NCBI GenBank assembly: GCA_020845495.1
Contig: JADLFM010000141.1
Coordinates: 1 to 64,000, forward strand
Direction: 5' to 3'
Length of the DNA: 64,000 nucleotides
DNA from: Chloroflexota bacterium
GTDB taxonomy: Bacteria; Chloroflexota; UBA6077; JACCZL01
The notes below the pieces were generated by a model. The model had not been told where the DNA came from and did no database searches. It saw only the letters and a list, made by a program, of their open reading frames with translations. This document shows positions 1 through 64,000 of the stretch, in pieces. How positions within the stretch are numbered: the first letter of the stretch is position 1; each line of letters opens with the position of its first letter. The position numbers were made by a program, and so were the translations under genes.

Positions 1-124
1 AGGCCGTGCCAACCCTCAGGCCGTGCCAACCCTCAGGCCGTGCCAACCCTCAGGCCGTGCCAACCCTCAGGCCGTGCCAACCCTCAGGCCGTGCCAACCC
101 TCAGGCCGTGCCAACCCTCAGGCC
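1..124. repeat. 17-bp tandem repeat, about 7.3 copies
   Basis: Seven identical copies of AGGCCGTGCCAACCCTC run head to tail from the first base and end in a 5-base partial copy. The array begins at the window edge, so its true length is unknown. All reading frames stay open because 17 is not a multiple of three and the unit has no stop, so short ORFs across it are not evidence of coding. No spacers are present, so it is not a CRISPR array. Confidence 0.95.
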
Positions 125-483
125 AAGGGTCGCGCCGGCGTGATGCCCCGATCGGGGGATGCCGTCGAGGTAGCCGGACGCTCGGCGCCACCTTCGACGT
201 ACGAACGTGCATCCCAGTAATGCGCGCTCGTGGCGTAACCACGCGCGCCCCGCAATCGAAACACGCGCTCGACATCTTTTCAGAATGGGGGCGACCGGCT
301 TAGAATGGGGACGACGCCCGGGTATCCCCGCCGGACCTATGTCGTTCGTTTAAGTAACGAGCAGGCGTCATGGCGCTGCTGCTCGCCCCACGACTGACCT
401 GAGCGGAAGGCGCGGTGTCCGCGCGATGCAAGCCCGATGCACCGGGCGCTTCGTCTGACCTCCGCCCCAGAGGAGTCTGCCGC
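125..483. other. Intergenic stretch without a convincing gene; paired direct repeats
   Basis: No ORF here has a ribosome-binding site or a family resemblance. Two 14-base direct repeats, AGAATGGGGGCGAC at 282-295 and AGAATGGGGACGAC at 302-315, differ at one base and start exactly 20 bases apart, about two helical turns. They lie about 170 bases upstream of the exported protein gene and could be a regulator site, but no regulator is known. Confidence 0.5.
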
Positions 484-2946
484 ATGACCCAGAAGCCCAA
501 GCACAACCGTGTGGGAGGGTTGCGCTCCGCTGCGACTGGGGGCACGCGGCTGCGCTTGCCTGGCTCGGCGATCCGCTCTGGTCGAGCGATACCGGGCTGG
601 ATCCTCCGGCTGTCGCTCCTGCTCGTGTTGGGCTGGGCGCTGACCGGCGCGATGGGAAAGCCTTCGGACTTGACGCCGGCGTTTGCCAGCGGACGCCCCG
701 TCGACGCGTCCGTACCCAACCGTCCGCGTGCGGTGCCGGCTGGCCAGTACTTCCCCGAGACCGGCTTCAGCGTCCAGAACGGGCCGATTGGCGACTACTT
801 CCGCGCTCGCGGCGGCGTCCGAGCCTTTGGCCCGCCGATTTCCAACGAACTGACGCTACTCGGTGCACCGACCCAGTTCTTCCGTGACTTCCTGCTGCGG
901 CAGAATCCAGACGGCTCCGTCTCGACCCTCGACCTGTTCGGCATGGGCGCGATCCCGGGCCTTCAGATCGGCGGCCGGACGCTGCCCGACGTCGATCCGT
1001 CGGTGACGGGCGCGGCGCCCTCGCCCGATCTCCCAGGCTATGCGACTCAGGTGCAGGCGTTCGTTGCTGCCCGCGTTCCCAATCAGTGGGAGGGGATGGC
1101 GGTCGGCTTCCTAGCCCGGTATCAGGGCACCGTCACCTTTGAGGATGCGTTCCCCGGTGGCGCCGGCGACCGCGGGTTACTGCCGGGGATGGCGCTCGAG
1201 GTGTGGGGATTGCCGGTGAGCCAGCCGGTGCGCGACCCTGGGACGCCAGACATCGTCTACCTGCGCTGGCAGCGCGGCATCATGACCTACGACGCACGGA
1301 CCGGCGTCGTCGAGACGCTGCCGCTCGGTCAGGTCTTCAAAGCGGTCGTCACCGGCCAGAACCTGCCTCCGGACCTGGAGGCTGCCGCTCGGCAGTCGCC
1401 GTTCTACCGCCAGTTCGACCCGAACGCGCCCGGCAGCGTAGCGCGCCCGGCTGCCCTGGCCGATACCAATCTCGCGGATGCCTTCCTCCCGGATGGCACG
1501 ACGGCCGCGGCGGTGGCGCAGCAGCAGAGCCCGCCTCCCTGGTGGGAGCTTACGCCGACCGTCACGCCGAATGGCTATCAGCCGCCCGCCCCGCCGCCGC
1601 CATACACCTTCCCAGGAGGCAACGCCGGGTACCCGACCCCGACGATGACGCCATACGGCTATCAGGCGCCGCCGGGGTATGCTGGCTTTCAGACGCCGAC
1701 GGCCACCCCGTACGGCTACCAGGCCGGCTATCCGACGCCCAACACCGGCTTCCCGGTGGGTGCCGCGACGACGGGAACGCCGGGTTCGGACCCCTGCTAC
1801 GGCGACGAGCAGATGACGTACGTACCCGAGACACCGCGCGTGGGGAACGACCTGATCGTCGCCATCTCGTCGGCCAGGCCGCATCCATACGGACGGCTCA
1901 TGGGTACCGAGCGTGCCGAGAAGCTTGGGGATCGGCCGGGTCAGCTTGGCTGGGTGCAGGAATGGAAGATCGTTCCCTCCTACCCTGGCGACCACGAATA
2001 CACCTTCTACGTCGACTCGACGATCCCGTGTAAGAAGATCCAACTGAAGGTGGAGAAGGCGCTCGCGACCAGGACGCCGACGCCGACCAAGACGCCGAAG
2101 CCGTACTACTACAATGGCAACAGCAATGGGAACGACAATAGCAACTCGAACGGCAATGCCAACAATAACTCCAACTTCACGAGTGGCACCGCCGACGTCT
2201 ACGCGTCCTGGACGAGTGGGCCGTCGTCGCTAGCACGGAACGCCACGGCTGACTACACGGTGACGGTCGGGAACAATGGCCCCGAGACGGCCGATAGCAT
2301 CACCGCGACCGGCTTCATCAGCGGGTCCGGCGCCGACATCGTCAACGCCTCCTTGAACGGGAACGGGTGCTCGATCTCGGGCGTCCAGTTCTCCTGCACG
2401 ATGGGCCAGATCGGACAGGGCAACTCGGTGCCGCTCGTCTTCACGATCCGGGCGACCGGGGGCTCCTCGCCGTCGTTCAGCGCGACGGTCTCGGTCAGTT
2501 CGAGCCGCGGCGACTCGAACTGGTCCAACAACTACGCCTACTCGCCGACAATCACGATCGCGGGTGCCAACCCCGTCGATACGCCCACCGCGGTAGCGAT
2601 CGTCCAACCGACCGCCACCACCGGGCCGTTCAACCCGGTGGCGTACATCGGCCAGGGCGACCGCTACAACTGCGTCGACTTCCAGTCTCAAGCCGACGCC
2701 CAGGCGGTCTTACGAGCCGACGTGAGCGACCCGAACCGCCTGGACACCAGTAATCCCCAATCGGCGACGACACCAGACGGAATCGCCTGCGCGACCAGCT
2801 ACGAGGCCCCTGAGTGGGCCTCCTGGTTTTATTACCCCGAGCCGCACGACATGACGCCGGTCGCCACCCGTATCCCCGCGCCGACCAAGGCGCCGCTCAG
2901 CCCGGACGCCACGCCCCACACGACCCCAGGGGTCGCCCAGCCGTAG
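484..2946 (+). CDS. Large exported multidomain protein (ETGF/GGVR domain, DUF11-like and excalibur-like domains)
   Basis: Predicted protein of 820 residues. ATG 484 is chosen over the upstream GTG 415 because AGGAG sits about 8 bases before it. A hydrophobic segment near residues 41-57 looks like a signal or anchor. It is followed by the domain containing FPETGF and YFRARGGVRAFGPPIS, which recurs in the genes at 36817 and 38698. Then come Pro/Thr/Tyr-rich low-complexity stretches, an Asn/Ser-rich linker, a DUF11/CARDB-like beta domain near residues 575-690, and a C-terminal module with YNCVDFQSQADAQ and DGIACA resembling an excalibur calcium-binding domain. The function is unknown. The export signal, disordered linkers and beta domains point to a surface-attached role. 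A strong terminator follows directly. Confidence 0.85.
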   Translation: MTQKPKHNRVGGLRSAATGGTRLRLPGSAIRSGRAIPGWILRLSLLLVLGWALTGAMGKPSDLTPAFASGRPVDASVPNRPRAVPAGQYFPETGFSVQNGPIGDYFRARGGVRAFGPPISNELTLLGAPTQFFRDFLLRQNPDGSVSTLDLFGMGAIPGLQIGGRTLPDVDPSVTGAAPSPDLPGYATQVQAFVAARVPNQWEGMAVGFLARYQGTVTFEDAFPGGAGDRGLLPGMALEVWGLPVSQPVRDPGTPDIVYLRWQRGIMTYDARTGVVETLPLGQVFKAVVTGQNLPPDLEAAARQSPFYRQFDPNAPGSVARPAALADTNLADAFLPDGTTAAAVAQQQSPPPWWELTPTVTPNGYQPPAPPPPYTFPGGNAGYPTPTMTPYGYQAPPGYAGFQTPTATPYGYQAGYPTPNTGFPVGAATTGTPGSDPCYGDEQMTYVPETPRVGNDLIVAISSARPHPYGRLMGTERAEKLGDRPGQLGWVQEWKIVPSYPGDHEYTFYVDSTIPCKKIQLKVEKALATRTPTPTKTPKPYYYNGNSNGNDNSNSNGNANNNSNFTSGTADVYASWTSGPSSLARNATADYTVTVGNNGPETADSITATGFISGSGADIVNASLNGNGCSISGVQFSCTMGQIGQGNSVPLVFTIRATGGSSPSFSATVSVSSSRGDSNWSNNYAYSPTITIAGANPVDTPTAVAIVQPTATTGPFNPVAYIGQGDRYNCVDFQSQADAQAVLRADVSDPNRLDTSNPQSATTPDGIACATSYEAPEWASWFYYPEPHDMTPVATRIPAPTKAPLSPDATPHTTPGVAQP

Positions 2947-2981
2947 CGCTCGCCGCCCCGCCCGCCTGCTCCTTCGGATGG

Positions 2982-3004
2982 CCCGCCAGACGGCGGGATT
3001 TTTG
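2982..3004 (+). terminator. Rho-independent terminator
   Basis: A CCCGCC/GGCGGG stem with an AGAC loop is followed by ATTTTT on the plus strand, 35 bases after the stop of the exported protein gene. The T-run is only on the plus strand, so it serves that gene and not the convergent amidase gene. Confidence 0.8.
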
Positions 3005-3054
3005 TTGCCCCGAGGCTCTGTTCCGGCCGGCTCCGACATCGTCGGGACGGTGTT

Positions 3055-4482
3055 TCAAGCCAGCGCGACTGGCGGCCGGCGCTCGGCCCAGGGGGCGGCC
3101 TGCTCGAAGGCGGCCGCGGCGCGCAGCACCAGTGCCTCGGCGTGTCGCCCGCCCACGATCTGCATGCCGACCGGTAGGCCGGCCGCCGTCAGGCCGGCCG
3201 GGACCGAGATGGCCGGCAGTTGCGTCATCGTGATCGCGTAGGTCAGGATCATCCCACTGACTGGGTCCGCGATCGGCTGGCCGTCCACGACGGGCGGGAA
3301 CATCTGGTCGAGCAGATAGGCGGATGTGGACGTGGTCGGAGTGACGAGCAGATGGTAGCGTCGGAAGAAGGCTGCGACGCGCTCGATGAGCCGCGAGTGC
3401 TGGTTCCACGCCTGCGCCACGTCGAGCAGGCTGAGCGTGGCCGGGCGCTTGTAGAACTCGCGGGCGAACGGATTGTCGATCTGGTCGGCTCGCGCCATCA
3501 GGTCTGGGTTGCCGGCCGCCGTGCCGAGTGCTCGCAAGGCGGCGATCATCTCGAGCGGATTGCCGAAGTCCGGGTGATTCGCCTCCAGCGAGCAGCCGAG
3601 ATCCTTGAACCGTCCGGCCGCGTCCTCGACGATCTGCGCAACTTCGGGATCGACCGGGCCGAGGCCGAGGTCGCGGCTCCAGGCGATCCGCAGCCCGTGC
3701 ACGTCGCCCTCGGCAGCATCCTCGAAGACGGCGCCCGGCTCGTCGAGGGAGATCGGAACCCGGTCATCTGGGCCGGCCACGACCGACAGCATCAACGCAG
3801 CGTCGCGGACGGTCCGAGCCATCGGGCCGGTCACGCTGAACGGGTTGGAAGTCCAGCCGCCAGGGTAGGCTGGAACCCGACCGGGCGACGTCCGAAAGCC
3901 GACCACGCCGCAGAGGCTAGCCGGAATGCGGAGCGAACCGCCGAGGTCGCTGCCCTCGGCGATGGGTCCGAGCCCGCAGGCGAGCGCCACGGCCGCGCCG
4001 CCGCTCGATCCGCCCGCCGACCGCTCGAGGTTCCAGGGGTTTCGGGTTGCGCCGAACAGGACGTTGACGGTGTTCGGACCGGCCCCAAACTCCGGTGTGT
4101 TGGTCTTTCCGACGACGATTGCGCCGGCTGCCTTCAGCCGCTGAACGATCAGCGCGTCCGTGGTCGGCACGGTATCGGCGAAGAGGCGCGAGCCCTGGGT
4201 GGTGCGGATGCCGGCCGTCGCGGTCAGGTCTTTGATCGAGACTGGCACCCCGTGGAGCGGCCCTAGATCGTCGCCGCGCATGACGGCTGCCTCGGCCTCG
4301 CGTGCAGCCTGCCGCGCCAGGTCATCCGCGACGGTGACGTAGGCGTTGACGGTCGGGTTGATCCGGTCGATCCTGGCGAGCAGCCGGTCGATGACCTCGA
4401 CCGGCGAGATCTCGCGGGTGCGAATCAGGCGGCGTAACACGGTGGCGGGGGTAAAGGCGAGGTCTAGATCGTCCACGGTCAC
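3055..4482 (-). CDS. Amidase (amidase signature family)
   Basis: Predicted 475-residue hydrolase that cleaves carboxamide bonds. The Ser-cisSer-Lys triad is visible: Lys84 in VSIKDLTA, Ser159 in GGSSGGAAVA and Ser183 in GSDLGGSLRIPA, with the family's usual spacing of 24 residues between the serines. The reading frame extends upstream to 4623, but those residues are low-complexity. GTG 4482 (or GTG 4476) gives a normal family start, VDDLDLAFTPATVLRRLI. No gatB or gatC lies nearby, so a free-standing catabolic amidase is likelier than the GatA subunit. The substrate cannot be read from sequence. Convergent with the exported protein gene and 92 bases downstream of the chemoreceptor gene on the same strand. 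Confidence 0.9.
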   Translation of the reverse strand: MTVDDLDLAFTPATVLRRLIRTREISPVEVIDRLLARIDRINPTVNAYVTVADDLARQAAREAEAAVMRGDDLGPLHGVPVSIKDLTATAGIRTTQGSRLFADTVPTTDALIVQRLKAAGAIVVGKTNTPEFGAGPNTVNVLFGATRNPWNLERSAGGSSGGAAVALACGLGPIAEGSDLGGSLRIPASLCGVVGFRTSPGRVPAYPGGWTSNPFSVTGPMARTVRDAALMLSVVAGPDDRVPISLDEPGAVFEDAAEGDVHGLRIAWSRDLGLGPVDPEVAQIVEDAAGRFKDLGCSLEANHPDFGNPLEMIAALRALGTAAGNPDLMARADQIDNPFAREFYKRPATLSLLDVAQAWNQHSRLIERVAAFFRRYHLLVTPTTSTSAYLLDQMFPPVVDGQPIADPVSGMILTYAITMTQLPAISVPAGLTAAGLPVGMQIVGGRHAEALVLRAAAAFEQAAPWAERRPPVALA

Positions 4483-4574
4483 ACATCCAGGGCGTCGAGG
4501 ATGGAACGCCTGGAGGGTAGCAGATGAGCGGCCGGGAGTCCGCCCGCTCCCGGCCCGGGAGCTTCCCTGGCTGC

Positions 4575-6680
4575 CTAGCTCGCGGCGCGGGCCGAGCGCC
4601 GGTCGGCCGACGCTCGGGACCAATCGTTGGCGCGGCGGCGTGGGACGATCTCACCGGTCGCACCATCGGTGTCGTCGAGGCGGAAGCGGGCGACCAGTTG
4701 CTGAAGTTGCTCGGCGGTGGCGGCCAGCTCCTCGGCCTGGGCCGACACCTCCTCCACCTGGGCGCTCATCTCTTCCGTGGAGGCCGAGACTTCCTCGGTG
4801 GCTGCCGAGCTCTCCTCGGCCACGGCGGCGATGCTCTGGATCGCCTGCCCGACGCCGCTCGCCGAGGCCGCCATCTCCTCCGAGGCAGCAGTTGCTTCCT
4901 CGACCACGGCCGAGATCGAGCCCATCGCGCCGGCGACGCCGCGAGCTCGTACCAGGGTCGCCTGGGCGGCGGACGCGATCTCGTCGACCTGCTGCACTGT
5001 CGCCTCGACGGCTCGGAGAATCTCTGAGAGCGCCGCGCCCGCCCGGTCGGCCTGGGCCGAGCCATCCTCGACCTTCTGCGCGCCCTGCTCCATCGCGCCG
5101 ACCGCCTGACGCGTGCCGTCCTGCACCTCCCGGATCAGGTCGGCGATGGCCTTGGTCTCACGCTGGCTACGCTCTGCCAGCTTGCGGACCTCGTCGGCTA
5201 CCACTGCGAAGCCCTTGCCGTGCTCACCCGCCCGAGCGGCTTCAATGGCGGCGTTGAGGGCCAGCAGGTTGGTCTGCTCGGCGATGTCGTCGATGGTCTC
5301 GACGACCGCCCCGATCTTCTCGCCCAGCGCCCCGAGCTCCTCGACACGGGCGCTCGCCTTGGAGACGACGGCCCGGATCTGCTCCATGCCCGCCACCGTC
5401 TGCTCGACGGCGCGCACCCCTTGCTCAGCTGAAGCGCGGGCCTGCTGGCTTGCACTCGCGACCGTCTCGGCGTTAGTTGCCACCTGCTCGACGCTCGCCG
5501 CCATCTGCTCGGCGGTCGTGGACGCCGCGCTCACCGCACGGGCCTGATCCTGGGCGCCGCGCGCCACCTGCTCGATGGCTTCGAGCACCTGCTCCACGGA
5601 TTGGCTAGTCGATTGGGCCGTCATCGACTGCTCTGACGCGCCCTGTGCTACCTGCTGTATGGCAGCAGTCACTTGCTGGACCGCCTGCCCGGCCTGCCCG
5701 CTGGCCTCACCAAGCTGTGTCGAGGCGGCTGCCATGCCGTCGGCGGCGCCGCGCACCTGACTGACCGTGTCGCGCAGGTTCTGCACCATCCGGCGGAAGG
5801 CAGCGCCCAGGACGTCCCGCTCGGATCGTGGCGTCACGTCCCGGGTCAGGTCGTTCGCAGCCACCGTCTGGGCGACGTCGGCCATGTCACGAAGATAGCC
5901 GATTGTCGCGCGGAACGCTGCTGCCAACTGACCGACTTCGTCGTGCCGTTCGAGCCCGATCTGCTGGTCGACGTCGCCAACGGCTAGTCCCTTGGCGGCC
6001 TTGGCCATGGCGGTGAGCGGCGTGGCGATGCTCTTCGCTACATAGAGCCCGATCCCAAACGCCGCGAGCGTGGCGGCAATGACCAGCTCGATTGTCAGCG
6101 CCCGCTCTGACTCGTAGTCTTCGTCGGCGGCCTTCATCACCTGGATGACCTGGCGCTCGTTCTCGGCGACGAGACGTTCGAGCGAGCCGCTCAGTCCCTC
6201 CGCCACGGTGACGGCCCGGTGCAGGACGATGTCGGCTGCCGCGTCATGGCTGACCTGAGTGCCCGTCGCAGCCTCAGCGCTGGCTTGAACCAGGAGCACC
6301 TTCCACTCCTTGTAGTGCTGCTCGTAGCTGTCGATCAGGGTCTTCTCGGTATCGGACATCGGGATCGCCTTGAACGTAGCCCAGTTCTGATCAGCCTCCG
6401 CCAGCCCAGTTGTGACCTTGGCTCGTAGCGCGTCGATCTCCCGGCGGTCGCTGGAGAGAATCGCCGAGCGGATGTCGCGCTGTACCTCGGCGAGCGCCGT
6501 CTCGGTCTTGAGGAGTGCCACCATCGACGGCACGTTGTTGTCGCCGACGTCGTCAAGGTCTTCCCTGACGTTGGCGGCTGTGTGAATACCCAGATAGCCG
6601 ACGAGCGCCATAACCGCACAGATGAGCCCGAATGAGCCGAGAAGCTTCTTCAGCGTCCCCAGATCGTGGAACCAGCGCAT
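4575..6680 (-). CDS. Methyl-accepting chemotaxis protein
   Basis: A 701-residue transmembrane chemoreceptor. TM1 spans about residues 13-31. An extracytoplasmic four-helix-bundle-like sensor runs to about 195, TM2 covers about 196-216, and a HAMP domain follows from 217 to about 270. The rest is a long coiled-coil signalling domain with the conserved hairpin tip around [20 protein letters not shown]. The C-terminus is Arg-rich and carries no obvious NWETF-type CheR-binding pentapeptide. ATG 6680 has GGGGGAT close upstream. There are no che or flagellar genes in the window, so signalling partners must be encoded elsewhere. The ligand is unknown. Confidence 0.93.
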
Positions 6681-6932
6681 GCGATCCCCCAGTACCCGCC
6701 CGGATGACCGTGCTCATACGGGCGTGTCATTCTGGCCGTCCGGCGTCGTCGGGCGGTCGTTACTCGGCATAACGGCGGCCGCACGCCGAAGGGGTCGGAA
6801 CAGGGGGGCGCTGCTGACGCAATACTGGCGGGATGCCCGCCCATGCGTGACGGTCGCAGCGTCGCCTCACGGAGGGTGGTGCCAGGCTCAGGACTCCCTG
6901 TGTGCGACCGCCGCCAGATCTGCGCTGGAGGC

Positions 6933-8132
6933 TCAGGCGGGCTGCGGTTGGGCCACGGCCTGGGTTTCTGGCTCGATGGTGACCCAGCCGCCACGTTGGA
7001 CGGCATCGATCAAGCGGGCCACCCCGAGCATGTCCCGAATGTTGGGTGAGATCTGGGTGCCGGCCGCGACTGCGTCCGCGATCCGATGTGCCTCGATCGT
7101 CTTGGTGTCGGCGTAGCCAAGCCCGAGCGGCGATGGCAGGAAGTGTGCGTACGGCCAGTTTGCCGGACCGGTCTGGATGGTCGTGAAGCCCTGCTCGGCT
7201 TCCGGGCGGTCGAGCAGGTACACCTGGAGCTCGTTCATGCGGCGGTAGTCCCAGCGGAGCGTGCCGAGCGATCCGACGACGTCGAACGTGATCTCGCCCC
7301 GGCTGCCAATGGCTACCCGGCTGGCGTCCACGACACCGGTCGCGCCGTTCGCGAACTCGACGAGCGCGGCGAAGCTATCGTCGTTGTCGACCCTCCGGGT
7401 CTGGCCTGGCCGAGCCGGGTCGGAGCGCTCCGGAACCATGATCTGAGTGGTGCCGCAGAGGCGCGCGATCGGGCCGGCCAGGACCATTGCCAGGTCGAAG
7501 ACGTGCGAGCCAAGGTCCGCGAGCGCGCCGGGGCCGGCGTCCTCGCGCCCGAAGCGCCAGCGCCAGGGTGTCAGCCGTTCAGCATCGCTGTCGTAGCAGG
7601 TGTGGAACGAGGTCCGGACCTGCCGGATCTGGCCGATCCGCCCCTCGGCCAGCAGGTGCTGGGCCAGGATGACGGCCGGCGCCTGCCGGTAGTTGAACCC
7701 TACGAAGCTCAGCACGCCGGCTCTCTCGACCGCTTCCCAGATCGCCCGCGTCTCGGCCAGCGAGCGCCCGACTGGCTTCTCGCAGAAGACGGCCTTCCCG
7801 GCCTCCGCAACTGCTGTCGCCATCTCCTGGTGGAGGATCGGGGGGGTGCAAATATCGATCATGGCGAGGTCGTCGCGTCCGAGCAGCGAACGCCAGTCGT
7901 CGGTGTACTCGGGGATGCTGAAGCGCCGGGCAAAGGCGCGGGCATCGTCGAGGCGGAGGTCGGCGACGATCCGGACATCCGGACGGGCCGCGTCAGGGAA
8001 GATCTCCGCCACGGAGCGATAGGCACGGGCGTGCTGGCCGCCCATGAACCCGGTCCCGATCAACCCGATGCCGACCGTCTTACCGCTCGCCTGGGCACTT
8101 CTCTGGACGTCGTCGTGCTGTGCGTCGTGCAC
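6933..8132 (-). CDS. Gfo/Idh/MocA family oxidoreductase
   Basis: About 399 residues, NAD(P)-dependent, typically acting on sugars, inositols or their derivatives. The N-terminal Rossmann fold has GLIGTGFMGGQHARAY, and the family's catalytic-lysine motif appears as FCEKPVGRSL. The C-terminal alpha/beta domain contains DLGSHVFDLAM, where the His is usual for the active site. GTG 8132 is preferred over GTG 8141 because GAGGTGA then lies six bases upstream; with 8141 the ribosome site would overlap the start. Divergent from the SDR at 8489. Exact substrate unknown. Confidence 0.9.
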   Translation of the reverse strand: MHDAQHDDVQRSAQASGKTVGIGLIGTGFMGGQHARAYRSVAEIFPDAARPDVRIVADLRLDDARAFARRFSIPEYTDDWRSLLGRDDLAMIDICTPPILHQEMATAVAEAGKAVFCEKPVGRSLAETRAIWEAVERAGVLSFVGFNYRQAPAVILAQHLLAEGRIGQIRQVRTSFHTCYDSDAERLTPWRWRFGREDAGPGALADLGSHVFDLAMVLAGPIARLCGTTQIMVPERSDPARPGQTRRVDNDDSFAALVEFANGATGVVDASRVAIGSRGEITFDVVGSLGTLRWDYRRMNELQVYLLDRPEAEQGFTTIQTGPANWPYAHFLPSPLGLGYADTKTIEAHRIADAVAAGTQISPNIRDMLGVARLIDAVQRGGWVTIEPETQAVAQPQPA

Positions 8133-8141
8133 GGTGCTCAC

Positions 8142-8488
8142 CTCTTGCCGGTCAGGTTCCAGAACGCCACGGGCAGCAGCGCCGAGGCGTCCTCGAAGCG
8201 GGCGCTAGCTGCGCTCGACCTCATCCGGTGGTAGCGTAGCCGACCGTGGCAGCATAGCCGACCGTGGCAGCATAGCCGTAACTGGCACCGGCGTTCGGTG
8301 GACGCAGGGTGAGCAGCACTGGGCACCATCGCACAGCCCAAGAGCACGGGCGTGCGCTCGGCGGATCACTGGCCGGCGATAGGGCTATAGTGGGCCGGCT
8401 CCAGTGGAGGATTCGGTTGGCTGCCCGCTGGCGCCCGGCCGAGGGGCGCGAACGGGCGCGATGGTGCGCCGTGAGGAGGAGGGTGAGC
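8142..8488. other. Divergent intergenic region with a short tandem repeat
   Basis: This region separates the divergent oxidoreductase and SDR genes. At about 8231-8280 the unit CCGACCGTGGCAGCATAG (18 bases) occurs about two and a half times. A TATAGT box at 8386-8391 is a possible -10 for the SDR, but no matching -35 was found. I see no gene here. Confidence 0.5.
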
Positions 8489-9265
8489 ATGGAGATCGAA
8501 GGACAGGCCGCGATCGTGACGGGTGCGGGACGTGGGATCGGCCGCGCTATCGCACTGGAGCTCGCGCGGCTGGGCGCGAACGTCGCGGTGGCGGAGCTCG
8601 ACGAGGCAACCGCCACGCGCACGGCCGACGAGGTGCGTGCGCTCGGTCGTGAGGCGATCGTGGTCAGAACGAACGTCACCCGCCGCGATGATCTCGACGT
8701 GATGGCCCGCCAGACGATGGACCGCTTTGGCCGGATCGACGTTCTGGTGAACAACGCCGGCATCTACCGTGCAGCGCCGGCCCTGGAAATCGACGAGCCG
8801 CACTGGGACGCCGTCCTCGACGTCAACGCCAAGGCCGTCTTCTTCGCCAGCCAGGCCGTGCTGCCATACATGGTTGCCGCGCGGCAGGGTGCCATCGTCA
8901 ACCTCGCCTCGATGGCCGGCAAGCTTGGCACGACGACCAGCCTGGTCTACGCTGCCAGCAAGTCGGCGGTCATCAGCATCACCCGAAGCCTGGCGCTGAC
9001 GTTCGCCGCCGATGGCATCCGGGTAAACTGCGTCTGCCCGGGGTTCGTCCAGACGGATATGTGGACCCTGGTCGAGCAGGGGGTCGCGTCCGTGCTTGGG
9101 ACGACGCCCGAGGAGATCAACCGCCAGCGGCTGGCCCAGATCCCGCTCGGGCGGTGGGAGACGCCCGAGGACGTCGCCCGACTCGTCGGCTTCCTGGCGT
9201 CGAGCCGGTCCGGATATATCACGGGCGAAGCAGTGAACGTCTCGGGTGGCCTCGTCATGCACTGA
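8489..9265 (+). CDS. Short-chain dehydrogenase/reductase
   Basis: A 258-residue classical SDR. It has TGAGRGIG at the cofactor site, NNAG in the core, the catalytic Ser in NLASMAGK, and Tyr-Lys in YAASK. ADLD-like acidic preference at the end of the second beta strand is replaced by AELDEA, consistent with NAD(H). ATG 8489 has GAGGAGGAGGGT just upstream; the frame is open further upstream but that part has no SDR features. It stands alone between a divergent oxidoreductase and the liv operon. Substrate unknown. Confidence 0.92.
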   Translation: MEIEGQAAIVTGAGRGIGRAIALELARLGANVAVAELDEATATRTADEVRALGREAIVVRTNVTRRDDLDVMARQTMDRFGRIDVLVNNAGIYRAAPALEIDEPHWDAVLDVNAKAVFFASQAVLPYMVAARQGAIVNLASMAGKLGTTTSLVYAASKSAVISITRSLALTFAADGIRVNCVCPGFVQTDMWTLVEQGVASVLGTTPEEINRQRLAQIPLGRWETPEDVARLVGFLASSRSGYITGEAVNVSGGLVMH

Positions 9266-9414
9266 GCGCACGGGTAGGTGTGGCGGTCAGGGCTGGGTAG
9301 CGACAAGGGGTGGCGAGGGATGGCCGGCGAGCGGACCGGCGACCCGCGACCGCGGGTGCGCTGCCCGTCGCGAGAGCGTCACGCGTGCTCAGCCGATTTC
9401 CGGTCGCCGATCTG

Positions 9415-9443
9415 TTGACGGCCTGCTGGATTGGGAGTAGATT
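9415..9443 (+). promoter_or_regulatory. Sigma70-like promoter of the liv operon
   Basis: TTGACG and TAGATT are separated by exactly 17 bases. The predicted transcript start is near 9450, about 29 bases before the ATG of the binding-protein gene. It is the only candidate found ahead of the five-gene cluster. Confidence 0.7.
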
Positions 9444-9478
9444 GTCGCCAGATCACGGACCAGCTAGAGGGGACGACG

Positions 9479-10972
9479 ATGTCCGAGCGCGCATTGTCGC
9501 GACAATCTTCCGTAGGAATTGCTGTCAGTAGGCGGGCATTTCTGAGCGGTCTCACCGCCTCGTTTCTGGTGGCGGCCTGTACGCCGAGCGCCTCCGCGCC
9601 GCCCGCGTCATCAAGTTCGACGGGCGCCTCAACAGCCGCCACAGCAGGCGCGGCCGGGCCGACGAGCGCCCCGGCGACGACTGCGCCGGCCGCCAGCCCG
9701 GCCGCCGCGGCGAAGCCGGCCGCGAGCCCCGCGGCAGCCGCCAGCCCGGCCTCGGGGGCAAGCCCTGCGCCGGCGGCGAGTCTGGCGGCTAGCCCTGCTG
9801 CTGCTGCGCCGGCCGCCTTCGCCGGTAGCTTCGACGGTACGATCCTGTTCGGCGCGCCGATCGCGCTCACCGGCAGCCTGGCCAAGGAAGGCGGCCTGAC
9901 CCGTGACGGCTACGAGATCTGGAAGGACACCTACAACCAGGCCGGCGGGATCATGGTCGGAGGAAAGCGCTACAAGATCGAGACGAAGTACTACGACGAC
10001 GAGAGCAACGCCCAGAAGAGCGCCACCCTGGCCGAAAAGCTGATCAAAGAGGACAACATCAACCTCCTGCTCGGCCCGTACGGGACCAGTTCCACGCTCC
10101 AGGTCAGTACCGTCGCCGAGAAGAACAAGCTGCCGATGGTTGAGGGCAACGGCGCCGCCGAGAGCATCTTCAATCAGGGCTACAAGTACAGCTTCGGAGT
10201 GCTCTCGCCGGCCCGCAACTATCTGCGCGGCGTCGTCGACATGGCGCTCGCCCAGAGCCCGAAGCCGGCGAGCGTGGCCGTACTGACCGCCGACGATCCA
10301 TTCTCGGTGGAGGTCGCGGACGCGGCCCGTGAGTACGCCGAGGAGCAGGGCCTACAGGTCGTCTACTTCCAGAAGTACCCGGACAAGTCGACCGATCTGC
10401 GCGCGCCGCTCACTGAGGCCAAGGGGAAGAGCCCGGACCTGTTCCTGAACAGCGGTCACCTTCAGGAAAGCCTGGCAATCACCCAGCAGGCCAAGGAGCT
10501 CGGCTTCAACGCACGGGCCTTCGCGTTCAGCGTCGGGCCGTCGATTGCCGACTACCAGACCACGCTGAAGCAGGATGCCAACTTCATCTTCGGCGGCACC
10601 CAATGGACGCCGGTCCTCAAGTACAACGGCGACGACCTGTTCAAGACGCCGGCGAACTACAACACGCTCTACCAGCAGAAGTACAACTACGAGCCGGCGT
10701 ACCAGAGTGCCGAGTCGACGGCCTGCGGCATCGCGTACGTCAAGGCGCTCGAGAAGGCCGGCAGCCTCGACGTGAAGGCCGTCCGCGACGCGCTGGCTGG
10801 GCTCGACTTCATCTCGTTCTACGGCCACATCAAGTTCGACGATCGCGGCATCAACATCTACAAGCCGATGGCGGTCGAGCAGTGGCAGAACGGCGAGAAG
10901 ATGACGGTCTGGCCGTCTGACGCCGCGAATGCCAGGCCGCTCTGGCCGACGCCGCCGTGGAACCAGCGCTAG
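9479..10972 (+). CDS. livK: Branched-chain amino-acid-type ABC transporter substrate-binding lipoprotein
   Basis: A 497-residue exported binding protein. The N-terminus carries a twin-arginine motif SRRAFLSG and a lipobox LVAAC, so it is probably a Tat-exported lipoprotein. A linker of roughly 75 residues, almost all Ala, Pro, Ser and Gly, joins it to a periplasmic-binding-protein-like domain of the LivK/peripla_BP_6 type, beginning ILFGAPIALTGSLAKEG. ATG 9479 has AGAGGGG upstream; the frame opens earlier at 9431 but inside the promoter-proximal leader. First gene of the liv cluster. The ligand may be an amino acid, a urea- or amide-type compound or an aromatic acid. Confidence 0.93.
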   Translation: MSERALSRQSSVGIAVSRRAFLSGLTASFLVAACTPSASAPPASSSSTGASTAATAGAAGPTSAPATTAPAASPAAAAKPAASPAAAASPASGASPAPAASLAASPAAAAPAAFAGSFDGTILFGAPIALTGSLAKEGGLTRDGYEIWKDTYNQAGGIMVGGKRYKIETKYYDDESNAQKSATLAEKLIKEDNINLLLGPYGTSSTLQVSTVAEKNKLPMVEGNGAAESIFNQGYKYSFGVLSPARNYLRGVVDMALAQSPKPASVAVLTADDPFSVEVADAAREYAEEQGLQVVYFQKYPDKSTDLRAPLTEAKGKSPDLFLNSGHLQESLAITQQAKELGFNARAFAFSVGPSIADYQTTLKQDANFIFGGTQWTPVLKYNGDDLFKTPANYNTLYQQKYNYEPAYQSAESTACGIAYVKALEKAGSLDVKAVRDALAGLDFISFYGHIKFDDRGINIYKPMAVEQWQNGEKMTVWPSDAANARPLWPTPPWNQR

Positions 10973-11050
10973 GACGCGGGCCGGCCCTGCCGGGTGACGG
11001 CGCAGCGAGCGCCATGCTCGGCAGGCCAGCGTACTGACGGTCGGACGCAC

Positions 11051-11914
11051 GTGGACTTCGTACAGCACCTGATCAACGGACTGCTTCAGGGTTTCCTGCT
11101 GGCGCTCGTCGGCCTGGGCTTCTCGATGGTGTGGGGCATCCTCAACATCATCAATCTAGCTCACGCCGCGTTCATCATGTTGGCCGCGTACCTGACCTAC
11201 TTCCTGTGGTCCGGCGCCGGCGTCGACCCGTTCCTCAGCCTGCCCGTCACGATGGCGGCGCTCTTCATCCTGGGTTTCCTGCTCCAGAAGTACGTCATCA
11301 ATCTGGTGATGCGGGCGTCGGTGTTGACCACCTTCCTCCTCACCTACGGCATCGAGACGCTGTTGGTGAACCTGGCGCTCCGTTTCTTCACTGCCGACAC
11401 CCGCCAGAGCAAGCCGTTCTACGCCAACGTTTCGCTGAACCTGGGTGGGCTGTACATCCCGTACACCCAGCTTGGGGCTGCGCTCGTCGCGATCGCCCTG
11501 ACGATCCTGCTCTACGTCTTCCTGGATCACACCAAAATCGGCCGCTCGATCCGGGCGGTCGGGCAGGACCAGATAGCAGCCCGGCTGATGGGTATCGACA
11601 TCGGCCGTACCTACGCCCTGACGTTCGGGATCGGGGGCGCGCTCGCCGCTGCCGCCGGCACGCTGCTGTCAACCACAAGCGGCTTCGCGCCGAGTAGCTT
11701 CGGTGTCTTCAACATCCTGGCGTTCAGCGTGGTCGTGCTCGGAGGGCTCGGGAGCATTCCAGGCGCGCTCGTGGGTGGACTCGTCTTTGGGCTGGTCTAT
11801 GAGTTTGGCGGGACGTACATGCTCGGCCAGCGCGACCTGATCATCTTCGCGATCCTGATCCTGGTGCTCGTCGTCAAGCCGACCGGCTTCCTGGGCCGGC
11901 CAGGGTACCGCTGA
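11051..11914 (+). CDS. livH: Branched-chain amino-acid-type ABC transporter permease LivH
   Basis: About 287 residues with around eight membrane segments. GLLQGFLLALVGLGFSMVWG and the following NIINLAHAAFIMLAAY are typical of the LivH N-terminus, and the cytoplasmic loop has GRSIRAVGQDQIAARLMGID, the ATPase-contact region. GTG 11051 gives the normal family length; an upstream ATG at 10994 would add 19 hydrophilic residues without support. Its stop overlaps the ATG of LivM (TGATG), so the two are translationally coupled. Confidence 0.92.
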   Translation: MDFVQHLINGLLQGFLLALVGLGFSMVWGILNIINLAHAAFIMLAAYLTYFLWSGAGVDPFLSLPVTMAALFILGFLLQKYVINLVMRASVLTTFLLTYGIETLLVNLALRFFTADTRQSKPFYANVSLNLGGLYIPYTQLGAALVAIALTILLYVFLDHTKIGRSIRAVGQDQIAARLMGIDIGRTYALTFGIGGALAAAAGTLLSTTSGFAPSSFGVFNILAFSVVVLGGLGSIPGALVGGLVFGLVYEFGGTYMLGQRDLIIFAILILVLVVKPTGFLGRPGYR

Positions 11915-13014
11915 TGAACCTGGCAATTCTGGCCGTTGGCACGCTGCTGGCAATCGTCGCGGCCCGTCAGCGCTCGCCGGCCTCGCTACGCCGGTCGGCG
12001 ACGGGGGCACTGTTCGCGCTGATGGCGCTGGCGCCGTTCGTCTCGGACACCACGTCGATCCTGTTCGACGCACTGACCGCGATGTGCGTAGCCTATGGCT
12101 GGAACGTCATCGGCGGGTACACCGGCTATGCGTCATTCGGGAATGTGGCGTACCTGGGGCTTGGGGCGTTCATCGCGGCCGGCTTCATGAGCCGCCAACC
12201 GGGCCATCTGGCGCTGCCCTGGTACGTCGGCATCCCGCTGGCAGTCATCCTGGTGGCGCTGGCCGCCGGCGCGCTCGGGCTGGCGGTGCTGCGGTTGCGT
12301 GGCCACTACTTCTCGATCGCCACGCTCGGGATCGCGGTGGCGATGCCGCAGTTCATCCAGTGGGACCTGCTGTTCGGGCCGAAGGGGCCGCTCCCGAACT
12401 TCTTCGGCGGCGGCCGGCCGCTCAACTTCCCGCTCGCCGACGATCTGACGCTCGGCGGCATCACCTTCCCAGCCGACCGTTTCCTGTTCTACTACCTGGG
12501 CCTTGCGACGGCGCTGATCGGCTGGGGGGTGACCGCGTGGCTCAGCCGCCGGAAGTTCGGCTACAGCCTGGTCGCCATCCGCGAGAACGAAGAGGCGGCT
12601 GAAGTGATGGGCATCGACACGACCCGTAACAAGGTGCTGTCGTACATGCTGAGCGCGGCCCTGGCGGCGCTCGGCGGCAGCGTGATTGGCTATCGCCTGA
12701 CCAACATGACGACCGAGGCCGAGGCGCTATTCAGCACCGCGAACAATCTCCAGATGATCATCATCTGCCTGATCGGCGGGGTAGGCACCGTCTGGGGGCC
12801 GTGGATCGGGGCCTTTATCCTGTTTGCGATCCAGGAAGCGCTGCGTGTCGGCTCCACCAGCAACGCCTTCCTGGAGTGGCAGGCGATCGTCTTCTCGATC
12901 CTGATCGTCCTGGTGGTGCTGTTCCTGCCGCGCGGCCTGCTCCAGTTCGTGCACGGCCGGGTGCGGGTGACCTGGCGGCTGCTTTTCCGCAACCTGGAAG
13001 CGACCCGGGTATGA
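11914..13014 (+). CDS. livM: Branched-chain amino-acid-type ABC transporter permease LivM
   Basis: A 366-residue membrane protein and partner of LivH. It contains [19 protein letters not shown], the LivM signature region, and the cytoplasmic loop [20 protein letters not shown] that contacts the ATPases. The ATG overlaps the livH stop, and the gene's own stop overlaps the livG ATG (ATGA). There is no fused ATPase domain, unlike some LivM homologues. Confidence 0.93.
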
Positions 13015-13814
13015 GCGGCGCACCGGCGAGCAGCCACTCCGCGAGCGCTCCGACCGGCGGTGCACCCGATCTGGTGCTGGAGGTTCGCAACGCGTCGAAG
13101 CGGTTCGGAGGGGTCGCGGCGGTGACCGATATCAGCTTCGAGGTCGTTCGCGGCGAGATCGTCGGGCTGATCGGACCGAACGGAGCCGGCAAGACGACCC
13201 TGATCAACATGATCGCCGGCACTGCTCCGCCTACCAGCGGCTCGATCAGCTTCGAGGGCGTCACGCTGAACGGGCGCAAGCCGCACATCATCGGACGGAT
13301 GGGGATTGCGCGGACGTTTCAGGTCGTCCGGCCGTTTGCCAACCTGACCGTGCTGGAGAACGTCGCCGTTGGCGCCATGTTTGGGGCTGGCGGCCGACAG
13401 CGCTCGACGCGTGAAGCGCTCACCCGCGCCGCGGAGGTGCTGGACGAAGTCGGCCTGGGCTCCCGCCGCAACGATCCGGCCGACAGTCTGCCGATTGGCG
13501 GCCGGAAGCGGCTGGAGCTGGCGAAGGCGCTGGCGATGGATCCTCGGCTCTTGCTACTCGACGAGGTGATGGCGGGCTTGCGCGGCGCCGAGGTCGACGA
13601 GACGATGCGGCTGATCCGCGAGATCAACGCGCGCGGCCTGACGATCCTCGTCATCGAGCACGTGATGAAGGTGATCGTTGGTATCTGCCGGCGGGTCGTG
13701 GTGCTGGACTACGGCCGCAAGATCGCCGAGGGCACGCCCGAGCAGGTGACGCGCGATCCGGGCGTGATCGAAGCGTACCTCGGGAAGAAGTACGCGGCGC
13801 GGCAGGAAGCGTGA
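13011..13814 (+). CDS. livG: Branched-chain amino-acid-type ABC transporter ATPase LivG
   Basis: A 267-residue ATP-binding subunit. Walker A is GPNGAGKT, Walker B is LLLLDEV, and the switch His is in VIEHVMK. The signature loop reads [15 protein letters not shown] rather than the common LSYGQQRRLE. The GG is kept, so activity is plausible. The motif DEVMAGL after Walker B also differs from the usual DEPAAGL. A polar leader of about 20 residues precedes the ABC fold. Start overlaps the livM stop. Confidence 0.93.
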
Positions 13815-13865
13815 GCGCGAGGGCGGATTTCGTGCGAGGGACAGCGTGAGCCAGGGGTTTCCAGC

Positions 13866-14636
13866 GTGGCGGTGAACGGCGCGCGGCCAGCGGACGAGAC
13901 GGGCACGAGGCAGCCAGAGCCTGGCGAGCCGCTGCTGCGGGTAACGAACCTGAACGTGGCCTACGGTGACGTGCAGGTGCTCTGGGACGTGCGGCTGGAG
14001 GTACACGCGGGCGAGATCGTCGCACTGGTCGGTTCGAACGGAGCCGGCAAGAGCACGCTCCTCTCGACCATCAGCGGCTTGCTCGCGCCCTCCTCGGGTT
14101 CGATCGTCTTCGCCGGCCACTCACTGACGCATGCCACCACCCAGCGGATTGTGGACCTGGGCATCGCGCACGTACCGGAGGGGCGGCGGCTCTTTGCCGC
14201 GATGAGCGTGCGCGATCAACTCCTGCTCGGCGCGTTCCGCCGCTCCGATACCGCTCAGATCGCGGCCGACATGGAGCGTATCTTCGCGCTGTTCCCCCGA
14301 GTCCGCGAGCGGCTGAACGCCATCGGCGGAACGCTGTCCGGCGGCGAGCAGCAGATGGTAGCGGTCGGGCGGGCGCTGATGGCGCGCCCGCGCCTGCTGA
14401 TGATCGACGAGCTCTCGCTTGGGCTGGCGCCGTTGATCGTCGAGCAACTGGTGGACATCCTCCGCGAGGTCAACGCCCGGGGCACCACAATCCTGCTGGT
14501 CGAGCAGGACGTCCAGATCGCGCTGGAGCTCGCGACGCGCGGCTACGTGCTGGAGACGGGCCACGTGACGCTCGCCGGGCCGGCCGATGCTCTCCTCCGC
14601 GACGAGCGCGTTCGCCAGGCCTACCTCGGCGTCTGA
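13866..14636 (+). CDS. livF: Branched-chain amino-acid-type ABC transporter ATPase LivF
   Basis: A 256-residue second ATPase of the importer. Walker A is GSNGAGKST, the signature is LSGGEQQMVAVGRAL, and Walker B is LLMIDELSLGL followed by the switch His-less LLVEQD (LivF proteins usually have Gln here). GTG 13866 is used because no ATG is available and AGGGGT lies upstream; it leaves a polar leader of about 22 residues before LLRVTNLNVAYG. Last gene of the liv operon, 51 bases after livG. Confidence 0.92.
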   Translation: MAVNGARPADETGTRQPEPGEPLLRVTNLNVAYGDVQVLWDVRLEVHAGEIVALVGSNGAGKSTLLSTISGLLAPSSGSIVFAGHSLTHATTQRIVDLGIAHVPEGRRLFAAMSVRDQLLLGAFRRSDTAQIAADMERIFALFPRVRERLNAIGGTLSGGEQQMVAVGRALMARPRLLMIDELSLGLAPLIVEQLVDILREVNARGTTILLVEQDVQIALELATRGYVLETGHVTLAGPADALLRDERVRQAYLGV

Positions 14637-14793
14637 ATCTCGGCCCCCTGAGCTCCGCTCACTCGCTGCTGAGGCGCCCTCGCCGCTTCCTCACCGCTCC
14701 AGGAGCGGAGCGCACCCCATGCTCCCACCAGGTAAGTCGACCTGATCAGCGACACGCACCCGGGCGACTGCCTCGAGCGGGCGGGCCGGCCTG

Positions 14794-14822
14794 TTGAACC
14801 CTCCGATGGTGTCAACTATGAT
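14794..14822 (+). promoter_or_regulatory. Sigma70-like promoter of the sugar ABC cluster
   Basis: TTGAAC and TATGAT are spaced by 17 bases, with a predicted start near 14829, about 45 bases before the first permease ATG. GTTGA at 14793-14797 and TCAAC at 14812-14816 form a small inverted pair inside the promoter that could bind a repressor. No regulator gene is adjacent. Confidence 0.68.
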
Positions 14823-14873
14823 CGTTCGTGCCAGTGCGGCACCGACGCCGCACTCACGGTGGGAGGCGCGCTG

Positions 14874-15803
14874 ATGGCAGGCCAGTTCCCGGCGACGGTA
14901 CGGCCACCCGGGGCGCCCGCTGCCCGCCGGCTGCGCATCTCGTACATCACGATGCAGAAGCTCTGGGGCGTGGCCTTCGTCCTGCCGGTCCTGGTGCTCT
15001 TCCTGGGCTTCCGGCTGTATCCGATGCTGCGGGCGGTCGAGATCTCGTTTCAGAAGTACGACTTGCTGTCCGAGCCGCGCTGGATTGGCCTCGACAACTA
15101 CGTCTTCATGTTCACCAACGAGCGCATCCTGAATTCGTTTAGGGTGACCGGTATCTTCATCGTGGGCCAGACCATCCCACTCGTCCTGATGGCCCTCATC
15201 CTGGCGATCGTGCTCTTTTCGCTCCCCCGATATCGCCACCTCTTCGAGCTGACCTTCTACTTCCCGGTCGTGATGACGGCGGTCGTCGCGGCGCTCATCT
15301 GGCTCACGCTCTTCTACCCGCGTGGACTGCTCGATCAACTCGTCGCGCCGTGGTTCCCTGAGGGCGTGCCCTGGCTGACCAGTCCGATCCTGGCGCTGCC
15401 CAGCGTCATCGCCGTCGACCTCTGGAAGTCGACGGGGTATTACATGATCATCCTGCTGGCCGGCCTGCTCGGCATCCCGAACGAATACCTCGAAGCAGCC
15501 GCGATCGACGGGGCGGGCACCCTGGCGCGGGTGCGCCACATCCTCTTGCCGCTGCTTCGCCCGCAGCTTACCTTCGTCATCATCATCGCGCTGATCAACA
15601 CCGTCCAGGCCTTCGACTCCTTCTACGTGCTGACCCGAGGGGGTCCGGCCGACGCGACGCGCATCCTGCCGATCGAGATCTACCTGCGCGCTTTCCAGCT
15701 TCTCGAGATGGGCCGGGCGGCGGCTATTTCGATGGTCCTGTTCGTCATCCTGATGGCGTTGTCGCTGCTGCAATTCAAGCTCTTCAAGGTCGAAGAGCTA
15801 TGA
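14874..15803 (+). CDS. CUT1-type sugar ABC transporter permease (MalF/UgpA-like)
   Basis: About 309 residues with six predicted membrane segments. The EAA loop reads EAAAIDGAGTLARVRHILLP, with the conserved Glu-Ala-Ala, Gly and Leu-Pro. ATG 14874 is chosen over 14859 because GGGAGG lies about seven bases upstream. Forms the heteromeric membrane channel with the next gene, whose ATG overlaps this stop (ATGA). The sugar is unknown; CUT1 systems commonly take oligosaccharides or glycerol-3-phosphate. Confidence 0.92.
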   Translation: MAGQFPATVRPPGAPAARRLRISYITMQKLWGVAFVLPVLVLFLGFRLYPMLRAVEISFQKYDLLSEPRWIGLDNYVFMFTNERILNSFRVTGIFIVGQTIPLVLMALILAIVLFSLPRYRHLFELTFYFPVVMTAVVAALIWLTLFYPRGLLDQLVAPWFPEGVPWLTSPILALPSVIAVDLWKSTGYYMIILLAGLLGIPNEYLEAAAIDGAGTLARVRHILLPLLRPQLTFVIIIALINTVQAFDSFYVLTRGGPADATRILPIEIYLRAFQLLEMGRAAAISMVLFVILMALSLLQFKLFKVEEL

Positions 15804-16675
15804 GCGCCACCGTGCAGGTCCAGGTGACGACGGCGCGGCTGTCCCGGCTGCGGGTCCGGCGCGCCCTGGGCTACGCAGTGCTCTACGCGTTCCTCGTCCT
15901 TCTCTCGATCGCCATGCTCGTGCCGTTCGCCTTTGCGCTGCTCGGCTCGCTCAAGCCCGAGCCCGAAGTGTTTGCGGTTCCGATGCGCTGGCTGCCGTCC
16001 GAACCGCAGTGGCAGAACTACATCCTGCCGTTCCAGAAGAGCGCGGGACGCTACTTCGTCAACTCGCTGATCGTCTCTGGTATCCAGACGTTTTCGCCGC
16101 TGCTCCTCTGCTCCATGGCGGGCTACAGCCTCGCCAGGTTCACCTACCCTGGCCGTACGCTGGCCTTCGTCTTCATCCTCAGCACGATCATGCTGCCCAT
16201 TCAGGTGACGCTCGTACCGACGTTCCTGATCGTCAAGGAGCTTGGCTGGATCAACACCTACGCCGGCCTGATCGTACCCGGCCTGGCGACGACGTTCGGC
16301 ACGTTCCTGATGCGCCAGTTCTTCCTGTCGCTCCCGAGCGAATACATGGATGCCGCTCGGATCGATGGCGCCAGCGAGCCGCGCATCTACTGGAACATCA
16401 TGCTGCCGATGTGCCGTCCAGCGTTATCGGCCCTGGCCATCTTTAGTTTCACCGGCTCGTGGAACTCGTTCCTGTGGCCGCTGGTCGTGGTCAATCAGGA
16501 CGAGATGCGCACCATCCCGCTCGGCATTGTCTTCTACATCGGCGAGCAGCGCGCCCCCGAATACGGGCAATTGCTCGCGGTGGCAGTCCTTGCCACGCTG
16601 CCTGTCCTGGCGCTGTTCTTATCGATGCAGCGGGAGTTCATTCGCGGCGCGGCCATCTCTGGCCTGAAGGGATAA
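15800..16675 (+). CDS. CUT1-type sugar ABC transporter permease (MalG/UgpE-like)
   Basis: A 291-residue membrane protein with six predicted segments and the EAA-type loop MDAARIDGASEPRIYWNIML. The first EAA residues are degenerate (MDAA), which is common in the MalG branch. Translationally coupled to the preceding permease by a four-base overlap. The cluster lacks an ATPase gene, so a shared MsmK/UgpC-type ATPase from elsewhere is expected, as is known for many CUT1 systems. Confidence 0.92.
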   Translation: MSATVQVQVTTARLSRLRVRRALGYAVLYAFLVLLSIAMLVPFAFALLGSLKPEPEVFAVPMRWLPSEPQWQNYILPFQKSAGRYFVNSLIVSGIQTFSPLLLCSMAGYSLARFTYPGRTLAFVFILSTIMLPIQVTLVPTFLIVKELGWINTYAGLIVPGLATTFGTFLMRQFFLSLPSEYMDAARIDGASEPRIYWNIMLPMCRPALSALAIFSFTGSWNSFLWPLVVVNQDEMRTIPLGIVFYIGEQRAPEYGQLLAVAVLATLPVLALFLSMQREFIRGAAISGLKG

Positions 16676-16764
16676 GCATCGTCGTGCATCGGTGTTGATG
16701 ACGGGCAGCCGGCCTGCCATCGCGACGACTCGGGCGTTCCTGCCACAGTTGGAGGAGGAGCACA

Positions 16765-18249
16765 GTGGGCTCGCACCATGGATCCCTGTCCGACGTGCCG
16801 CTGTCCGACCGTAGATTCTCGCGCCGTGCCGTCCTACGCACCGGAGCGCTTGGCGTCGGCGCGCTCCTCGCCGCGGCCTGCGGCCAGTCGGCCCCACCCG
16901 CATCGGCCCCGAAGAGCGAGGCTGGAGCGAAGCCGTCCGGGGCGGCGCCGGCCGGAGCGCCAGCAGCGACGACGGCTGCCGCACCCGCCAGGCCGGCAGC
17001 GAGCACGTCGACCACCAGGCTGGTCTTCTGGCGGCATCAGTACGACCCGACCGACAAGGTCAATCGCGAGATCATCTTCCCCGATGCCCTCGCCAAACTG
17101 GGGTTGGAATTCGACTATCAAATCCAGCGTGACGACGACTACAAGACCAAGATGCTGCCCCAGTTGGCGTCCGGCGTCGGCCCCGATATCTTCGAGGCGA
17201 CGGAGGCGTTTCGGGTCAAGTTCGCCAAAGCCGGTGTCTACGCCCCGGTCGACTACACGCCATGGGGCGGTAAGGAGAAGTGGGAGAGCTTCTGGGAGAA
17301 GGGCGTCGTCGACGCGCTCCGCATCGACGGGAAGGACTTCAACGTCCCGCTCGAATGGACGGCGATTCCCGTCAACTACTTCGTCAACAGCAGGCACGCT
17401 GAGGAGGCAGGCATCGGGGCCGACATCGCGAAGTTCCAGAAGACGCCGATCTCCTGGGCTGAGCTCGGCCCCTGGGCGGCCAAGATGACGAAGCGTGATG
17501 CGAGCGGTCAGATCGCGCGTGACGGCTTCATGATTCAGCACGGCTATGGGCCAGACCGCACATTTGCGTTCTGGGAGCCCTACTTCCGTCAGGCCGGCGG
17601 CAAAATGCTGTCGGACGACGGCAAGAAGTCACTGCTCAACAGCGAGGCCGGCATAGCCGCGTTGCAGAACCTCTCCAACTACGTCTTCAAGGATGGCGCC
17701 TCGATGCTTCGGCCGCAGGATAAGGAGTCTGGCTCGGCCAAACTGCCGAAAGAGGAGACGTCGTCGACGACCGGGATGAGCCAGTGGGCGTACGGCACCT
17801 TCAAGCAACTGGCGCCGGACAAATGGCAAGACATCCGCTCGTTGCTGGCGCCTCAGGTCGACCCAGGCAAGCCCCGCTACGATAGCGGACCCGGGTGGAG
17901 CTACGGGGTGTTCGCCAAGTCGCCGAATCGCGAGGCCGCGTTCAAGTACCTCCACTTCGCGGCAGCCGAACACGGCTCGGATCTGTTCGACGGCGGCATC
18001 GTACCGCCGGTCACCGGCTGGACTGAGAAGTACCCCGGCCTCAAGAAGCTCGCGGATGCGGAGGTCTGGACCAGGCTCTCACGTGAGGCAACGCCGCTGA
18101 TCCGCTCGGAAGCCGAACTCCTGACCGGCGTCCAGCGGTCCGAGGGCTTCCAGCGCGCGTTCGAGGCCGTCATGTTCAACAAGGCCGACGTTAAGGCCGA
18201 GCTCGATCGCTGGAACAAGGATGTTCAGGAGGCCTTGGACAACCTGTAA
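16765..18249 (+). CDS. Extracellular solute-binding lipoprotein (family 1, sugar type)
   Basis: A 494-residue binding protein of the sugar importer. The leader holds a twin-arginine motif (FSRRAVLR) and a lipobox LLAAAC, then an Ala/Pro-rich linker to about residue 85, then a family 1 solute-binding fold (LVFWRHQYDPTDKVNREII onward). GTG 16765 is supported by GGAGGAGG upstream. It is the last gene of the cluster, whereas binding-protein genes usually come first. The architecture mirrors the Tat-lipoprotein plus Ala/Pro linker of the LivK-like protein. Confidence 0.93.
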   Translation: MGSHHGSLSDVPLSDRRFSRRAVLRTGALGVGALLAAACGQSAPPASAPKSEAGAKPSGAAPAGAPAATTAAAPARPAASTSTTRLVFWRHQYDPTDKVNREIIFPDALAKLGLEFDYQIQRDDDYKTKMLPQLASGVGPDIFEATEAFRVKFAKAGVYAPVDYTPWGGKEKWESFWEKGVVDALRIDGKDFNVPLEWTAIPVNYFVNSRHAEEAGIGADIAKFQKTPISWAELGPWAAKMTKRDASGQIARDGFMIQHGYGPDRTFAFWEPYFRQAGGKMLSDDGKKSLLNSEAGIAALQNLSNYVFKDGASMLRPQDKESGSAKLPKEETSSTTGMSQWAYGTFKQLAPDKWQDIRSLLAPQVDPGKPRYDSGPGWSYGVFAKSPNREAAFKYLHFAAAEHGSDLFDGGIVPPVTGWTEKYPGLKKLADAEVWTRLSREATPLIRSEAELLTGVQRSEGFQRAFEAVMFNKADVKAELDRWNKDVQEALDNL

Positions 18250-18278
18250 TCTGGAGATCCGCCCTAATCTGGAGACAC

Positions 18279-18300
18279 GGCCACCTGGAGAGGTGGCCTT
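18279..18300 (+). terminator. Probable hairpin terminator after the sugar ABC cluster
   Basis: GGCCACC and GGTGGCC form a seven-base stem around TGGAGA, followed by TTC and no longer T-run, so it is weak as an intrinsic terminator. Just upstream the 11-base word TAATCTGGAGA occurs twice (18247 and 18265), the first copy including the stop codon. The rest of the space up to 18516 shows no gene. Confidence 0.45.
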
Positions 18301-18516
18301 CATCGACGTCAGGACCGGGAGCGCGGTCGAGGGCGCCCCCGGCGTACACGCACCCCCCTCTGGCACGGAGATGGCCGGACTCAGTGCGCGGCTGCCCGCC
18401 CACACATCCAGGCTTGCGGTCCTGCGGCGTGGGCATGACGGCGGGCGCCGAGTCGCGTGCTGCCCGACCCGTGCTGCTCGACCCGTGCGCCCGATGAGTG
18501 CGACGCTGACGCCCGC

Positions 18517-19839
18517 TCAGACCTGCCCGATTGGAAGGGGAGCCAGGGGAGCCTCGACTGTCGACGCCAGCGCCTTCGGAGGTGGCGTCGCGGCGAGCAC
18601 GGCCGCTCCGACGACCATCAGTACGATCGATGCGACCCACATCGGGGTGTAGCTGCCGATGCTGTCCCGAACGTAGCCCGCGACGGGTGGTCCGGTCCCG
18701 CCGATCAGCAGCATGATCGGCATCATCGTGCCCCGAATGCTGCCCAGGTGGCGGCGCCCGAAATAGTCGGCCCAGAGGAAACTCTGCATCAGCATCATCG
18801 TGCCGATGCCCAGCCCGAACGTGATCATCGAGACGAACATCAGGGAATGCGAGTCGGCCAGGATGGTGAGCGCCGAGGCCATCGCCAGTAGCAGGAAGCC
18901 GGCCGCGCCGATGAAGCGGGCCGGCAGCCGCTGGGTCAGCAGCCCCATCGCGAAGGTGCTGAGTCCCGCTGCCGCCGCGTCGAGCGCCGTGGCGTATGAG
19001 ATGAGCGTCGGATCCATCCCACGGTCCATGAAGCTCGGGATGCGGTGGACGCCGACGCTGTTCGAGGCCAGTTGCACGATGCTGAAGACGAAGACCAGCC
19101 GCCAGAACGTCCCGGAACGGACCGCGTCGGCACGGGTCCAGGCCGGCTCCTCGCGAGGGATCGCACGGGCCGGGCATGAGCCGGTCAGGGCCGAGGTCTC
19201 GGGTTGCCCAGGCGCCGACTGCGCAGGCGTCGGCTTGCGCGGAGGGTCACCGTCCGGCCGTAGCCCCATGTCTTCCGGTTGCCGGCGGACGAACAGCAGT
19301 GACAGCGGCACGATCGAACCGGCGCCGAGCACCCCGAGCAGCGCCCAGGCCGTGCGCCAGCCGAACGCGTCGATGAACACCTGGGTCAGCGGCACGAAGA
19401 GCAGTCCGCCAATCGGGATGCCGAGCGACATATAGGCCAGCGCTCGGCCGCGCTGACGGACGAACCATTTGGTCACCGGCACGCTCGTTACGAGGGCGCC
19501 CGGCCCGCTCATACCGACGACACCCATCAGTGCGAACAGCGCGATTAACTGCCACCCATCGGTGATGACCGCGAGGGCAACCAGCGCACCACCCGTGATC
19601 GCTGCCGCGACGGCGAGCATGATCCGCGCGCCGAAGCGATCGAGCAACCAGCCCACGAGCGGCGCAGTGAGCGCGCTCGTGACCTGGCGGAGCGACTGCG
19701 CCCAGCCGAACACCGCCCGCCCCAACCCCAGATCGTCGCCCATCGGCTTGATGAACAGCCCGAAGTTGAGCGAGCCGAGCGCCATGCTCAGGCCCCCGGT
19801 GGCTGCCATCACCGCTACGATCGCCCAGCCGTAGAACAT
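18517..19839 (-). CDS. MFS transporter
   Basis: About 440 residues with twelve predicted membrane helices. The start FYGWAIVAVMAATGGLSM is typical of monocarboxylate/OFA-like MFS proteins, which fixes ATG 19839 as the likely start. The frame is open to 20070, but that extension is Arg-rich and unlike MFS. A central cytoplasmic loop of about 40 residues (Pro/Ala/Glu-rich) separates the two halves. The MFS motif between helices 2 and 3 reads GWLLDRFGARIM. Substrate unknown; organic acids are likely for this branch. Divergent from the deacetylase gene. Confidence 0.9.
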   Translation of the reverse strand: MFYGWAIVAVMAATGGLSMALGSLNFGLFIKPMGDDLGLGRAVFGWAQSLRQVTSALTAPLVGWLLDRFGARIMLAVAAAITGGALVALAVITDGWQLIALFALMGVVGMSGPGALVTSVPVTKWFVRQRGRALAYMSLGIPIGGLLFVPLTQVFIDAFGWRTAWALLGVLGAGSIVPLSLLFVRRQPEDMGLRPDGDPPRKPTPAQSAPGQPETSALTGSCPARAIPREEPAWTRADAVRSGTFWRLVFVFSIVQLASNSVGVHRIPSFMDRGMDPTLISYATALDAAAAGLSTFAMGLLTQRLPARFIGAAGFLLLAMASALTILADSHSLMFVSMITFGLGIGTMMLMQSFLWADYFGRRHLGSIRGTMMPIMLLIGGTGPPVAGYVRDSIGSYTPMWVASIVLMVVGAAVLAATPPPKALASTVEAPLAPLPIGQV

Positions 19840-20218
19840 TCCGCCCCGCTGCCGTGCCGAAAGGCATCCCAGGAGTGAGCGCCACGATGATGGCGGCGCT
19901 GATTCGGCAAGTCTACCAGCCCACGCCGACTTCGTCTGCGCCGATCGCGGCGGGGCCGCCCAGCGGCGTCGACCGCGCCTGAACGGTAGCTCTGTTCTGC
20001 CGGCAGTCATCCGGTGAGCGCCGCGTCGTGAGGCAACGGCCCACCGCCACGCACCCTCGAGCGGTCTCAACAGTAACTCAATGACTGGCCGACGCCAGTC
20101 CTATCCAAAGACCCTGACGATGGTTTCTGATTGCCGATCTTCACGAGATCCGGGCGAGCGTCAGGCGGAGGTACATCGACTTGACGACCCGGGCACTCAG
20201 GTCAGGGAGGGCGCTACG

Positions 20219-23200
20219 GTGGGCTCCACGATGATGCAGCGGGCGTCGACATGGGTTCGCATGACCACGCGGAGCTACTGTGGACGGGTCTGGTCCGCCT
20301 GCCTGGTAGCACTACTGATCCTGAGCGCGATGCTGCCGGGGCTCTCTGGCACCGGTCTCGCGCAGGGGGCGACCCCGACGCTGGTGAGCGTGGCAGTCTC
20401 TCCTGCGAGCGTCGCGCCGGGCGGCACCCTGACCCTGTCCTTCACCGTCTCCAGCCCATCCGCCCAGCAAGTCACGCTTGGAGCAGGGATTCGTCCGAGC
20501 GGCGGCGGCTGGATCTACGACGGTGCCAACGATCGTACCGTGAGCGTTCCAGCCGGGACGAGCACGGTCACCCGGCCATTCGCGGTACCGAGCAACGAGG
20601 GCCAGGGGCTGCACGACGTCATCTTCGGCCTCTGGAGCCCCGGCTTCGGTACTCAGTATGGCGTCATGCAACGGGACGGCTCGGTTACCGTGACCCCGCC
20701 AGCGCCACCGTCGACCCCGACGCTGGTGAGCGTGGCCGTCTCGCCTGCGAGCGTCGCGCCGGGCGGCACCCTGACCTTGTCCTTCACAGTGTCCAGTCCG
20801 TCGACCCAGCAGGTGTCGCTGGGTGCAGGCATTCGCCCGAGCGGGGGCGGCTGGATCTACGACGGAGCGAATGACCGCACCGTGACCGTCCCAGCCGGCA
20901 CAAGCACGGTGACCCGGCCGTTCACAGTGCCGAGCAACGAGGGCCAGGGGTCGCACGACGTCATCTTCGGCCTCTGGAGCGCCGGATTTGGCACCCAGTA
21001 TGGCGTTATGCAGCGGGACGGCTCGGTCACCGTGACGACGGCTCAGCCGACCGCCACCCCGACCGCGACGGCCACTCGTGCGGCCACGTCGACCCCGACC
21101 GCTACGTCGGCTCCCACGACCCCGGCGCTGATGAGTGTCGCCGTCTCGCCCTCGAGCGTGGCGGCAGGCGGGTCGCTGACCTTGTCCTTCACAGTGTCCA
21201 GTCCCTCGGCACAGCAGGTGTCGCTTGGGGCAGGCATTCGCCCGAGTGGGGGTGGCTGGATCTACGACGGGGCCGGCGACCGTACGGTGAGCATCCCAGC
21301 CGGTACGAGCACCGTCACCCGGCCATTCGCCGTGCCGGTCAGCGAAAGCCAGGGCTCGCACGACGTCATCTTCGGGCTCTGGAGCGCCGGCTTCGGCGCC
21401 CAGTACGGCGTCATGCAGCGGGACGGCTCGGTCACCGTGACGGCGCCCCAGCCGACAGCAACGCCGACGGCGATCGCGACGTCCACGGCTGCGCCGACGG
21501 CGACAGCTACCTCGACCCCAACGACGCCGGCCATCATGAGCGTAGCGGTTTCGCCAGCAAGTACAGCCGCGGGTGGGACGGTGACCCTGTCCTACACCAT
21601 CACCAGTCCGTCTGCGCAGCAGGTCTCGCTTGGCGCGGGCATCCAGCCGGCCGGCGGCTGCTGCTGGACCTACGATCCACAGAATGACGCAACGGTGAGT
21701 GTGCCGGCCGGTCAGAGCACGGTCACTCGAGACTTCGCGATCTCGCGGACCGCCGGGAGCGGCTCGTACGATGTGATCTTCGGCCTCTGGAGCGCCGGCT
21801 TCGCGACCCAGTACGGCTCGACCCAGCGCAACAGCGCGCTTGCCGTGACGCCTCCTCAGCCGAGCCTGGTCGACGTCTCCCTGTCGTCAGCCAGTGCCCC
21901 AGCCGGCAGCGCGGTGTCCTTCACCTTCACGGTTACCAGCGGGACAGCGCAGCAAGTGTCGCTCGGGGCAGGACTTGCCTCGGCCGGTAGCGGCGCGTGG
22001 TTCTACGACCCCGCAGGCGACCAGACCGTGACGGTCGGACCGGGCTCGACGACGGTCAACCGCACGTTCTTCGTGCCGATGAGCACCGCGACCGGCTCGT
22101 ACGACGCGATCTGGGCGATCTGGAGCCCTGGCTTCGACACGCAGTACGGCCAACAGCAGCGGGGCGGCGCACTGTCGGTGACAGCACCGCTTCCGACGCC
22201 CACGGGGACAGTGGTTGCGCCGACCCCGACGGTAGCCGGGACGCCCGGTGCGCCCACGCCAACCCCCGTCCCGAGTGGTACGCCGACCGGCCCGACGCTG
22301 CTCGGCGTCGACGTCAGCCCGCGCTCGGTGAACACGGGAGCAGTCACCACGCTGAGCTTTACGATCTATAGCCCCTCGGCCGCACAGTACGGCCTGGGCG
22401 CGCAGATTGGTCCGGCCGGGCAAGGGCTGTCGATTACTGACCCTGGCAATGACCGCCTCGTCAACGTGCCAGCCGGTACGTCCACGGTGACGCGCCCGTT
22501 CTACGTCGAGCCGGACAAGGACGGCGGCTCCTACGACGTCGCCTTCGGGCTCAACGACCCAGCCTTCCAGACCCAGTACGGCTATCGACGGATGGACGGC
22601 GTCCTGACCGTCGTCAAGGTGGCGCAGACGCCAGTGCCGGGCGAGCCGGCGCCCACAGCAACGCCGAGGACAGTCTCCAACGCTGCCGTCTACATCAGCC
22701 AGGCCAGCCCGAACGGCGGCGCGGTGGTGATGACGGGAACCAACGTGACTGTGAGCTACACCGTCAAGAACACGTCGGGCGGACCAGTCTCCGTGCGGCT
22801 GGGCGCGTCGCTCGCCCCGACTGGCAATGAGATTGGCGCCCCAGTCGTCGACACGGCCGGTGCGACCACCGTCACCGTGCCGTCCGGTGGGGGAACGGTG
22901 AGCCGTCAATTCGCGGTGCCTGGAACGGCGAGCGAGGGCGGCTACGACATGACGTGGACGCTTACTAACCCGTCGAGCGGCGCGACGATCGACACGTTCA
23001 CCTTGAAGAGCCACATCTGGCTCTCATCATCGGCGCAGAGCGGCTACGGCGGGCTGTCGCTGACGAACGCGACCCTCGATCGGACGTCGATCACGCTGCA
23101 ACGCGGCTCGATCAATCAGGTGAACGGCACCTTCACGATCGACAACGACTCCGGGGCGCCTCGCCGAGTGCTCCTACGCATGCGGATCCGTCGACCTAAC

Positions 23201-24115
23201 GACGCCGACTACATCTACGACTACATGAACGATAATCAGGTCACCGTGCCGGTTGGCGTGACGACGCTATCTCGGCCATTCGCGCTTCCGCTGTACTTGC
23301 CGACGGGCGCTCATGACGTGCTCTGGGAGCTCTGGGCTGCCGGGTACGACAGTGTCATCGACAACGTCGTACGGGAGCACGCGCTCCAGGTGAACAACCC
23401 CGTCCGCATCCCGAACGTCGGCGTCCCAATCCTGATGTACCACAACGTCAATCCGACGCTCGCCGGGGCGAACTGGGTCTCCCTCTCGAACCTCGCGGCA
23501 CAGATGGATTACCTCGTCAACAATGGCTACACGACCGTTGGTGCGAACGACGTGTATGCCTACGTGTACAAGGGCACGGCGCTCCCGCCGAAGCCGGTGT
23601 GGGTGACGTTCGACGACTCGTACCAGAACGTCTTCGATTACACCTACCCGATCCTCCGAGACCGCGGCCTGCGTGTGAGCATCTTCGGCGTAACCCAGTA
23701 CATGGGCTACCCAAGCGTCTGGGATCTCGGGAACGAGCCCGTCCACATGCACATGACCTGGAACATGTTACGGACGATGCTCGGGACGAGCACCGTCTTT
23801 GGCGACTCGCATACCCAGCACCATGCCCGCCTGGGAGAGAGTACGACTGCCGACCAGACTCAGGAGATCTGGGGCTCGCAGCGGGATATGGCGGCCTTCA
23901 CTGGTAACCCGGGCGCCGGCTTCGCCTACCCTTACGGGAGCTACACCGACGTCGCCGAATGGTCCCTGGCAAAGAGCGGGTTCCGCGCAGCGGTCGTGAT
24001 CGGGCAGCAGAAGCAGCATACCGACGACGCTCGGGATATGTACCAGTTGACGCGCATCGGCATCGCCGACAGCGACACGGTGACGACGTTTGCGAACAAG
24101 CTGAACGCGCCCTAG
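20219..24115 (+). CDS. Exported eight-repeat protein with C-terminal polysaccharide deacetylase
   Basis: A 1298-residue secreted protein. GTG 20219 follows GGAGG by eight bases and gives a signal peptide ending near LSGTGLAQG. Eight beta-sandwich-like repeats of roughly 105-115 residues fill the protein up to about residue 1055, each with a GxGx(I/L)xPxG core and a DVIFGLWSxGFxTQYG-like end, joined by Thr/Pro-rich linkers. The C-terminal NodB-type domain has PILMYHNV, TFDDS (Asp1132, Asp1133), SHTQHH (His1198, His1202) and FAYPYGSY, so the metal site is intact; Ser replaces the usual Gly in TFDDG. Likely removes N-acetyl groups from a surface or environmental glycan (PgaB/IcaB-like). The repeats probably act as a stalk or in binding. 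Confidence 0.92.
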   Translation: MGSTMMQRASTWVRMTTRSYCGRVWSACLVALLILSAMLPGLSGTGLAQGATPTLVSVAVSPASVAPGGTLTLSFTVSSPSAQQVTLGAGIRPSGGGWIYDGANDRTVSVPAGTSTVTRPFAVPSNEGQGLHDVIFGLWSPGFGTQYGVMQRDGSVTVTPPAPPSTPTLVSVAVSPASVAPGGTLTLSFTVSSPSTQQVSLGAGIRPSGGGWIYDGANDRTVTVPAGTSTVTRPFTVPSNEGQGSHDVIFGLWSAGFGTQYGVMQRDGSVTVTTAQPTATPTATATRAATSTPTATSAPTTPALMSVAVSPSSVAAGGSLTLSFTVSSPSAQQVSLGAGIRPSGGGWIYDGAGDRTVSIPAGTSTVTRPFAVPVSESQGSHDVIFGLWSAGFGAQYGVMQRDGSVTVTAPQPTATPTAIATSTAAPTATATSTPTTPAIMSVAVSPASTAAGGTVTLSYTITSPSAQQVSLGAGIQPAGGCCWTYDPQNDATVSVPAGQSTVTRDFAISRTAGSGSYDVIFGLWSAGFATQYGSTQRNSALAVTPPQPSLVDVSLSSASAPAGSAVSFTFTVTSGTAQQVSLGAGLASAGSGAWFYDPAGDQTVTVGPGSTTVNRTFFVPMSTATGSYDAIWAIWSPGFDTQYGQQQRGGALSVTAPLPTPTGTVVAPTPTVAGTPGAPTPTPVPSGTPTGPTLLGVDVSPRSVNTGAVTTLSFTIYSPSAAQYGLGAQIGPAGQGLSITDPGNDRLVNVPAGTSTVTRPFYVEPDKDGGSYDVAFGLNDPAFQTQYGYRRMDGVLTVVKVAQTPVPGEPAPTATPRTVSNAAVYISQASPNGGAVVMTGTNVTVSYTVKNTSGGPVSVRLGASLAPTGNEIGAPVVDTAGATTVTVPSGGGTVSRQFAVPGTASEGGYDMTWTLTNPSSGATIDTFTLKSHIWLSSSAQSGYGGLSLTNATLDRTSITLQRGSINQVNGTFTIDNDSGAPRRVLLRMRIRRPNDADYIYDYMNDNQVTVPVGVTTLSRPFALPLYLPTGAHDVLWELWAAGYDSVIDNVVREHALQVNNPVRIPNVGVPILMYHNVNPTLAGANWVSLSNLAAQMDYLVNNGYTTVGANDVYAYVYKGTALPPKPVWVTFDDSYQNVFDYTYPILRDRGLRVSIFGVTQYMGYPSVWDLGNEPVHMHMTWNMLRTMLGTSTVFGDSHTQHHARLGESTTADQTQEIWGSQRDMAAFTGNPGAGFAYPYGSYTDVAEWSLAKSGFRAAVVIGQQKQHTDDARDMYQLTRIGIADSDTVTTFANKLNAP
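20372..21450 (+). repeat. Near-identical coding repeats in the deacetylase gene
   Basis: The first three of eight protein repeats (starting near 20372, 20714 and 21119) are nearly identical in DNA as well as in protein, e.g. the shared words GGCGGCTGGATCTACGA and TCTTCGGCCTCTGGAGC. The later five repeats are diverged. This indicates recent internal duplication and a risk of collapse in short-read assembly. Confidence 0.85.
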
Positions 24116-24250
24116 CGCGCCAGCCCGTCACACCGAGTTCGTACCGTGGCTCGGAGCGCCAACCCCTCGTCGGCCCTCCGAGCCACTCGCGTTCAGTGGT
24201 CGTGCAGTATGCCCCGCAGACCAGCACGATCGCTGGTGGGATATGGACTG

Positions 24251-26167
24251 ATGACTCGTCAACCGAGGCGGTACCGAGCGTTGCTTCATCTGGAGACATG
24301 GCGTCTGGGGCTGTGGCCCACGACGCTGAACAATCAGATATCGAGACACCCGGCGTCGTGGCGCGCAGGCGGGCGTATCGGTCTGGCGCTGCTCGCCGTT
24401 GTGCTCTGCCTGGCTGCCACGATCGGTACCGCGGCGGCGCATCCAGCGCCCTCGGTCATCCATGATTACCTGCTGTCGATGACCGAAGAACGGCTCGTCG
24501 TCGAGTCATACTTGCGAGTTAGCCCGGAGCTTGTTCCGGAGGTCTATCGAATCATCGATCGGGATGGCGACGGCCAGACGTCGGATGCGGAGCGCGACGC
24601 CTGGGTCCGCGATCACGCCGAGAAGTTGCGTGTGAAACTCGGCGGGACGCCGCTCCAACTCGAGATGGGCGCCATCCCTGCCATGAGCCGCGAAGATCTG
24701 CTGCTGAGTATCAGCCATCCACTGGTGGTGACCTACACGGCCACGCTGCCCGCGCGCGTCGACGGCAAGCAACGCCCACAACTGACCTTCGGGGACAACT
24801 ACCTGTCCTACGACGAGTACTACCTGAGCGTCTCCGGCGATCTCGTCGGCGACATCCGGCCTCGCAACGTCACCCGGCCCCACTATCCGGCGACCTATCA
24901 GTTCGTCTACCAGATCCCGCCGGCTACCCATCCGAGCCGGCAGGTGCGGGGCGAGCTGGCTCCGGCTCCCTGGAGCGAGCTTACGGCGATGGATACCTCG
25001 CCTGAGGCGGTCACGGCCAGTGCCGGCGAGGAGCAATCGATCGTCGTGGCCGACCCCGGAGCAGACAACCCCGCGGCCGAAGGGATGCGCGTCGGAGCGG
25101 GGGTGGGATCGGGAATGACGTCCAACCCCTACGGTTCCGGAACCGTCCTCGAGCGGCTGCGCGACTGGCGCGGTGAGCCGTGGAGCGCGCTCGTGCTGGT
25201 GCTGCTCGCCCTCGGGATCGGTGCGCTGCACGCGCTGACGCCCGGGCACAGCAAGACGATCGTGGCCGCCTACCTCGTCAGTTCCCAGGGGCGTATTTGG
25301 GACGCGGTGCTGCTCGGCGGTGTCGTCACCTTCACCCACACCTTCGGCGTCGTCACACTCGGACTGATCCTGCTTCTCGCCAGTAACTTCTCGATGCCTC
25401 GCACCCTCCAGCCGACGCTCGAGCTCTTGTCCGGCGGCCTGGTCGTGGTGCTCGGTCTGTATCTGGTGGTAGACCGTGCGCATCGTCTCTGGCTCTTGCG
25501 ACGGGGCGGCCAGGTAGCACTCGAACATCATCACGCGGCTGTGCAGCCCACGCACGATCGTGAGTTGGACGGCCAACCCGATGGGCCGAGCCACCATCAC
25601 GCTGAGCACCGCCACGGTGACCACGTACATGCTGACGACGGGCACGTACATGCTGACGGCGACCACCTGCACACTGGTGGTGAGCACGAGCACACTGGCG
25701 GCGGGCACGTACATGCCGGCGACGGGCACGTACATGCCGGCGACGGGCACGCGCACACTGACGATGGGAACGCGCACCACAGGCACTCACGCGGGCTGTT
25801 CGCTCACAGCCACCCACACGCCGTGGACGTCAGCAACCCGCGTGCAGTGATCGGACTTGGCATTTCGGGCGGGCTGGTACCGTGCCCGGATGCCCTGGCG
25901 ATCCTCTTGCTCGCGGTCGGCGTCGGTCAGGTGGGCCTCGGGCTGGGACTAGTTACGTCGTTCAGCCTGGGAGTCGCTGCCGTCCTCGTGACAATCGGGG
26001 TGGTGATGGTGACGGCGCGCGATGTGCTCCAACGACACTCGGCAGCGCGGCTACCGGCGCCGGCCCTCTGGTCGCACTGGGTTCCCCTGGCGAGCGCCGG
26101 CGTTGTCGTGATCGTCGGCGCCCTGATGATGCTGTCGTCGCTGAGTGGCCTCGGATTGGCAGTCTAA
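24251..26167 (+). CDS. RcnA/NicO-like metal exporter with EF-hand-like motif and His-rich loop
   Basis: About 638 residues. A signal-like segment (GLALLAVVLCLAATIGTAAA) leads to an extracytoplasmic domain containing DRDGDGQTSDAE, a canonical EF-hand-type calcium loop, near residues 103-114. The membrane part carries the NicO/HupE signatures ALTPGHSKTIVAAYL and GLVPCPDALAILL. Between them is a loop of about 90 residues with more than 30 histidines in GDGHVHAGD-like repeats, a likely metal buffer. Expected role is nickel/cobalt or other divalent metal efflux. The start is uncertain: ATG 24251 is the ATG nearest before the signal segment with a weak GGTGGGA upstream; ATG 24209 is the alternative. 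Confidence 0.85.
   Translation: MTRQPRRYRALLHLETWRLGLWPTTLNNQISRHPASWRAGGRIGLALLAVVLCLAATIGTAAAHPAPSVIHDYLLSMTEERLVVESYLRVSPELVPEVYRIIDRDGDGQTSDAERDAWVRDHAEKLRVKLGGTPLQLEMGAIPAMSREDLLLSISHPLVVTYTATLPARVDGKQRPQLTFGDNYLSYDEYYLSVSGDLVGDIRPRNVTRPHYPATYQFVYQIPPATHPSRQVRGELAPAPWSELTAMDTSPEAVTASAGEEQSIVVADPGADNPAAEGMRVGAGVGSGMTSNPYGSGTVLERLRDWRGEPWSALVLVLLALGIGALHALTPGHSKTIVAAYLVSSQGRIWDAVLLGGVVTFTHTFGVVTLGLILLLASNFSMPRTLQPTLELLSGGLVVVLGLYLVVDRAHRLWLLRRGGQVALEHHHAAVQPTHDRELDGQPDGPSHHHAEHRHGDHVHADDGHVHADGDHLHTGGEHEHTGGGHVHAGDGHVHAGDGHAHTDDGNAHHRHSRGLFAHSHPHAVDVSNPRAVIGLGISGGLVPCPDALAILLLAVGVGQVGLGLGLVTSFSLGVAAVLVTIGVVMVTARDVLQRHSAARLPAPALWSHWVPLASAGVVVIVGALMMLSSLSGLGLAV
25610..25780 (+). repeat. Repetitive DNA encoding the His-rich loop
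   Basis: Imperfect short tandem units, the clearest being an 18-base period around GGCACGTACATGCCGGCGAC, encode Gly-His-Val-His-Ala-Gly/Asp-Asp. The period is a multiple of three, so copy-number changes would lengthen or shorten the metal-binding loop without a frameshift. Confidence 0.8.
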
Positions 26168-26186
26168 GCGCGGGTGCACTGATGGG

Positions 26187-26561
26187 CTAATGACCGAAGG
26201 GGAATTGGACGCCATTCCAATACGTCTCGGAGCAGCCTCGCGCGCTGCACTCGAGGTAAGAGATCGCGACCCGCCCGTCGCGGTGCTTATAGCCCAGCCG
26301 CACCTCGCTGCGGCCGTTGCCAAGATTCTGGGTCTCCGTGTAGTAGCCGAAACCGTTTGACGCGAAGGTGTAGCTCTTCCAGACCGCCGGGTTGCCTGGG
26401 CACTCAATACCCTTCTCGTCGATCGGCGCTGCAATGTACCGCTCGTGACAGGCGGCTGCCTCGGCCGGCGCGGCGGTCATGAAGGCTGTTGCCCCAAGGG
26501 TCGCCATCCCCATCGTCGTCGCTGCCAGCCCGATCCGCAGGTGCCTTACAATCTCGAGCAC
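26187..26561 (-). CDS. Small secreted Cys-containing protein
   Basis: About 124 residues: a signal peptide of about 35 residues ending APAEA, then a mature part of about 90 residues with four cysteines (ACHERY, IECPG, YLECS, RGCSET) that could form two disulfides. GTG 26561 is chosen because GAGGG lies eight bases upstream and it sits at a normal distance from the hydrophobic core; the frame opens upstream at 26705. No family is recognised. Convergent with the metal exporter gene. The 363 bases upstream (26562-26924) show no other gene. Confidence 0.65.
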   Translation of the reverse strand: MLEIVRHLRIGLAATTMGMATLGATAFMTAAPAEAAACHERYIAAPIDEKGIECPGNPAVWKSYTFASNGFGYYTETQNLGNGRSEVRLGYKHRDGRVAISYLECSARGCSETYWNGVQFPFGH

Positions 26562-26924
26562 GCCCGTCACCCTCAGTGCGATCGGCGCGGCCGCCCATCG
26601 CGTTCGTATACCCTCATGCGATCCGTAGACCAGCGTATGCTGCGATCCGCGTGCCGACTGTCGCGTGCGGCACGCTCCACCTGTCGGCGGCGCGACATCT
26701 GGCACCTGGCGGCAACATGCTGTTCCTCCGCCATACCTTCGGCCGAGCCTCTAGCCGAGCTGGTGACGCCGTATGCCTGTCCACCTGACGAGTGGTGTCC
26801 AGCCCGATGCGCCGGTGCGAAACTCCCCCACCGGCGGGCCGCGCAGGCTATCCTTTGATCGAGCGACGCGGCTGGACCTGGCAACGCGAGGCGGGCCGCG
26901 CCAGATCGACGACACGGTAGGCGA

Positions 26925-27308
26925 GTGGCGGTGTCCCAGCTAGATCGCGACATCAAGGATGCGCTCGAGCGCGCCCAGGCGAACGACCTGGGTCAGCGTC
27001 GCGCACGCTTCCGACGCGAGCCGGAGCCGCTGCCTGAGCCTACCGGCTGGGGGCCGTTCAGCATCCTGCAACCGCCCACGCCCTGGCACGTGGTCGGCGT
27101 TGGCGTGGCGCTACTGATCGTCGGACGCCTGCTCGGCCGCGCGCCGCTCGCGAGCCCGCTGGTGTATCTCGGGCTCGCCCTGCTGGTGCTCGGGATCCTG
27201 TCGCTGCTACTGCTACCGCGTGCCCAACCCAAGCGCTGGCGAGGGCGGCTCATCACCCTGGACGACTCGTGGCGAGCGCGCGTGTACCGGCGAATCTACC
27301 GCCGCTAA
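26925..27308 (+). CDS. Small two-helix membrane protein
   Basis: 127 residues. A charged N-terminal part (QLDRDIKDALERAQAND) is followed by two hydrophobic helices near residues 54-67 and 76-97, and a basic C-terminus ending YRRIYRR. The two helices meet at a short Gly/Arg/Pro turn. GTG 26925 or the in-frame GTG at 26931 may start it. I do not recognise a named family. The sequence pattern, base composition and absence of rival frames support coding. Confidence 0.65.
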   Translation: MAVSQLDRDIKDALERAQANDLGQRRARFRREPEPLPEPTGWGPFSILQPPTPWHVVGVGVALLIVGRLLGRAPLASPLVYLGLALLVLGILSLLLLPRAQPKRWRGRLITLDDSWRARVYRRIYRR

Positions 27309-27448
27309 CGGGCCTTCTACGCGAATAGGTCCGAGCGTGCCAGACGGCAGGCTGTCCTCGTCCAGTACGCGCCCCATTCCTGGACTGGCTGGCGCCGCCA
27401 CGCCATCCGTGCCGCGCCGGGCCGGACGCGCTCACTGACCGACTACGC

Positions 27449-28882
27449 TCATGCAGGGCTCCGGGTGGATTCGCCCGTCCTGTACGGGTCGGGATGCGGA
27501 TCGCAACGCAAGACCAGCCATGCGAGCGTCACCAGCCCGACATCGGGTGCGAACGTTAGGAACGATGCCAATGCGGGAAGCTCAACCGGTCTACCGTGTA
27601 TCGGCGTCGTCCCGCCGAGCACCATGGCTAGCAATATCCAGACTGAAAGCGGCGTCGATACGAGGACGAAAGAGACGAGCGTAAGAAACATTTCAAGCGC
27701 GTGAGCCGAACGCTGATACACGAGAAGTGAGTGCGTCACATACCAGAATGGAATGAGCGCAAGTCCAAGATACGTCCCCCAGGCAATTGGATTGATGATA
27801 GGGCAGAGACAAAGGCTGGCCAGAAGTGCCTGGTCGTTGCTCCTCGCTCTCGTAACCAGGCAAATCATGAGCGACACGACGCAGCCCTGGAAGATCAGAG
27901 AGGCGGTCGTAGCGAAAGGCCGCGCGTGGATGAGCGGCGGCGTGAAGAGCTCATTGTGCGCGTAGCTCTCGGTGCCGCGAAAGATCCGCCAGGCCAGGGC
28001 TGAGACAGAGATGTTGAGCCCTGATACCAGATAGATGACGCTGACGGACGGGAGCACTTCGCGGACGTACGTCACAAGAGGAGCGACGCCCACGGCAGCC
28101 ACCGTGGCGAGAACACCTGCGAGCAGCGTGACGAGTGCCGCTCCCAGTGCCCCGAACTGCCTACGAAGGGGCAAGACCAGAACAAGCATCCACGTGACCG
28201 GCTTCAGGAGGAGAGCGCCGCCGAGCGATACGCCTGCGAGCGTCGGTCGGCCGGCGAACGTCGCCCAGCGTGCACCTGCGACCAGGAACGTGATGAGCGG
28301 CATCGGCTGTCCCAACAGGAGTTCTCGTCGGACCGGCGGCCAGCCGATCAAGACGATGACCAGCGTTAGGAATCCCCACCAGGGTAGGCCGAGTGTGCTG
28401 CTGCGCGCGAGGAGCAACACCGTCCCTCCCAGGGCAGCGACGTTCACGCCGAACCAGACGGCGGCAGCGGTTGTGTAGCTCAGGCCGCCGAGCGGAAGCA
28501 GCAGCAGGCCCATCGACGCGGGGTGTGGCGTCGGATGGTCGAAGGGATATGCAGTAGGCGGCAGCCCCCCAAGGTACCGCTCGGCCAACTGACGAATAGG
28601 CATATATGGATTGACCCCATCGACTATTGCCAGAATCAGTAGGTAGTCTTGAATGAAATCTTGCGAATATACACGTTCGGAAAGAAGTAGAGAAATGTTC
28701 GAGGCAAGCGAAAGCGTCCCATTGCTGAAAAGCACCGCAACCACCAGTACTCTCGACCATTTCTGTGAGAGTACCTGTCTGCAATACCCGTAGAGGACAT
28801 CGCCACGGATGCCACGCGGTGAGTGAGGGGCAGCGTCCGGCCTGCCCTGGGCATCGAACGGCGGCCCACCGGCATCGGGCAT
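27449..28882 (-). CDS. GT87-like membrane glycosyltransferase (DUF2029)
   Basis: A 477-residue protein with about ten membrane helices. An early periplasmic loop has DYLLILAIVDGVNPYMP, and the first helices are arranged as in polyprenol-phosphate-mannose-dependent GT87 enzymes; the acidic DG(V)NPY motif is characteristic. It would transfer a sugar from a lipid carrier outside the membrane. ATG 28882 has a near-perfect ribosome site AGGAGGG. Third codon positions are visibly richer in A/T than in neighbouring genes, suggesting acquisition from elsewhere or relaxed selection. No glycan biosynthesis genes are adjacent. Confidence 0.8.
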   Translation of the reverse strand: MPDAGGPPFDAQGRPDAAPHSPRGIRGDVLYGYCRQVLSQKWSRVLVVAVLFSNGTLSLASNISLLLSERVYSQDFIQDYLLILAIVDGVNPYMPIRQLAERYLGGLPPTAYPFDHPTPHPASMGLLLLPLGGLSYTTAAAVWFGVNVAALGGTVLLLARSSTLGLPWWGFLTLVIVLIGWPPVRRELLLGQPMPLITFLVAGARWATFAGRPTLAGVSLGGALLLKPVTWMLVLVLPLRRQFGALGAALVTLLAGVLATVAAVGVAPLVTYVREVLPSVSVIYLVSGLNISVSALAWRIFRGTESYAHNELFTPPLIHARPFATTASLIFQGCVVSLMICLVTRARSNDQALLASLCLCPIINPIAWGTYLGLALIPFWYVTHSLLVYQRSAHALEMFLTLVSFVLVSTPLSVWILLAMVLGGTTPIHGRPVELPALASFLTFAPDVGLVTLAWLVLRCDPHPDPYRTGESTRSPA

Positions 28883-29290
28883 GCGGCCCTCCTCGGATCT
28901 GTCTCAGAGTCAGCGTCGATGCCGTCCGCCGTTCGCGCGGGCCGACCCAGGATACCCTCCAGGCAGGCTTGCGCCTTCGTGGTGCCAGCAGGACCGCTCA
29001 CCACCGTGAACAGTGGCGTCGATCTCCTGCGCGGCAGGACCTGGATAGCTCAGGTGTCTGTCCAACTGCCCGGCCTCAGACGCTCAGGTCGTGTCGACTC
29101 GACAGGAGCGGCGTACGAAGATGGCGTACGACCCTCTTCGCGCCAGTCCATCGAAGATCGGTACCTCGGCCGGCCGTCTGGCCCTCCCCGCATGAGACCG
29201 GCGAAATTCCTGCGACCGGAGACTCGGCCGGGCGATCTGGTGCGGGGGCTATCGGAGGTCGCGCCTGAAGGCCGGTGCTCGGAGCGCGCG
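28883..29290. other. Intergenic stretch without a supported gene
   Basis: About 400 bases between the GT87-like gene and a small minus-strand ORF. Several ORFs cross it on both strands, but none has a ribosome-binding site or a recognisable protein character. I see no hairpin with a T-run. Confidence 0.5.
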
Positions 29291-29536
29291 TCAGTTCACG
29301 CGTGCGGATTGCCAGCCGACGTCGCCGGCATGGAGCAGCAGGAGCCAGCGCCACTCGTTCACATGCGGCTGATGGCTCGGCCTGTCTCCGCAGTAGCGCT
29401 CGGCAGCGTGATACGGCCGCAGGTCGCGGAAGATGGCTGGCACGCAATCGTCATGGGAGAGGCGATCGCATGGCGCACACGGTAACAGATCATCATGCGG
29501 CCCGGGCTGGCCGGGTCGAGAGCGTTCCTCTGGCAT
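29291..29536 (-). CDS. Small Cys/His-containing protein, unknown
   Basis: 81 residues with CAPCDRLSHDDC followed by a lone Cys and a C-terminal VNEWRWLLLLHAGD. The CxxC-x5-HxxC-like spacing could hold a metal ion. No family is recognised. It is taken seriously because AGGAGGGGG lies a few bases before ATG 29536 and a promoter-like pair lies just upstream. Competing ORFs on both strands of this stretch have neither. Confidence 0.45.
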   Translation of the reverse strand: MPEERSRPGQPGPHDDLLPCAPCDRLSHDDCVPAIFRDLRPYHAAERYCGDRPSHQPHVNEWRWLLLLHAGDVGWQSARVN

Positions 29537-29561
29537 CGCCCCCTCCTGCCACGCTCTTTAC

Positions 29562-29589
29562 AGCCTAGCACACGTTGCCTGCTTGTGAA
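29562..29589 (-). promoter_or_regulatory. Possible sigma70-like promoter for the small Cys/His ORF
   Basis: Read on the minus strand, TTCACA (29584-29589) and TAGGCT (29562-29567) are 16 bases apart, placing a transcript start near 29555, about 20 bases before the ATG. The -10 is a weak match. Confidence 0.35.
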
Positions 29590-29698
29590 CGGGTTTGGAT
29601 CCTCTGCGACCACTCGTATGAGTCGGGACCGCGCTCATGACTGGACGGTGCTGACACGAGTGCCGCAATGACGAGCACCACGATGATGAGTGGCCAGG

Positions 29699-30355
29699 TC
29701 ACGGCACGCGCCGTGTGAGCCGGAACGTCCGGTTGAGGAACGCCTCGACGCTGCCGATGTCTCCAAGCTCCGCCACCGTGACGTACGTTCCTCGTGTGAC
29801 CGGAAAAGCCACGCCGCCTGGTTCGGGCGGAGTAACCTCCTCGACCGTCGGCGCAGACTGGGACCAGACGGCTCCGCGCTCGACGCGGCCCAGGTCGTTC
29901 TCTGGCACGACGAACACGTGCAGCCAGTCTGGGCTGGGGTGGGGAAGGGCATCGGTGGAGCCAGCCGCCACCTGTTTCGGCGTACGTGCGACCTGCAAGC
30001 GTGCGGGCGCGGTCGGGCAGCCGATGTCGACCAGGGGCGGGAACCGGTAGGCGAGCCGTACGCCAGCATCCTGAAATGCTGCCACGCCAGCGAACGCCGC
30101 GAGACCCGCCCGGACCTGTTGGCGCGTGTAGCGAGCGTCGTCGGGGGCGCCGGTCGTGGCCTGGACGCAGATGGCGAGCCGCTCGTACTTCCCGAAGGGG
30201 AAGACGTGCATCGCTCGGCTGCCAGGATCCCGTGCGTCACCGTCAAGGGTGACGGCGGCCTCCGGGTCCAGCGACCGCCCGGCAAGCCAGACGCCGAGCG
30301 CCAGCAGCCCGGACACGAGCGCGAACACGGCGACGTGCGCGAATCGACGGGTCAT
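29699..30355 (-). CDS. Exported or membrane-anchored protein, unknown
   Basis: 218 residues. The N-terminus MTRRFAHVAVFALVSGLLAL is a signal anchor or uncleaved signal peptide. The rest is a soluble domain with HVFPFGKYERLAICVQATTG and WLHVFVVPENDLGRVERG, and two cysteines. No family is recognised. ATG 30355 gives the signal; the overlapping frame from 30285 lacks one and is discarded. Same strand as the tldDE genes downstream of them. Confidence 0.7.
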   Translation of the reverse strand: MTRRFAHVAVFALVSGLLALGVWLAGRSLDPEAAVTLDGDARDPGSRAMHVFPFGKYERLAICVQATTGAPDDARYTRQQVRAGLAAFAGVAAFQDAGVRLAYRFPPLVDIGCPTAPARLQVARTPKQVAAGSTDALPHPSPDWLHVFVVPENDLGRVERGAVWSQSAPTVEEVTPPEPGGVAFPVTRGTYVTVAELGDIGSVEAFLNRTFRLTRRVP

Positions 30356-30501
30356 CTCAGGCCATCATACCTATCGGGTCGTTCGCGGAAGGAGGAGGTA
30401 CGCAGCAGGCTGAGTGGCGCTTCTCAAGAGCTACCGGGGTGAATTCCACAGGTGCCCTGGCTACGGCCATGGAGATCCCATCGTGTGCCGTGGTAGTGCT
30501 G

Positions 30502-31905
30502 TTAGCTTCCGCCAATGGTCACGCCATCGACGCGCACCGTAGGGGCGTACACGGCGCCCTGCCCTCCGCTCCAGCGCGGGTCGGAGCCGACTGCCGCCAC
30601 GCCGGCGAGCACGTCTAGCAGCGACGCCGCGATCGCCACTCCGGAGACGGGTTCGGTAAGTTCGCCGCGTACGATCCGCCGTCCAGATGCCCCGACCGAG
30701 TAGTCGCCGCTGACCGGGTTGATTCCCCCCACGTTCCGGGTCGCGATCACGTAGAGGCCGTCGTCCACGCCCCGCACGATCTCATCCGGAGGGAGATCGC
30801 CGGCCAGCAGCCGCAGGTTCGTCGGCCCGACCTCCGGCGCCGCTCGGTAGCTGGCGCGAACGGCATTGCCAGTCGAGTGGACGCCTACCTGTACTGCCGA
30901 CTCGGTGTTGTGGAGGAACCCGCGCAAGACTCCCTGCTCGATCAGTCGGGTGGCGCGCGTCGGAACGCCCTCGCCATCGACGGGCGCTGTCGCCGGCCCG
31001 CCAGGCAGGTTGCCGACGTCTTCGAGCGTCACCAGCGGTGAGCCGACGTGTTGGCCCAGCCAGGGACCAGCACCTTGCTCCGCCCCGCTCCCCTTGCGGG
31101 TCGCGAAGACTGACCGCCCCTTGACGACCGCGTCGCCGGCCAGCGCCTGCACGAGCCCCCGCAGCCACTCCGCGACGATTTCTGGGTCCAGGACGACCGT
31201 CGCGCGCCGGGTCGGCATCAGGCCGCCGCCGAGCGACAGCGTCGCCCGCCGAGCTGCGCGTCGGCCGGTCTCGGCGATGTCGAGGTCGCCCGGTCCCCGT
31301 CCGATGCTGCTGGCATGGCCGCGTTGGGCTTCGCCATTCGCTCTGGCGATGACGCTCAGCGCAACCGAGCAACCCGTGGCTGCGTACGACGCCGCGACCC
31401 CTCGGCTGTTCACCACTGTCACCCGTTCAGCGACGCTCTGAAAGCGCGCGAAATGGGTGTCTTGCACGCGCGGATCGGCAGCCCGCGCCGTCTCCTCGAG
31501 CTCAGCCAGCAGTGTGACGATAGTATCGGGCGCCAGCCGAATGAGTGCGGTGTCGTAGATGCCCAGGTCGGCGGCGGGAATGTCCTCCGGCATGGGAAGC
31601 GTTCGGAGCGGGTCCGGCGTCGCCAGCCGCGCCAGTTGGACGGCGCCTTCGGCCAGGGTGGCGCGCCCCTCGGTGTCCAGATCGGAGCCGTAGGTTTGCC
31701 CGAGTGCGCCGCCGACAAGCACCCGCACGCCGACCGCCCTGCTGCTGGCCTGCGTGAGCGATTCCAGGGCCGTAGCGCGCGCGTCCACCGTCGTCGTGGT
31801 AGACGCCTCGCAGTACGCTTCGGCCTCGTCGGCCCCGGCGACCCGTGCCCGCGCGACGATGTCGGCGCACAGGGAAAGCGTGTCGTCTCGCTCGCCCGTC
31901 GTCAT
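30502..31905 (-). CDS. tldE: TldE/PmbA-family metalloprotease subunit
   Basis: A 467-residue partner of TldD. The family's N-terminal domain (ARVAGADEAEAYCEASTTTTV) and the C-terminal core with GNAVRASYR and GGINPVSGDYSVGASG are present. Like known TldE proteins it lacks the HExxxH zinc site, which is in TldD. In Escherichia coli the TldD/E complex degrades unfolded peptides and matures microcin B17 and CcdA. ATG 31905 has GGAGG four bases upstream. It begins 52 bases after the tldD stop, so it is probably in one operon with it. Confidence 0.93.
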   Translation of the reverse strand: MTTGERDDTLSLCADIVARARVAGADEAEAYCEASTTTTVDARATALESLTQASSRAVGVRVLVGGALGQTYGSDLDTEGRATLAEGAVQLARLATPDPLRTLPMPEDIPAADLGIYDTALIRLAPDTIVTLLAELEETARAADPRVQDTHFARFQSVAERVTVVNSRGVAASYAATGCSVALSVIARANGEAQRGHASSIGRGPGDLDIAETGRRAARRATLSLGGGLMPTRRATVVLDPEIVAEWLRGLVQALAGDAVVKGRSVFATRKGSGAEQGAGPWLGQHVGSPLVTLEDVGNLPGGPATAPVDGEGVPTRATRLIEQGVLRGFLHNTESAVQVGVHSTGNAVRASYRAAPEVGPTNLRLLAGDLPPDEIVRGVDDGLYVIATRNVGGINPVSGDYSVGASGRRIVRGELTEPVSGVAIAASLLDVLAGVAAVGSDPRWSGGQGAVYAPTVRVDGVTIGGS

Positions 31906-31957
31906 GCTGCCTCCACACTCACCGTCCTGGCGACACAGCCGCCTGCACGAGCCGACG

Positions 31958-33382
31958 TCACGATGCCGTGCCCCCAACGATCAGTTCGGAGACGCGCAGC
32001 GTCGGCTGGCCGACCCCAACCGGCACCCACTGCCCGAGCTTGCCGCAGCTTCCGAGGCCCGGATCGAGCGCGAAGTCCGTCCCTACGGCGTCGATCCGCG
32101 CCAGCACCCCGAACGAATCGCCGGCCAGCGTAGCGCCCCGCACCGGTACCCCGATCTGTCCTTCCTCGATCAGATAACCCTCGGTGACGCTGAAGACGAA
32201 CTGGCCGCTCGTCGTGTCGACCTGTCCGCCGCCGAGACTGGCGACGTAGAGGCCACGCTTCGTATCGGCGAGGATCGCCTCGGGCGGGACCGTGCCGGGG
32301 GTGATGTACAGGTTCGTCATCCGGGGGATTGGGAGTCGCTCGTATGACTGTCGCCGGCCGTTCCCCGAAGTTGGCAGCCCGAGCGTCTGGGCGCTCTTAC
32401 GATCGGTCAGGTAACCCTCGAGGATGCCGTCTACGACCAACGGCGTTCGCTGGCTGGCGACGCCTTCGTCGTCGATGCGGAAGGAGCCGCGATGGTTTGG
32501 GACCGTCGCATCGTCCACCAGGGTCACGGCCGGCTGTGCTACCCGCTCACCGAGGCGCCCGGCGTACACCGAGCTACGCTTGACCACGTGGTCGGCCTCC
32601 AGGCCGTGGCCGACGGCTTCGTGGAAGAGCACACCGCCCCAGCCATTCCCGACCACCACCGGCATCGGTCCGGCCGGCGCGGGTACGGCGTCGAGCATGG
32701 CAATGGCCGCCTCAGCAGCTTCGCGAGCCACGCCCTCCGGCGAGTACTGCTCGAACACCTCCAGCCCGATCTGTCCCCCCCGCGTGCGCCGGCCGACCCG
32801 GCGTATGCCAGCGCGCTCGGCCGTCACGCTCACGACGAGTTGAAGGGCGCGCCGTTCGTCGTCGGCAAGGACGCCGTCTGACGTGGCGACGATGATGCGT
32901 TGTACCGAACTGACGAGCCGAACGGTCACCTGCCGGATCGCCGGACCCGCCGCACGCGCCGCTCGATTCGCACGTAGTGCGAGCTCGGCGCGGGCGGCGA
33001 CTGGCGTCGTCTCCGGCGAGATCTCGACGGTCGGGCGGCTGGCGCCCGTCTCGACGCGCACGAGCGTCATCGGATAGGAGGTCGTGCCGTCTCGTGCGAC
33101 CGAGCGTGCCGCGCGCGCGGCGTCGAGGAGGGCTGATGCGTCCCAGCCGTTGGCGTAGGCGTAGCCGGTCACCTCGCCGGCCACGACGCGTACGCCGACG
33201 CCGCGCTCGCCCCCTGCCTGAAGTCGATCGAGCCGATCGTCTTCGACCATGAGGACAGCACCTCGCCGGTCCTCCGCGAAGACGTCAGCATACTCGCCGC
33301 CGCACTCGAGCGCCACGGCGAGCGTCCGCCCGAGCAGGCTCGGATCGAGTGTACGTGCCCCGCCCGAGCGGACCTCGCTCAT
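31958..33382 (-). CDS. tldD: TldD-family zinc metalloprotease
   Basis: A 474-residue catalytic subunit of the TldD/TldE protease. The active-site motif HEAVGHGLEAD provides HExxxH, and further family signatures are DDEGVASQRTPLV, MTNLYITPG and GLGSCGKLGQ. ATG 33382 follows GAGGTGA by five bases; the frame extends to 33412. Lies between the DUF4015-like gene (145 bases upstream) and tldE. No RiPP precursor or modification enzyme is visible, so general peptide turnover is the modest reading. Confidence 0.94.
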   Translation of the reverse strand: MSEVRSGGARTLDPSLLGRTLAVALECGGEYADVFAEDRRGAVLMVEDDRLDRLQAGGERGVGVRVVAGEVTGYAYANGWDASALLDAARAARSVARDGTTSYPMTLVRVETGASRPTVEISPETTPVAARAELALRANRAARAAGPAIRQVTVRLVSSVQRIIVATSDGVLADDERRALQLVVSVTAERAGIRRVGRRTRGGQIGLEVFEQYSPEGVAREAAEAAIAMLDAVPAPAGPMPVVVGNGWGGVLFHEAVGHGLEADHVVKRSSVYAGRLGERVAQPAVTLVDDATVPNHRGSFRIDDEGVASQRTPLVVDGILEGYLTDRKSAQTLGLPTSGNGRRQSYERLPIPRMTNLYITPGTVPPEAILADTKRGLYVASLGGGQVDTTSGQFVFSVTEGYLIEEGQIGVPVRGATLAGDSFGVLARIDAVGTDFALDPGLGSCGKLGQWVPVGVGQPTLRVSELIVGGTAS

Positions 33383-33527
33383 GCATTCACCTCGGCCACG
33401 CCGCCACCTCACTCACGCCCTTGCCGCTGACGCCCTTGCCGCTGACGCCCTTGCCGCCCCCCCGCTCTCGCCCCAGGCACGCCCTCACCCCAGGCACCCT
33501 GTCGCCTCGCGCACGCCGTCGTGCCGA

Positions 33528-35348
33528 TCATGGATGTGCGCCGAAGCCGCCGCGCGCGTACCGGTTGGATGGATCCCACATCATCCAGCCAACGCCCCCA
33601 CCCTCGGCTGCGCCACGCCGCTGCGCCGCGATGTCCTGGGCGGTGTACGCTCGCCCAGTCTGCCAGGGGTAGTCGTCGAAATACTGGAGCCACGGCCGCA
33701 CGACAGCAACCTTCCCCTCGCTGCGCTGGTGTGCTCGACGCACGCTCTCCAACACCACGTCGTACGGCCGACCGATCACCTGTGGATAGGGAATGAGCGC
33801 CGGCAGCCCGGCCCGGAACGCCGAGGGATAGACCATCGGGCAGAGATAGTCCACGGCGTCCGCGAACGACGCCAGGCTCTGCCCGGTGCCGGTATCGTCG
33901 TCGTTCCAGGCCACGTACCCGAAGACGTCTGTGCCGACGTAGGCGCCGGCCAACCGGACCTGCTCGCGAGCGCGCCGCAAGAACGTGGTGAGCGCGTCGA
34001 CACGCTCGGCGTCGGTCAGCCACGCCTGCGAGAAGCGTGCCGTGCCCAGCGACGTACCAGAGGTGGCAGAGGCCGGGAAGCGGACGTAGGAGAACTGGAT
34101 CTCGTCGAAGCCCTTACGGGCCGCCTCGCGGGCCAGGGCGATGTTGTACTCCCAGACCTCCGGGCGGAGCGGGTCGACCCAGGCCATCCCCTCGGCATCC
34201 ACCCATGGCCCGCCGGTCAGGCCGTTCTTCGCTGCGACGTCGAGCCCGGCGCGCGGCCCGTTCCGCGCCAGGGGATCGTCCTTGAAGACGACGATCCGGG
34301 CAATCGTGTACAACCCTCGCCGCTTCAACGATGCCAGCAACTCTTCAGGGTTCTCGATGGTGTGTGCACCGTTTGCCCCGATGGTATCGGCAAGCGCGAC
34401 GTCACTGCGGTAGGCCAGCAGGCCGCGCTCGCCCTTCACGTCGATGACAACCGCATTGACGTCGGTCTTCTCAGCCAGGGCCAGCGCGTTCTCACGCAGG
34501 CCGCGGTCCCCGACTGCGTAGTACGTCAGGTAGACAGCCCGTGCTGTGAACGGCTCCAACTGGACCGCGATCGGCCGCTCTTGTCCAGGGATGAGATCCG
34601 CCCGTCGATACCCCGGTGCAAGCACCTGGAGCGTGCCGCTGGGGCGGCTCTCCAGTTCGAAGTTCCCCTGCGTATCGGCCGTCGCCGAGCCGTCGGCGTG
34701 CACGAGGAACGCGCCGGGTACCGGCCGCCCGCTCCGGGCGTCGGTGACGGTTCCGACGATCCGGGGCGACAGCGCCGCGACGACTTCGTCCCGGCCGTCA
34801 TAACGGATGGTCGTGTCCCGGTAGCCTGGCCCGGAGATGGTCACAGTGAGGGACGGGCGGGCCGGCCCGATCTGGAAGCGGCCCGGCCCGGCGGTGCGTG
34901 CGCGGACACCGTCCCCGGCCAGGCTGGCGTCTGCGATCGGTTCGCCCGTCTCAGCATCACGCACGTTCAGCGCGAAGGTGCGCGGTGCCAGCACGATGTT
35001 TCGACCTCGCGGCGGCCACGCTGCCACCTGGGTCGGCAGGTAGCCGTCGGCATCGACACGGAGCCGCTCGGTCAGGCTCGCGCGGGCAATCCCGAACGCG
35101 CCGCCGCTATCGGTGGTCGCACCGCTGGGTCCGATCCGGACCCGGGCGCCTCGGATCGGCTGACCGGTCGCCGCGTCGCGAACCACGCCGTCGAGGGCGA
35201 TTTTCGGCAGCAACAACTGATACGGCGCCACGACGAAGACGACGATCGCCAGTACGAACGTCGCCGCCAGAAGCGACGATCCGCGCCGACGTCGCCCGCC
35301 CCGTGCTGAACTTGGGCAAGGCTGAGCGGGGAGCGTCTCGCTCGTCAT
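33528..35348 (-). CDS. Membrane-anchored glycoside-hydrolase-like protein (DUF4015) with carboxypeptidase-regulatory-like repeats
   Basis: About 606 residues. A basic N-terminus and one membrane helix (residues 28-47) are followed by three beta-sandwich repeats beginning LDGVVRDAATGQPIRGARV, LNVRDAETGEPIADA and IVGTVTDARSGRPVPGA, of the carboxypeptidase-regulatory type. A C-terminal TIM-barrel-like domain follows, with AVVIDVKGERG, IARIVVFKDDPLA, DEIQFSYVRFP and VDYLCPMVYPSAF, matching the putative glycosyl hydrolase family DUF4015. Substrate unknown; likely surface glycan. ATG 35348 is chosen (AGGA upstream); ATG 35381 is possible. It may be cotranscribed with tldD and tldE. Confidence 0.88.
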   Translation of the reverse strand: MTSETLPAQPCPSSARGGRRRRGSSLLAATFVLAIVVFVVAPYQLLLPKIALDGVVRDAATGQPIRGARVRIGPSGATTDSGGAFGIARASLTERLRVDADGYLPTQVAAWPPRGRNIVLAPRTFALNVRDAETGEPIADASLAGDGVRARTAGPGRFQIGPARPSLTVTISGPGYRDTTIRYDGRDEVVAALSPRIVGTVTDARSGRPVPGAFLVHADGSATADTQGNFELESRPSGTLQVLAPGYRRADLIPGQERPIAVQLEPFTARAVYLTYYAVGDRGLRENALALAEKTDVNAVVIDVKGERGLLAYRSDVALADTIGANGAHTIENPEELLASLKRRGLYTIARIVVFKDDPLARNGPRAGLDVAAKNGLTGGPWVDAEGMAWVDPLRPEVWEYNIALAREAARKGFDEIQFSYVRFPASATSGTSLGTARFSQAWLTDAERVDALTTFLRRAREQVRLAGAYVGTDVFGYVAWNDDDTGTGQSLASFADAVDYLCPMVYPSAFRAGLPALIPYPQVIGRPYDVVLESVRRAHQRSEGKVAVVRPWLQYFDDYPWQTGRAYTAQDIAAQRRGAAEGGGVGWMMWDPSNRYARGGFGAHP

Positions 35349-35565
35349 CTCGTTCCTGCGAATATGCGCGATTGTAGGCATGCCCTCCGCGCATCGTCAA
35401 AAATGCCGGCCATGGTCGTCAGCCGGCGAACTGGCCACCAGACACTTGCCAGAACCCGTCATCTTCGACGTCATCGGGTCGTTGGTTCCTATGGAGGAGC
35501 GGGCGCGAGGCAAGCGGAGTGCAAAGGGTCGGGTTGTGGTAGGGAACGAACGAGCGAGTGCGGTG

Positions 35566-35919
35566 ATGCGGCGTGGACGGCGTCTCAGGCAGGCTCTGTT
35601 GCTGGGTGCAGTTCCGGCGCTTCTGACGATCGGGAGCGCGTGCGGACTGCTCGACAGCCCGTCGACGGCATCCACCAGCCCGGCCGTCGAACGCGGACCG
35701 GCCGTGATCGTGACCGTGGGCGGTGTCGCGGAGATCGTGCCAACTATCGGCGTCGCCCCGACGATCCCAGACTCGACGCCTCTGCCCCGCTCCGAGCCTC
35801 CTACCCCGGCCCCAGCCCCGGCCGCAGCGGCGTCCAACGCCGGGGCAGGTACCGCGCGGTCTCAGGCGGGCATAGCACCACGTAGCTCGCCAGTCGCATC
35901 GCCCGCCGCCACGAACTAA
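35566..35919 (+). CDS. Small putative lipoprotein
   Basis: About 117 residues from ATG 35566. A basic start (MRRGRRLRQ), a hydrophobic segment LLLGAVPALLTI and a lipobox IGSAC suggest a lipid-anchored protein; the remainder is Pro/Ala/Thr/Ser-rich and probably disordered. The frame is open upstream to 35380, and GTG 35536 or ATG 35491 are alternative starts, none with a good ribosome site. Function unknown. The 196 bases after it (35920-36115) show no gene. Confidence 0.5.
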   Translation: MRRGRRLRQALLLGAVPALLTIGSACGLLDSPSTASTSPAVERGPAVIVTVGGVAEIVPTIGVAPTIPDSTPLPRSEPPTPAPAPAAAASNAGAGTARSQAGIAPRSSPVASPAATN

Positions 35920-36115
35920 ACCGAAGCCACGGTGAGACCTACATGGTCGTAATCTGGGGGCCTGTGGTTTTCACCTCAGTATTGGTGTAGCGTAGCTGGC
36001 TCAGTGCGAGAAGCCCGGCCCTGCTGTGGCACCGAGGCGTGGATACTGCTGTAGGCCGGCAGCACCGGAAATCCCTCAGCCAGTCGCGCGCTCGTCCAGG
36101 CGGGTGCGGCGAGGC

Positions 36116-36634
36116 TCACCCGTCGCTCCGATCCGTCAGCGCACGGCGACGCCACGCGGCGAGCACGAGTGGCGCGTGTGCAAACGCGAGTTGTGCGGGT
36201 AACTTGCCTGGCTCGAACCAGCCGAGCTCAGCGGCATCGTCGGCTGCGCGTGGCTCGCCGCCGATGATATGCGCCAGGTAGTAACAGTTTAGGGTGTGCA
36301 CCCGATCCTCGCCCTCGCCGTAGGTGTCCATCCAGATGCCGAGCAGGTCGCTGACCGCGACGTCAAGGCCGGTCTCCTCGCGGGCCTCGCGTATCGCTCC
36401 CCCAGCGGGGTGCTCGCCGGGTTCGAGGAAACCGCCGGGGATATCCCACCAGCCTCGGAATGGCTCGATGGCGCGCCGCACGAGTAGCACCCGCCCCGCT
36501 CGCTCGATCGCCACGCCAGCACACGGCTTCGAGTTCTCGTAGGCCGGGCGCCCACATGCTGCGCAGGTGAGCGCACCGTCTGCGTGCGAGTCGAGCCGGC
36601 CGCCGCAACGACCGCAGAAGCGGGGCCGAGCCAT
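36116..36634 (-). CDS. Nudix hydrolase with N-terminal zinc ribbon
   Basis: 172 residues. A four-cysteine zinc ribbon (FCGRCGGRL and CAACGRPAY) precedes a Nudix domain whose box runs from GGFLEPGE to REAREETGLDV with all catalytic glutamates. This arrangement resembles the NudC/NADH-pyrophosphatase branch and other zinc-ribbon Nudix proteins; the NudC-specific SQPWPFPxS motif is absent, so the substrate is open. ATG 36634 follows GAAGG; an in-frame GTG one codon earlier is also possible. Confidence 0.92.
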   Translation of the reverse strand: MARPRFCGRCGGRLDSHADGALTCAACGRPAYENSKPCAGVAIERAGRVLLVRRAIEPFRGWWDIPGGFLEPGEHPAGGAIREAREETGLDVAVSDLLGIWMDTYGEGEDRVHTLNCYYLAHIIGGEPRAADDAAELGWFEPGKLPAQLAFAHAPLVLAAWRRRALTDRSDG

Positions 36635-36695
36635 CACCCTTCTCGAGGGCGCCGTGGTCCGTCGATTGTCACGTTCCCAGACCTTCTACGAGCGA

Positions 36696-36724
36696 GGGTG
36701 GAGGGGTCTGAGACCCCTCCACCC
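36696..36724. repeat. Perfect 14-bp palindrome
   Basis: GGGTGGAGGGGTCT and its exact reverse complement flank one central base. It lies between the end of the exported protein gene at 36817 and the start of the Nudix gene. No T-run follows on either strand, so it is either a very stable 3' hairpin protecting the upstream message or a dispersed repeat element. Confidence 0.8.
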
Positions 36725-36816
36725 CGGTACAGGTGCGGGCCGGGCACGTCCTGTCGCCTGGCCAAGTCGCCACGCGCCGTTCACCAGCGCCATTCGCTCC
36801 TCGTCTCGCCCGCTTC

Positions 36817-38430
36817 TTAGCGAACCTTCAACTCGATGCGCACCCAGTCCGAGCGCGCGCCGCCCTTCTGCCGTGCCCGCGCCAGGATGTCGAAACTGCC
36901 GCTCTTCGTCGGCTTGACCGTCCAGGTACGAGCGCAGTCCTTCCGATTGTTGCAGTCGTACCGCTGCTCGTCGTCAAGCGCTGAGTCGCCGGTATCGTCG
37001 CCCTTCCAGGCAATCCAATCCAAGCCCGTGTCATCGCTCGCGATGACGGTCAACTCGATCGATTGGCCCAGGTTGATTCGCTCGTCACTCAACTGGATCC
37101 GGACGTTCGGTAGGGATGGCGTGGGCGTGACGGTTGGGGTTCCGGGGCCGGGTGTGGGCGTCGGCGTTGAAGGAGTGGGCGTGACGGTCGGTCCCTCACG
37201 CACGCGTAGCCGCTTCGTCACCCAGTCCGTGCGGGCGCCGGTGTTGTCCCTGGCACGTGCCCGGATATCGGTCGAGCCTGACCTGGTGGGGGTCACGTTC
37301 CAGACATACGCGCAGTCGGTCTGGTCATCGCACTGATCGTAGCGCTGACCGTCGAGGGCCGGATCGTTGGAATCTCGCCCCTGCCACTCGATCCAGGTCA
37401 GGCCGGTCGTGGAGTGGGCGATGACGGTGAGGGAGATCGATTCGCCTGGATCGATCAGGTCGTCGCTGATCTGGAGGTCCACTGTCGTCGTCGACGTCTG
37501 GGTCGGCGTCGCGGTCGGGGTGGCCGTTGGGCCGCTGGGTGTGGCTGTCGGTGTGGGCTGGCTGGGCTGAGGCGGCGCGGTCACCGGGCCGGTACCTGGC
37601 TCGAAGGCACCGTTCAGGTTCGTATTCTGGAGCTCGTTCGGACGGGCCAGCCAGTTTGGCGCGCCTGGGCGATACTGACCGAGGAAGCGGCTGCCTTGCA
37701 TGTCCTGTGCAAGGTCTGGCGGCAGGTTCTTCCCGGTCATGACCGCCTTGAGGTACTCGCCGACGAGAATGCCTTCGGTGACCGGGACTTCGGCGCGGAA
37801 GTGCATGATGCCGCGCTGGAACCGCTGATAGACGAAGCCGCCGTTGCCCGGGTCCGCCGCCGGCTGCGAGGTTGGCAGCCCCCAGATCTCGAGATTCAGC
37901 AACGTCACGAGACCGGGGTTCGTGACTCCACCGGGAAAGGCGATGTCGACCGGAACGGTCGTGTTGAACAGGTCAAAGAAGCCGACCTTCTGGCCGTTCC
38001 AGGTGTTTGGCGCGACCGACCGTACGAACTCGACGACTCGGTTCGGATAATCAGACGATCCAACCTGGGGTGCCGCCGATGCTAGCGACGGATCAGGAGG
38101 AGGAAACACCGACTGATTCGCGCGGGTCATCGGCATGATGTTGGGGTCGAGAATGTTCAGCCGCTGCACCTGATCGCCCTGTAATTGCAGGACGACGCGC
38201 TGGTAGAACTGGACGGTAAACCCCTCCAGCGTAAAATCGCGTGAGATCGGGTAGCCGAGGATGCGGACGCCACCTCGCACTCGGAAATACTCGGCAAATG
38301 CCGGGTTGGTGATGCAGAACCCGGTCTCAGAAAAACAGTTCGCCTGTGCATCGGTCGGCCGTCCCGGCGGTGCGATGGCCGCGACGAGTCCGACGATCAG
38401 GAACCCGACGAGAACGGCGAGCCGTTTCAT
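36817..38430 (-). CDS. Exported ETGF/GGVR-domain protein, paralogue A
   Basis: About 537 residues. A signal peptide (MKRLAVLVGFLIVGLVAAIA) leads to a domain of about 230 residues with CFSETGFCITN, YFRVRGGVRILGYPIS and FQRGIMHFRAEVPVTEG, shared with the genes at 38698 and 484. A Pro/Thr linker and two copies of a beta domain follow, each with DWIxWxG, a Cys-x6-Cys pair (e.g. CDDQTDCA) and a DIRARARDNTGAR-like end. ATG 38430 starts the signal; the frame opens at 38535. Function unknown, likely cell-surface. Tandem with paralogue B, 267 bases apart on the same strand. Confidence 0.85.
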   Translation of the reverse strand: MKRLAVLVGFLIVGLVAAIAPPGRPTDAQANCFSETGFCITNPAFAEYFRVRGGVRILGYPISRDFTLEGFTVQFYQRVVLQLQGDQVQRLNILDPNIMPMTRANQSVFPPPDPSLASAAPQVGSSDYPNRVVEFVRSVAPNTWNGQKVGFFDLFNTTVPVDIAFPGGVTNPGLVTLLNLEIWGLPTSQPAADPGNGGFVYQRFQRGIMHFRAEVPVTEGILVGEYLKAVMTGKNLPPDLAQDMQGSRFLGQYRPGAPNWLARPNELQNTNLNGAFEPGTGPVTAPPQPSQPTPTATPSGPTATPTATPTQTSTTTVDLQISDDLIDPGESISLTVIAHSTTGLTWIEWQGRDSNDPALDGQRYDQCDDQTDCAYVWNVTPTRSGSTDIRARARDNTGARTDWVTKRLRVREGPTVTPTPSTPTPTPGPGTPTVTPTPSLPNVRIQLSDERINLGQSIELTVIASDDTGLDWIAWKGDDTGDSALDDEQRYDCNNRKDCARTWTVKPTKSGSFDILARARQKGGARSDWVRIELKVR

Positions 38431-38697
38431 AGCGTGTGTACGGACCTCCATACCGCGGGGGCCGTCGACGCCATTCGGCCTTACCGACGACGTAATGCGC
38501 GCGCCCTCCGTATCGTTAGAAACTGGTGAGATCACATCCGGTCGCGCGGCAGTCTCGGAGAAGGCCCGGCCGAGCTACGCCGCCGCTGGGTATCGCCCTG
38601 ACGGCGCGGCCAGATGGCCTACTTACAAGACAACGACGGCCCGCGGCTCGCTCGGTGAGGGACGCGCCGCGGGCCGTATGTCGGAAAACCGAGTGGG

Positions 38698-40137
38698 TCA
38701 GGGGGCCGGCGTGGACGTGGCGGTCGCGGTGGGCTCCGTCGTGGGGGTGAACGTCGGCGTGGCCGGGACGGGCGTCGGCGGAATGGGCGTCTCCGTCGCA
38801 GTTGGGGCCGGTACTGATGTCTCAGTGGGAGTCGCGGTCGGCGTCGCAGTATCGGCCGGCGCCGCTGTGAACGTGGGAGTTGGCGTTGGCCCGATCCGGA
38901 TTCGCAGGGGGATACGGGTCCACTCGCTGCGGACGCCGGCGGTGTCCCGTGCGCGTGCCCGCAGCGTGTAATCACCTGGGACGGTCGGCGCAATCGTCCA
39001 GATGTTGGCGCAACTCGTCTGACTATCGCAGGGGAACCGTCGCGTCTGGTCGAGCTCTGGATCGCCGGTGGCCTGGTCGCGATCGTTCTTCTGAATCGTC
39101 CCGTCCCATTCGATCCAGTCGAGCCCCTGGCTACTGTTGGCGATGACGGTGACGGTGATATTCTGCCCGGGGTCGATGCGATCGTCGTCCACCTGAATGG
39201 TCACCCGCGGCGCGTTGGGTGCGACCGTGCCGGTCGGGGTCGGCGTCTCGGTGGGGCCGGCGGTGGGCGCGGGCTCGGTCGGCTGAGTCACCGGGCCGGT
39301 ACCCGGCTCGAAGGCTCCGACCATGTCTGTGTTCGGAAGCTCGGCGGGGCGATTGACGGCATTGACGACGACCGGATTGTACTGTCCAAGGAATCGACTG
39401 CCCTGCATGTCCTCGGACAGATCTGATGGCAGATTCTGGCCGGTGATGACCGCCTTGAGGTACTCGCCGACGAGAATGCCCTCGGTGACCGGGACCTCGG
39501 CGCGGAAGTGCATGATGCCGCGCTGGAACCGCTGGTAGACGAAGCCGCCATTGCTTGGGTCAGCCGCTGGCTGTGATGTTGGCACGCCCCAGATTTCGAG
39601 GTTGAGCAGGGTTACCAGATTCGGGTCCGGGGTCGTGCCCGGGAAGGCGATATCGACCGGGACAGTGGTATTGAACAGGTCGAAGAACCCGACCGGCTGA
39701 CCGTTCCAGGTGTTCGGCGACACCGACCGCACGAACTCGATCACCCGCTGAGGGTAGTTGGACGAGCCAACTTGCGGCGCCGACGACGCGAGGGCCGGAT
39801 CAGCCGGCGGGAACACTGAGCCGTTAGCGCGGGTCATTGGCATGATGTTCGGGTCAAGAACGTTCAGGCGTTGGACTTGATCGGCCTGCAATTGGAGCAC
39901 GACGCGCTGGAAGAACTGGACGGTAAAGCCGTCTAGTGTGAAGTCGCGTGAGATCGGATAGCCGAGAATGCGGACGCCGCCGCGCACCCGGAAATACTCG
40001 GCGAACGCCGGATTCGTGATGCAGAACCCGGTCGCCGCAAAGCAATTTTCCTGGGCTTCGGTGGGTGACTCCGGCGGCGCGACGGCCGCCGTCGTCGCAA
40101 CGATGACGAATGCCAACAGGATTGCTAGCCGTTTCAC
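38698..40137 (-). CDS. Exported ETGF/GGVR-domain protein, paralogue B
   Basis: About 479 residues, closely similar to the gene at 36817 over the signal peptide and first 260 residues. The first Cys-flanked motif reads CFAATGFCITN, so the ETGF form is changed to ATGF. It has only one copy of the Cys-pair beta domain (SQGLDWIEWDG, CDSQTSCA) and ends in a long Pro/Thr-rich tail, where paralogue A has a second copy. GTG 40137 is chosen because GGAG lies six bases upstream. The length difference suggests gain or loss of one module after duplication. Confidence 0.85.
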   Translation of the reverse strand: MKRLAILLAFVIVATTAAVAPPESPTEAQENCFAATGFCITNPAFAEYFRVRGGVRILGYPISRDFTLDGFTVQFFQRVVLQLQADQVQRLNVLDPNIMPMTRANGSVFPPADPALASSAPQVGSSNYPQRVIEFVRSVSPNTWNGQPVGFFDLFNTTVPVDIAFPGTTPDPNLVTLLNLEIWGVPTSQPAADPSNGGFVYQRFQRGIMHFRAEVPVTEGILVGEYLKAVITGQNLPSDLSEDMQGSRFLGQYNPVVVNAVNRPAELPNTDMVGAFEPGTGPVTQPTEPAPTAGPTETPTPTGTVAPNAPRVTIQVDDDRIDPGQNITVTVIANSSQGLDWIEWDGTIQKNDRDQATGDPELDQTRRFPCDSQTSCANIWTIAPTVPGDYTLRARARDTAGVRSEWTRIPLRIRIGPTPTPTFTAAPADTATPTATPTETSVPAPTATETPIPPTPVPATPTFTPTTEPTATATSTPAP

Positions 40138-40165
40138 GATCTGCTCCTCGCTCCACACGCAAAGC

Positions 40166-40187
40166 GCACCCCATCGAAACGGGGTGC
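40166..40187 (-). promoter_or_regulatory. Leader hairpin ahead of paralogue B
   Basis: GCACCCC and GGGGTGC flank an eight-base loop, about 30 bases upstream of the GTG start and likely in the 5' leader. There is no T-run, so it may act on translation or message stability. No promoter was found. Confidence 0.4.
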
Positions 40188-40700
40188 AATGCGCGCGCTT
40201 CAGTTGTATGGCCTACCAGGGAAACGGACGTCTGCCCCGAAGGACTCGCCACCTATTGCCTGCATCGATCGCCGGGCTCAGTCTACAGCTTCGGGCCGTA
40301 GCACACCCTCTACGTGCACCTCGATCGTCGCGCGTGCCCACGTTCTTGGCCGCGTGTACACCATGTGAACCGACCGACGCACCTGTTGCGACGTCATGAG
40401 CAGTGTCTGTCGAGCAGTACGGCTGGAGGTGAGCGTGGGTCAGGGCGCGCGGAGCGGCCGAACCGACAGCTCACGTAACGACGGCAGCAGGCATAGGTCA
40501 GGGCGCGCAGGCAGGAACCGGCTGGTTGCCGTGTCGGCGCATGCGCGGGGCGGTGGGCGCCTCGCGCCGACTCACCACGTTTGCCCGCTCACCAGAGCGT
40601 GCCCCGTTTGCACGACAACCGCTATCCTTAGCGCTCGGATGACGTGTTGCGTGCAGACGGCCCGTAACCGCCGACGCACCGCGCCAGGGGTCAGCCCGAC
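40188..40700. other. Divergent intergenic stretch, no supported gene
   Basis: About 510 bases between the divergent paralogue B and a small membrane protein. ORFs here are Arg/Ser-rich and lack ribosome sites. The word GGTCAGGGCGCGC occurs twice (about 40439 and 40497). No RNA gene is recognised. Confidence 0.5.
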
Positions 40701-40889
40701 ATGAGCCAGACGAACGACACCACTCACGCTCAGCCTACGCCGAGGGCGCCCGATTGGGAGGGCGACGACGGCGTTTCGATGACGACGGTCGTCGTGATGC
40801 TCGTCGTCCTGGCCGTGCTGGTCGTGGGGCTGTTCTGGGTCGTGCCGAGTTGGTTCGGCGGCGGGCTGGTGACGGTCAGCCCGCGCTAG
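40701..40889 (+). CDS. Small single-helix membrane protein
   Basis: 62 residues: a polar acidic N-terminus (about 26 residues), one strong helix MTTVVVMLVVLAVLVVGLFWVV, and a short Gly-rich end. ATG 40701 has AGGGGT about ten bases upstream. Short one-helix proteins of this form are common but unnamed. The tandem GGGGCGCACATC repeat (from about 40889) follows the stop. Confidence 0.6.
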   Translation: MSQTNDTTHAQPTPRAPDWEGDDGVSMTTVVVMLVVLAVLVVGLFWVVPSWFGGGLVTVSPR

Positions 40890-40944
40890 GGGCGCACATC
40901 AGGGGCGCACATCGCGTCCGGGAGAGCGGTCGCCAGGGCCGCTA

Positions 40945-41049
40945 GTGGGTCACGTCGCATCTGGCTGAGAGCCCCTACCTTTCCTCCGCGCGGGAGAGAG
41001 GCGGCCGATCCGAAAGCGCCGAGGCTCCATCAATGGTGGTGTGACCCAC
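40945..41049. repeat. Separated inverted repeat (9-bp arms)
   Basis: GTGGGTCAC at 40945-40953 and its exact reverse complement GTGACCCAC at 41041-41049 enclose 87 bases in the gap between the small membrane protein and the receiver gene. The enclosed part contains a GCGCGGGAGAG word resembling the dispersed GC-rich repeat. This could be a small non-autonomous element, but no target duplication was seen. Confidence 0.4.
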
Positions 41050-41069
41050 GAGCACCGCTCGCGGCGGTG

Positions 41070-41480
41070 TCAGGCCGTGCCGACGTGCCGCTTCACCATC
41101 GAGAGCAGATCGTCGATCTCGAACGGCTTGCTGAGGATGTCGCAGCCCTGGCTGCGTAGGCGCCCTTCCGCTTCTTGAAGCTCCCTGACCGCGCCCGAGC
41201 AGATGATGACTGGGATCTGGCGGGTCCGCTCGTTGGCCTTGATCGCGTCGAGAATCTGCCACTCGCCGACACCCGCGATCCGAAGGTCAAGAATCACGAG
41301 GTCCGGGCGCACCCGGAAGATCGTGGCCTCGGCCTGCGTACCATCCTGGCAGGCCACGACGTGGTAGCCCTCATCTTCGAGGATGATGGTCACCAGTTCG
41401 AGCACCTCGGGCGTGTCGTCGACAACCACGATCGTGGCTGAGTCCGCCCGCCCGTTTCGTTCATCCGCCCCAGCAGTCAT
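41070..41480 (-). CDS. Receiver-only response regulator
   Basis: 136 residues forming a single CheY-like receiver domain. It has acidic Asp21-Asp22 in VVVDDTPE, phospho-acceptor Asp65 in LVILDLRI, Ser95 in IICSGA and Lys118 in SKPF, all the residues needed for phosphorylation. There is no output domain, so it must act by protein contact. No histidine kinase is nearby. ATG 41480 has GAGGG upstream. Next gene upstream on the same strand is the CBS-BON protein, 63 bases away. Confidence 0.92.
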   Translation of the reverse strand: MTAGADERNGRADSATIVVVDDTPEVLELVTIILEDEGYHVVACQDGTQAEATIFRVRPDLVILDLRIAGVGEWQILDAIKANERTRQIPVIICSGAVRELQEAEGRLRSQGCDILSKPFEIDDLLSMVKRHVGTA

Positions 41481-41543
41481 CGGTGGAGCCCTCTGCCAGA
41501 CAGCATCATCTGACAGGATACCCGGCGGCTACCTCGCAAGGCA

Positions 41544-42251
41544 TTATCGTTCGTCGGCGATGTCAGGCCGCACGATGAGCCGATTGTCGACCGCCCGTAC
41601 ACCCGGCGTACCACGCGCGGCGATCTCGATCGCTTCGCGCTCGGCTTCGCTCTCGACGTCCCCGGTGAGCGTCACGACGCCGTCCTGACTTGTCGGGCGG
41701 ATGAGGCTCACTTCGGCCCATGGTTCGCTGCTCAGGCGCTTGAGGAGATGCTCGACGATCTGGGCGTCGGAGACCGTTCCATCGTGCTGCTCGCGGTCGA
41801 GAGATAGGAGGCGCTCGTAGGCCGCGCGCAGCACGTCGGCGCGGCTGACAATACCGATCAGTCGTCCGTTCTCGACGACCGGCGCCCGCTTGATGTGCCG
41901 CTCCGCCATCAGGTGAGCGATCTCCTCGACGGGCGTCCCGGGCAGGATCGTGAGAACCGGGCTGGTCATCACGTCTTCGGCGACCAGGCCGTGCGCTTTG
42001 CGATACTCGGTCGCAAGCTTCTCGTGATCCGCGAACACCTGCTGAGCCAGGAAGGCCATGCCGCCGCGCTGACGGTAGGCGCGCTCGCGCAGGATCAGAT
42101 CGCCTTCGCTGATGATGCCGACAACCGTGCCGTCGTCGACAACCGGTACCCCACTGATGCGATGGTCGAGGAGCAGCCGGATCACCTCACGGACGGGTGT
42201 CGACCGCTCGACCGTGTAGAGGGTCGTGCTCATGATGTTCCGCGCCCGCAA
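41544..42251 (-). CDS. CBS-CBS-BON protein
   Basis: About 235 residues: two CBS motifs (ARNIMSTTLYTVERSTPVRE and VAEDVMTSPVLTILPGTPVE), which usually bind adenine nucleotides, then a C-terminal BON domain (VVTLTGDVESEAEREAIEIA). TTG 42251 is preferred because CBS proteins typically begin Met-(Lys/Arg)-Ala-Arg-Asp-Ile-Met and the Leu aligns with that Met; ATG 42233 would start inside the motif. A sensor of energy charge, perhaps at the membrane, is the usual guess. Divergent from the threonine-synthase-like gene. Confidence 0.87.
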   Translation of the reverse strand: MRARNIMSTTLYTVERSTPVREVIRLLLDHRISGVPVVDDGTVVGIISEGDLILRERAYRQRGGMAFLAQQVFADHEKLATEYRKAHGLVAEDVMTSPVLTILPGTPVEEIAHLMAERHIKRAPVVENGRLIGIVSRADVLRAAYERLLSLDREQHDGTVSDAQIVEHLLKRLSSEPWAEVSLIRPTSQDGVVTLTGDVESEAEREAIEIAARGTPGVRAVDNRLIVRPDIADER

Positions 42252-42293
42252 CGGTCCCGTCCGACTGCCTCGTTCGCATCGTTCGTCTGCGCG

Positions 42294-42299
42294 ATTGTA
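42294..42299 (-). promoter_or_regulatory. Possible -10 box for the CBS-BON gene
   Basis: On the minus strand TACAAT lies about 45 bases before the start; a TGGCGA 17 bases further up is a poor -35. A second TACAAT at 42331-42336 on the plus strand faces the divergent gene and is only ten bases from its ATG. Confidence 0.3.
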
Positions 42300-42345
42300 G
42301 CACTCGTCCGGTTGCCTCGCCACGAGGACGTACAATGGCTTGACC

Positions 42346-43545
42346 ATGTCCACACATCGGCGGGCGGCCCGGCCGGACCACGATGACAACGCGTGCGCGG
42401 AGCGGACCGAAACTCGGCCCGCCGACGCTGGTCGGCCGGCTATTGACGACGCCGCCCGGCTGACCGACGGGTGGCGACTAATCTGTCCCGCCTGCGGCGG
42501 CGAGCCGCGCCGACGGGCGCAACGGGTCTGCCGGTCATGTGCTGCCCCCTACGAACTGCTGCCCAGCCCTGCGGGTGGGATCGCGTACCCTCCTGCACGG
42601 CTGTCGCCGCTCACCGAGGGGATGGCGCGTTGGCTCGGCCTGAGCGCTACCCCGCTCGTCCCATCGGGGACGCTGGGCGGATTGTTTGGCCTTGGGTCGC
42701 TCTCCTTCAAGCTGGAGTCGCGTAACCCGGCCGGCTCGTGGCTCGATCGGAGTGGAGCGCTGGCCGTTGCCGCCGCATATGCGGACGGGGCCGCCGGGCT
42801 GCTCACGTGGTCGAGCGTCGCACTCGCGACCGCGCTCGCCCTATCTGCGAACCGCCTTCGGCTTCGGACCGTCTTCCTCCAGGCAGTACGTCCCGACCCG
42901 CCTCCGTGGCCTGCCGTGCTGGCAACGCTCGGCGCTCAAGTCGTGCGGGTCGACACGACGCAGGGCGCGCTGCAACGGGCGGCTCCTGCCCTTGCGCGAC
43001 GGCACGGCCTCCAGGTGCTCGATGCTGACGACCCGTTCGTGCGGGCGGGCCTCTGGACGCTCCCCTTCGAGATCGCGGATGACGCAGAGCCCCGCCCGGA
43101 TCTCGTCATCCTGCCCCGGCTCGCCGGCAATGAGGCCGACTGGTGTCGGCGCGGTTTCGAGATCTGGTCGGCGCTCGCCGGCGGCCCGTCGCCCCGGGTG
43201 GTCGCCGCACTGGTGGGAGAACGGACGCACCTGCCGGCTGAGCTTGCAGCGTGCGACGAGGTGAGCGTGTTGCCGCGTGAGGTCGGGGCGGCGCGGCGGC
43301 TGCTGGCCCGCCAAGAGGGCCTGTTGGCCTCGACGTCAGGAGCGGCCGGCGTGGCGGCGCTCGCTCGGATGGCCCACGCGAAGGTGCTTCCCCTCGGTGC
43401 GCGCGTCGTCGTCGTGCTCGCGGCTGAATATGGCGCTGACGTGTGCCAACCGCCGGCCGCTGAGGAGCAGCCAGCTCTGACACCGATCTCGTTGACCGCG
43501 CTCCGGCGCGATGCAGACCGGGTGCTGATGACGCCGCCGATGTAG
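42346..43545 (+). CDS. Threonine-synthase-like protein lacking the PLP lysine
   Basis: 399 residues, with a zinc ribbon (Cys47, Cys50, Cys62, Cys65) and a fold-type II PLP-enzyme body like ThrC: FKLESRNPAGSWLDR, PDLVILPRLAGNEADW, a LLARQEGLL...SGAAG segment and VVVVLAAEYG line up with family blocks. The Schiff-base lysine of the usual SFKDR is Leu133 (SWLDR), the SSGNTG-type loop reads SSVALA, and the phosphate loop GNGGN is replaced by LAGNEA. PLP catalysis therefore looks impossible. The frame is intact over the full length, so it may have a kept non-enzymatic role. ATG 42346 is used; TTG 42340 also fits. Confidence 0.8.
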   Translation: MSTHRRAARPDHDDNACAERTETRPADAGRPAIDDAARLTDGWRLICPACGGEPRRRAQRVCRSCAAPYELLPSPAGGIAYPPARLSPLTEGMARWLGLSATPLVPSGTLGGLFGLGSLSFKLESRNPAGSWLDRSGALAVAAAYADGAAGLLTWSSVALATALALSANRLRLRTVFLQAVRPDPPPWPAVLATLGAQVVRVDTTQGALQRAAPALARRHGLQVLDADDPFVRAGLWTLPFEIADDAEPRPDLVILPRLAGNEADWCRRGFEIWSALAGGPSPRVVAALVGERTHLPAELAACDEVSVLPREVGAARRLLARQEGLLASTSGAAGVAALARMAHAKVLPLGARVVVVLAAEYGADVCQPPAAEEQPALTPISLTALRRDADRVLMTPPM

Positions 43546-43652
43546 CGTTCTCGGACCCCCATCGGCCCTGGACGTTCCCCGTCGGAAGGAACTGCCGCGC
43601 GCAGCCTCGGCACGGTACGCTCAATCGGACGTTGCCGGCGAGGTGAGCAGCG

Positions 43653-44084
43653 ATGGTGGTAGTAGTCGTGCACGGCGAGGACGGGCTACGCCAGGAAATC
43701 CATGCCCGTGACAAAATGGTGGTCGCCGACGAGCCGAGCGAGGCAGGCGGGACCAATGCCGGTCCGACGCCGTACGAACTGCTCCTCGGTGCGCTCGGCG
43801 CGTGTACGGCCATAACGATTGTGCTCTACGCTCGCCGCAAGGGCTGGCCCGTCGAGCGGGTGCAGGTCGAACTGGAGCACGCGCGGGTCCACAGCCGTGA
43901 TTGCGAAGCGTGCGCGTCGAAGGACGTGTACCTCGACCGCATCAGTAAGCTCGTGACCGTGGCTGGTCCGCTCGACGAGACCCAGCGCCAACGCCTGGAG
44001 GACATCTCGCGGCGCTGCCCGGTCCAGCGCACCCTGGCGGGGACTGTCCAGATCGATGATCGGCTGCGACTCGGCCACCCGTAG
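43653..44084 (+). CDS. OsmC-family protein
   Basis: 143 residues. The two redox cysteines of the OsmC/Ohr fold are present, Cys51 in GACTAITI and Cys122 in RRCPVQRTL, with PTPYELLLGALGAC matching the family. An extra CEAC pair sits near residues 84-87. Family members reduce peroxides or have unknown roles (YhfA-like); the short form with CPVQRTL resembles the YhfA-like branch. ATG 43653 has GAGGTGA six bases upstream. Confidence 0.9.
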   Translation: MVVVVVHGEDGLRQEIHARDKMVVADEPSEAGGTNAGPTPYELLLGALGACTAITIVLYARRKGWPVERVQVELEHARVHSRDCEACASKDVYLDRISKLVTVAGPLDETQRQRLEDISRRCPVQRTLAGTVQIDDRLRLGHP

Positions 44085-44394
44085 GCAGCCAACGCAGGTC
44101 TGGGCAGCCAACGCACGTCGGCCGTCAGCGGCTCGGTCGTCGGTTGCCCGTCGTCAGTGGCTCGGTCGTCGATGCTTCGACCCTGCTGGCCTGGACGTCT
44201 CGGGCCTGAAGGGGCCTCGATCGAGGGCCGTTGCTCCCGGACGTCACTCGCACGGTAGCGGCCATCCTCCCTTGAGCGTCCGCCCGTATTCCTGGTATCC
44301 ATCCGTACGCGCGTCGTACCGTCATCCGTCGACGCTGTCACAGCGATGACGCCGCGTCGCGACCTCTATCCATCGCCAGATCGGGCCTCGGAGC
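44084..44394. repeat. Intergenic stretch with short tandem duplications
   Basis: GGCAGCCAACGCA occurs at 44084 and 44103. The 20-base word CGTCAGCGGCTCGGTCGTCG at about 44123 recurs with one change at about 44151. Both pairs lie directly after the OsmC gene. The remaining 200 bases hold no supported gene. Confidence 0.6.
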
Positions 44395-44400
44395 ATGCGC

Positions 44401-44700
44401 GTGGACGACGACACCCCCAGGCTGGTCTACAACCCGGATGATGGTTCGGTCGATCTGCGGCTCGGCGCTCAAACCGTCACCGTGGATGGAATCGTCGGTG
44501 ACGTGGCGTTCGAGCGGATGATGCCCGATGGCGAGAGTGCCAACGCCCTCTGGCTCGGCAGGAATGAAGCCGACGTGCTGGCGAAGATGATCCGGCATGT
44601 CCTGGGGAACATCAAGATCCGTTCGGAGTCCGAGAAGTCCCTACGCGATCTGCTGCCGCGTGTCGAGGCGCTGACCGAGGGCAGGAGCGATGGCAGCTAG
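44401..44700 (+). CDS. Conserved-looking small protein, unknown
   Basis: 99 residues, acidic, no signal or helix anchor. It starts DDDTPRLVYNPDDGSVDLRLG, has NALWLGRNEADVLAKMIRHVL in the middle and ends in a charged helix. GTG 44401 follows GGAG by seven bases; ATG 44395 would leave only one base after it. The regular alternation of strands then helices suggests a folded domain. No family recognised. The antisense ORF is discarded. Confidence 0.65.
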   Translation: MDDDTPRLVYNPDDGSVDLRLGAQTVTVDGIVGDVAFERMMPDGESANALWLGRNEADVLAKMIRHVLGNIKIRSESEKSLRDLLPRVEALTEGRSDGS

Positions 44701-44832
44701 CCACGCTGTATCGCTGACCGCGCACCCCGGCTGACCCGCGTCGATCTGACAACCACGGCCACACGGCCTGAAACACGAGGCGTGCTGTCGGACGCCGGCC
44801 CTGAGATCGGCCGATACCTGGCAAGCCGAGTG

Positions 44833-44860
44833 TGACCGGCTTGTCGGAACCAACTAGAAT
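44833..44860 (+). promoter_or_regulatory. Possible promoter of the FAH-family gene
   Basis: TAGAAT at 44855-44860 is a good -10, about 80 bases before the ATG. The best -35 at 16 bases spacing is TGACCG, which is weak. Confidence 0.35.
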
Positions 44861-44939
44861 GGTCGTCGCTGCTCAGGTGAGCCTTGCCTGCTGCGCGGCG
44901 ACATAACGAACTGAACGCACAGATGGAGGGCGCGAACCG

Positions 44940-45809
44940 ATGCAGGTCGTGCGCTTTCGGGCGGCTGACGGAACGGTCGCCCTCGGAGCCTTTCGCAACG
45001 ATCGGGTCGTGGCCCGCTTCAAGCCGCCGGCGGCGACGCTGCCGGACCTGCTGCGGTTACCGCTCGCCGAGTTTCGCGCGGTGATCGAGCGAACCGTCGC
45101 GGTCAGCGGCCCCCCAGAGGCCCGGACGACTCTCCTGCCACCCATCGACGGGCTGATGGAAGTCTGGGCGGCCGGCGTGACCTACAAGCGCTCCGAGGAG
45201 GCGCGCATGGAGGAGAGCGGCACCCCGGACGTGTACTCGAAGGTGTACTCGGCCGAGCGCCCCGAGATCTTCCTGAAGGCGACGCCACGTCGAGTGGTCG
45301 GGCCGGACGGGACGGTCGTGATTCGGGCTGACTCGACCTGGGACGTGCCCGAGCCGGAGCTCGCCATCGTCGTCAACGCGCACGCCGAGATCGTCGGGTA
45401 CACCGTGGCCGACGACGTGAGCTCGCGCAGCATCGAGGGCGAGAATCCGCTCTATCTTCCCCAGGCAAAGCTGTATCACGGCGCATGCGCGCTGGGGCCG
45501 GGGATCACGCCGGCCTGGGAAGTCCCGGACCCGTACGACCTGGCCATCTGGATGGCGATCGAGCGCGACGGCGAAGTCATCTGGGAGGGCGAGACCCGCA
45601 CCAGTGAGCTCAAGCGGCGCCTCGACGAACTGGTCACATACCTGTTCCGTGAGGACGACTTTCCGGACGGTGCCATCATCAGCACTGGGACGGCGCTCGT
45701 GCCGGACAGCCCGTTCACGCTGGAGGACGGCGACGTTGTAGATATCGCCATCGACCGCCTCGGCTCGATCCGCACGTCGGTAGTCCGAGGGAAGGCGGGC
45801 GCGCGGTAG
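44940..45809 (+). CDS. Fumarylacetoacetate hydrolase (FAH) family protein
   Basis: 289 residues. The FAH fold carries metal ligands in EPELAIVV and further down in [16 protein letters not shown], with the conserved [13 protein letters not shown]. The stretch [19 protein letters not shown] is typical of the branch that includes 2-keto-3-deoxy-sugar-acid dehydratases (arabinonate/KdaD-like), so a role in sugar-acid breakdown is a fair guess; a C-C hydrolase in aromatic degradation is the alternative. ATG 44940 has GGAGG about ten bases upstream. Convergent with the LLM oxidoreductase. Confidence 0.88.
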
Positions 45810-45883
45810 CGTACTGGTAGCAGCGCGACGTGCTGACGACGAGTGACGCACTGCCCGGGCGGCGTGCCGGGGCTGACGTGGGG

Positions 45884-46768
45884 TCAGGCGGATGACGGCG
45901 TGCTGCTCGCGGCGTCGCGCAGGCTCGGCAGTACGTCGGCGGCGATCTTCTCGAGCGTCGGAAACTGTGCCGGGCCGGGCTGGTCGATGATGAACTCGTT
46001 GACGCCGGCCTCTCGGTACCGTCCGACCATGTCGAGGAAGGCGTCGGTCGAATCCCAGGGATCGGACGGCATCAACGCCGCCCAGCCATACAGCCCGCGC
46101 CAGATCTCGCCAGGGTCGCGCCCGATGTTGGCGCAGTGGGCATCCAGGATCTCGTTGCGCTGGCGGATCTCCTCGGGCGTCCCAAACGAGTTCCAGGCAT
46201 CGGCATACTCCGCGACGATCCGGAGCATCTTGGGGCCGTGTGCGCCGAGGGTGAGGGGTGGTCGAGGTTGCTGGATGGGGCGCGGACGGAAGGCTGCCTC
46301 GTGCAACTGGTAGTGGCGCCCCTGGTAGCTGGTAACCTCCTGGCGTAGCAGCCGGTCGACGACCTCGACGGCCTCCCGGAACCGCCCGGTGAGCTCGGCT
46401 GGCGATGGGAACTCGATCCCGAACATGGTGTGCTCGGGCACGTACCAGCCGGCCCCCAGGCCGATGTCGAGCCGGCCGCCGGAGATGTGGTCGATCGTCG
46501 CGGCCATCTTGGCCACCAGTGGCGGGTGGCGAAAGGTGTTACAGGAGACGAGGACCCCGATGCGCGCCCGCGTCGTCTGGGTCGCCAGGGCCGCGAGCAG
46601 CGTCCAGCCTTCATAGTACGGCCCGTTCGGGCGGCTGGGCTGCACGTAATGGTCGCAGTCCCGGAGGCTATCGAAGCCGAGGCCCTCGTAGTAGCGCCAG
46701 CGTTCGGCGGTCGTGGTCCAGTCCATGTTCTGGTCGGTGCAGATCCCAAAGCGGAGTCCTGCCGGCAC
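45884..46768 (-). CDS. LLM-class flavin-dependent oxidoreductase
   Basis: 294 residues with a luciferase-like TIM barrel: FGICTDQNMDWTTTAERWRY, ARIGVLVSCNTFRHPPLVAK, HISGGRLDIGLGAGW and LGAHGPKMLRIVAEYAD. This is the F420- or FMN-dependent group often annotated as TIGR03560-like. GTG 46768 has an excellent AGGAGGTGGG just upstream. Substrate unknown. It points away from the bicupin, with the GC-rich repeat and promoter between them. Confidence 0.88.
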   Translation of the reverse strand: MPAGLRFGICTDQNMDWTTTAERWRYYEGLGFDSLRDCDHYVQPSRPNGPYYEGWTLLAALATQTTRARIGVLVSCNTFRHPPLVAKMAATIDHISGGRLDIGLGAGWYVPEHTMFGIEFPSPAELTGRFREAVEVVDRLLRQEVTSYQGRHYQLHEAAFRPRPIQQPRPPLTLGAHGPKMLRIVAEYADAWNSFGTPEEIRQRNEILDAHCANIGRDPGEIWRGLYGWAALMPSDPWDSTDAFLDMVGRYREAGVNEFIIDQPGPAQFPTLEKIAADVLPSLRDAASSTPSSA

Positions 46769-46843
46769 GTCCCACCTCCTCGGCTGCCCGAAGTATCCCC
46801 CGCCGAGTGGGACTCGTCAATCTGCGCGCTGCCCCGGACTTTT

Positions 46844-46894
46844 CTCTCACCCCGGCCCCGCTCCCGCGTGCGGAGAGGAGTCGGGCTGAGAGAG
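46844..46894. repeat. Dispersed GC-rich palindrome, diverged copy
   Basis: CTCTCACCCCGGCCCCG, a CTCCCGCGTGCGGAG core and a CTGAGAGAG end form a degraded version of the element found intact at 50806 and 50973. Confidence 0.7.
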
Positions 46895-46907
46895 CCCTTT
46901 AGCCGGA

Positions 46908-46940
46908 TTGACCGCTGCCAATGATTGCATACAATATGCA
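46908..46940 (+). promoter_or_regulatory. Promoter of the bicupin gene with an overlapping inverted repeat
   Basis: TTGACC (46908-46913) and TACAAT (46930-46935) are 16 bases apart, with a start near 46942 and a leader of about 25 bases. TGCATA-CAA-TATGCA at 46926-46940 is a perfect inverted repeat lying over the -10 box, the position of a repressor operator. GntR-type regulators often bind such AT-containing short palindromes, but none is encoded nearby. Confidence 0.6.
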
Positions 46941-46966
46941 GCATTCGACCGGACCTGGAGTCGACG

Positions 46967-47899
46967 ATGACCAACTTCTACGACACCTGGCTCGACCAGT
47001 CAGAGCGCATGGAATTGCTGGTCGATGAAGCGCCGCGCGTGGCGCGCGGCAAGGATCTCCAGTGGGAGCGGACCCGCCAGGACGCCCGCGCGGCCCTGAT
47101 GATCGCGCCCGAGACCGGCTTTACGACCGGCGGTAGCCTGATGATGAAAGCCGAGATCCCAGTCGGCTGGCACACCGGGCGGCACAGCCACGGCGAGGAG
47201 GCGATCTTCATCGTTCGGGGCAACGGCTACCTGCTCCTCGAAGACCAGCGCTACGACTTCCACAAGGGCACCGCGATCCACATCCCGTTCCGCGCCGAGC
47301 ACCAGTTGGTGAACGCGGGCGATGAAGCGGTCGTCTACATCTCGGGGCTGGCCTGGCCGCTCGAACAGACCACCTACATGGGCCGGATCGTCCAGGTCGA
47401 GGACTGTGGCGAGAACACCCCGGAGCGCCAGGCCGCTGCACCGGCCGAGCAGTCCCAGTACTGGCCGAAGGATGGCCGCCGGATCACCATGCACGAGGAC
47501 CAGTACGAGGTGTCCTCGGAGAACAAGCATGGTGCGACGTTCTTCTTGATGGGCCGCAACGGCAATAAGAATGGCTTCAAAGCGACCGCGGCGGCTGTGA
47601 GCTCGATGTTCGTGGAGCTACCGCGCTCGAAGAGCCACAGCCACGCCCATCCCGAGGCGTACCTGTACGCGCTCCAGGGCACCGGCTACTCCGAGATTGG
47701 TGGCAAGAACTACACCTGGGAAGAGGGCGACGCCGTCCACGTCCCGCCGGGGATGATGCACCACCAGCACTTCAACCCGACCGACAGCGAGACCAAGGAA
47801 CTGCGGTTCGAGTTCGGCATCCGTTACTGGTTCGTCGACCAGTGGGACGGGTATCAGACCATCGACCGGCATCTGCGCCCCACGCCCCTTGACGAGTGA
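46967..47899 (+). CDS. Bicupin protein
   Basis: 310 residues with two cupin domains. Cupin 1 has metal ligands in GWHTGRHSHGEEA (His69, His73, His75) and His112 in RAEHQLV. Cupin 2 has SHSHAHPEAYLYALQGTGYS (His224, His226, His228) and HHQHF. Both sites could bind metal. Related bicupins include gentisate dioxygenase-like enzymes and sugar-acid isomerases or lyases; the exact reaction is not evident. ATG 46967 has GGAG seven bases upstream, chosen over 46925. First gene of a three-gene same-strand series. Confidence 0.85.
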   Translation: MTNFYDTWLDQSERMELLVDEAPRVARGKDLQWERTRQDARAALMIAPETGFTTGGSLMMKAEIPVGWHTGRHSHGEEAIFIVRGNGYLLLEDQRYDFHKGTAIHIPFRAEHQLVNAGDEAVVYISGLAWPLEQTTYMGRIVQVEDCGENTPERQAAAPAEQSQYWPKDGRRITMHEDQYEVSSENKHGATFFLMGRNGNKNGFKATAAAVSSMFVELPRSKSHSHAHPEAYLYALQGTGYSEIGGKNYTWEEGDAVHVPPGMMHHQHFNPTDSETKELRFEFGIRYWFVDQWDGYQTIDRHLRPTPLDE

Positions 47900-47992
47900 C
47901 GGCCCGCGCGCTCGGCGTCTTAAGATGAAGAGAAGCCGTCTGGGCTCCCCGGCTGGCGGGCTGCCCGGCACGCAGGAGAGGATGAACCGATC

Positions 47993-49003
47993 ATGGGTAA
48001 GCTAACCCTCGGGTACAAGGCCTCGGCCGAGCAGTTCGGGCCGCGTGACCTGCTGGAGTTCGGCGTCTACGCGGAAGAGTGCGGGTTCGATAGCGTCGTC
48101 GTCAGCGACCACTTCCAGCCCTGGCGTCACACCGATGGCCACGCGCCGTACTCGTTCGTCTGGATCGCCGCGCTGGGCGAGCGGACGAAGCGGGTGATCC
48201 TCGGCACCAGCGTCGTCACGCCGACCTTCCGCTACAACCCTGCCATCGTGGCACAGGCGATGGGCACCCTCGACAACCTGTTCCCTGGCCGGGTCATGCT
48301 GGGCGTGGGGACCGGCGAGTCGCTGAACGAGGTGCCGGTCCTGGGCATCGAGTGGCCCGGCTTCAAGGAGCGCTTCGGCCGCCTCAAAGAGTCGATCGAC
48401 ATCATGCGGAAGCTGTGGACCGAGGACTTCGTCACCTACGACGGCGAGTACTTCCATACCCGGGAAGCGACCGTCTACGAGAAGCCGACCGGCCATCTCC
48501 CGCTCTATATCGCCGGTGCCGGCGCCTCGGCGGCGCGGTTGGCAGGCCGGGTCGCGGACGGCTTCATCTGCACGAGCGGCAAGGCCTGGGAGCTGTACAA
48601 GGACACCCTGCTGCCAGGCGTCCGCGAGGGTGCCGAGAAGGCTGGGCGCGACTACGACTCGATCGAGAAGATGATCGAGATGAAGGTGTCCTACGATACC
48701 GACCGTCAGCGGGCGCTCGAGGACACCAAGATCTGGGCGGCGCTCGCGCTGCCACCTGAGGCGAAGGTCGGGGTGGAAGACCCGCGTGAGATGGAGCGGC
48801 TTGCTGCCGCGCTACCGGTCGAGAAGGCCGCCAGCCGCTGGATCGTCTCGGACGACCCGGACGAGCAGGTCGAACGGATCAAGCCATACCTGGACATGGG
48901 CTTCACCCATCTGGTCTTCCACGCGCCGGGCAACGATCAAAAGCGGTCTCTCGAGTTGTACGCCCGCGACGTGCTACCCCGGCTTCGCAAGCTGGCGGGC
49001 TGA
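47993..49003 (+). CDS. fgd: F420-dependent glucose-6-phosphate dehydrogenase-like enzyme
   Basis: 336 residues, very like mycobacterial FGD1. From memory of FGD1, the key residues match: Glu13, Asp39-His40 and Trp44 in SDHFQPW, Glu109 in GTGESLNE, and the phosphate-binding Lys197, Lys258 and Arg282 one position earlier than FGD1 Lys198, Lys259 and Arg283. FGD oxidises glucose-6-phosphate to 6-phosphogluconolactone with F420. Conservation of the phosphate site favours a sugar phosphate substrate. ATG 47993 is preceded by AGGAGAGGA. The next gene starts nine bases after its stop, so the two are coupled. Confidence 0.9.
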   Translation: MGKLTLGYKASAEQFGPRDLLEFGVYAEECGFDSVVVSDHFQPWRHTDGHAPYSFVWIAALGERTKRVILGTSVVTPTFRYNPAIVAQAMGTLDNLFPGRVMLGVGTGESLNEVPVLGIEWPGFKERFGRLKESIDIMRKLWTEDFVTYDGEYFHTREATVYEKPTGHLPLYIAGAGASAARLAGRVADGFICTSGKAWELYKDTLLPGVREGAEKAGRDYDSIEKMIEMKVSYDTDRQRALEDTKIWAALALPPEAKVGVEDPREMERLAAALPVEKAASRWIVSDDPDEQVERIKPYLDMGFTHLVFHAPGNDQKRSLELYARDVLPRLRKLAG

Positions 49004-49012
49004 GGGGTATCG

Positions 49013-50782
49013 ATGACGACTGGCTCTGCCGCCCAGTATGGCTCAGACGTCCTGGTCGACCTGCTGGCCGGCCTGGACGTCCCATACGCTGCCTTCAACC
49101 CCGGCGCTAGCTTCCGAGGCTTGCACGACTCGCTCGTCAACTACGCTGGCGACCGCAAGCCTCGGACGATCATGTGCACCCACGAGGAGACGGCGGTCGC
49201 ACTGGCCCATGGCTACACCAAGGCGACCGGCCGGCCGATGACCGCGCTCATTCACGACGTGGTCGGTTTGCAGCACGCCAGCATGGCGATCTTCAACGCC
49301 TGGTGCGATCGGGTTCCGATCCTGCTGCTCGGCGGGAGCGGGCCGCAGGACGCCGCACTTCGCCGCCCCTGGATCGAGTGGATCCACACCGCGCTCGTCC
49401 AGGGCAACCTCGTCCGCGACTTCGTCAAATGGGACGACCAGCCGGTCAGCCTTCAGGGCGCCGTCGAGTCGATCCTCCGCAGCTGGCGGCTGATGCAGGC
49501 CGACCCGGCCGCGCCGGTCTACATCGCGCTCGATGCGACGATTCAGGAGGGGCCGGTGCCAGCCGGCTTCTCCCTCCCGTCGGACCTCGCCCGTTGGACC
49601 GAGCAGGCGTCGATTCAGGCCGATCCGGCCGGCCTCGACCGGCTGGCCGGCTGGCTCGCCGAGTCGCAGCGGCCAGTCATCCTGGCTGACCGGGTCGGGC
49701 GGGACGCAGGCGCCGCCGCCACGCTCCAGGAGCTTGCCGAGCTCCTCCAGGCGCCGGTCGTGGATCTCGGTGCGCGCTTCAACTTCCCCAGCACTCACTC
49801 CCTCGACGCGGCCGGTGCGAGTGGCGATCTGCTGCGTGAAGCCGACGTGGTGCTGGCGCTCGACCTCACCGACTTGTACGGGGCGCTCCGCACGCCGGAC
49901 CGCAACCGCCGGGCGCAAGGGTATGCGCCGCCCTCGGACGCGAAGGTCGCCTCGATCTCGACGGCCGAGCTCTTGGTCCGGAGCTGGACCTCCGACTACC
50001 AGCGCATTCAGCCGGTCGACCTCAACCTGGTGGGCGAGACTCGGCTAGCCCTGCCTGCACTCGTCACGCTCGTTCGGGAGCGGCTCACGGCGGCCTCCGG
50101 ACGCTCGATGGCCGAGGCACGGGCCGGGCGGGCGACTCGGCTCGCGAAGGCGGCGGCCGAGCGCCGTGCTGCCTGGGAGGCTCAGGCGCGCGAGGGGATC
50201 GATCGCTCAACGATCTCGACGGCGTTCTTCGGCCTCACCTTGCGTGAGGCGCTGAAGGGCCACGAGTGGGTCTTGGGGAACAGCGATCTGCGTGGCTGGA
50301 TCCGCCGCCTCTGGTCGGTCGAGCGACCGGAGCAGTGGCTCGGCGGCTCCGGCGGAGCCGGCCTCGGGTACGGGATCGGCGCGGCGCTCGGGGTTGGGCT
50401 GGCACACCTCGGCTCAGAGAAGGTCGTCGTCAACATCCAGCCGGATGGCGACCTGCTCTACGCCACGAGCGCCCTCTGGACGGCCGCGAGCGAGCGGCTG
50501 CCGCTCCTGACGGTCATGTGGAACAACCGCAGCTACTACAACTCCGAGGAGCACGCCGAGCGGATTGCCCGAACCCGGGGCCGCGACGTCGAGCGGCGGG
50601 GTATCGGGACGCGGCCCGAGGGCCCGTTCGTGGACTTCGCCACGGTGGCGCGGGGCTTCGACATGGAGGCCGAAGGCCCGATCGAGTCGCCGCGCGATCT
50701 GCCGGCCGCGCTCGAGCGGGGGATTCGCGCCGTCGCGGACGGCCGCCCCTACCTGCTGGACGTCATCACCGAAGCGCGCTGA
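49013..50782 (+). CDS. Thiamine-diphosphate-dependent enzyme (acetolactate-synthase-like superfamily)
   Basis: 589 residues with the three-domain ThDP layout. The catalytic Glu58 lies in CTHEETAVALAHGY. The C-terminal cofactor motif is NIQPDGDLLYATSALW with the NN end in VMWNNRSYYN. It resembles acetolactate synthases, benzoylformate decarboxylases and related enzymes, but I cannot assign a substrate. ATG 49013 has GAGGGGT just upstream. Tight coupling to the FGD-like gene suggests the two work on one pathway. Followed by two GC-rich palindromes, which may end the transcript. Confidence 0.88.
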   Translation: MTTGSAAQYGSDVLVDLLAGLDVPYAAFNPGASFRGLHDSLVNYAGDRKPRTIMCTHEETAVALAHGYTKATGRPMTALIHDVVGLQHASMAIFNAWCDRVPILLLGGSGPQDAALRRPWIEWIHTALVQGNLVRDFVKWDDQPVSLQGAVESILRSWRLMQADPAAPVYIALDATIQEGPVPAGFSLPSDLARWTEQASIQADPAGLDRLAGWLAESQRPVILADRVGRDAGAAATLQELAELLQAPVVDLGARFNFPSTHSLDAAGASGDLLREADVVLALDLTDLYGALRTPDRNRRAQGYAPPSDAKVASISTAELLVRSWTSDYQRIQPVDLNLVGETRLALPALVTLVRERLTAASGRSMAEARAGRATRLAKAAAERRAAWEAQAREGIDRSTISTAFFGLTLREALKGHEWVLGNSDLRGWIRRLWSVERPEQWLGGSGGAGLGYGIGAALGVGLAHLGSEKVVVNIQPDGDLLYATSALWTAASERLPLLTVMWNNRSYYNSEEHAERIARTRGRDVERRGIGTRPEGPFVDFATVARGFDMEAEGPIESPRDLPAALERGIRAVADGRPYLLDVITEAR

Positions 50783-50805
50783 TGGGCACCCCCACCCCGG
50801 ACGGT

Positions 50806-50865
50806 CCCCTCACCCCCTAACCCCCTCTCCCGCACGCGGGAGAGGGGGCTGGGGGGTGAGGGGGA
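50806..50865. repeat. GC-rich palindromic repeat, full copy
   Basis: CCCCCTCTCCCGC and its reverse complement flank a two-base centre (50821-50848), with outer CTCACCCCC and GGGGGTGAG arms. Stem is nearly perfect over about 25 bases. It lies just past the ThDP enzyme gene and could act as a terminator-like hairpin, though no T-run follows. Confidence 0.85.
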
Positions 50866-50972
50866 TCCGCGGCGCACGTCTCCTGAGAGCGCGTGTCTCC
50901 GTCGAGTGTATCGTCATGGGGAAAAGAACGACCTGCCCCGCGACCTTCAGGCTGATCGGGCGTCCCAACGGC

Positions 50973-51089
50973 ACCCCTCTCCCGCACGCGGGAGAGGGGC
51001 TGGGGGTGAGGGGATAACCCGGGGGAGAGGGGCCGGGGGTGAGGGGGTGAGGGGCCGGGGGTGAGGGGACACCCCGAGGGGTGAGGGAG
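50973..51089. repeat. GC-rich palindromic repeat, full copy plus tandem half copies
   Basis: A second full copy (core CCCCTCTCCCGCACGCGGG) is followed by at least three right-half units containing GGGGCCGGGGGTGAGGGG in tandem. The stretch 50866-51121 holds no gene beyond these units. The partial tandem copies suggest the element spreads by slippage or unequal exchange. Confidence 0.85.
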
Positions 51090-51121
51090 GTCACTCGGGG
51101 AGTCTGGTGCTCACTACCGTA

Positions 51122-52123
51122 TCAGTACTCATCGAAGAAGCGCTGCAACCGATCTGGGTCTGTCGTCTCCTGGAGGGCGAGCGTCAGCAGGACGCGAGCC
51201 TTCTGGGCCGTCAGGTTGTCGCCGCGCACGAAGCCATCGCTCCGCTCGACCGGGATGCGCCCGTCGCCGCCGCGATTCGCGAGCACCACCGCGACACCCT
51301 GCTCGACAGCGTCGCGCAGGGCCGGCAGTTGTTGGCGATGTGGCTTCCCGCTGAAGGAGAAGCCGTTCACGACGATCCCGCGTGCGCCGGCCTCCACGAA
51401 CGCCCGGACAGCGGCGCCATCGGCCCCGGCGTAGGTCATCGCGATGTCGACCCGAGGCAGCGCATCCCCGTCCGGCAGGCGGAGTTCCGACGACGCCGTG
51501 TGCCGCCGGGTCGGCGCCCTGTAGAAGGTGACCCGGTCGACCTCGACGGTGCCAAGCACGCCGTAGGTCCGTGAGGTGAAGCCGCTCGGCCGCTGGTTCG
51601 ACTTGGTGACCTCGCGGGCGCTCTGGATCTCCTCGTTCAACACGACCATCACGCCTTTGCCACGAGCTTCCAGCGACGCCGCGACGCGCACCGCGTCGAG
51701 CAGGTTTTTGTCGCCGTCGTTGCCGATGGTGGAGTGCTTGCGCTGCGAGCAGGCGACGACGATCGGCTTGTCGGTGCGCATCGTCAGGTGGAGGAAGTAG
51801 GCGGTCTCTTCGGCGGTGTAGGTGCCATGGGTCACGACGATGCCGTCGATGGCCGGATCGGCCGCTGCCTGGCTGACGGCGCGGCCGATGGTCAGCCACT
51901 CGGCCGGCGTGAACGTCTCGGCGCCCTCACGGAGCACGTCGACGATGTCGAGATCGGCGATCTTGCGGGGGTCGCCGTCCGGGTACCAGCGCTGGACGTC
52001 GGCAAGAACGTCCTCGATGCTGACACGGCCGTCCGGCCGGTTCGCGATCGTGCCGCCGGTGGCGACGATCTGAATCCGACGCCGCCGAGCGCCGGGGTCG
52101 GACAACAGACTGGATGATTGCAT
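51122..52123 (-). CDS. Asparaginase-family amidohydrolase with altered THGTDT motif
   Basis: 333 residues. The first catalytic Thr is in GGTIANRP (Thr25) and the Lys in AREVTKSN (Lys174). The second motif, normally THGTDT, reads THGTYT (Thr101, Tyr102), so the conserved Asp of the Thr-Asp-Lys triad is missing. The flexible active-site loop after GGTIA is also short and has no Tyr. It may hydrolyse an amide other than asparagine, or belong to a subfamily with this change. ATG 52123 has no ribosome site; TACTGT lies seven bases before it, consistent with a leaderless message. Confidence 0.85.
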   Translation of the reverse strand: MQSSSLLSDPGARRRRIQIVATGGTIANRPDGRVSIEDVLADVQRWYPDGDPRKIADLDIVDVLREGAETFTPAEWLTIGRAVSQAAADPAIDGIVVTHGTYTAEETAYFLHLTMRTDKPIVVACSQRKHSTIGNDGDKNLLDAVRVAASLEARGKGVMVVLNEEIQSAREVTKSNQRPSGFTSRTYGVLGTVEVDRVTFYRAPTRRHTASSELRLPDGDALPRVDIAMTYAGADGAAVRAFVEAGARGIVVNGFSFSGKPHRQQLPALRDAVEQGVAVVLANRGGDGRIPVERSDGFVRGDNLTAQKARVLLTLALQETTDPDRLQRFFDEY

Positions 52124-52327
52124 GAAATCTACAGTACCATCACCGCCACTCCTGTATCCAGGCGCGCGTATACTTAGTGGCACTGCGCGGCTACCGGTCG
52201 GAGACTTCACGCGGCATGCGCCCGCGTGTCATGGGAACGCAATGTTTCGCGTCCACCGCTTGAAGAGTGTATCCGTCGTCTCCACACCGACCGGCCGCGG
52301 GCCCGTCGAGTCTCGGAGCATGCCGCG

Positions 52328-53155
52328 ATGAGCACGCCTATGAGTGCATCGGCAAGCGCGCCGGCGGTCGCGCGTCGGCCGGCTCGGAGCGCCGTAGAGC
52401 GATGGGGCCCGATCCTCCGCTACGGCTCGATCCTGCTGCTGCTCGCGATCTGGGAGTATGCCGGGCGGACCGGCGAGCGGCTGCTGATCCCGCCCTTCAG
52501 TTCGACGGTCGAAGCGCTCATACAGATGACCCTCTCCGGCGAATTGCTCGGGGCGCTGGCGACGAGCAATCAGTCGCTGGTCATCGGGTTCGTTCTGACG
52601 GTGCTGTTCGGGGTGCCGCTGGGGCTCGTCCTCGGCCGCTTCCCGACGCTCGACCGCGCGGCCAGCCTCTACATCGACGTCTCGCTGGTGCTGCCGATGG
52701 TGGCGCTGATGCCGGTCGTCATCGTGGCACTCGGCATTACCTTGACGGCGCGGGTGGTGATCGTCGTGCTGTTCGCTATCCCGGGCCTGATCGTGAACGT
52801 CCGGACGGGCGTGCGCGGCGTCGACCCGCGATTGGTGGAGATGGCGCGGGCGTTCGGGGCGCGCGAGTGGGAGGTCTGGTGGAAGGTGACGCTGCCGGCG
52901 GCGCTGCCCGCGCTGATGGCGGGCCTGCGCTTCGCCGCGTCGCGCGCCGTGGTCGGCATGATCATCGTCGAGTTGACGCTGATCTCGGTCGGCGTGGGGC
53001 TGATCATTCAGAATGGCCGTGGCTCGTTCCAGCCGGACATCGTGTTCGCCGCGACGATCGTGGTGGCGGCTGAGGGCATGTTGATCGTCAGCCTGGCGCG
53101 ACGGCTGGAACAGGTGGTCGCGCCTGTGCGGCGCCGTGCGAAGGCGGCCTCATGA
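52328..53155 (+). CDS. NitT/TauT-type ABC transporter permease 1
   Basis: 275 residues with about six membrane helices, beginning ILRYGSILLLLAIWEYAGRT. The ATPase-contact loop reads EMARAFGAREWEVWWKVTLP. This family (SsuC, TauC, ThiX, pyrimidine permeases) imports sulfonates, taurine, nitrate, thiamine precursors and others. ATG 52328 is used; the frame opens at 52226 but upstream residues lack permease character. A TATACT word at 52169 may be part of a promoter, without a good -35. Stop overlaps the next ATG. Confidence 0.9.
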   Translation: MSTPMSASASAPAVARRPARSAVERWGPILRYGSILLLLAIWEYAGRTGERLLIPPFSSTVEALIQMTLSGELLGALATSNQSLVIGFVLTVLFGVPLGLVLGRFPTLDRAASLYIDVSLVLPMVALMPVVIVALGITLTARVVIVVLFAIPGLIVNVRTGVRGVDPRLVEMARAFGAREWEVWWKVTLPAALPALMAGLRFAASRAVVGMIIVELTLISVGVGLIIQNGRGSFQPDIVFAATIVVAAEGMLIVSLARRLEQVVAPVRRRAKAAS

Positions 53156-53985
53156 ACGCATTACCGACCATGGCCGAGGATGCCGGCGGGTCGCCGGCGA
53201 TTCGGCGCGCGCACCCCGTCGATCTCGCGACCCGCGTCCGCCGCGTGGTGCTGGGGCCGCTGCTGCCCTGGCTCTCCTTTGGGGTCGGGCTGATCGTCTG
53301 GGAGATCGTCGGGCGGGCCGGCTGGTACTCGTTCATGCCGCCGCTGAGTGGAGTGCTGGAAGCGTTCGTCGAGTTGTTCACGAGCGGCCGGATCCTGTCG
53401 ATCCGGCTCACCCTCGAATCGCTGACGATCGGGTTCGTGCTGTCGCTAGTACTCGGGATCGGCACCGGCCTTGCGATGGCACGGAGCCGCCTGGTCGAGT
53501 ACGTCCTGGACCCATACATCGACGCCTTCATGACGATTCCGTCGTCGGCCTTGATTCCGCTCTATCTGATCCTGTTCGGTCTCGGCGCCGAGACCCGGGT
53601 CGTGATCGTCTTCATGCACGCCTACTTCATCGTGGTCATCAACACGCTGGCGGGCGCTCGGGCGGTGGACGTCCACCTCGTCGAGATGGCGCGGGCGTTC
53701 GGGGCGAGCGAGAAGGAGTTGATCCGCAAGATCGTGTTGCCCTCTGCGCTGCCGCTCGTGCTGACGGGCGTGCGGCTCGGCTTCGGGCGAGCGGTGCGCG
53801 GGATCATCAATGGCGAGACGATTCTGGCCAGCGTCGGGATCGGGCAACTGTTGATTCGCTACGGCCGCTCCTTCCAGATGGAGGCGTTGTACGCGGTAGT
53901 GCTGACGATCATCCTGATCGCGGTCATCGGTACGACGCTGGTGGGCCTGCTCGAACGACGGTTTACGCGCTGGCAGAAGGCGTGA
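53152..53985 (+). CDS. NitT/TauT-type ABC transporter permease 2
   Basis: 277 residues, paralogous to the previous gene, with the loop EMARAFGASEKELIRKIVLP. Two distinct permease subunits are unusual for NitT/TauT systems, which are often homodimers of one permease. The binding protein and ATPase are not in the window. Overlap of four bases (ATGA) with the first permease implies equimolar production. Confidence 0.9.
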   Translation: MNALPTMAEDAGGSPAIRRAHPVDLATRVRRVVLGPLLPWLSFGVGLIVWEIVGRAGWYSFMPPLSGVLEAFVELFTSGRILSIRLTLESLTIGFVLSLVLGIGTGLAMARSRLVEYVLDPYIDAFMTIPSSALIPLYLILFGLGAETRVVIVFMHAYFIVVINTLAGARAVDVHLVEMARAFGASEKELIRKIVLPSALPLVLTGVRLGFGRAVRGIINGETILASVGIGQLLIRYGRSFQMEALYAVVLTIILIAVIGTTLVGLLERRFTRWQKA

Positions 53986-54083
53986 CGTTGCTGCCCGCTG
54001 GCGCGACGGGCGGATCGCGGCGGTCTCGTAACCTCGGTGACGGCTCGGCGGCGTAGCGGCGACACCTGATGATGGAGGCCGGC

Positions 54084-54848
54084 GTGGGCCTGCTCGGCGG
54101 CAAGACGGTGATCGTGACGGGCGGAGGCCATGGGATCGGCCGAGCCTATTGCCTGCACTTTGGGCGCGAGGGCGCCTCGGTGGTGGTGGCCGATCTCGAC
54201 GGCGCGGCGGCCGAGTCCGTCGCCGAAGAGGTCCGCACGGCGGGTGGCCGTGCGCTCGGGCTACAGGCGAACGTGGCCTCCTGGGATAGCGCGCGGACGA
54301 TGGCCACCCGTGCGGTCGCGGAGTTTGGCGCGATCCACGGGTTAGTGAACAATGCCGCGATCTTCGCCACCATCCCGATCTCACGGGTCGGCTTCGAGGA
54401 GATCGACGAGGACGAGTGGGACCGTGTGCTCGACGTGAACACCAAGGGCGTCTGGCTCTGCTGTCGGGCAGTGGTCCCCTCGATGCGGCGAGCCGGCGGC
54501 GGGAGCATCGTCAACATCGCGTCGGGCACGGTCTTCAACGGCAACCCGACGCGGCTGCACTACGTGGCCTCGAAGGCGGCGGTGGTGGGGATCACGCGGG
54601 TGCTGGCCCGCGAGCTTGGCGACGACAACATCCGCGTCAACACGATCGCGCCGGGCAACACGCTGAGCGAGGACAACCCCTCGGCCGAGACGGTGGCGAT
54701 GCGCGCGAACGCGGCCCGAGCGCGGGCGTTGAAGCGGGTACAGCGCCCTGAGGACGTAGTCGGCGCGGTGGCGTTCTTCCTGTCGGACGACGCGGCGTTC
54801 ATCACCGGCCAGACCCTCATCGTGGACGGCGGCAACAACCTCCACTGA
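54084..54848 (+). CDS. Short-chain dehydrogenase/reductase
   Basis: 254 residues. Cofactor motif TGGGHGIG, ADLD after strand 2 (NAD preference), NNAA in place of NNAG, catalytic Ser in NIASGTVFNG and Tyr-Lys in YVASK. GTG 54084 is chosen because GGAGG lies five bases upstream and it gives the standard SDR start; ATG 54069 has no ribosome site. Located 98 bases after the permease pair on the same strand, so it may be cotranscribed. Substrate unknown. Confidence 0.9.
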   Translation: MGLLGGKTVIVTGGGHGIGRAYCLHFGREGASVVVADLDGAAAESVAEEVRTAGGRALGLQANVASWDSARTMATRAVAEFGAIHGLVNNAAIFATIPISRVGFEEIDEDEWDRVLDVNTKGVWLCCRAVVPSMRRAGGGSIVNIASGTVFNGNPTRLHYVASKAAVVGITRVLARELGDDNIRVNTIAPGNTLSEDNPSAETVAMRANAARARALKRVQRPEDVVGAVAFFLSDDAAFITGQTLIVDGGNNLH

Positions 54849-54909
54849 GGCCCGCACGGGCATTCCCGCACCCCCGGCCGGGGCGCAGAGCTAGATTCAC
54901 ACGAGCGCG

Positions 54910-55131
54910 TCAGACCGCCGGGCGGGAGAGGTTGAGCGCGAGCAGCCGTTCGAGGATCCCATCGTCGGTGAGGGCAGCGGGCCAGCCGTAGGCCGCGAAC
55001 ACGGCGTCGTCGAGCGTCGCGTGCGCCATCTGGAGCCAGGTCGGCCGCTCGTTGTACAGGTTGGTCAGGGTTCGCCTCTTCAGGTCTGCGGCCGAGGCGC
55101 CGGGCGGCTCGAGCCACGCCTCCGGCGTTCG
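54910..55131 (-). pseudogene. Displaced C-terminal end of the MmeI-like enzyme
   Basis: This frame encodes TPEAWLEPPG, LTNLYNERPTWL and ILERLLALN, which match the normal C-terminus of MmeI-type enzymes. It is out of frame with the main gene, with the switch near 55127-55134. No independent start or ribosome site is present, so it is a broken-off end, not a separate gene. Confidence 0.85.
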
Positions 55132-57698
55132 TGGAGCGTGCGCGCTGCCTCGGCGATGGCCGCGACGCGCGGATCGCCGGCCGGCTCCTGCCCTGGCGGC
55201 CACGGGAACGGGAACTTCTCGAAGGTGGTCGTCGGGGTGTAGCGCGGCCGATCTTCCAGTGCCGTACCAAGCCGTAAAGCCCACAGTTCATGGGGCCGTG
55301 AGTGCAGGACGCCGAAGAAGTAGTCATCATCTCGACCAACGACGATCAGTTGATGATCGGGAATGGTCGGCTGCGCGACCCATACGAACAGGCGATGCTT
55401 GGCCAGCGTGGGCGTGACGATGTAGCGGCCCTTGTCAGCAATACTCGCGCGCATGCCAGGGCACGGCTCGGCGAACAGCCACCATCGGCGGGCGTAAGGC
55501 GCCTTTCGGTTCTGCGAGCGGATCGGGAAGACGTTCCTCCGGACATACTCGAAAGGCGCCTCATAGAGTGCTGCATCATCCTCAGACATGTCGGCGCCAA
55601 AATCGATCACCCATACGTCACGTGGCCGGCGGGTCACGTCGAGTGCGTTTATCCAAGGTTTGATGACATCGCTGTTTGGCCTGCCGTTGGGATTAATCAG
55701 CTCAGCCAACATTGCTGATGCAAGGTCCGCCGGGATATCGAACGGCCCGACCTTCACAGTCGCCATGAACGCGAGCTTCAAATTCTCCTGAAGGCGGCGC
55801 GCCCGAGTCAGATCCGTACCGGCGGTCAGGTTCGCGTTGATCGTGGGAACTGCACGATTGTCCAGAACGCGGCAATGCTCGCAGCCGTCATCGAACGCCA
55901 CCATCGACACGTGGACATTGGCACCCTCGAGAATCCAGTCGCGATCCGAGATGGCCCAGAAGATGCCTCCGGTCTCATTGATCCTCTCCAATACCCTTCG
56001 GTTCGCACCGCCGCGAATTCCTTGGGTCGCCAGTAGTCCCGCTCGTGTGGCGTGGTCCGTCTCAATGTGTGCTCGTGCCCGCTCGAACCAGAAACAGACC
56101 AGATCGGCACCGGGTGGAACACGGCCGAGATAGAGCCGTCGGAGCGCATCGACTCTGGCGTCGCCGAGCTCAAGCCGCATCCGTCTGTTCCCGAGGAAGG
56201 GGGGGTTGCCGATGATGACGTCGGCGTCGGGCCAGGCTGGCTCGCTCACCGTGCCATCGGGCGCGACCGTCATCAGGGCATCCAACTGGCGGATCGTGGT
56301 CAAGGGCTTCAGGATCGGGTGCGACGGCAGGCCGAAGCCGTTGTCGTGGAGCCACTGGATGTAGCCGATCCAGACGACCACCTGAGCGAGTTCGTGCGCG
56401 TACGGGTTGATCTCCAGGCCGTGAAGCTGCTCCGGGCCGACCTGGGGCGCCGGCATCGTCATGCCGGTCGTGACCGCGAAGGTGATGACTTCCTTCTCCA
56501 GATCGAGCAGCCGCTTCAAGGCGACGTAGAGGAAGTTGCCGCTGCCGCAGGCCGGGTCGAGGATACGAACGGCTGCAAGCTCGTCCTGAAAGCCGGTGAT
56601 GAGGCGGCTGAGATCGGCCTGACGGCGGGTCTTCAGTGCTGGCGTGACCGCGCCGTCGCGCTCCGTCACGAGCTGCCGCGCCCGCTGCTGCACGTCCTCC
56701 CAGCGTCGCCGAAGCGGCGCCATCAGGACCGGCTCGACGATCGACAGGATGTCGTCCCGGCTGGTGTAGTGGGCGCCAAGCTGGGAGCGCTTCGACGGGT
56801 CCAGGCTGCGCTCGAAGAGGGTGCCGAAGATCGCCGGCTCGACGCTCGACCAGTCGAGCCGGCTGGCCGCGTGCAGCACCTCGACGTCGACGGCCGTGAG
56901 CGGCAGCGTCGTGTCATCCGCGAAGAGGCCGCCGTTGAAATGGTCGATCCGGTCGGCGCCGAACCAGCCGCCAGTGGCCATGGTCCGGAACAGCGCGCTG
57001 AGCTGGCCCTGGAAAGCCGCCGGGTCGAAGCGGGTGCTTTCCACCACTCGGGTAAACAGGTGGGAGGGCAGCAGCCCGATATCCTCCGAGAACAGGCAGA
57101 ACAGCAGCCGCATCAGGAAGTGCGCCGCGGCTTCCGGATCGTGGCCCTGCTGGCTGAGGCTCAGGGAGAGCTTGGCGAACTCGCGCGCTGCCGCCTCGGT
57201 GACCTGGGCGGTGGTGCGGCCCGGCTTCAACAGATACGGCGAGTAGAAGGCGTGCCGGAGCACGTCGAGCGGCGGCAGCGGGCAAGTTGGCGTCGGTGCG
57301 TTCGCCCGAAGGTCCGACAGGTCGAAGGCGTAGACCTGCTTCGCGGTGCCCGTGAAGTTGGTGTGAACCTCGAACCGCTCGAGGTCGCAGACGACCAGCA
57401 GGGGAGGATTGTCCAGATCCTCGCGATATTGAAGAAGCTGGTCGTAGGCGCCTTTCAGGTTCTTCCGCTTACCCTTGTACTCCCAGCCGAAGTAGTCGCG
57501 CTTCCAGACGTCGGCAAAGCCGTCGCCGCCGCTCGTCTTCTCGGCGCCCTTCTCGAAGGCGAAGCGGTCGCCGGTCGGGTCGGTGTTGGGCGTGTCGTGG
57601 CCGAGGACGCTACACAGGTCGATAAAGTGTTCCTGGGACCCCGCGCGTTCGGTGCGGGTCGAGGCGCCCCACTTGGCGACGAACTCCGGGACGGACAT
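55080..57698 (-). CDS. MmeI-like type IIL restriction-modification enzyme, C-terminus frameshifted
   Basis: 872 residues as read. The N-terminal nuclease has Asp63-x9-Glu73-x-Lys75 (in FADVWKRDYFGWEYKGK), the same D-x9-ExK spacing as MmeI. A helical connector follows, then an N6-adenine methyltransferase with DPACGSGNF (381-389) and NPPF (498-501), then a target-recognition domain ending TTFEKFPFPWPPG. After LHER the frame slips and the protein ends 18 residues later; joined to the 54910 piece it would be about 929 residues, near MmeI's 919. One polypeptide both cuts and methylates in this class, so no partner genes are needed. ATG 57698 gives the usual MxxxEFxAKW start. Confidence 0.88.
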   Translation of the reverse strand: MSVPEFVAKWGASTRTERAGSQEHFIDLCSVLGHDTPNTDPTGDRFAFEKGAEKTSGGDGFADVWKRDYFGWEYKGKRKNLKGAYDQLLQYREDLDNPPLLVVCDLERFEVHTNFTGTAKQVYAFDLSDLRANAPTPTCPLPPLDVLRHAFYSPYLLKPGRTTAQVTEAAAREFAKLSLSLSQQGHDPEAAAHFLMRLLFCLFSEDIGLLPSHLFTRVVESTRFDPAAFQGQLSALFRTMATGGWFGADRIDHFNGGLFADDTTLPLTAVDVEVLHAASRLDWSSVEPAIFGTLFERSLDPSKRSQLGAHYTSRDDILSIVEPVLMAPLRRRWEDVQQRARQLVTERDGAVTPALKTRRQADLSRLITGFQDELAAVRILDPACGSGNFLYVALKRLLDLEKEVITFAVTTGMTMPAPQVGPEQLHGLEINPYAHELAQVVVWIGYIQWLHDNGFGLPSHPILKPLTTIRQLDALMTVAPDGTVSEPAWPDADVIIGNPPFLGNRRMRLELGDARVDALRRLYLGRVPPGADLVCFWFERARAHIETDHATRAGLLATQGIRGGANRRVLERINETGGIFWAISDRDWILEGANVHVSMVAFDDGCEHCRVLDNRAVPTINANLTAGTDLTRARRLQENLKLAFMATVKVGPFDIPADLASAMLAELINPNGRPNSDVIKPWINALDVTRRPRDVWVIDFGADMSEDDAALYEAPFEYVRRNVFPIRSQNRKAPYARRWWLFAEPCPGMRASIADKGRYIVTPTLAKHRLFVWVAQPTIPDHQLIVVGRDDDYFFGVLHSRPHELWALRLGTALEDRPRYTPTTTFEKFPFPWPPGQEPAGDPRVAAIAEAARTLHERRRRGSSRPAPRPQT

Positions 57699-57955
57699 CG
57701 GGCTCATGCATGCCAGCCAGCGAAAGGTAGCGGTGCGCGCGGGCCGGTGACGGCTCCCCGTCCTGACGGGTGGCGATGGGCGCGCGCCGCTCGCCTGGGG
57801 AGAATACGCCAGCAGGTGTCGCACGGCAAGCGACGAAGCGAACGACGTGTCGAACCTGAAGCGCACAGTGACCCGTAGCTCGGCGAACGTGGCGTATGCA
57901 GGGACCGGGCGACTCGTCGAGCCTGACGCGTGAATCGTTCGGTGACGCGTGGCCG

Positions 57956-59701
57956 TTACTTCAGGTCGATGCGCAGCATCTCACTGTCGTTAGAGAACTG
58001 GACGTAGCTGTCGCTATCGACGGCGAGCCGCTGCGACGCCGAGCGTTCGAGCGTGCTGCGCAGGCTGGCGTCGACCCACGATTCCCACTGGCCAGAGCGC
58101 CCGGAAGCGAGCACCCAGAGCGTCTGTCCCGCATGCGCCTCGACCACCAGGCGCTCGTAGTCGTCGAGGGTGCGGATGAGGACTGCTCCGGAGTGGACCT
58201 CGCGAGGCAGGCCGCTACCCCGGAAGGTGTACTTCTCGTACTTCTGGCTGCGCGGCCAGTAGTCCACACCCCCGATATACCATTCGACGACCGTCGGCAG
58301 ATCCGTCATGACTAGGGTGTCGCGGGTGATGCCGAGCTGGCGCGCCATCGAGAGCCAGGCGCCAGCTTTCGGATAGTCGCGGGCGGCTTCGGCGGCCGCG
58401 TGCAGGTTGACGCGGAACAGCAGCACGAGCGCCAGGATCACGAGGGTGACAGCACCCGGTAACAGTTCGGATGCTGTGGGACTGGGTACGCGCGAACCGA
58501 CTGCCGATAAGCCGGAGAGTCGTGGGTCGACGGATGATAGGCCGGGTGCGCGCGGACCAGCAGGTGATGGATCGGCTGGTGACACCCTGGTGGCGTAACC
58601 TGAGTCGAGCGAGGCGCTGTCGACGTGCCGCCTGCCGATGCACCATTCGGCCAGGAAGGCTGTTCCCTGGGCAGCGAGCGCGATGAGAACCACCACGAAC
58701 GTCAGGCCGTAGCGGTCGTACTGCTCGAGCGTGGAGACGTACAGGAAGGGCGGGATGAGCGCGAGCCAGAGGATGAGCGTCTCCCAGGCACGCCGGACGA
58801 CGGCCAGGGGAATAGCCAGCAGGGCGATCCCGGGCAGGAGCCCATACGGCTGGAACAGCATATCCGAGTAAAAGGACAGCGTATGCTCGTCCAGGCGAGG
58901 GGAGAGGGCGTACTGATCGATCTCGCTCAAGCGACCGCCCAGCGTCTCGGCCCGCAGCCCGAGGGTGAGTAGCAGCGCCAGGGCGGCCATCGCGGTGAAG
59001 ATCGCAAGCGCCGTGAGAGACGCCCGCCAGCCCTTTGGCTCTCGTCGACCCTGCCAGAGGCGTAGCGCCGCCTGGGCCGCGAGCGGGACGACCAGGAAGA
59101 CCCCCAACTCGTGCGCAAAGAGCGTCAGCCCGGCGAGCAAGCCCGCGAGAATTCGGTCGTGCGGGTGCTGGCTTCGTTGCGCGCGCAGGATGAAGAACAG
59201 CGCGGCCATACACAGCAGCACGTAGAGGGCGTAGAACCAGGCTTCGCGCGACCACGTCACCAACGGAGGGTACGCCGCGACGGCCAGCGCCGCGAACAGA
59301 CCGCCGGCGCGGCCGGCTAGCAGTCGGCCGGTGAAGTACATCACGGGTACCAGGAGCGTCCCGGCCAGCACACTCGGAAGGCGGGCCGCAAGATCGGTCT
59401 GCCCGAGTGTCGCGAACGAGGCCGCGACGAGGTAGGCTGGCAGCAGGCCACGCGTGTAGAGCCAGCCAGTCGGCATGACCGGGACACCGTGCTCCAGGAT
59501 GCCGCGCCCGGCGAGCGCCAGGCGGGCCTCGTCGATGGACAACGTGCCGTCCTGACCCTCAAGGCCGGTGAACCGCAGCCAGAACGCGAGCGCGATGATG
59601 ACCACCAGCGCGCAGGCCGTGGCAAGGCCGAGCAGATCGTCGAGCGCTCGCAGTCGCGCAGACGACGCCGATTGCGGGAGAGCCCGATCGACGAGGCTCA
59701 C
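57956..59701 (-). CDS. GT39-like membrane glycosyltransferase (PMT family)
   Basis: 581 residues with about ten to twelve membrane helices. The first extracytoplasmic loop has DGTLSIDEARLAL, whose Asp-Glu is the conserved acidic pair of dolichyl-phosphate-mannose transferases and bacterial ArnT-like enzymes. A Ser/Pro-rich stretch of about 50 residues (DPSPAGPRAPGLSSVDPRL) interrupts the helices late in the protein. A soluble C-terminal part of about 150 residues follows. Would transfer a sugar from a lipid carrier to protein or lipid. GTG 59701 follows GGAGG by about nine bases. Confidence 0.87.
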   Translation of the reverse strand: MSLVDRALPQSASSARLRALDDLLGLATACALVVIIALAFWLRFTGLEGQDGTLSIDEARLALAGRGILEHGVPVMPTGWLYTRGLLPAYLVAASFATLGQTDLAARLPSVLAGTLLVPVMYFTGRLLAGRAGGLFAALAVAAYPPLVTWSREAWFYALYVLLCMAALFFILRAQRSQHPHDRILAGLLAGLTLFAHELGVFLVVPLAAQAALRLWQGRREPKGWRASLTALAIFTAMAALALLLTLGLRAETLGGRLSEIDQYALSPRLDEHTLSFYSDMLFQPYGLLPGIALLAIPLAVVRRAWETLILWLALIPPFLYVSTLEQYDRYGLTFVVVLIALAAQGTAFLAEWCIGRRHVDSASLDSGYATRVSPADPSPAGPRAPGLSSVDPRLSGLSAVGSRVPSPTASELLPGAVTLVILALVLLFRVNLHAAAEAARDYPKAGAWLSMARQLGITRDTLVMTDLPTVVEWYIGGVDYWPRSQKYEKYTFRGSGLPREVHSGAVLIRTLDDYERLVVEAHAGQTLWVLASGRSGQWESWVDASLRSTLERSASQRLAVDSDSYVQFSNDSEMLRIDLK

Positions 59702-59772
59702 GTTCTCGCACCTCCGGAGGTACGGCAGGGGGAGAGCGGCAACTGGGAGGGAGCGGCAGGAGTGGAGCGGCC

Positions 59773-60282
59773 TCAGGCGGGCGGCGGTTCGACGGCGAGA
59801 TCGTCGACCACCTCGAGGGTCGGCAGGGCGCGCAGGATCCCCGGCGGCGCGACGACCTTGCAGGAGCGGCTCCCGCCACCGAGGATAATCCGTTCCCGAC
59901 GCATCACCCGAGCGTCAACCCAGATCGGTAGATCGGCTGGCAGCCCGAACACGGTCACACCGCCGATCAGCATGCCAGTCACCGCCTGGGTGTCGTCGGC
60001 GCTCGCGAAGGACGCGCGGACGCCGAGCCGCCGCTTGACGGCCCGGTTGACGTCCAGCCGAGTCGTGGCTAGCACCACGCAGGCGGCGTAGCGGGGCGGG
60101 CTGGCCTTCCCGACGACGAGAATCGTGTTCGCCGAGTCCTCCGGAGGGTACCCGTAGGCCGCGCAGAAGGCCGCCGTGTCGGCGAGCTCTGGATCGCACG
60201 GAACGATCTCATACGCGACGCCGGTCGCCTCACTCAACGTCGAAACCTGCTGCCGCACCGCCTCTTCGATGTTCACACTCAT
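59773..60282 (-). CDS. YbaK/EbsC-family aminoacyl-tRNA deacylase-like protein
   Basis: 169 residues with the YbaK fold: NTILVVGKASPPRYAACVVLATTRLDVNRA, then TGMLIGGVTVFGLP and GGGSRSCKVVAPP. The conserved Lys of the editing site and the Gly-Gly-Gly-x-Arg loop can be seen. Family members hydrolyse misacylated tRNA (Cys-tRNAPro and similar). ATG 60282 is used; AGGAG lies about 12 bases upstream. Same strand as the amidohydrolase, 61 bases away. Confidence 0.88.
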   Translation of the reverse strand: MSVNIEEAVRQQVSTLSEATGVAYEIVPCDPELADTAAFCAAYGYPPEDSANTILVVGKASPPRYAACVVLATTRLDVNRAVKRRLGVRASFASADDTQAVTGMLIGGVTVFGLPADLPIWVDARVMRRERIILGGGSRSCKVVAPPGILRALPTLEVVDDLAVEPPPA

Positions 60283-60343
60283 GCAGTGACTCGTCTCCTG
60301 CTTCACCAGCGGGGCCACGCCCTCTCCCCTGAGACCATTCCCT

Positions 60344-61201
60344 TCAATCCAGACGGTAGAACCGACGGGCGTTGTCGCGCCAGAGCTTGCGGCGCATCTG
60401 GGGCGAGAGGTGCGCCGTCAGAGCGTCGAGCGTGTCGACCCAGCGGCGGTAGGTGGTCGCCTGGAACGCGACCGGCCAGTCGCCGCCGTACATCACGCGA
60501 TCCTCGCCGAACGCGGCCAGCACGTGCGCGACGTACGGCGCCAGATCGTCCTGGGTCCAGTTGGCGTGATCGGCCTCAGTGACGAGCCCGCTGAGCTTGC
60601 ACGAGACGTTCGGGAAGCCGGCCAGGTGCGCGATCTGCTCTCGCCAGGGGTCGAGCAAGTGGTCTTTGATGGCCGGCTTGCCGATGTGGTCGAGCACGAA
60701 GCGGGTGTTCGGGCACTGTCGCACCATCTCGATGGTGTTCGCCATCTGGCGGTGGTCGATGCAGATGTCGAACGACAGCCCGTAGTCGGCCAGAATCTGG
60801 ACACCCCGCACGAAGCGCGGCTGGAGGCAGAACGCCAGGTCCGGCTCGAACTGGATGATCCGGCGGATGCCTTTGACGAGCGGCGAGGTTGCAACCAGCG
60901 CATCCAGGAAGGCGCGGGCCTGCTCGCCGTACTCGAGCGGCGCCCAGGGGACCAGTGCCCTCAGGCGCGGCTCGCGAGCGGCGCGCTCGGCCGCCCAGCG
61001 CGCTTCGAGCAGGGCGTATGGCGGCTCGACCTCGACCTGAAGGTACACCATGGCGTCGATGTCGACGCCGACGGTGTGCTCGCGGTACTCCTCCAGGTCG
61101 TAGCGCCGATTCAGGAGTGGAGTATCGTCCAGCCAGGACATCCGGAAGTGCTCCGGATTCCAGAGGTGGACGTGGGTGTCGACGATCGGAAAGTCGGGCA
61201 T
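60344..61201 (-). CDS. Amidohydrolase (COG3618-type lactonase-like)
   Basis: 285 residues. The metal-site start VDTHVHLW, a mid-barrel DHIGKPAI and the late GGDWPV are typical of the 2-pyrone-4,6-dicarboxylate lactonase and L-fuconolactonase group. It probably opens a sugar or aromatic lactone. ATG 61201 has AGGAGGTGA about 11 bases upstream. Next upstream gene on the strand is a zinc alcohol dehydrogenase, a natural partner for producing a lactone. Confidence 0.9.
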
Positions 61202-61245
61202 GGCTCGTGCTCACCTCCTGGCATGCTGCGTCCGTAGGTGATGCC

Positions 61246-61293
61246 GCACCTGGCTAAGGCGTCATCCTCATGGTTGGCCCCTCAGCCAGGTGC
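61246..61293. repeat. 10-bp inverted repeat between dehydrogenase and amidohydrolase
   Basis: GCACCTGGCT and its exact reverse complement AGCCAGGTGC enclose 28 bases, starting 45 bases before the amidohydrolase start. It may fold at the 3' end of the dehydrogenase message or bind a regulator of the downstream gene. No T-run is present. Confidence 0.5.
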
Positions 61294-61304
61294 GAGATGG
61301 CCCG

Positions 61305-62327
61305 CTAGCGCCGCACTCGCACCAACACTTTCCCTGCCGCCGCGCCCGGCGTCGCCAGCATCCGGAACGCCTCGGCTGTGTCCCGCAGTGGGAACTCGTG
61401 GGTCACGATGCCGCCCAGGTCGAGTTTGCGCTCTTCGAGCAGTCTGATGACGGCCTCGAAATCCTCGCGCTTGTACATCTGGACACCGATCAACTGGCGC
61501 TCGGCGCGCTGCACCAGTGCCATCGGGATCTGGCAAAACTGCTGGAAGATGGCGGTCAGGACAATCGAAGCGCCGCGCCGAGTGAGCCGCAGCGCCAGCA
61601 GCAGCGAGTCCTCGCGGCCGGCGCAATCGAAGGCCACGTCAAGCCCGCGCGGGAACGTCGCCCGGACCTGCTCCTCGGCGCCCTCGGTGCGGGGGTCGAT
61701 CACCATGTCGGCGCCGCAGCCGTGAGCCAGATCGCGCCGAGCGTCGCTGATGTCGCTCACGACCACCGCGCTCGCCCCGAGCGCCTTCAGCAGTTTGACC
61801 AGCACTAGCCCGACCGGTCCCGCCCCAAGCACCAGGCAGGAGCGCCCCTCTACCGAGCCGTAGCGGTGGATCGTGTGCATCCCGACCGCCCCGACCTCAA
61901 TCAGGGTCGCCTGGTCATCCGGGATCCAGTCCGGGATGGCGATGAACTGCTCGGCCGGCAAGACGATCTCCTCAGCAAGCGCGCCTGGTACGTGGCCGCC
62001 GATCACCTTCAACTGCTCGCACCAGTTCCAGTTGCCTTCCTGGCACGCCTCGCACTCGCCGCAGCCCCGCCCCGCGATACCGATGACTCGGTCGCCGGGC
62101 TTCACGTTGGTCACGCCCTCGCCGACACCCACCACGTGCCCGACGAACTCATGGCCCATGACCAGCGGTGGCCGCAGGACCGGATGGTCGCCGTGGTACA
62201 TGTGCAGGTCGGAGCCGCAAATGCCGCACGCCTCGATGGCCACTCTCGCCTCGCCAGCCGCCGGCTGCCTCGGCTCGACCTCCTCCATCACCATCGTCTC
62301 GACCGCGCTCAGTAGGGCGCGCTGCAT
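61305..62327 (-). CDS. Zinc-dependent alcohol dehydrogenase (MDR family)
   Basis: 340 residues. Catalytic zinc ligands appear in CGICGSD and GHEFVGHV, and the structural zinc cysteines in GCGECEACQEGNWNWC. The Rossmann motif is GAGPVGLVLVKLL, followed by VVSDISDARR with an acidic Asp for NAD(H). Resembles sorbitol, threonine and galactitol dehydrogenases. ATG 62327 has GGAGATG upstream. Downstream on the same strand is a lactonase-like amidohydrolase. Confidence 0.92.
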   Translation of the reverse strand: MQRALLSAVETMVMEEVEPRQPAAGEARVAIEACGICGSDLHMYHGDHPVLRPPLVMGHEFVGHVVGVGEGVTNVKPGDRVIGIAGRGCGECEACQEGNWNWCEQLKVIGGHVPGALAEEIVLPAEQFIAIPDWIPDDQATLIEVGAVGMHTIHRYGSVEGRSCLVLGAGPVGLVLVKLLKALGASAVVVSDISDARRDLAHGCGADMVIDPRTEGAEEQVRATFPRGLDVAFDCAGREDSLLLALRLTRRGASIVLTAIFQQFCQIPMALVQRAERQLIGVQMYKREDFEAVIRLLEERKLDLGGIVTHEFPLRDTAEAFRMLATPGAAAGKVLVRVRR

Positions 62328-62457
62328 AGTTTCATCTCCGTGTCGTAGTTCCCGGCCGCCCGGTGCGCGTGCTTCCCGAGCGGCGCGACTCTGGCTAGGG
62401 TAGCGCGTCGACCACGCGGGAGCAATTGTGGTTGCCGCGGGCGTTGTGCCTCCCCCC

Positions 62458-62501
62458 GAGAACCCTCACCCCCGGCCCCTCTCCCGCACGTGAGGGTTCT
62501 C
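62458..62501. repeat. 12-bp inverted repeat containing a GC-rich repeat fragment
   Basis: GAGAACCCTCAC and GTGAGGGTTCTC pair perfectly around 20 bases that include CCCCGGCCCCTCTCCCGC, part of the dispersed palindrome. It sits in the divergent gap between the dehydrogenase and an SDR. Confidence 0.8.
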
Positions 62502-62560
62502 GCGATTCTCGAAGATCCTGCTCTCGGTACTTGGAAGGTGACCGACCGATGTAGCGGCAT

Positions 62561-62597
62561 CTCTCCCGCGTGCGGGAGCAGGGCCGGGGGTGGGGGG
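62561..62597. repeat. GC-rich palindromic repeat, partial copy
   Basis: Core CTCTCCCGCGTGCGGGAG and a right flank GGGCCGGGGGTGGGGG match the element at 50806 and 50973. The region 62328-62654 holds no gene besides these two repeats. Confidence 0.75.
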
Positions 62598-62654
62598 CTG
62601 CCCGGTTGACCGCTGCGGCCCGAGATGCGACGATCCACGGCGAGGAGGACGGCG

Positions 62655-63428
62655 ATGGGCAGGGTCGAGGGGAAGGTCACGGTCATCACTGGCGGCGCGA
62701 GCGGCATTGGGCGGGCGACGGCCGAGTTGTTCGCCCGCGAGGGTGCCGAGGTCGTCATCGCGGACGTGAACGCCGAGGAGGCCGCTCAGACGGTCGCGCA
62801 GATCGAGCGCGAGGGCGGGCGAGCCCGGTTCCACGTCACCAACGTGGCCGTGGCGGGCGACGTGGAAGACCTGATCGAGTCGACGGTGCGGCAGTCAGGG
62901 CGGATCGACGTGCTGTTCAACAACGCCGGCATCCTGATCTCCAAGAGCGTCACCGAGACGACGCCCGAGGAGTGGAACCGGGTCATCGGTATCAATCTGA
63001 CCGGCATCTATCATTGCTGTCACTTCGCTATCCCTCACATGGTGCGGCAGGGACACGGCGTCATCGTCTCGACAGCCTCGCCGCACTCGTTCGCGACCGG
63101 CCGAACGATCGCGGCGTACGCGGCGGCGAAGGGCGGCGTGGTGTCGCTGACCCGTCAGATGGCGCTCGACTACGGGCGCCAGGGGCTCCGGATCAACTGT
63201 GTGGTGCCCGGCGCCATCGACACCCCGATGCTGCGTCAGGATGTCCAGGCCGGCGCCAACCCCGAGGAGAACGTGGCCAACTGGGACCGCGCCCAGCCGA
63301 TCGGGCGGGTGGGCTACCCGGAGGACATCGCCAAGGTGGTGCTCTGGCTGGCCACCGAGGACGCCGGATTCGTGCTCGGCGCCCCGATTGTGGCGGACGG
63401 TGGCCTGCTCGCCCAACTGCTCCCCTAA
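62655..63428 (+). CDS. Short-chain dehydrogenase/reductase
   Basis: 257 residues. TGGASGIG at the cofactor site, ADVN after strand 2, NNAG, catalytic Ser in STASPHSF and Tyr-Lys in YAAAK. ATG 62655 follows GGAGG by seven bases; the frame extends to 62625 without support. 79 bases before the CehA-like gene on the same strand. Probably part of a sugar or alcohol oxidation set with the dehydrogenase and amidohydrolase on the other strand. Confidence 0.92.
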   Translation: MGRVEGKVTVITGGASGIGRATAELFAREGAEVVIADVNAEEAAQTVAQIEREGGRARFHVTNVAVAGDVEDLIESTVRQSGRIDVLFNNAGILISKSVTETTPEEWNRVIGINLTGIYHCCHFAIPHMVRQGHGVIVSTASPHSFATGRTIAAYAAAKGGVVSLTRQMALDYGRQGLRINCVVPGAIDTPMLRQDVQAGANPEENVANWDRAQPIGRVGYPEDIAKVVLWLATEDAGFVLGAPIVADGGLLAQLLP

Positions 63429-63507
63429 TGAGTATCCTGGTTGACGGCCGCGAGGTGCGACGATTCGTCGGAGAGGGTATCCGGCCAGCGAACAGGCAGG
63501 AGAGGCG

Positions 63508-64000
63508 ATGCCGACGCTAGAGGGGCGAATCTGGGATCGGGCGAGCGGCCGGCCGCTCGAAGCGCGCGTCCAGGTGCTCGATGCCACCGGCCATCGCCGT
63601 GCGCCCGAGGATGCGGTTCACAAGGTCGGGCCAGGCGAGCCATTCTTCTACGCCGACCGTGCGTTCGCCGTCGAGCTGCCGAGCGGACCGGCCGACGTCA
63701 TCGTCGAGCGGGGCACCGAGTATCGCCCACTCCTGCTCCACGTCACCGTGCCACGCAGCGGGTTGCTCCAGGTCGATCTGCCGCTGGAGCGCTGGATCCA
63801 GCTACCCGAAGAGGGCTGGTACGCCGGTAATACCCACGTTCACTACGACGAGAAGGAGACGCGCGCCCTCGACCGCCTGCGCCTCGATCCGCGCGTCGAA
63901 GATCTGCCGGTCCTGGTCGTGAGCGTGCTCCGCCGTTGGGATCTCGCCTACGCCTCCAACGTCTTCCCCATCGGGCGCCATCCGATCTCGACGCCCGAGC
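63508..64000 (+). CDS. CehA/McbA-like metallohydrolase, 5' part
   Basis: The first 164 residues are present and the frame runs open off the window. An N-terminal beta domain (LEGRIWDRASGRPLEARVQV, carboxypeptidase-regulatory-like) leads to EEGWYAGNTHVHYDEKETR, where His110-x-His112 matches the start of the PHP-like CehA/McbA family, known for carbaryl and microcin-related members. ATG 63508 has AGGAGAGG upstream. Follows the SDR on the same strand. The substrate cannot be judged from this part. Confidence 0.75.
   Translation, partial: MPTLEGRIWDRASGRPLEARVQVLDATGHRRAPEDAVHKVGPGEPFFYADRAFAVELPSGPADVIVERGTEYRPLLLHVTVPRSGLLQVDLPLERWIQLPEEGWYAGNTHVHYDEKETRALDRLRLDPRVEDLPVLVVSVLRRWDLAYASNVFPIGRHPISTPE

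Follow-up and report, generated by a model that had tools for sequence, protein, structure and literature searches.

A lysine-less threonine-synthase-like protein belongs to a clade of probable pseudoenzymes that kept the fold

Introduction

The gene at positions 42346-43545 (+) of the window, our term for the whole 64,000-nucleotide stretch of DNA analysed here, encodes a protein (P0001) that resembles threonine synthase and lacks the Schiff-base lysine that would hold pyridoxal phosphate (PLP). Is this protein still an enzyme, a relic in decay, or a protein kept for some other role? The preliminary description of the sequence had read it as a likely pseudoenzyme, perhaps under selection for a non-catalytic role, such as binding an amino acid or regulating a partner. 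Pseudoenzymes are defined, in the part of the source drawn on here, by the lack of conserved catalytic motifs (PMC10211241).

Results

Translation of 42346-43545 gave an uninterrupted frame of 399 codons, as had been claimed at the outset. The product matched the Pfam family PALP (PF00291) with 85.1 bits (gathering score 35, E 7.2e-24), which places it in this superfamily, and its predicted fold is that of the PALP, or fold-type II, proteins. Its top solved relatives are threonine synthases (6cgq/6nmx, 1uim and 2c2b). The model for threonine synthase itself (TIGR00260, EC 4.2.3.1) gave P0001 12.3 bits against a curated cut-off of 167.1, and gave the six proteins that group with it (see below) 26.3, 49.5, 51.3, 69.5, 78.8 and 101.7 bits. 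The lysine-bearing proteins P0011 (192.1) and P0012 (167.8) pass this cut-off.

The database gene call for P0001 begins at Met93, past the zinc ribbon, and yields a piece of the protein (P0002). We favour the longer form, ribbon included, because of homology: the similarity between P0001 and P0011 spans the ribbon and continues to near the C-terminus. When drift was simulated by substitution only, 0.7% of 2000 runs still had an open frame after 0.5 random base draws per site, 0.3% after 0.8 and none after 1.2. We take the frame to be real coding DNA because P0011 homology extends along its length and because an open frame is so rare in the simulation. The third-position G+C of the gene (0.79) is like that of the surrounding genes from 36116 to 44700 (0.77-0.82), and thus its composition does not look foreign. 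Its second-position G+C is 0.60 (window mean 0.50, sd 0.056), and 0.46 of its residues are Ala, Arg, Gly or Pro, compared with 0.41-0.48 in the clade and, among lysine-bearing relatives, 0.37 in P0011, 0.35 in P0012 and 0.42 in P0004. The high second-position G+C and the content of these four residues, together with a long branch described below, could reflect relaxed constraint on P0001. A search around the gene for promoter and terminator matches found none.

Three altered cofactor contacts had been noticed in P0001, and the alignment bears out each of them. Codon 133 (CTC, 42742-42744) encodes a leucine at the position of the Schiff-base lysine of threonine synthase, so that SFKDR has become SWLDR. 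Residues 156-160 (42811-42825) read S156-S157-V-A-L in place of S-T/S-G-N-x, where S-T-G-N is expected. Residues 258-262 (43117-43131) read L-A-G-N-E where the enzymes have their glycine-rich phosphate loop, although the A-G-N of P0001, shifted by one residue, can be aligned to a genuine loop, as phmmer does. In addition, the stretch from the phosphate loop to the E324-G325 motif (43132-43317) is shortened, with 67 residues from residue 257 to E324. P0001 has thus lost conserved catalytic motifs, which is what marks a pseudoenzyme at the level of sequence. The zinc ribbon has been kept, again as first described: C47-x2-C50 and C62-x2-C65 (42484-42540) line up with the ribbon cysteines of P0011 and P0127 and would be expected to bind zinc. 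All of these features lie on the forward strand, as does the gene.

A sequencing error was rejected as the cause of the missing lysine, since P0003, an independent metagenome protein 39% identical to P0001, likewise reads SWLDR. A replacement for the Schiff-base lysine was also rejected. The only lysines of P0001 are K122 and K346, and K122 is invariant in 60 of 60 alignment rows; the sole lysine of P0143, in a K-L-E motif, aligns with it. Such invariance could suggest that P0001 is an enzyme by another route, with PLP carried on K122 or with PLP-free chemistry. However, K122 is just as invariant in the enzymes that also carry K133, and therefore we take it to be structural. The Asn, the glycine-rich loop and the C-terminal Lys have been lost as well, and we regard catalysis by another route as very improbable.

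Is the loss of the lysine peculiar to P0001? A protein search with P0001, which scored the 7999 candidates sharing the most words, returned seven matches including its own protein; P0003 carries SWLDR and the other five keep SFKDR. No close orthologue of P0001 was found among these 7999 candidates. Two further protein searches (the best 120 of 884 matches and the best 120 of 365) added P0009, P0010, P0127, P0128 and P0143; these scored the 7999 and 7996 candidates sharing the most words, and additional clade members may exist. P0009 is a near copy of P0003. The six relatives, which have L, L, L, A, A and D in place of the lysine, are public, mostly metagenomic proteins.

We aligned 243 of the 244 proteins, including P0001 and leaving out P0002. 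The Schiff-base column holds Lys in 234 of them, Leu in P0001, P0003, P0009 and P0143, Ala in P0010 and P0127, and Asp in P0128. P0001 and P0127 have the full ribbon and P0128 has half of it; the gene calls of P0003, P0009, P0010 and P0143 lack it, which misplaced starts could explain in part, as they do for P0002. Outside the lysine-less group, the column is a gap in P0154 and holds Gln in P0156. P0156 reads GSFQAR and still has the glycine-rich loop, and it is a possible second, independent loss of the lysine.

In a tree of 68 rows (IQ-TREE, LG+C20 PMSF), the seven L, A or D proteins form one side of a branch supported at 100/100, and P0156 falls elsewhere. When the cofactor-motif columns and the deleted segment were masked (42 rows, 271 columns), the clade was recovered at 99.9/100, or at 99.7/100 without P0143. 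In the same masked tree the clade grouped with P0011-P0014 and P0016 at 99.3/100. These trees place the lysine-less clade as sister to the lysine-bearing zinc-ribbon threonine-synthase group (the P0011 group). With a stricter cut to 178 columns, P0143 falls outside the clade. Support for the other six is 98.3/74 when P0143 is included and 97.9/97 when it is not, and when P0003 and P0009 were also dropped the remaining four held at 97.5/81. Both P0001 (2.7) and P0143 (2.55) have long branches in the 68-row tree, about 1.6 each in the 42-row tree. By these placements, P0143 appears to be the least sure member of the clade. Independent losses of the lysine within the clade are disfavoured by the 68-row and masked trees, with P0143 as the uncertain member. 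As far as sequences can tell, the Schiff-base lysine was lost once, in a deep single origin, with a caveat for P0143. The pseudoenzyme reading is thus supported, and it now extends to seven proteins that form a clade of single origin.

The clade was also sought in genomes. The Schiff-base motif of the fetched loci carried Lys in 36/36, 15/15, 7/7, 23/23 and 10/10 cases, with some places counted twice. Pattern searches matched 40 stretches in genome contigs and 29 in viral contigs, none of them a relative, and a further search of genome contigs gave 36 loci, all with Lys and none a clade member. Among the loci fetched from 400 genomes of the phylum of G004, with at most five candidates per genome scored, there was no clade member; the best reached 181 bits, compared with 283 for P0011. 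The loci fetched from the family (3 genomes; best 56 bits with P0002), order (16 genomes) and class (29 genomes) of G062 held none either. The phyla of G007 (43 genomes), G408 (347), G414 (356) and G412 (352) gave none at E <= 1e-62, which are weak negatives, with at most 50, 6, 6 and 6 candidates per genome scored and no positive control genome.

The P0001 gene was said to lie between a divergent CBS-BON gene and an OsmC gene, and this is what we see. The start of the CBS-BON gene (41544-42233, -) is taken to be the Met aligned with G215, and the OsmC-like gene (43653-44084, +) lies downstream of the P0001 gene and is co-directional with it. The P0001 gene lies 112 bases from the CBS-BON start (42233) and 107 bases ahead of OsmC (43653). 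Of the 400 genomes searched, G062 comes closest to the window in a TldD-like marker (69%), and G215 is of the same family. In G215 the CBS-BON (62%) and OsmC (60%) genes are immediate neighbours, oriented back to back with their starts 109 bases apart and no gene between them, and a homologue of window 44395-44700 comes after the pair. The marker, compared within a single phylum, and these loci suggest that the window is from Chloroflexota. The P0001 gene has been either gained in the window's lineage or lost in that of G215. Because G215 has the two neighbours adjacent without the P0001 gene, they say little about the function of P0001. G095 and G191 have OsmC without an adjoining CBS-BON gene. 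We found no partner, operon or conserved neighbour for P0001 in the window and the relatives' loci compared, and no second ThrC-like gene within the 64-kb window. Relatives of the window from the same order carry lysine-bearing ThrC-like genes.

Some other features of this region may be recorded. The frame at 44395-44700 (+) encodes 101 residues with no Pfam match at E 0.001, and its homologues lie just after OsmC in G215 and G095 (52% each), making it a small, conserved neighbour of OsmC. The frames at 36817-38535 (-) and 38698-40158 (-) lie next to each other and encode similar secreted-type proteins whose linkers are rich in Pro and Thr. G215 has one such protein beside CBS-BON (L089, 195-1649), which suggests that the pair arose by tandem duplication in the window's lineage. 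Window 415-2946 also matches the G215 protein (36%). The stretch of G191 (L087) that matches OsmC contains a single in-frame TAG.

How much of the enzyme has been kept? Among 53 lysine-bearing proteins, 58 columns are at least 85% conserved. Counting gaps as lost, all seven clade members keep 17 of these columns and P0001 keeps 31; nine are kept by none of the seven (F132, K133, N159, K188, I313, P330, K364 and two in the deleted segment). The phosphate-loop column and the E-G motif are separated by 53-68 residues in 7/7 clade members and by 80-109 in 53/53 lysine-bearing proteins. For six members of the clade, P0009 left out, the mean pairwise identity was 0.19 in the pocket (20 columns picked from motifs, some in poorly aligning loops) compared with 0.46 elsewhere, and 0 of 5000 random column sets were as low. 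The lysine-bearing rows gave 0.68 in the pocket and 0.43 elsewhere. Part of our choice of columns follows what we take to be the pocket of ThrC. Judged from these alignments, the pocket has passed from the best conserved part in the enzymes to the least conserved in the clade, and the remainder is about as conserved as in the enzymes.

P0001 itself keeps 54 of the 89 columns invariant in P0003, P0009, P0010, P0127 and P0128 (background 0.25), and 37 of 55 clade-invariant columns when P0143 is added (background 0.27). Its fold, predicted with pLDDT 86 and pTM 0.85, resembles that of threonine synthases, a likeness to be expected anyway from an input alignment dominated by lysine-bearing enzymes. 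A constrained fold with a released pocket lends support, at the protein level, to the proposal of selection for a non-catalytic role. It makes less likely the idea that P0001 binds an amino acid in the old site, as the residues there vary among clade members.

These comparisons bear on two further explanations. P0001 might be a metabolite sensor, with the emptied pocket remodelled for an amino acid or phosphorylated compound and signalling through the zinc ribbon or a partner. The pocket would be the natural site for such a change, and the Arg of a D-D-P-F-R stretch is kept in P0010, P0127 and P0128; the lysine-bearing P0011 has the same Arg. However, P0001 has Val where those three proteins have Arg, and the old site, with its identity of 0.19, has no conserved new residues across the clade. 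We consider a sensor rather unlikely. Alternatively, P0001 might be a relic whose function is gone and whose frame is open by chance or for want of time. The long branch, the lack of a close orthologue among the 7999 candidates scored, the absence of the gene between the same neighbours in G215 and the G+C-rich residue make-up are what such decay might produce. Yet the lysine-less state is common to a deep clade whose members are still open frames, P0001 has retained 54 of 89 clade-invariant columns, and simulated drift at 0.5 draws per site or more left fewer than 1% of runs with an open frame. We give decay little credence.

Discussion

The explanation that we favour overall, with modest confidence, is an ancient pseudoenzyme clade that has lost its cofactor, kept its fold and acts through a partner. 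The parts of this proposal differ in strength. P0001 is very probably a pseudoenzyme. It probably no longer binds PLP, given the motifs that it has lost, and we infer that it makes no threonine. Whether it acts by binding a protein partner seems to us evenly balanced.

We propose a model in which the clade would have split off the zinc-ribbon threonine-synthase group and lost the Schiff-base lysine once, as well as the other parts of the PLP pocket. Its chain would have been trimmed beyond the phosphate loop and the fold retained. The protein may act through a surface, and the likeliest way would be as a non-catalytic subunit or scaffold that binds another protein. A candidate partner would be an intact threonine-synthase-like enzyme, as in other enzyme and pseudoenzyme pairs, or a different protein. 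Threonine synthases are monomers or dimers, in the portion of the source used here (PMC9081730), and a mixed dimer with an intact ThrC would therefore be a sensible first guess, not a result. More tentatively, a threonine-synthase-derived bacterial family without its cofactor could serve as a scaffold or partner-binding subunit, with the active site drifting inside a conserved fold-type II body.

If this is true, a fold-type II scaffold can be kept for non-catalytic reasons in a deep bacterial clade, one that has lost the lysine, the cofactor loops and part of the chain. There is also a practical point: the source name of P0003 is threonine synthase, which could falsely complete the threonine pathway in genome-based models.

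The nearest known system is ThrC of the zinc-ribbon type (the P0011 group). P0001 has in common with it the fold, the ribbon cysteines (as in P0011), the N-P-x-G-S-x-x-D-R frame and homology along the length; it differs in lacking the Schiff-base lysine, the S-T-G-N motif and the glycine-rich loop, and in its shortened C-terminal half. We found no lysine-less threonine-synthase-like family in the open-licence literature searched.

LCB1 of serine palmitoyltransferase and AZIN1 belong to PLP fold types other than fold type II. The part of PMC2748086 drawn on presents them as inactive PLP-enzyme homologues that stand beside or regulate active ones; unlike P0001, they are eukaryotic. Rv3778c of M. 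tuberculosis is a PLP-enzyme homologue without the PLP lysine that was judged likely non-catalytic, as given in the section of PMC12910592 used here. It is bacterial and lysine-less like P0001, but it is a relative of cysteine desulfurase and P0001 of threonine synthase. Pseudoenzymes are well known, and for PLP fold type II the plant TSB-like protein is the one described case that we found in the literature searched. TSB-like of core eudicots is, according to the part of PMC12727527 consulted, a paralogue of tryptophan synthase beta that has no catalytic activity and activates TSA. By that partial account, it is related to a fold-type II PLP enzyme, is itself non-catalytic and has been retained for a role at the protein level, as may be true of P0001, and it therefore sets a precedent for a non-catalytic role in this fold type. 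It differs in that two key residues have changed (positions 190 and 386) and its partner is known, whereas in P0001 the lysine and, to judge from the alignment, the whole pocket are gone. For P0001, activation of a partner in the manner of TSB-like is proposed by analogy.
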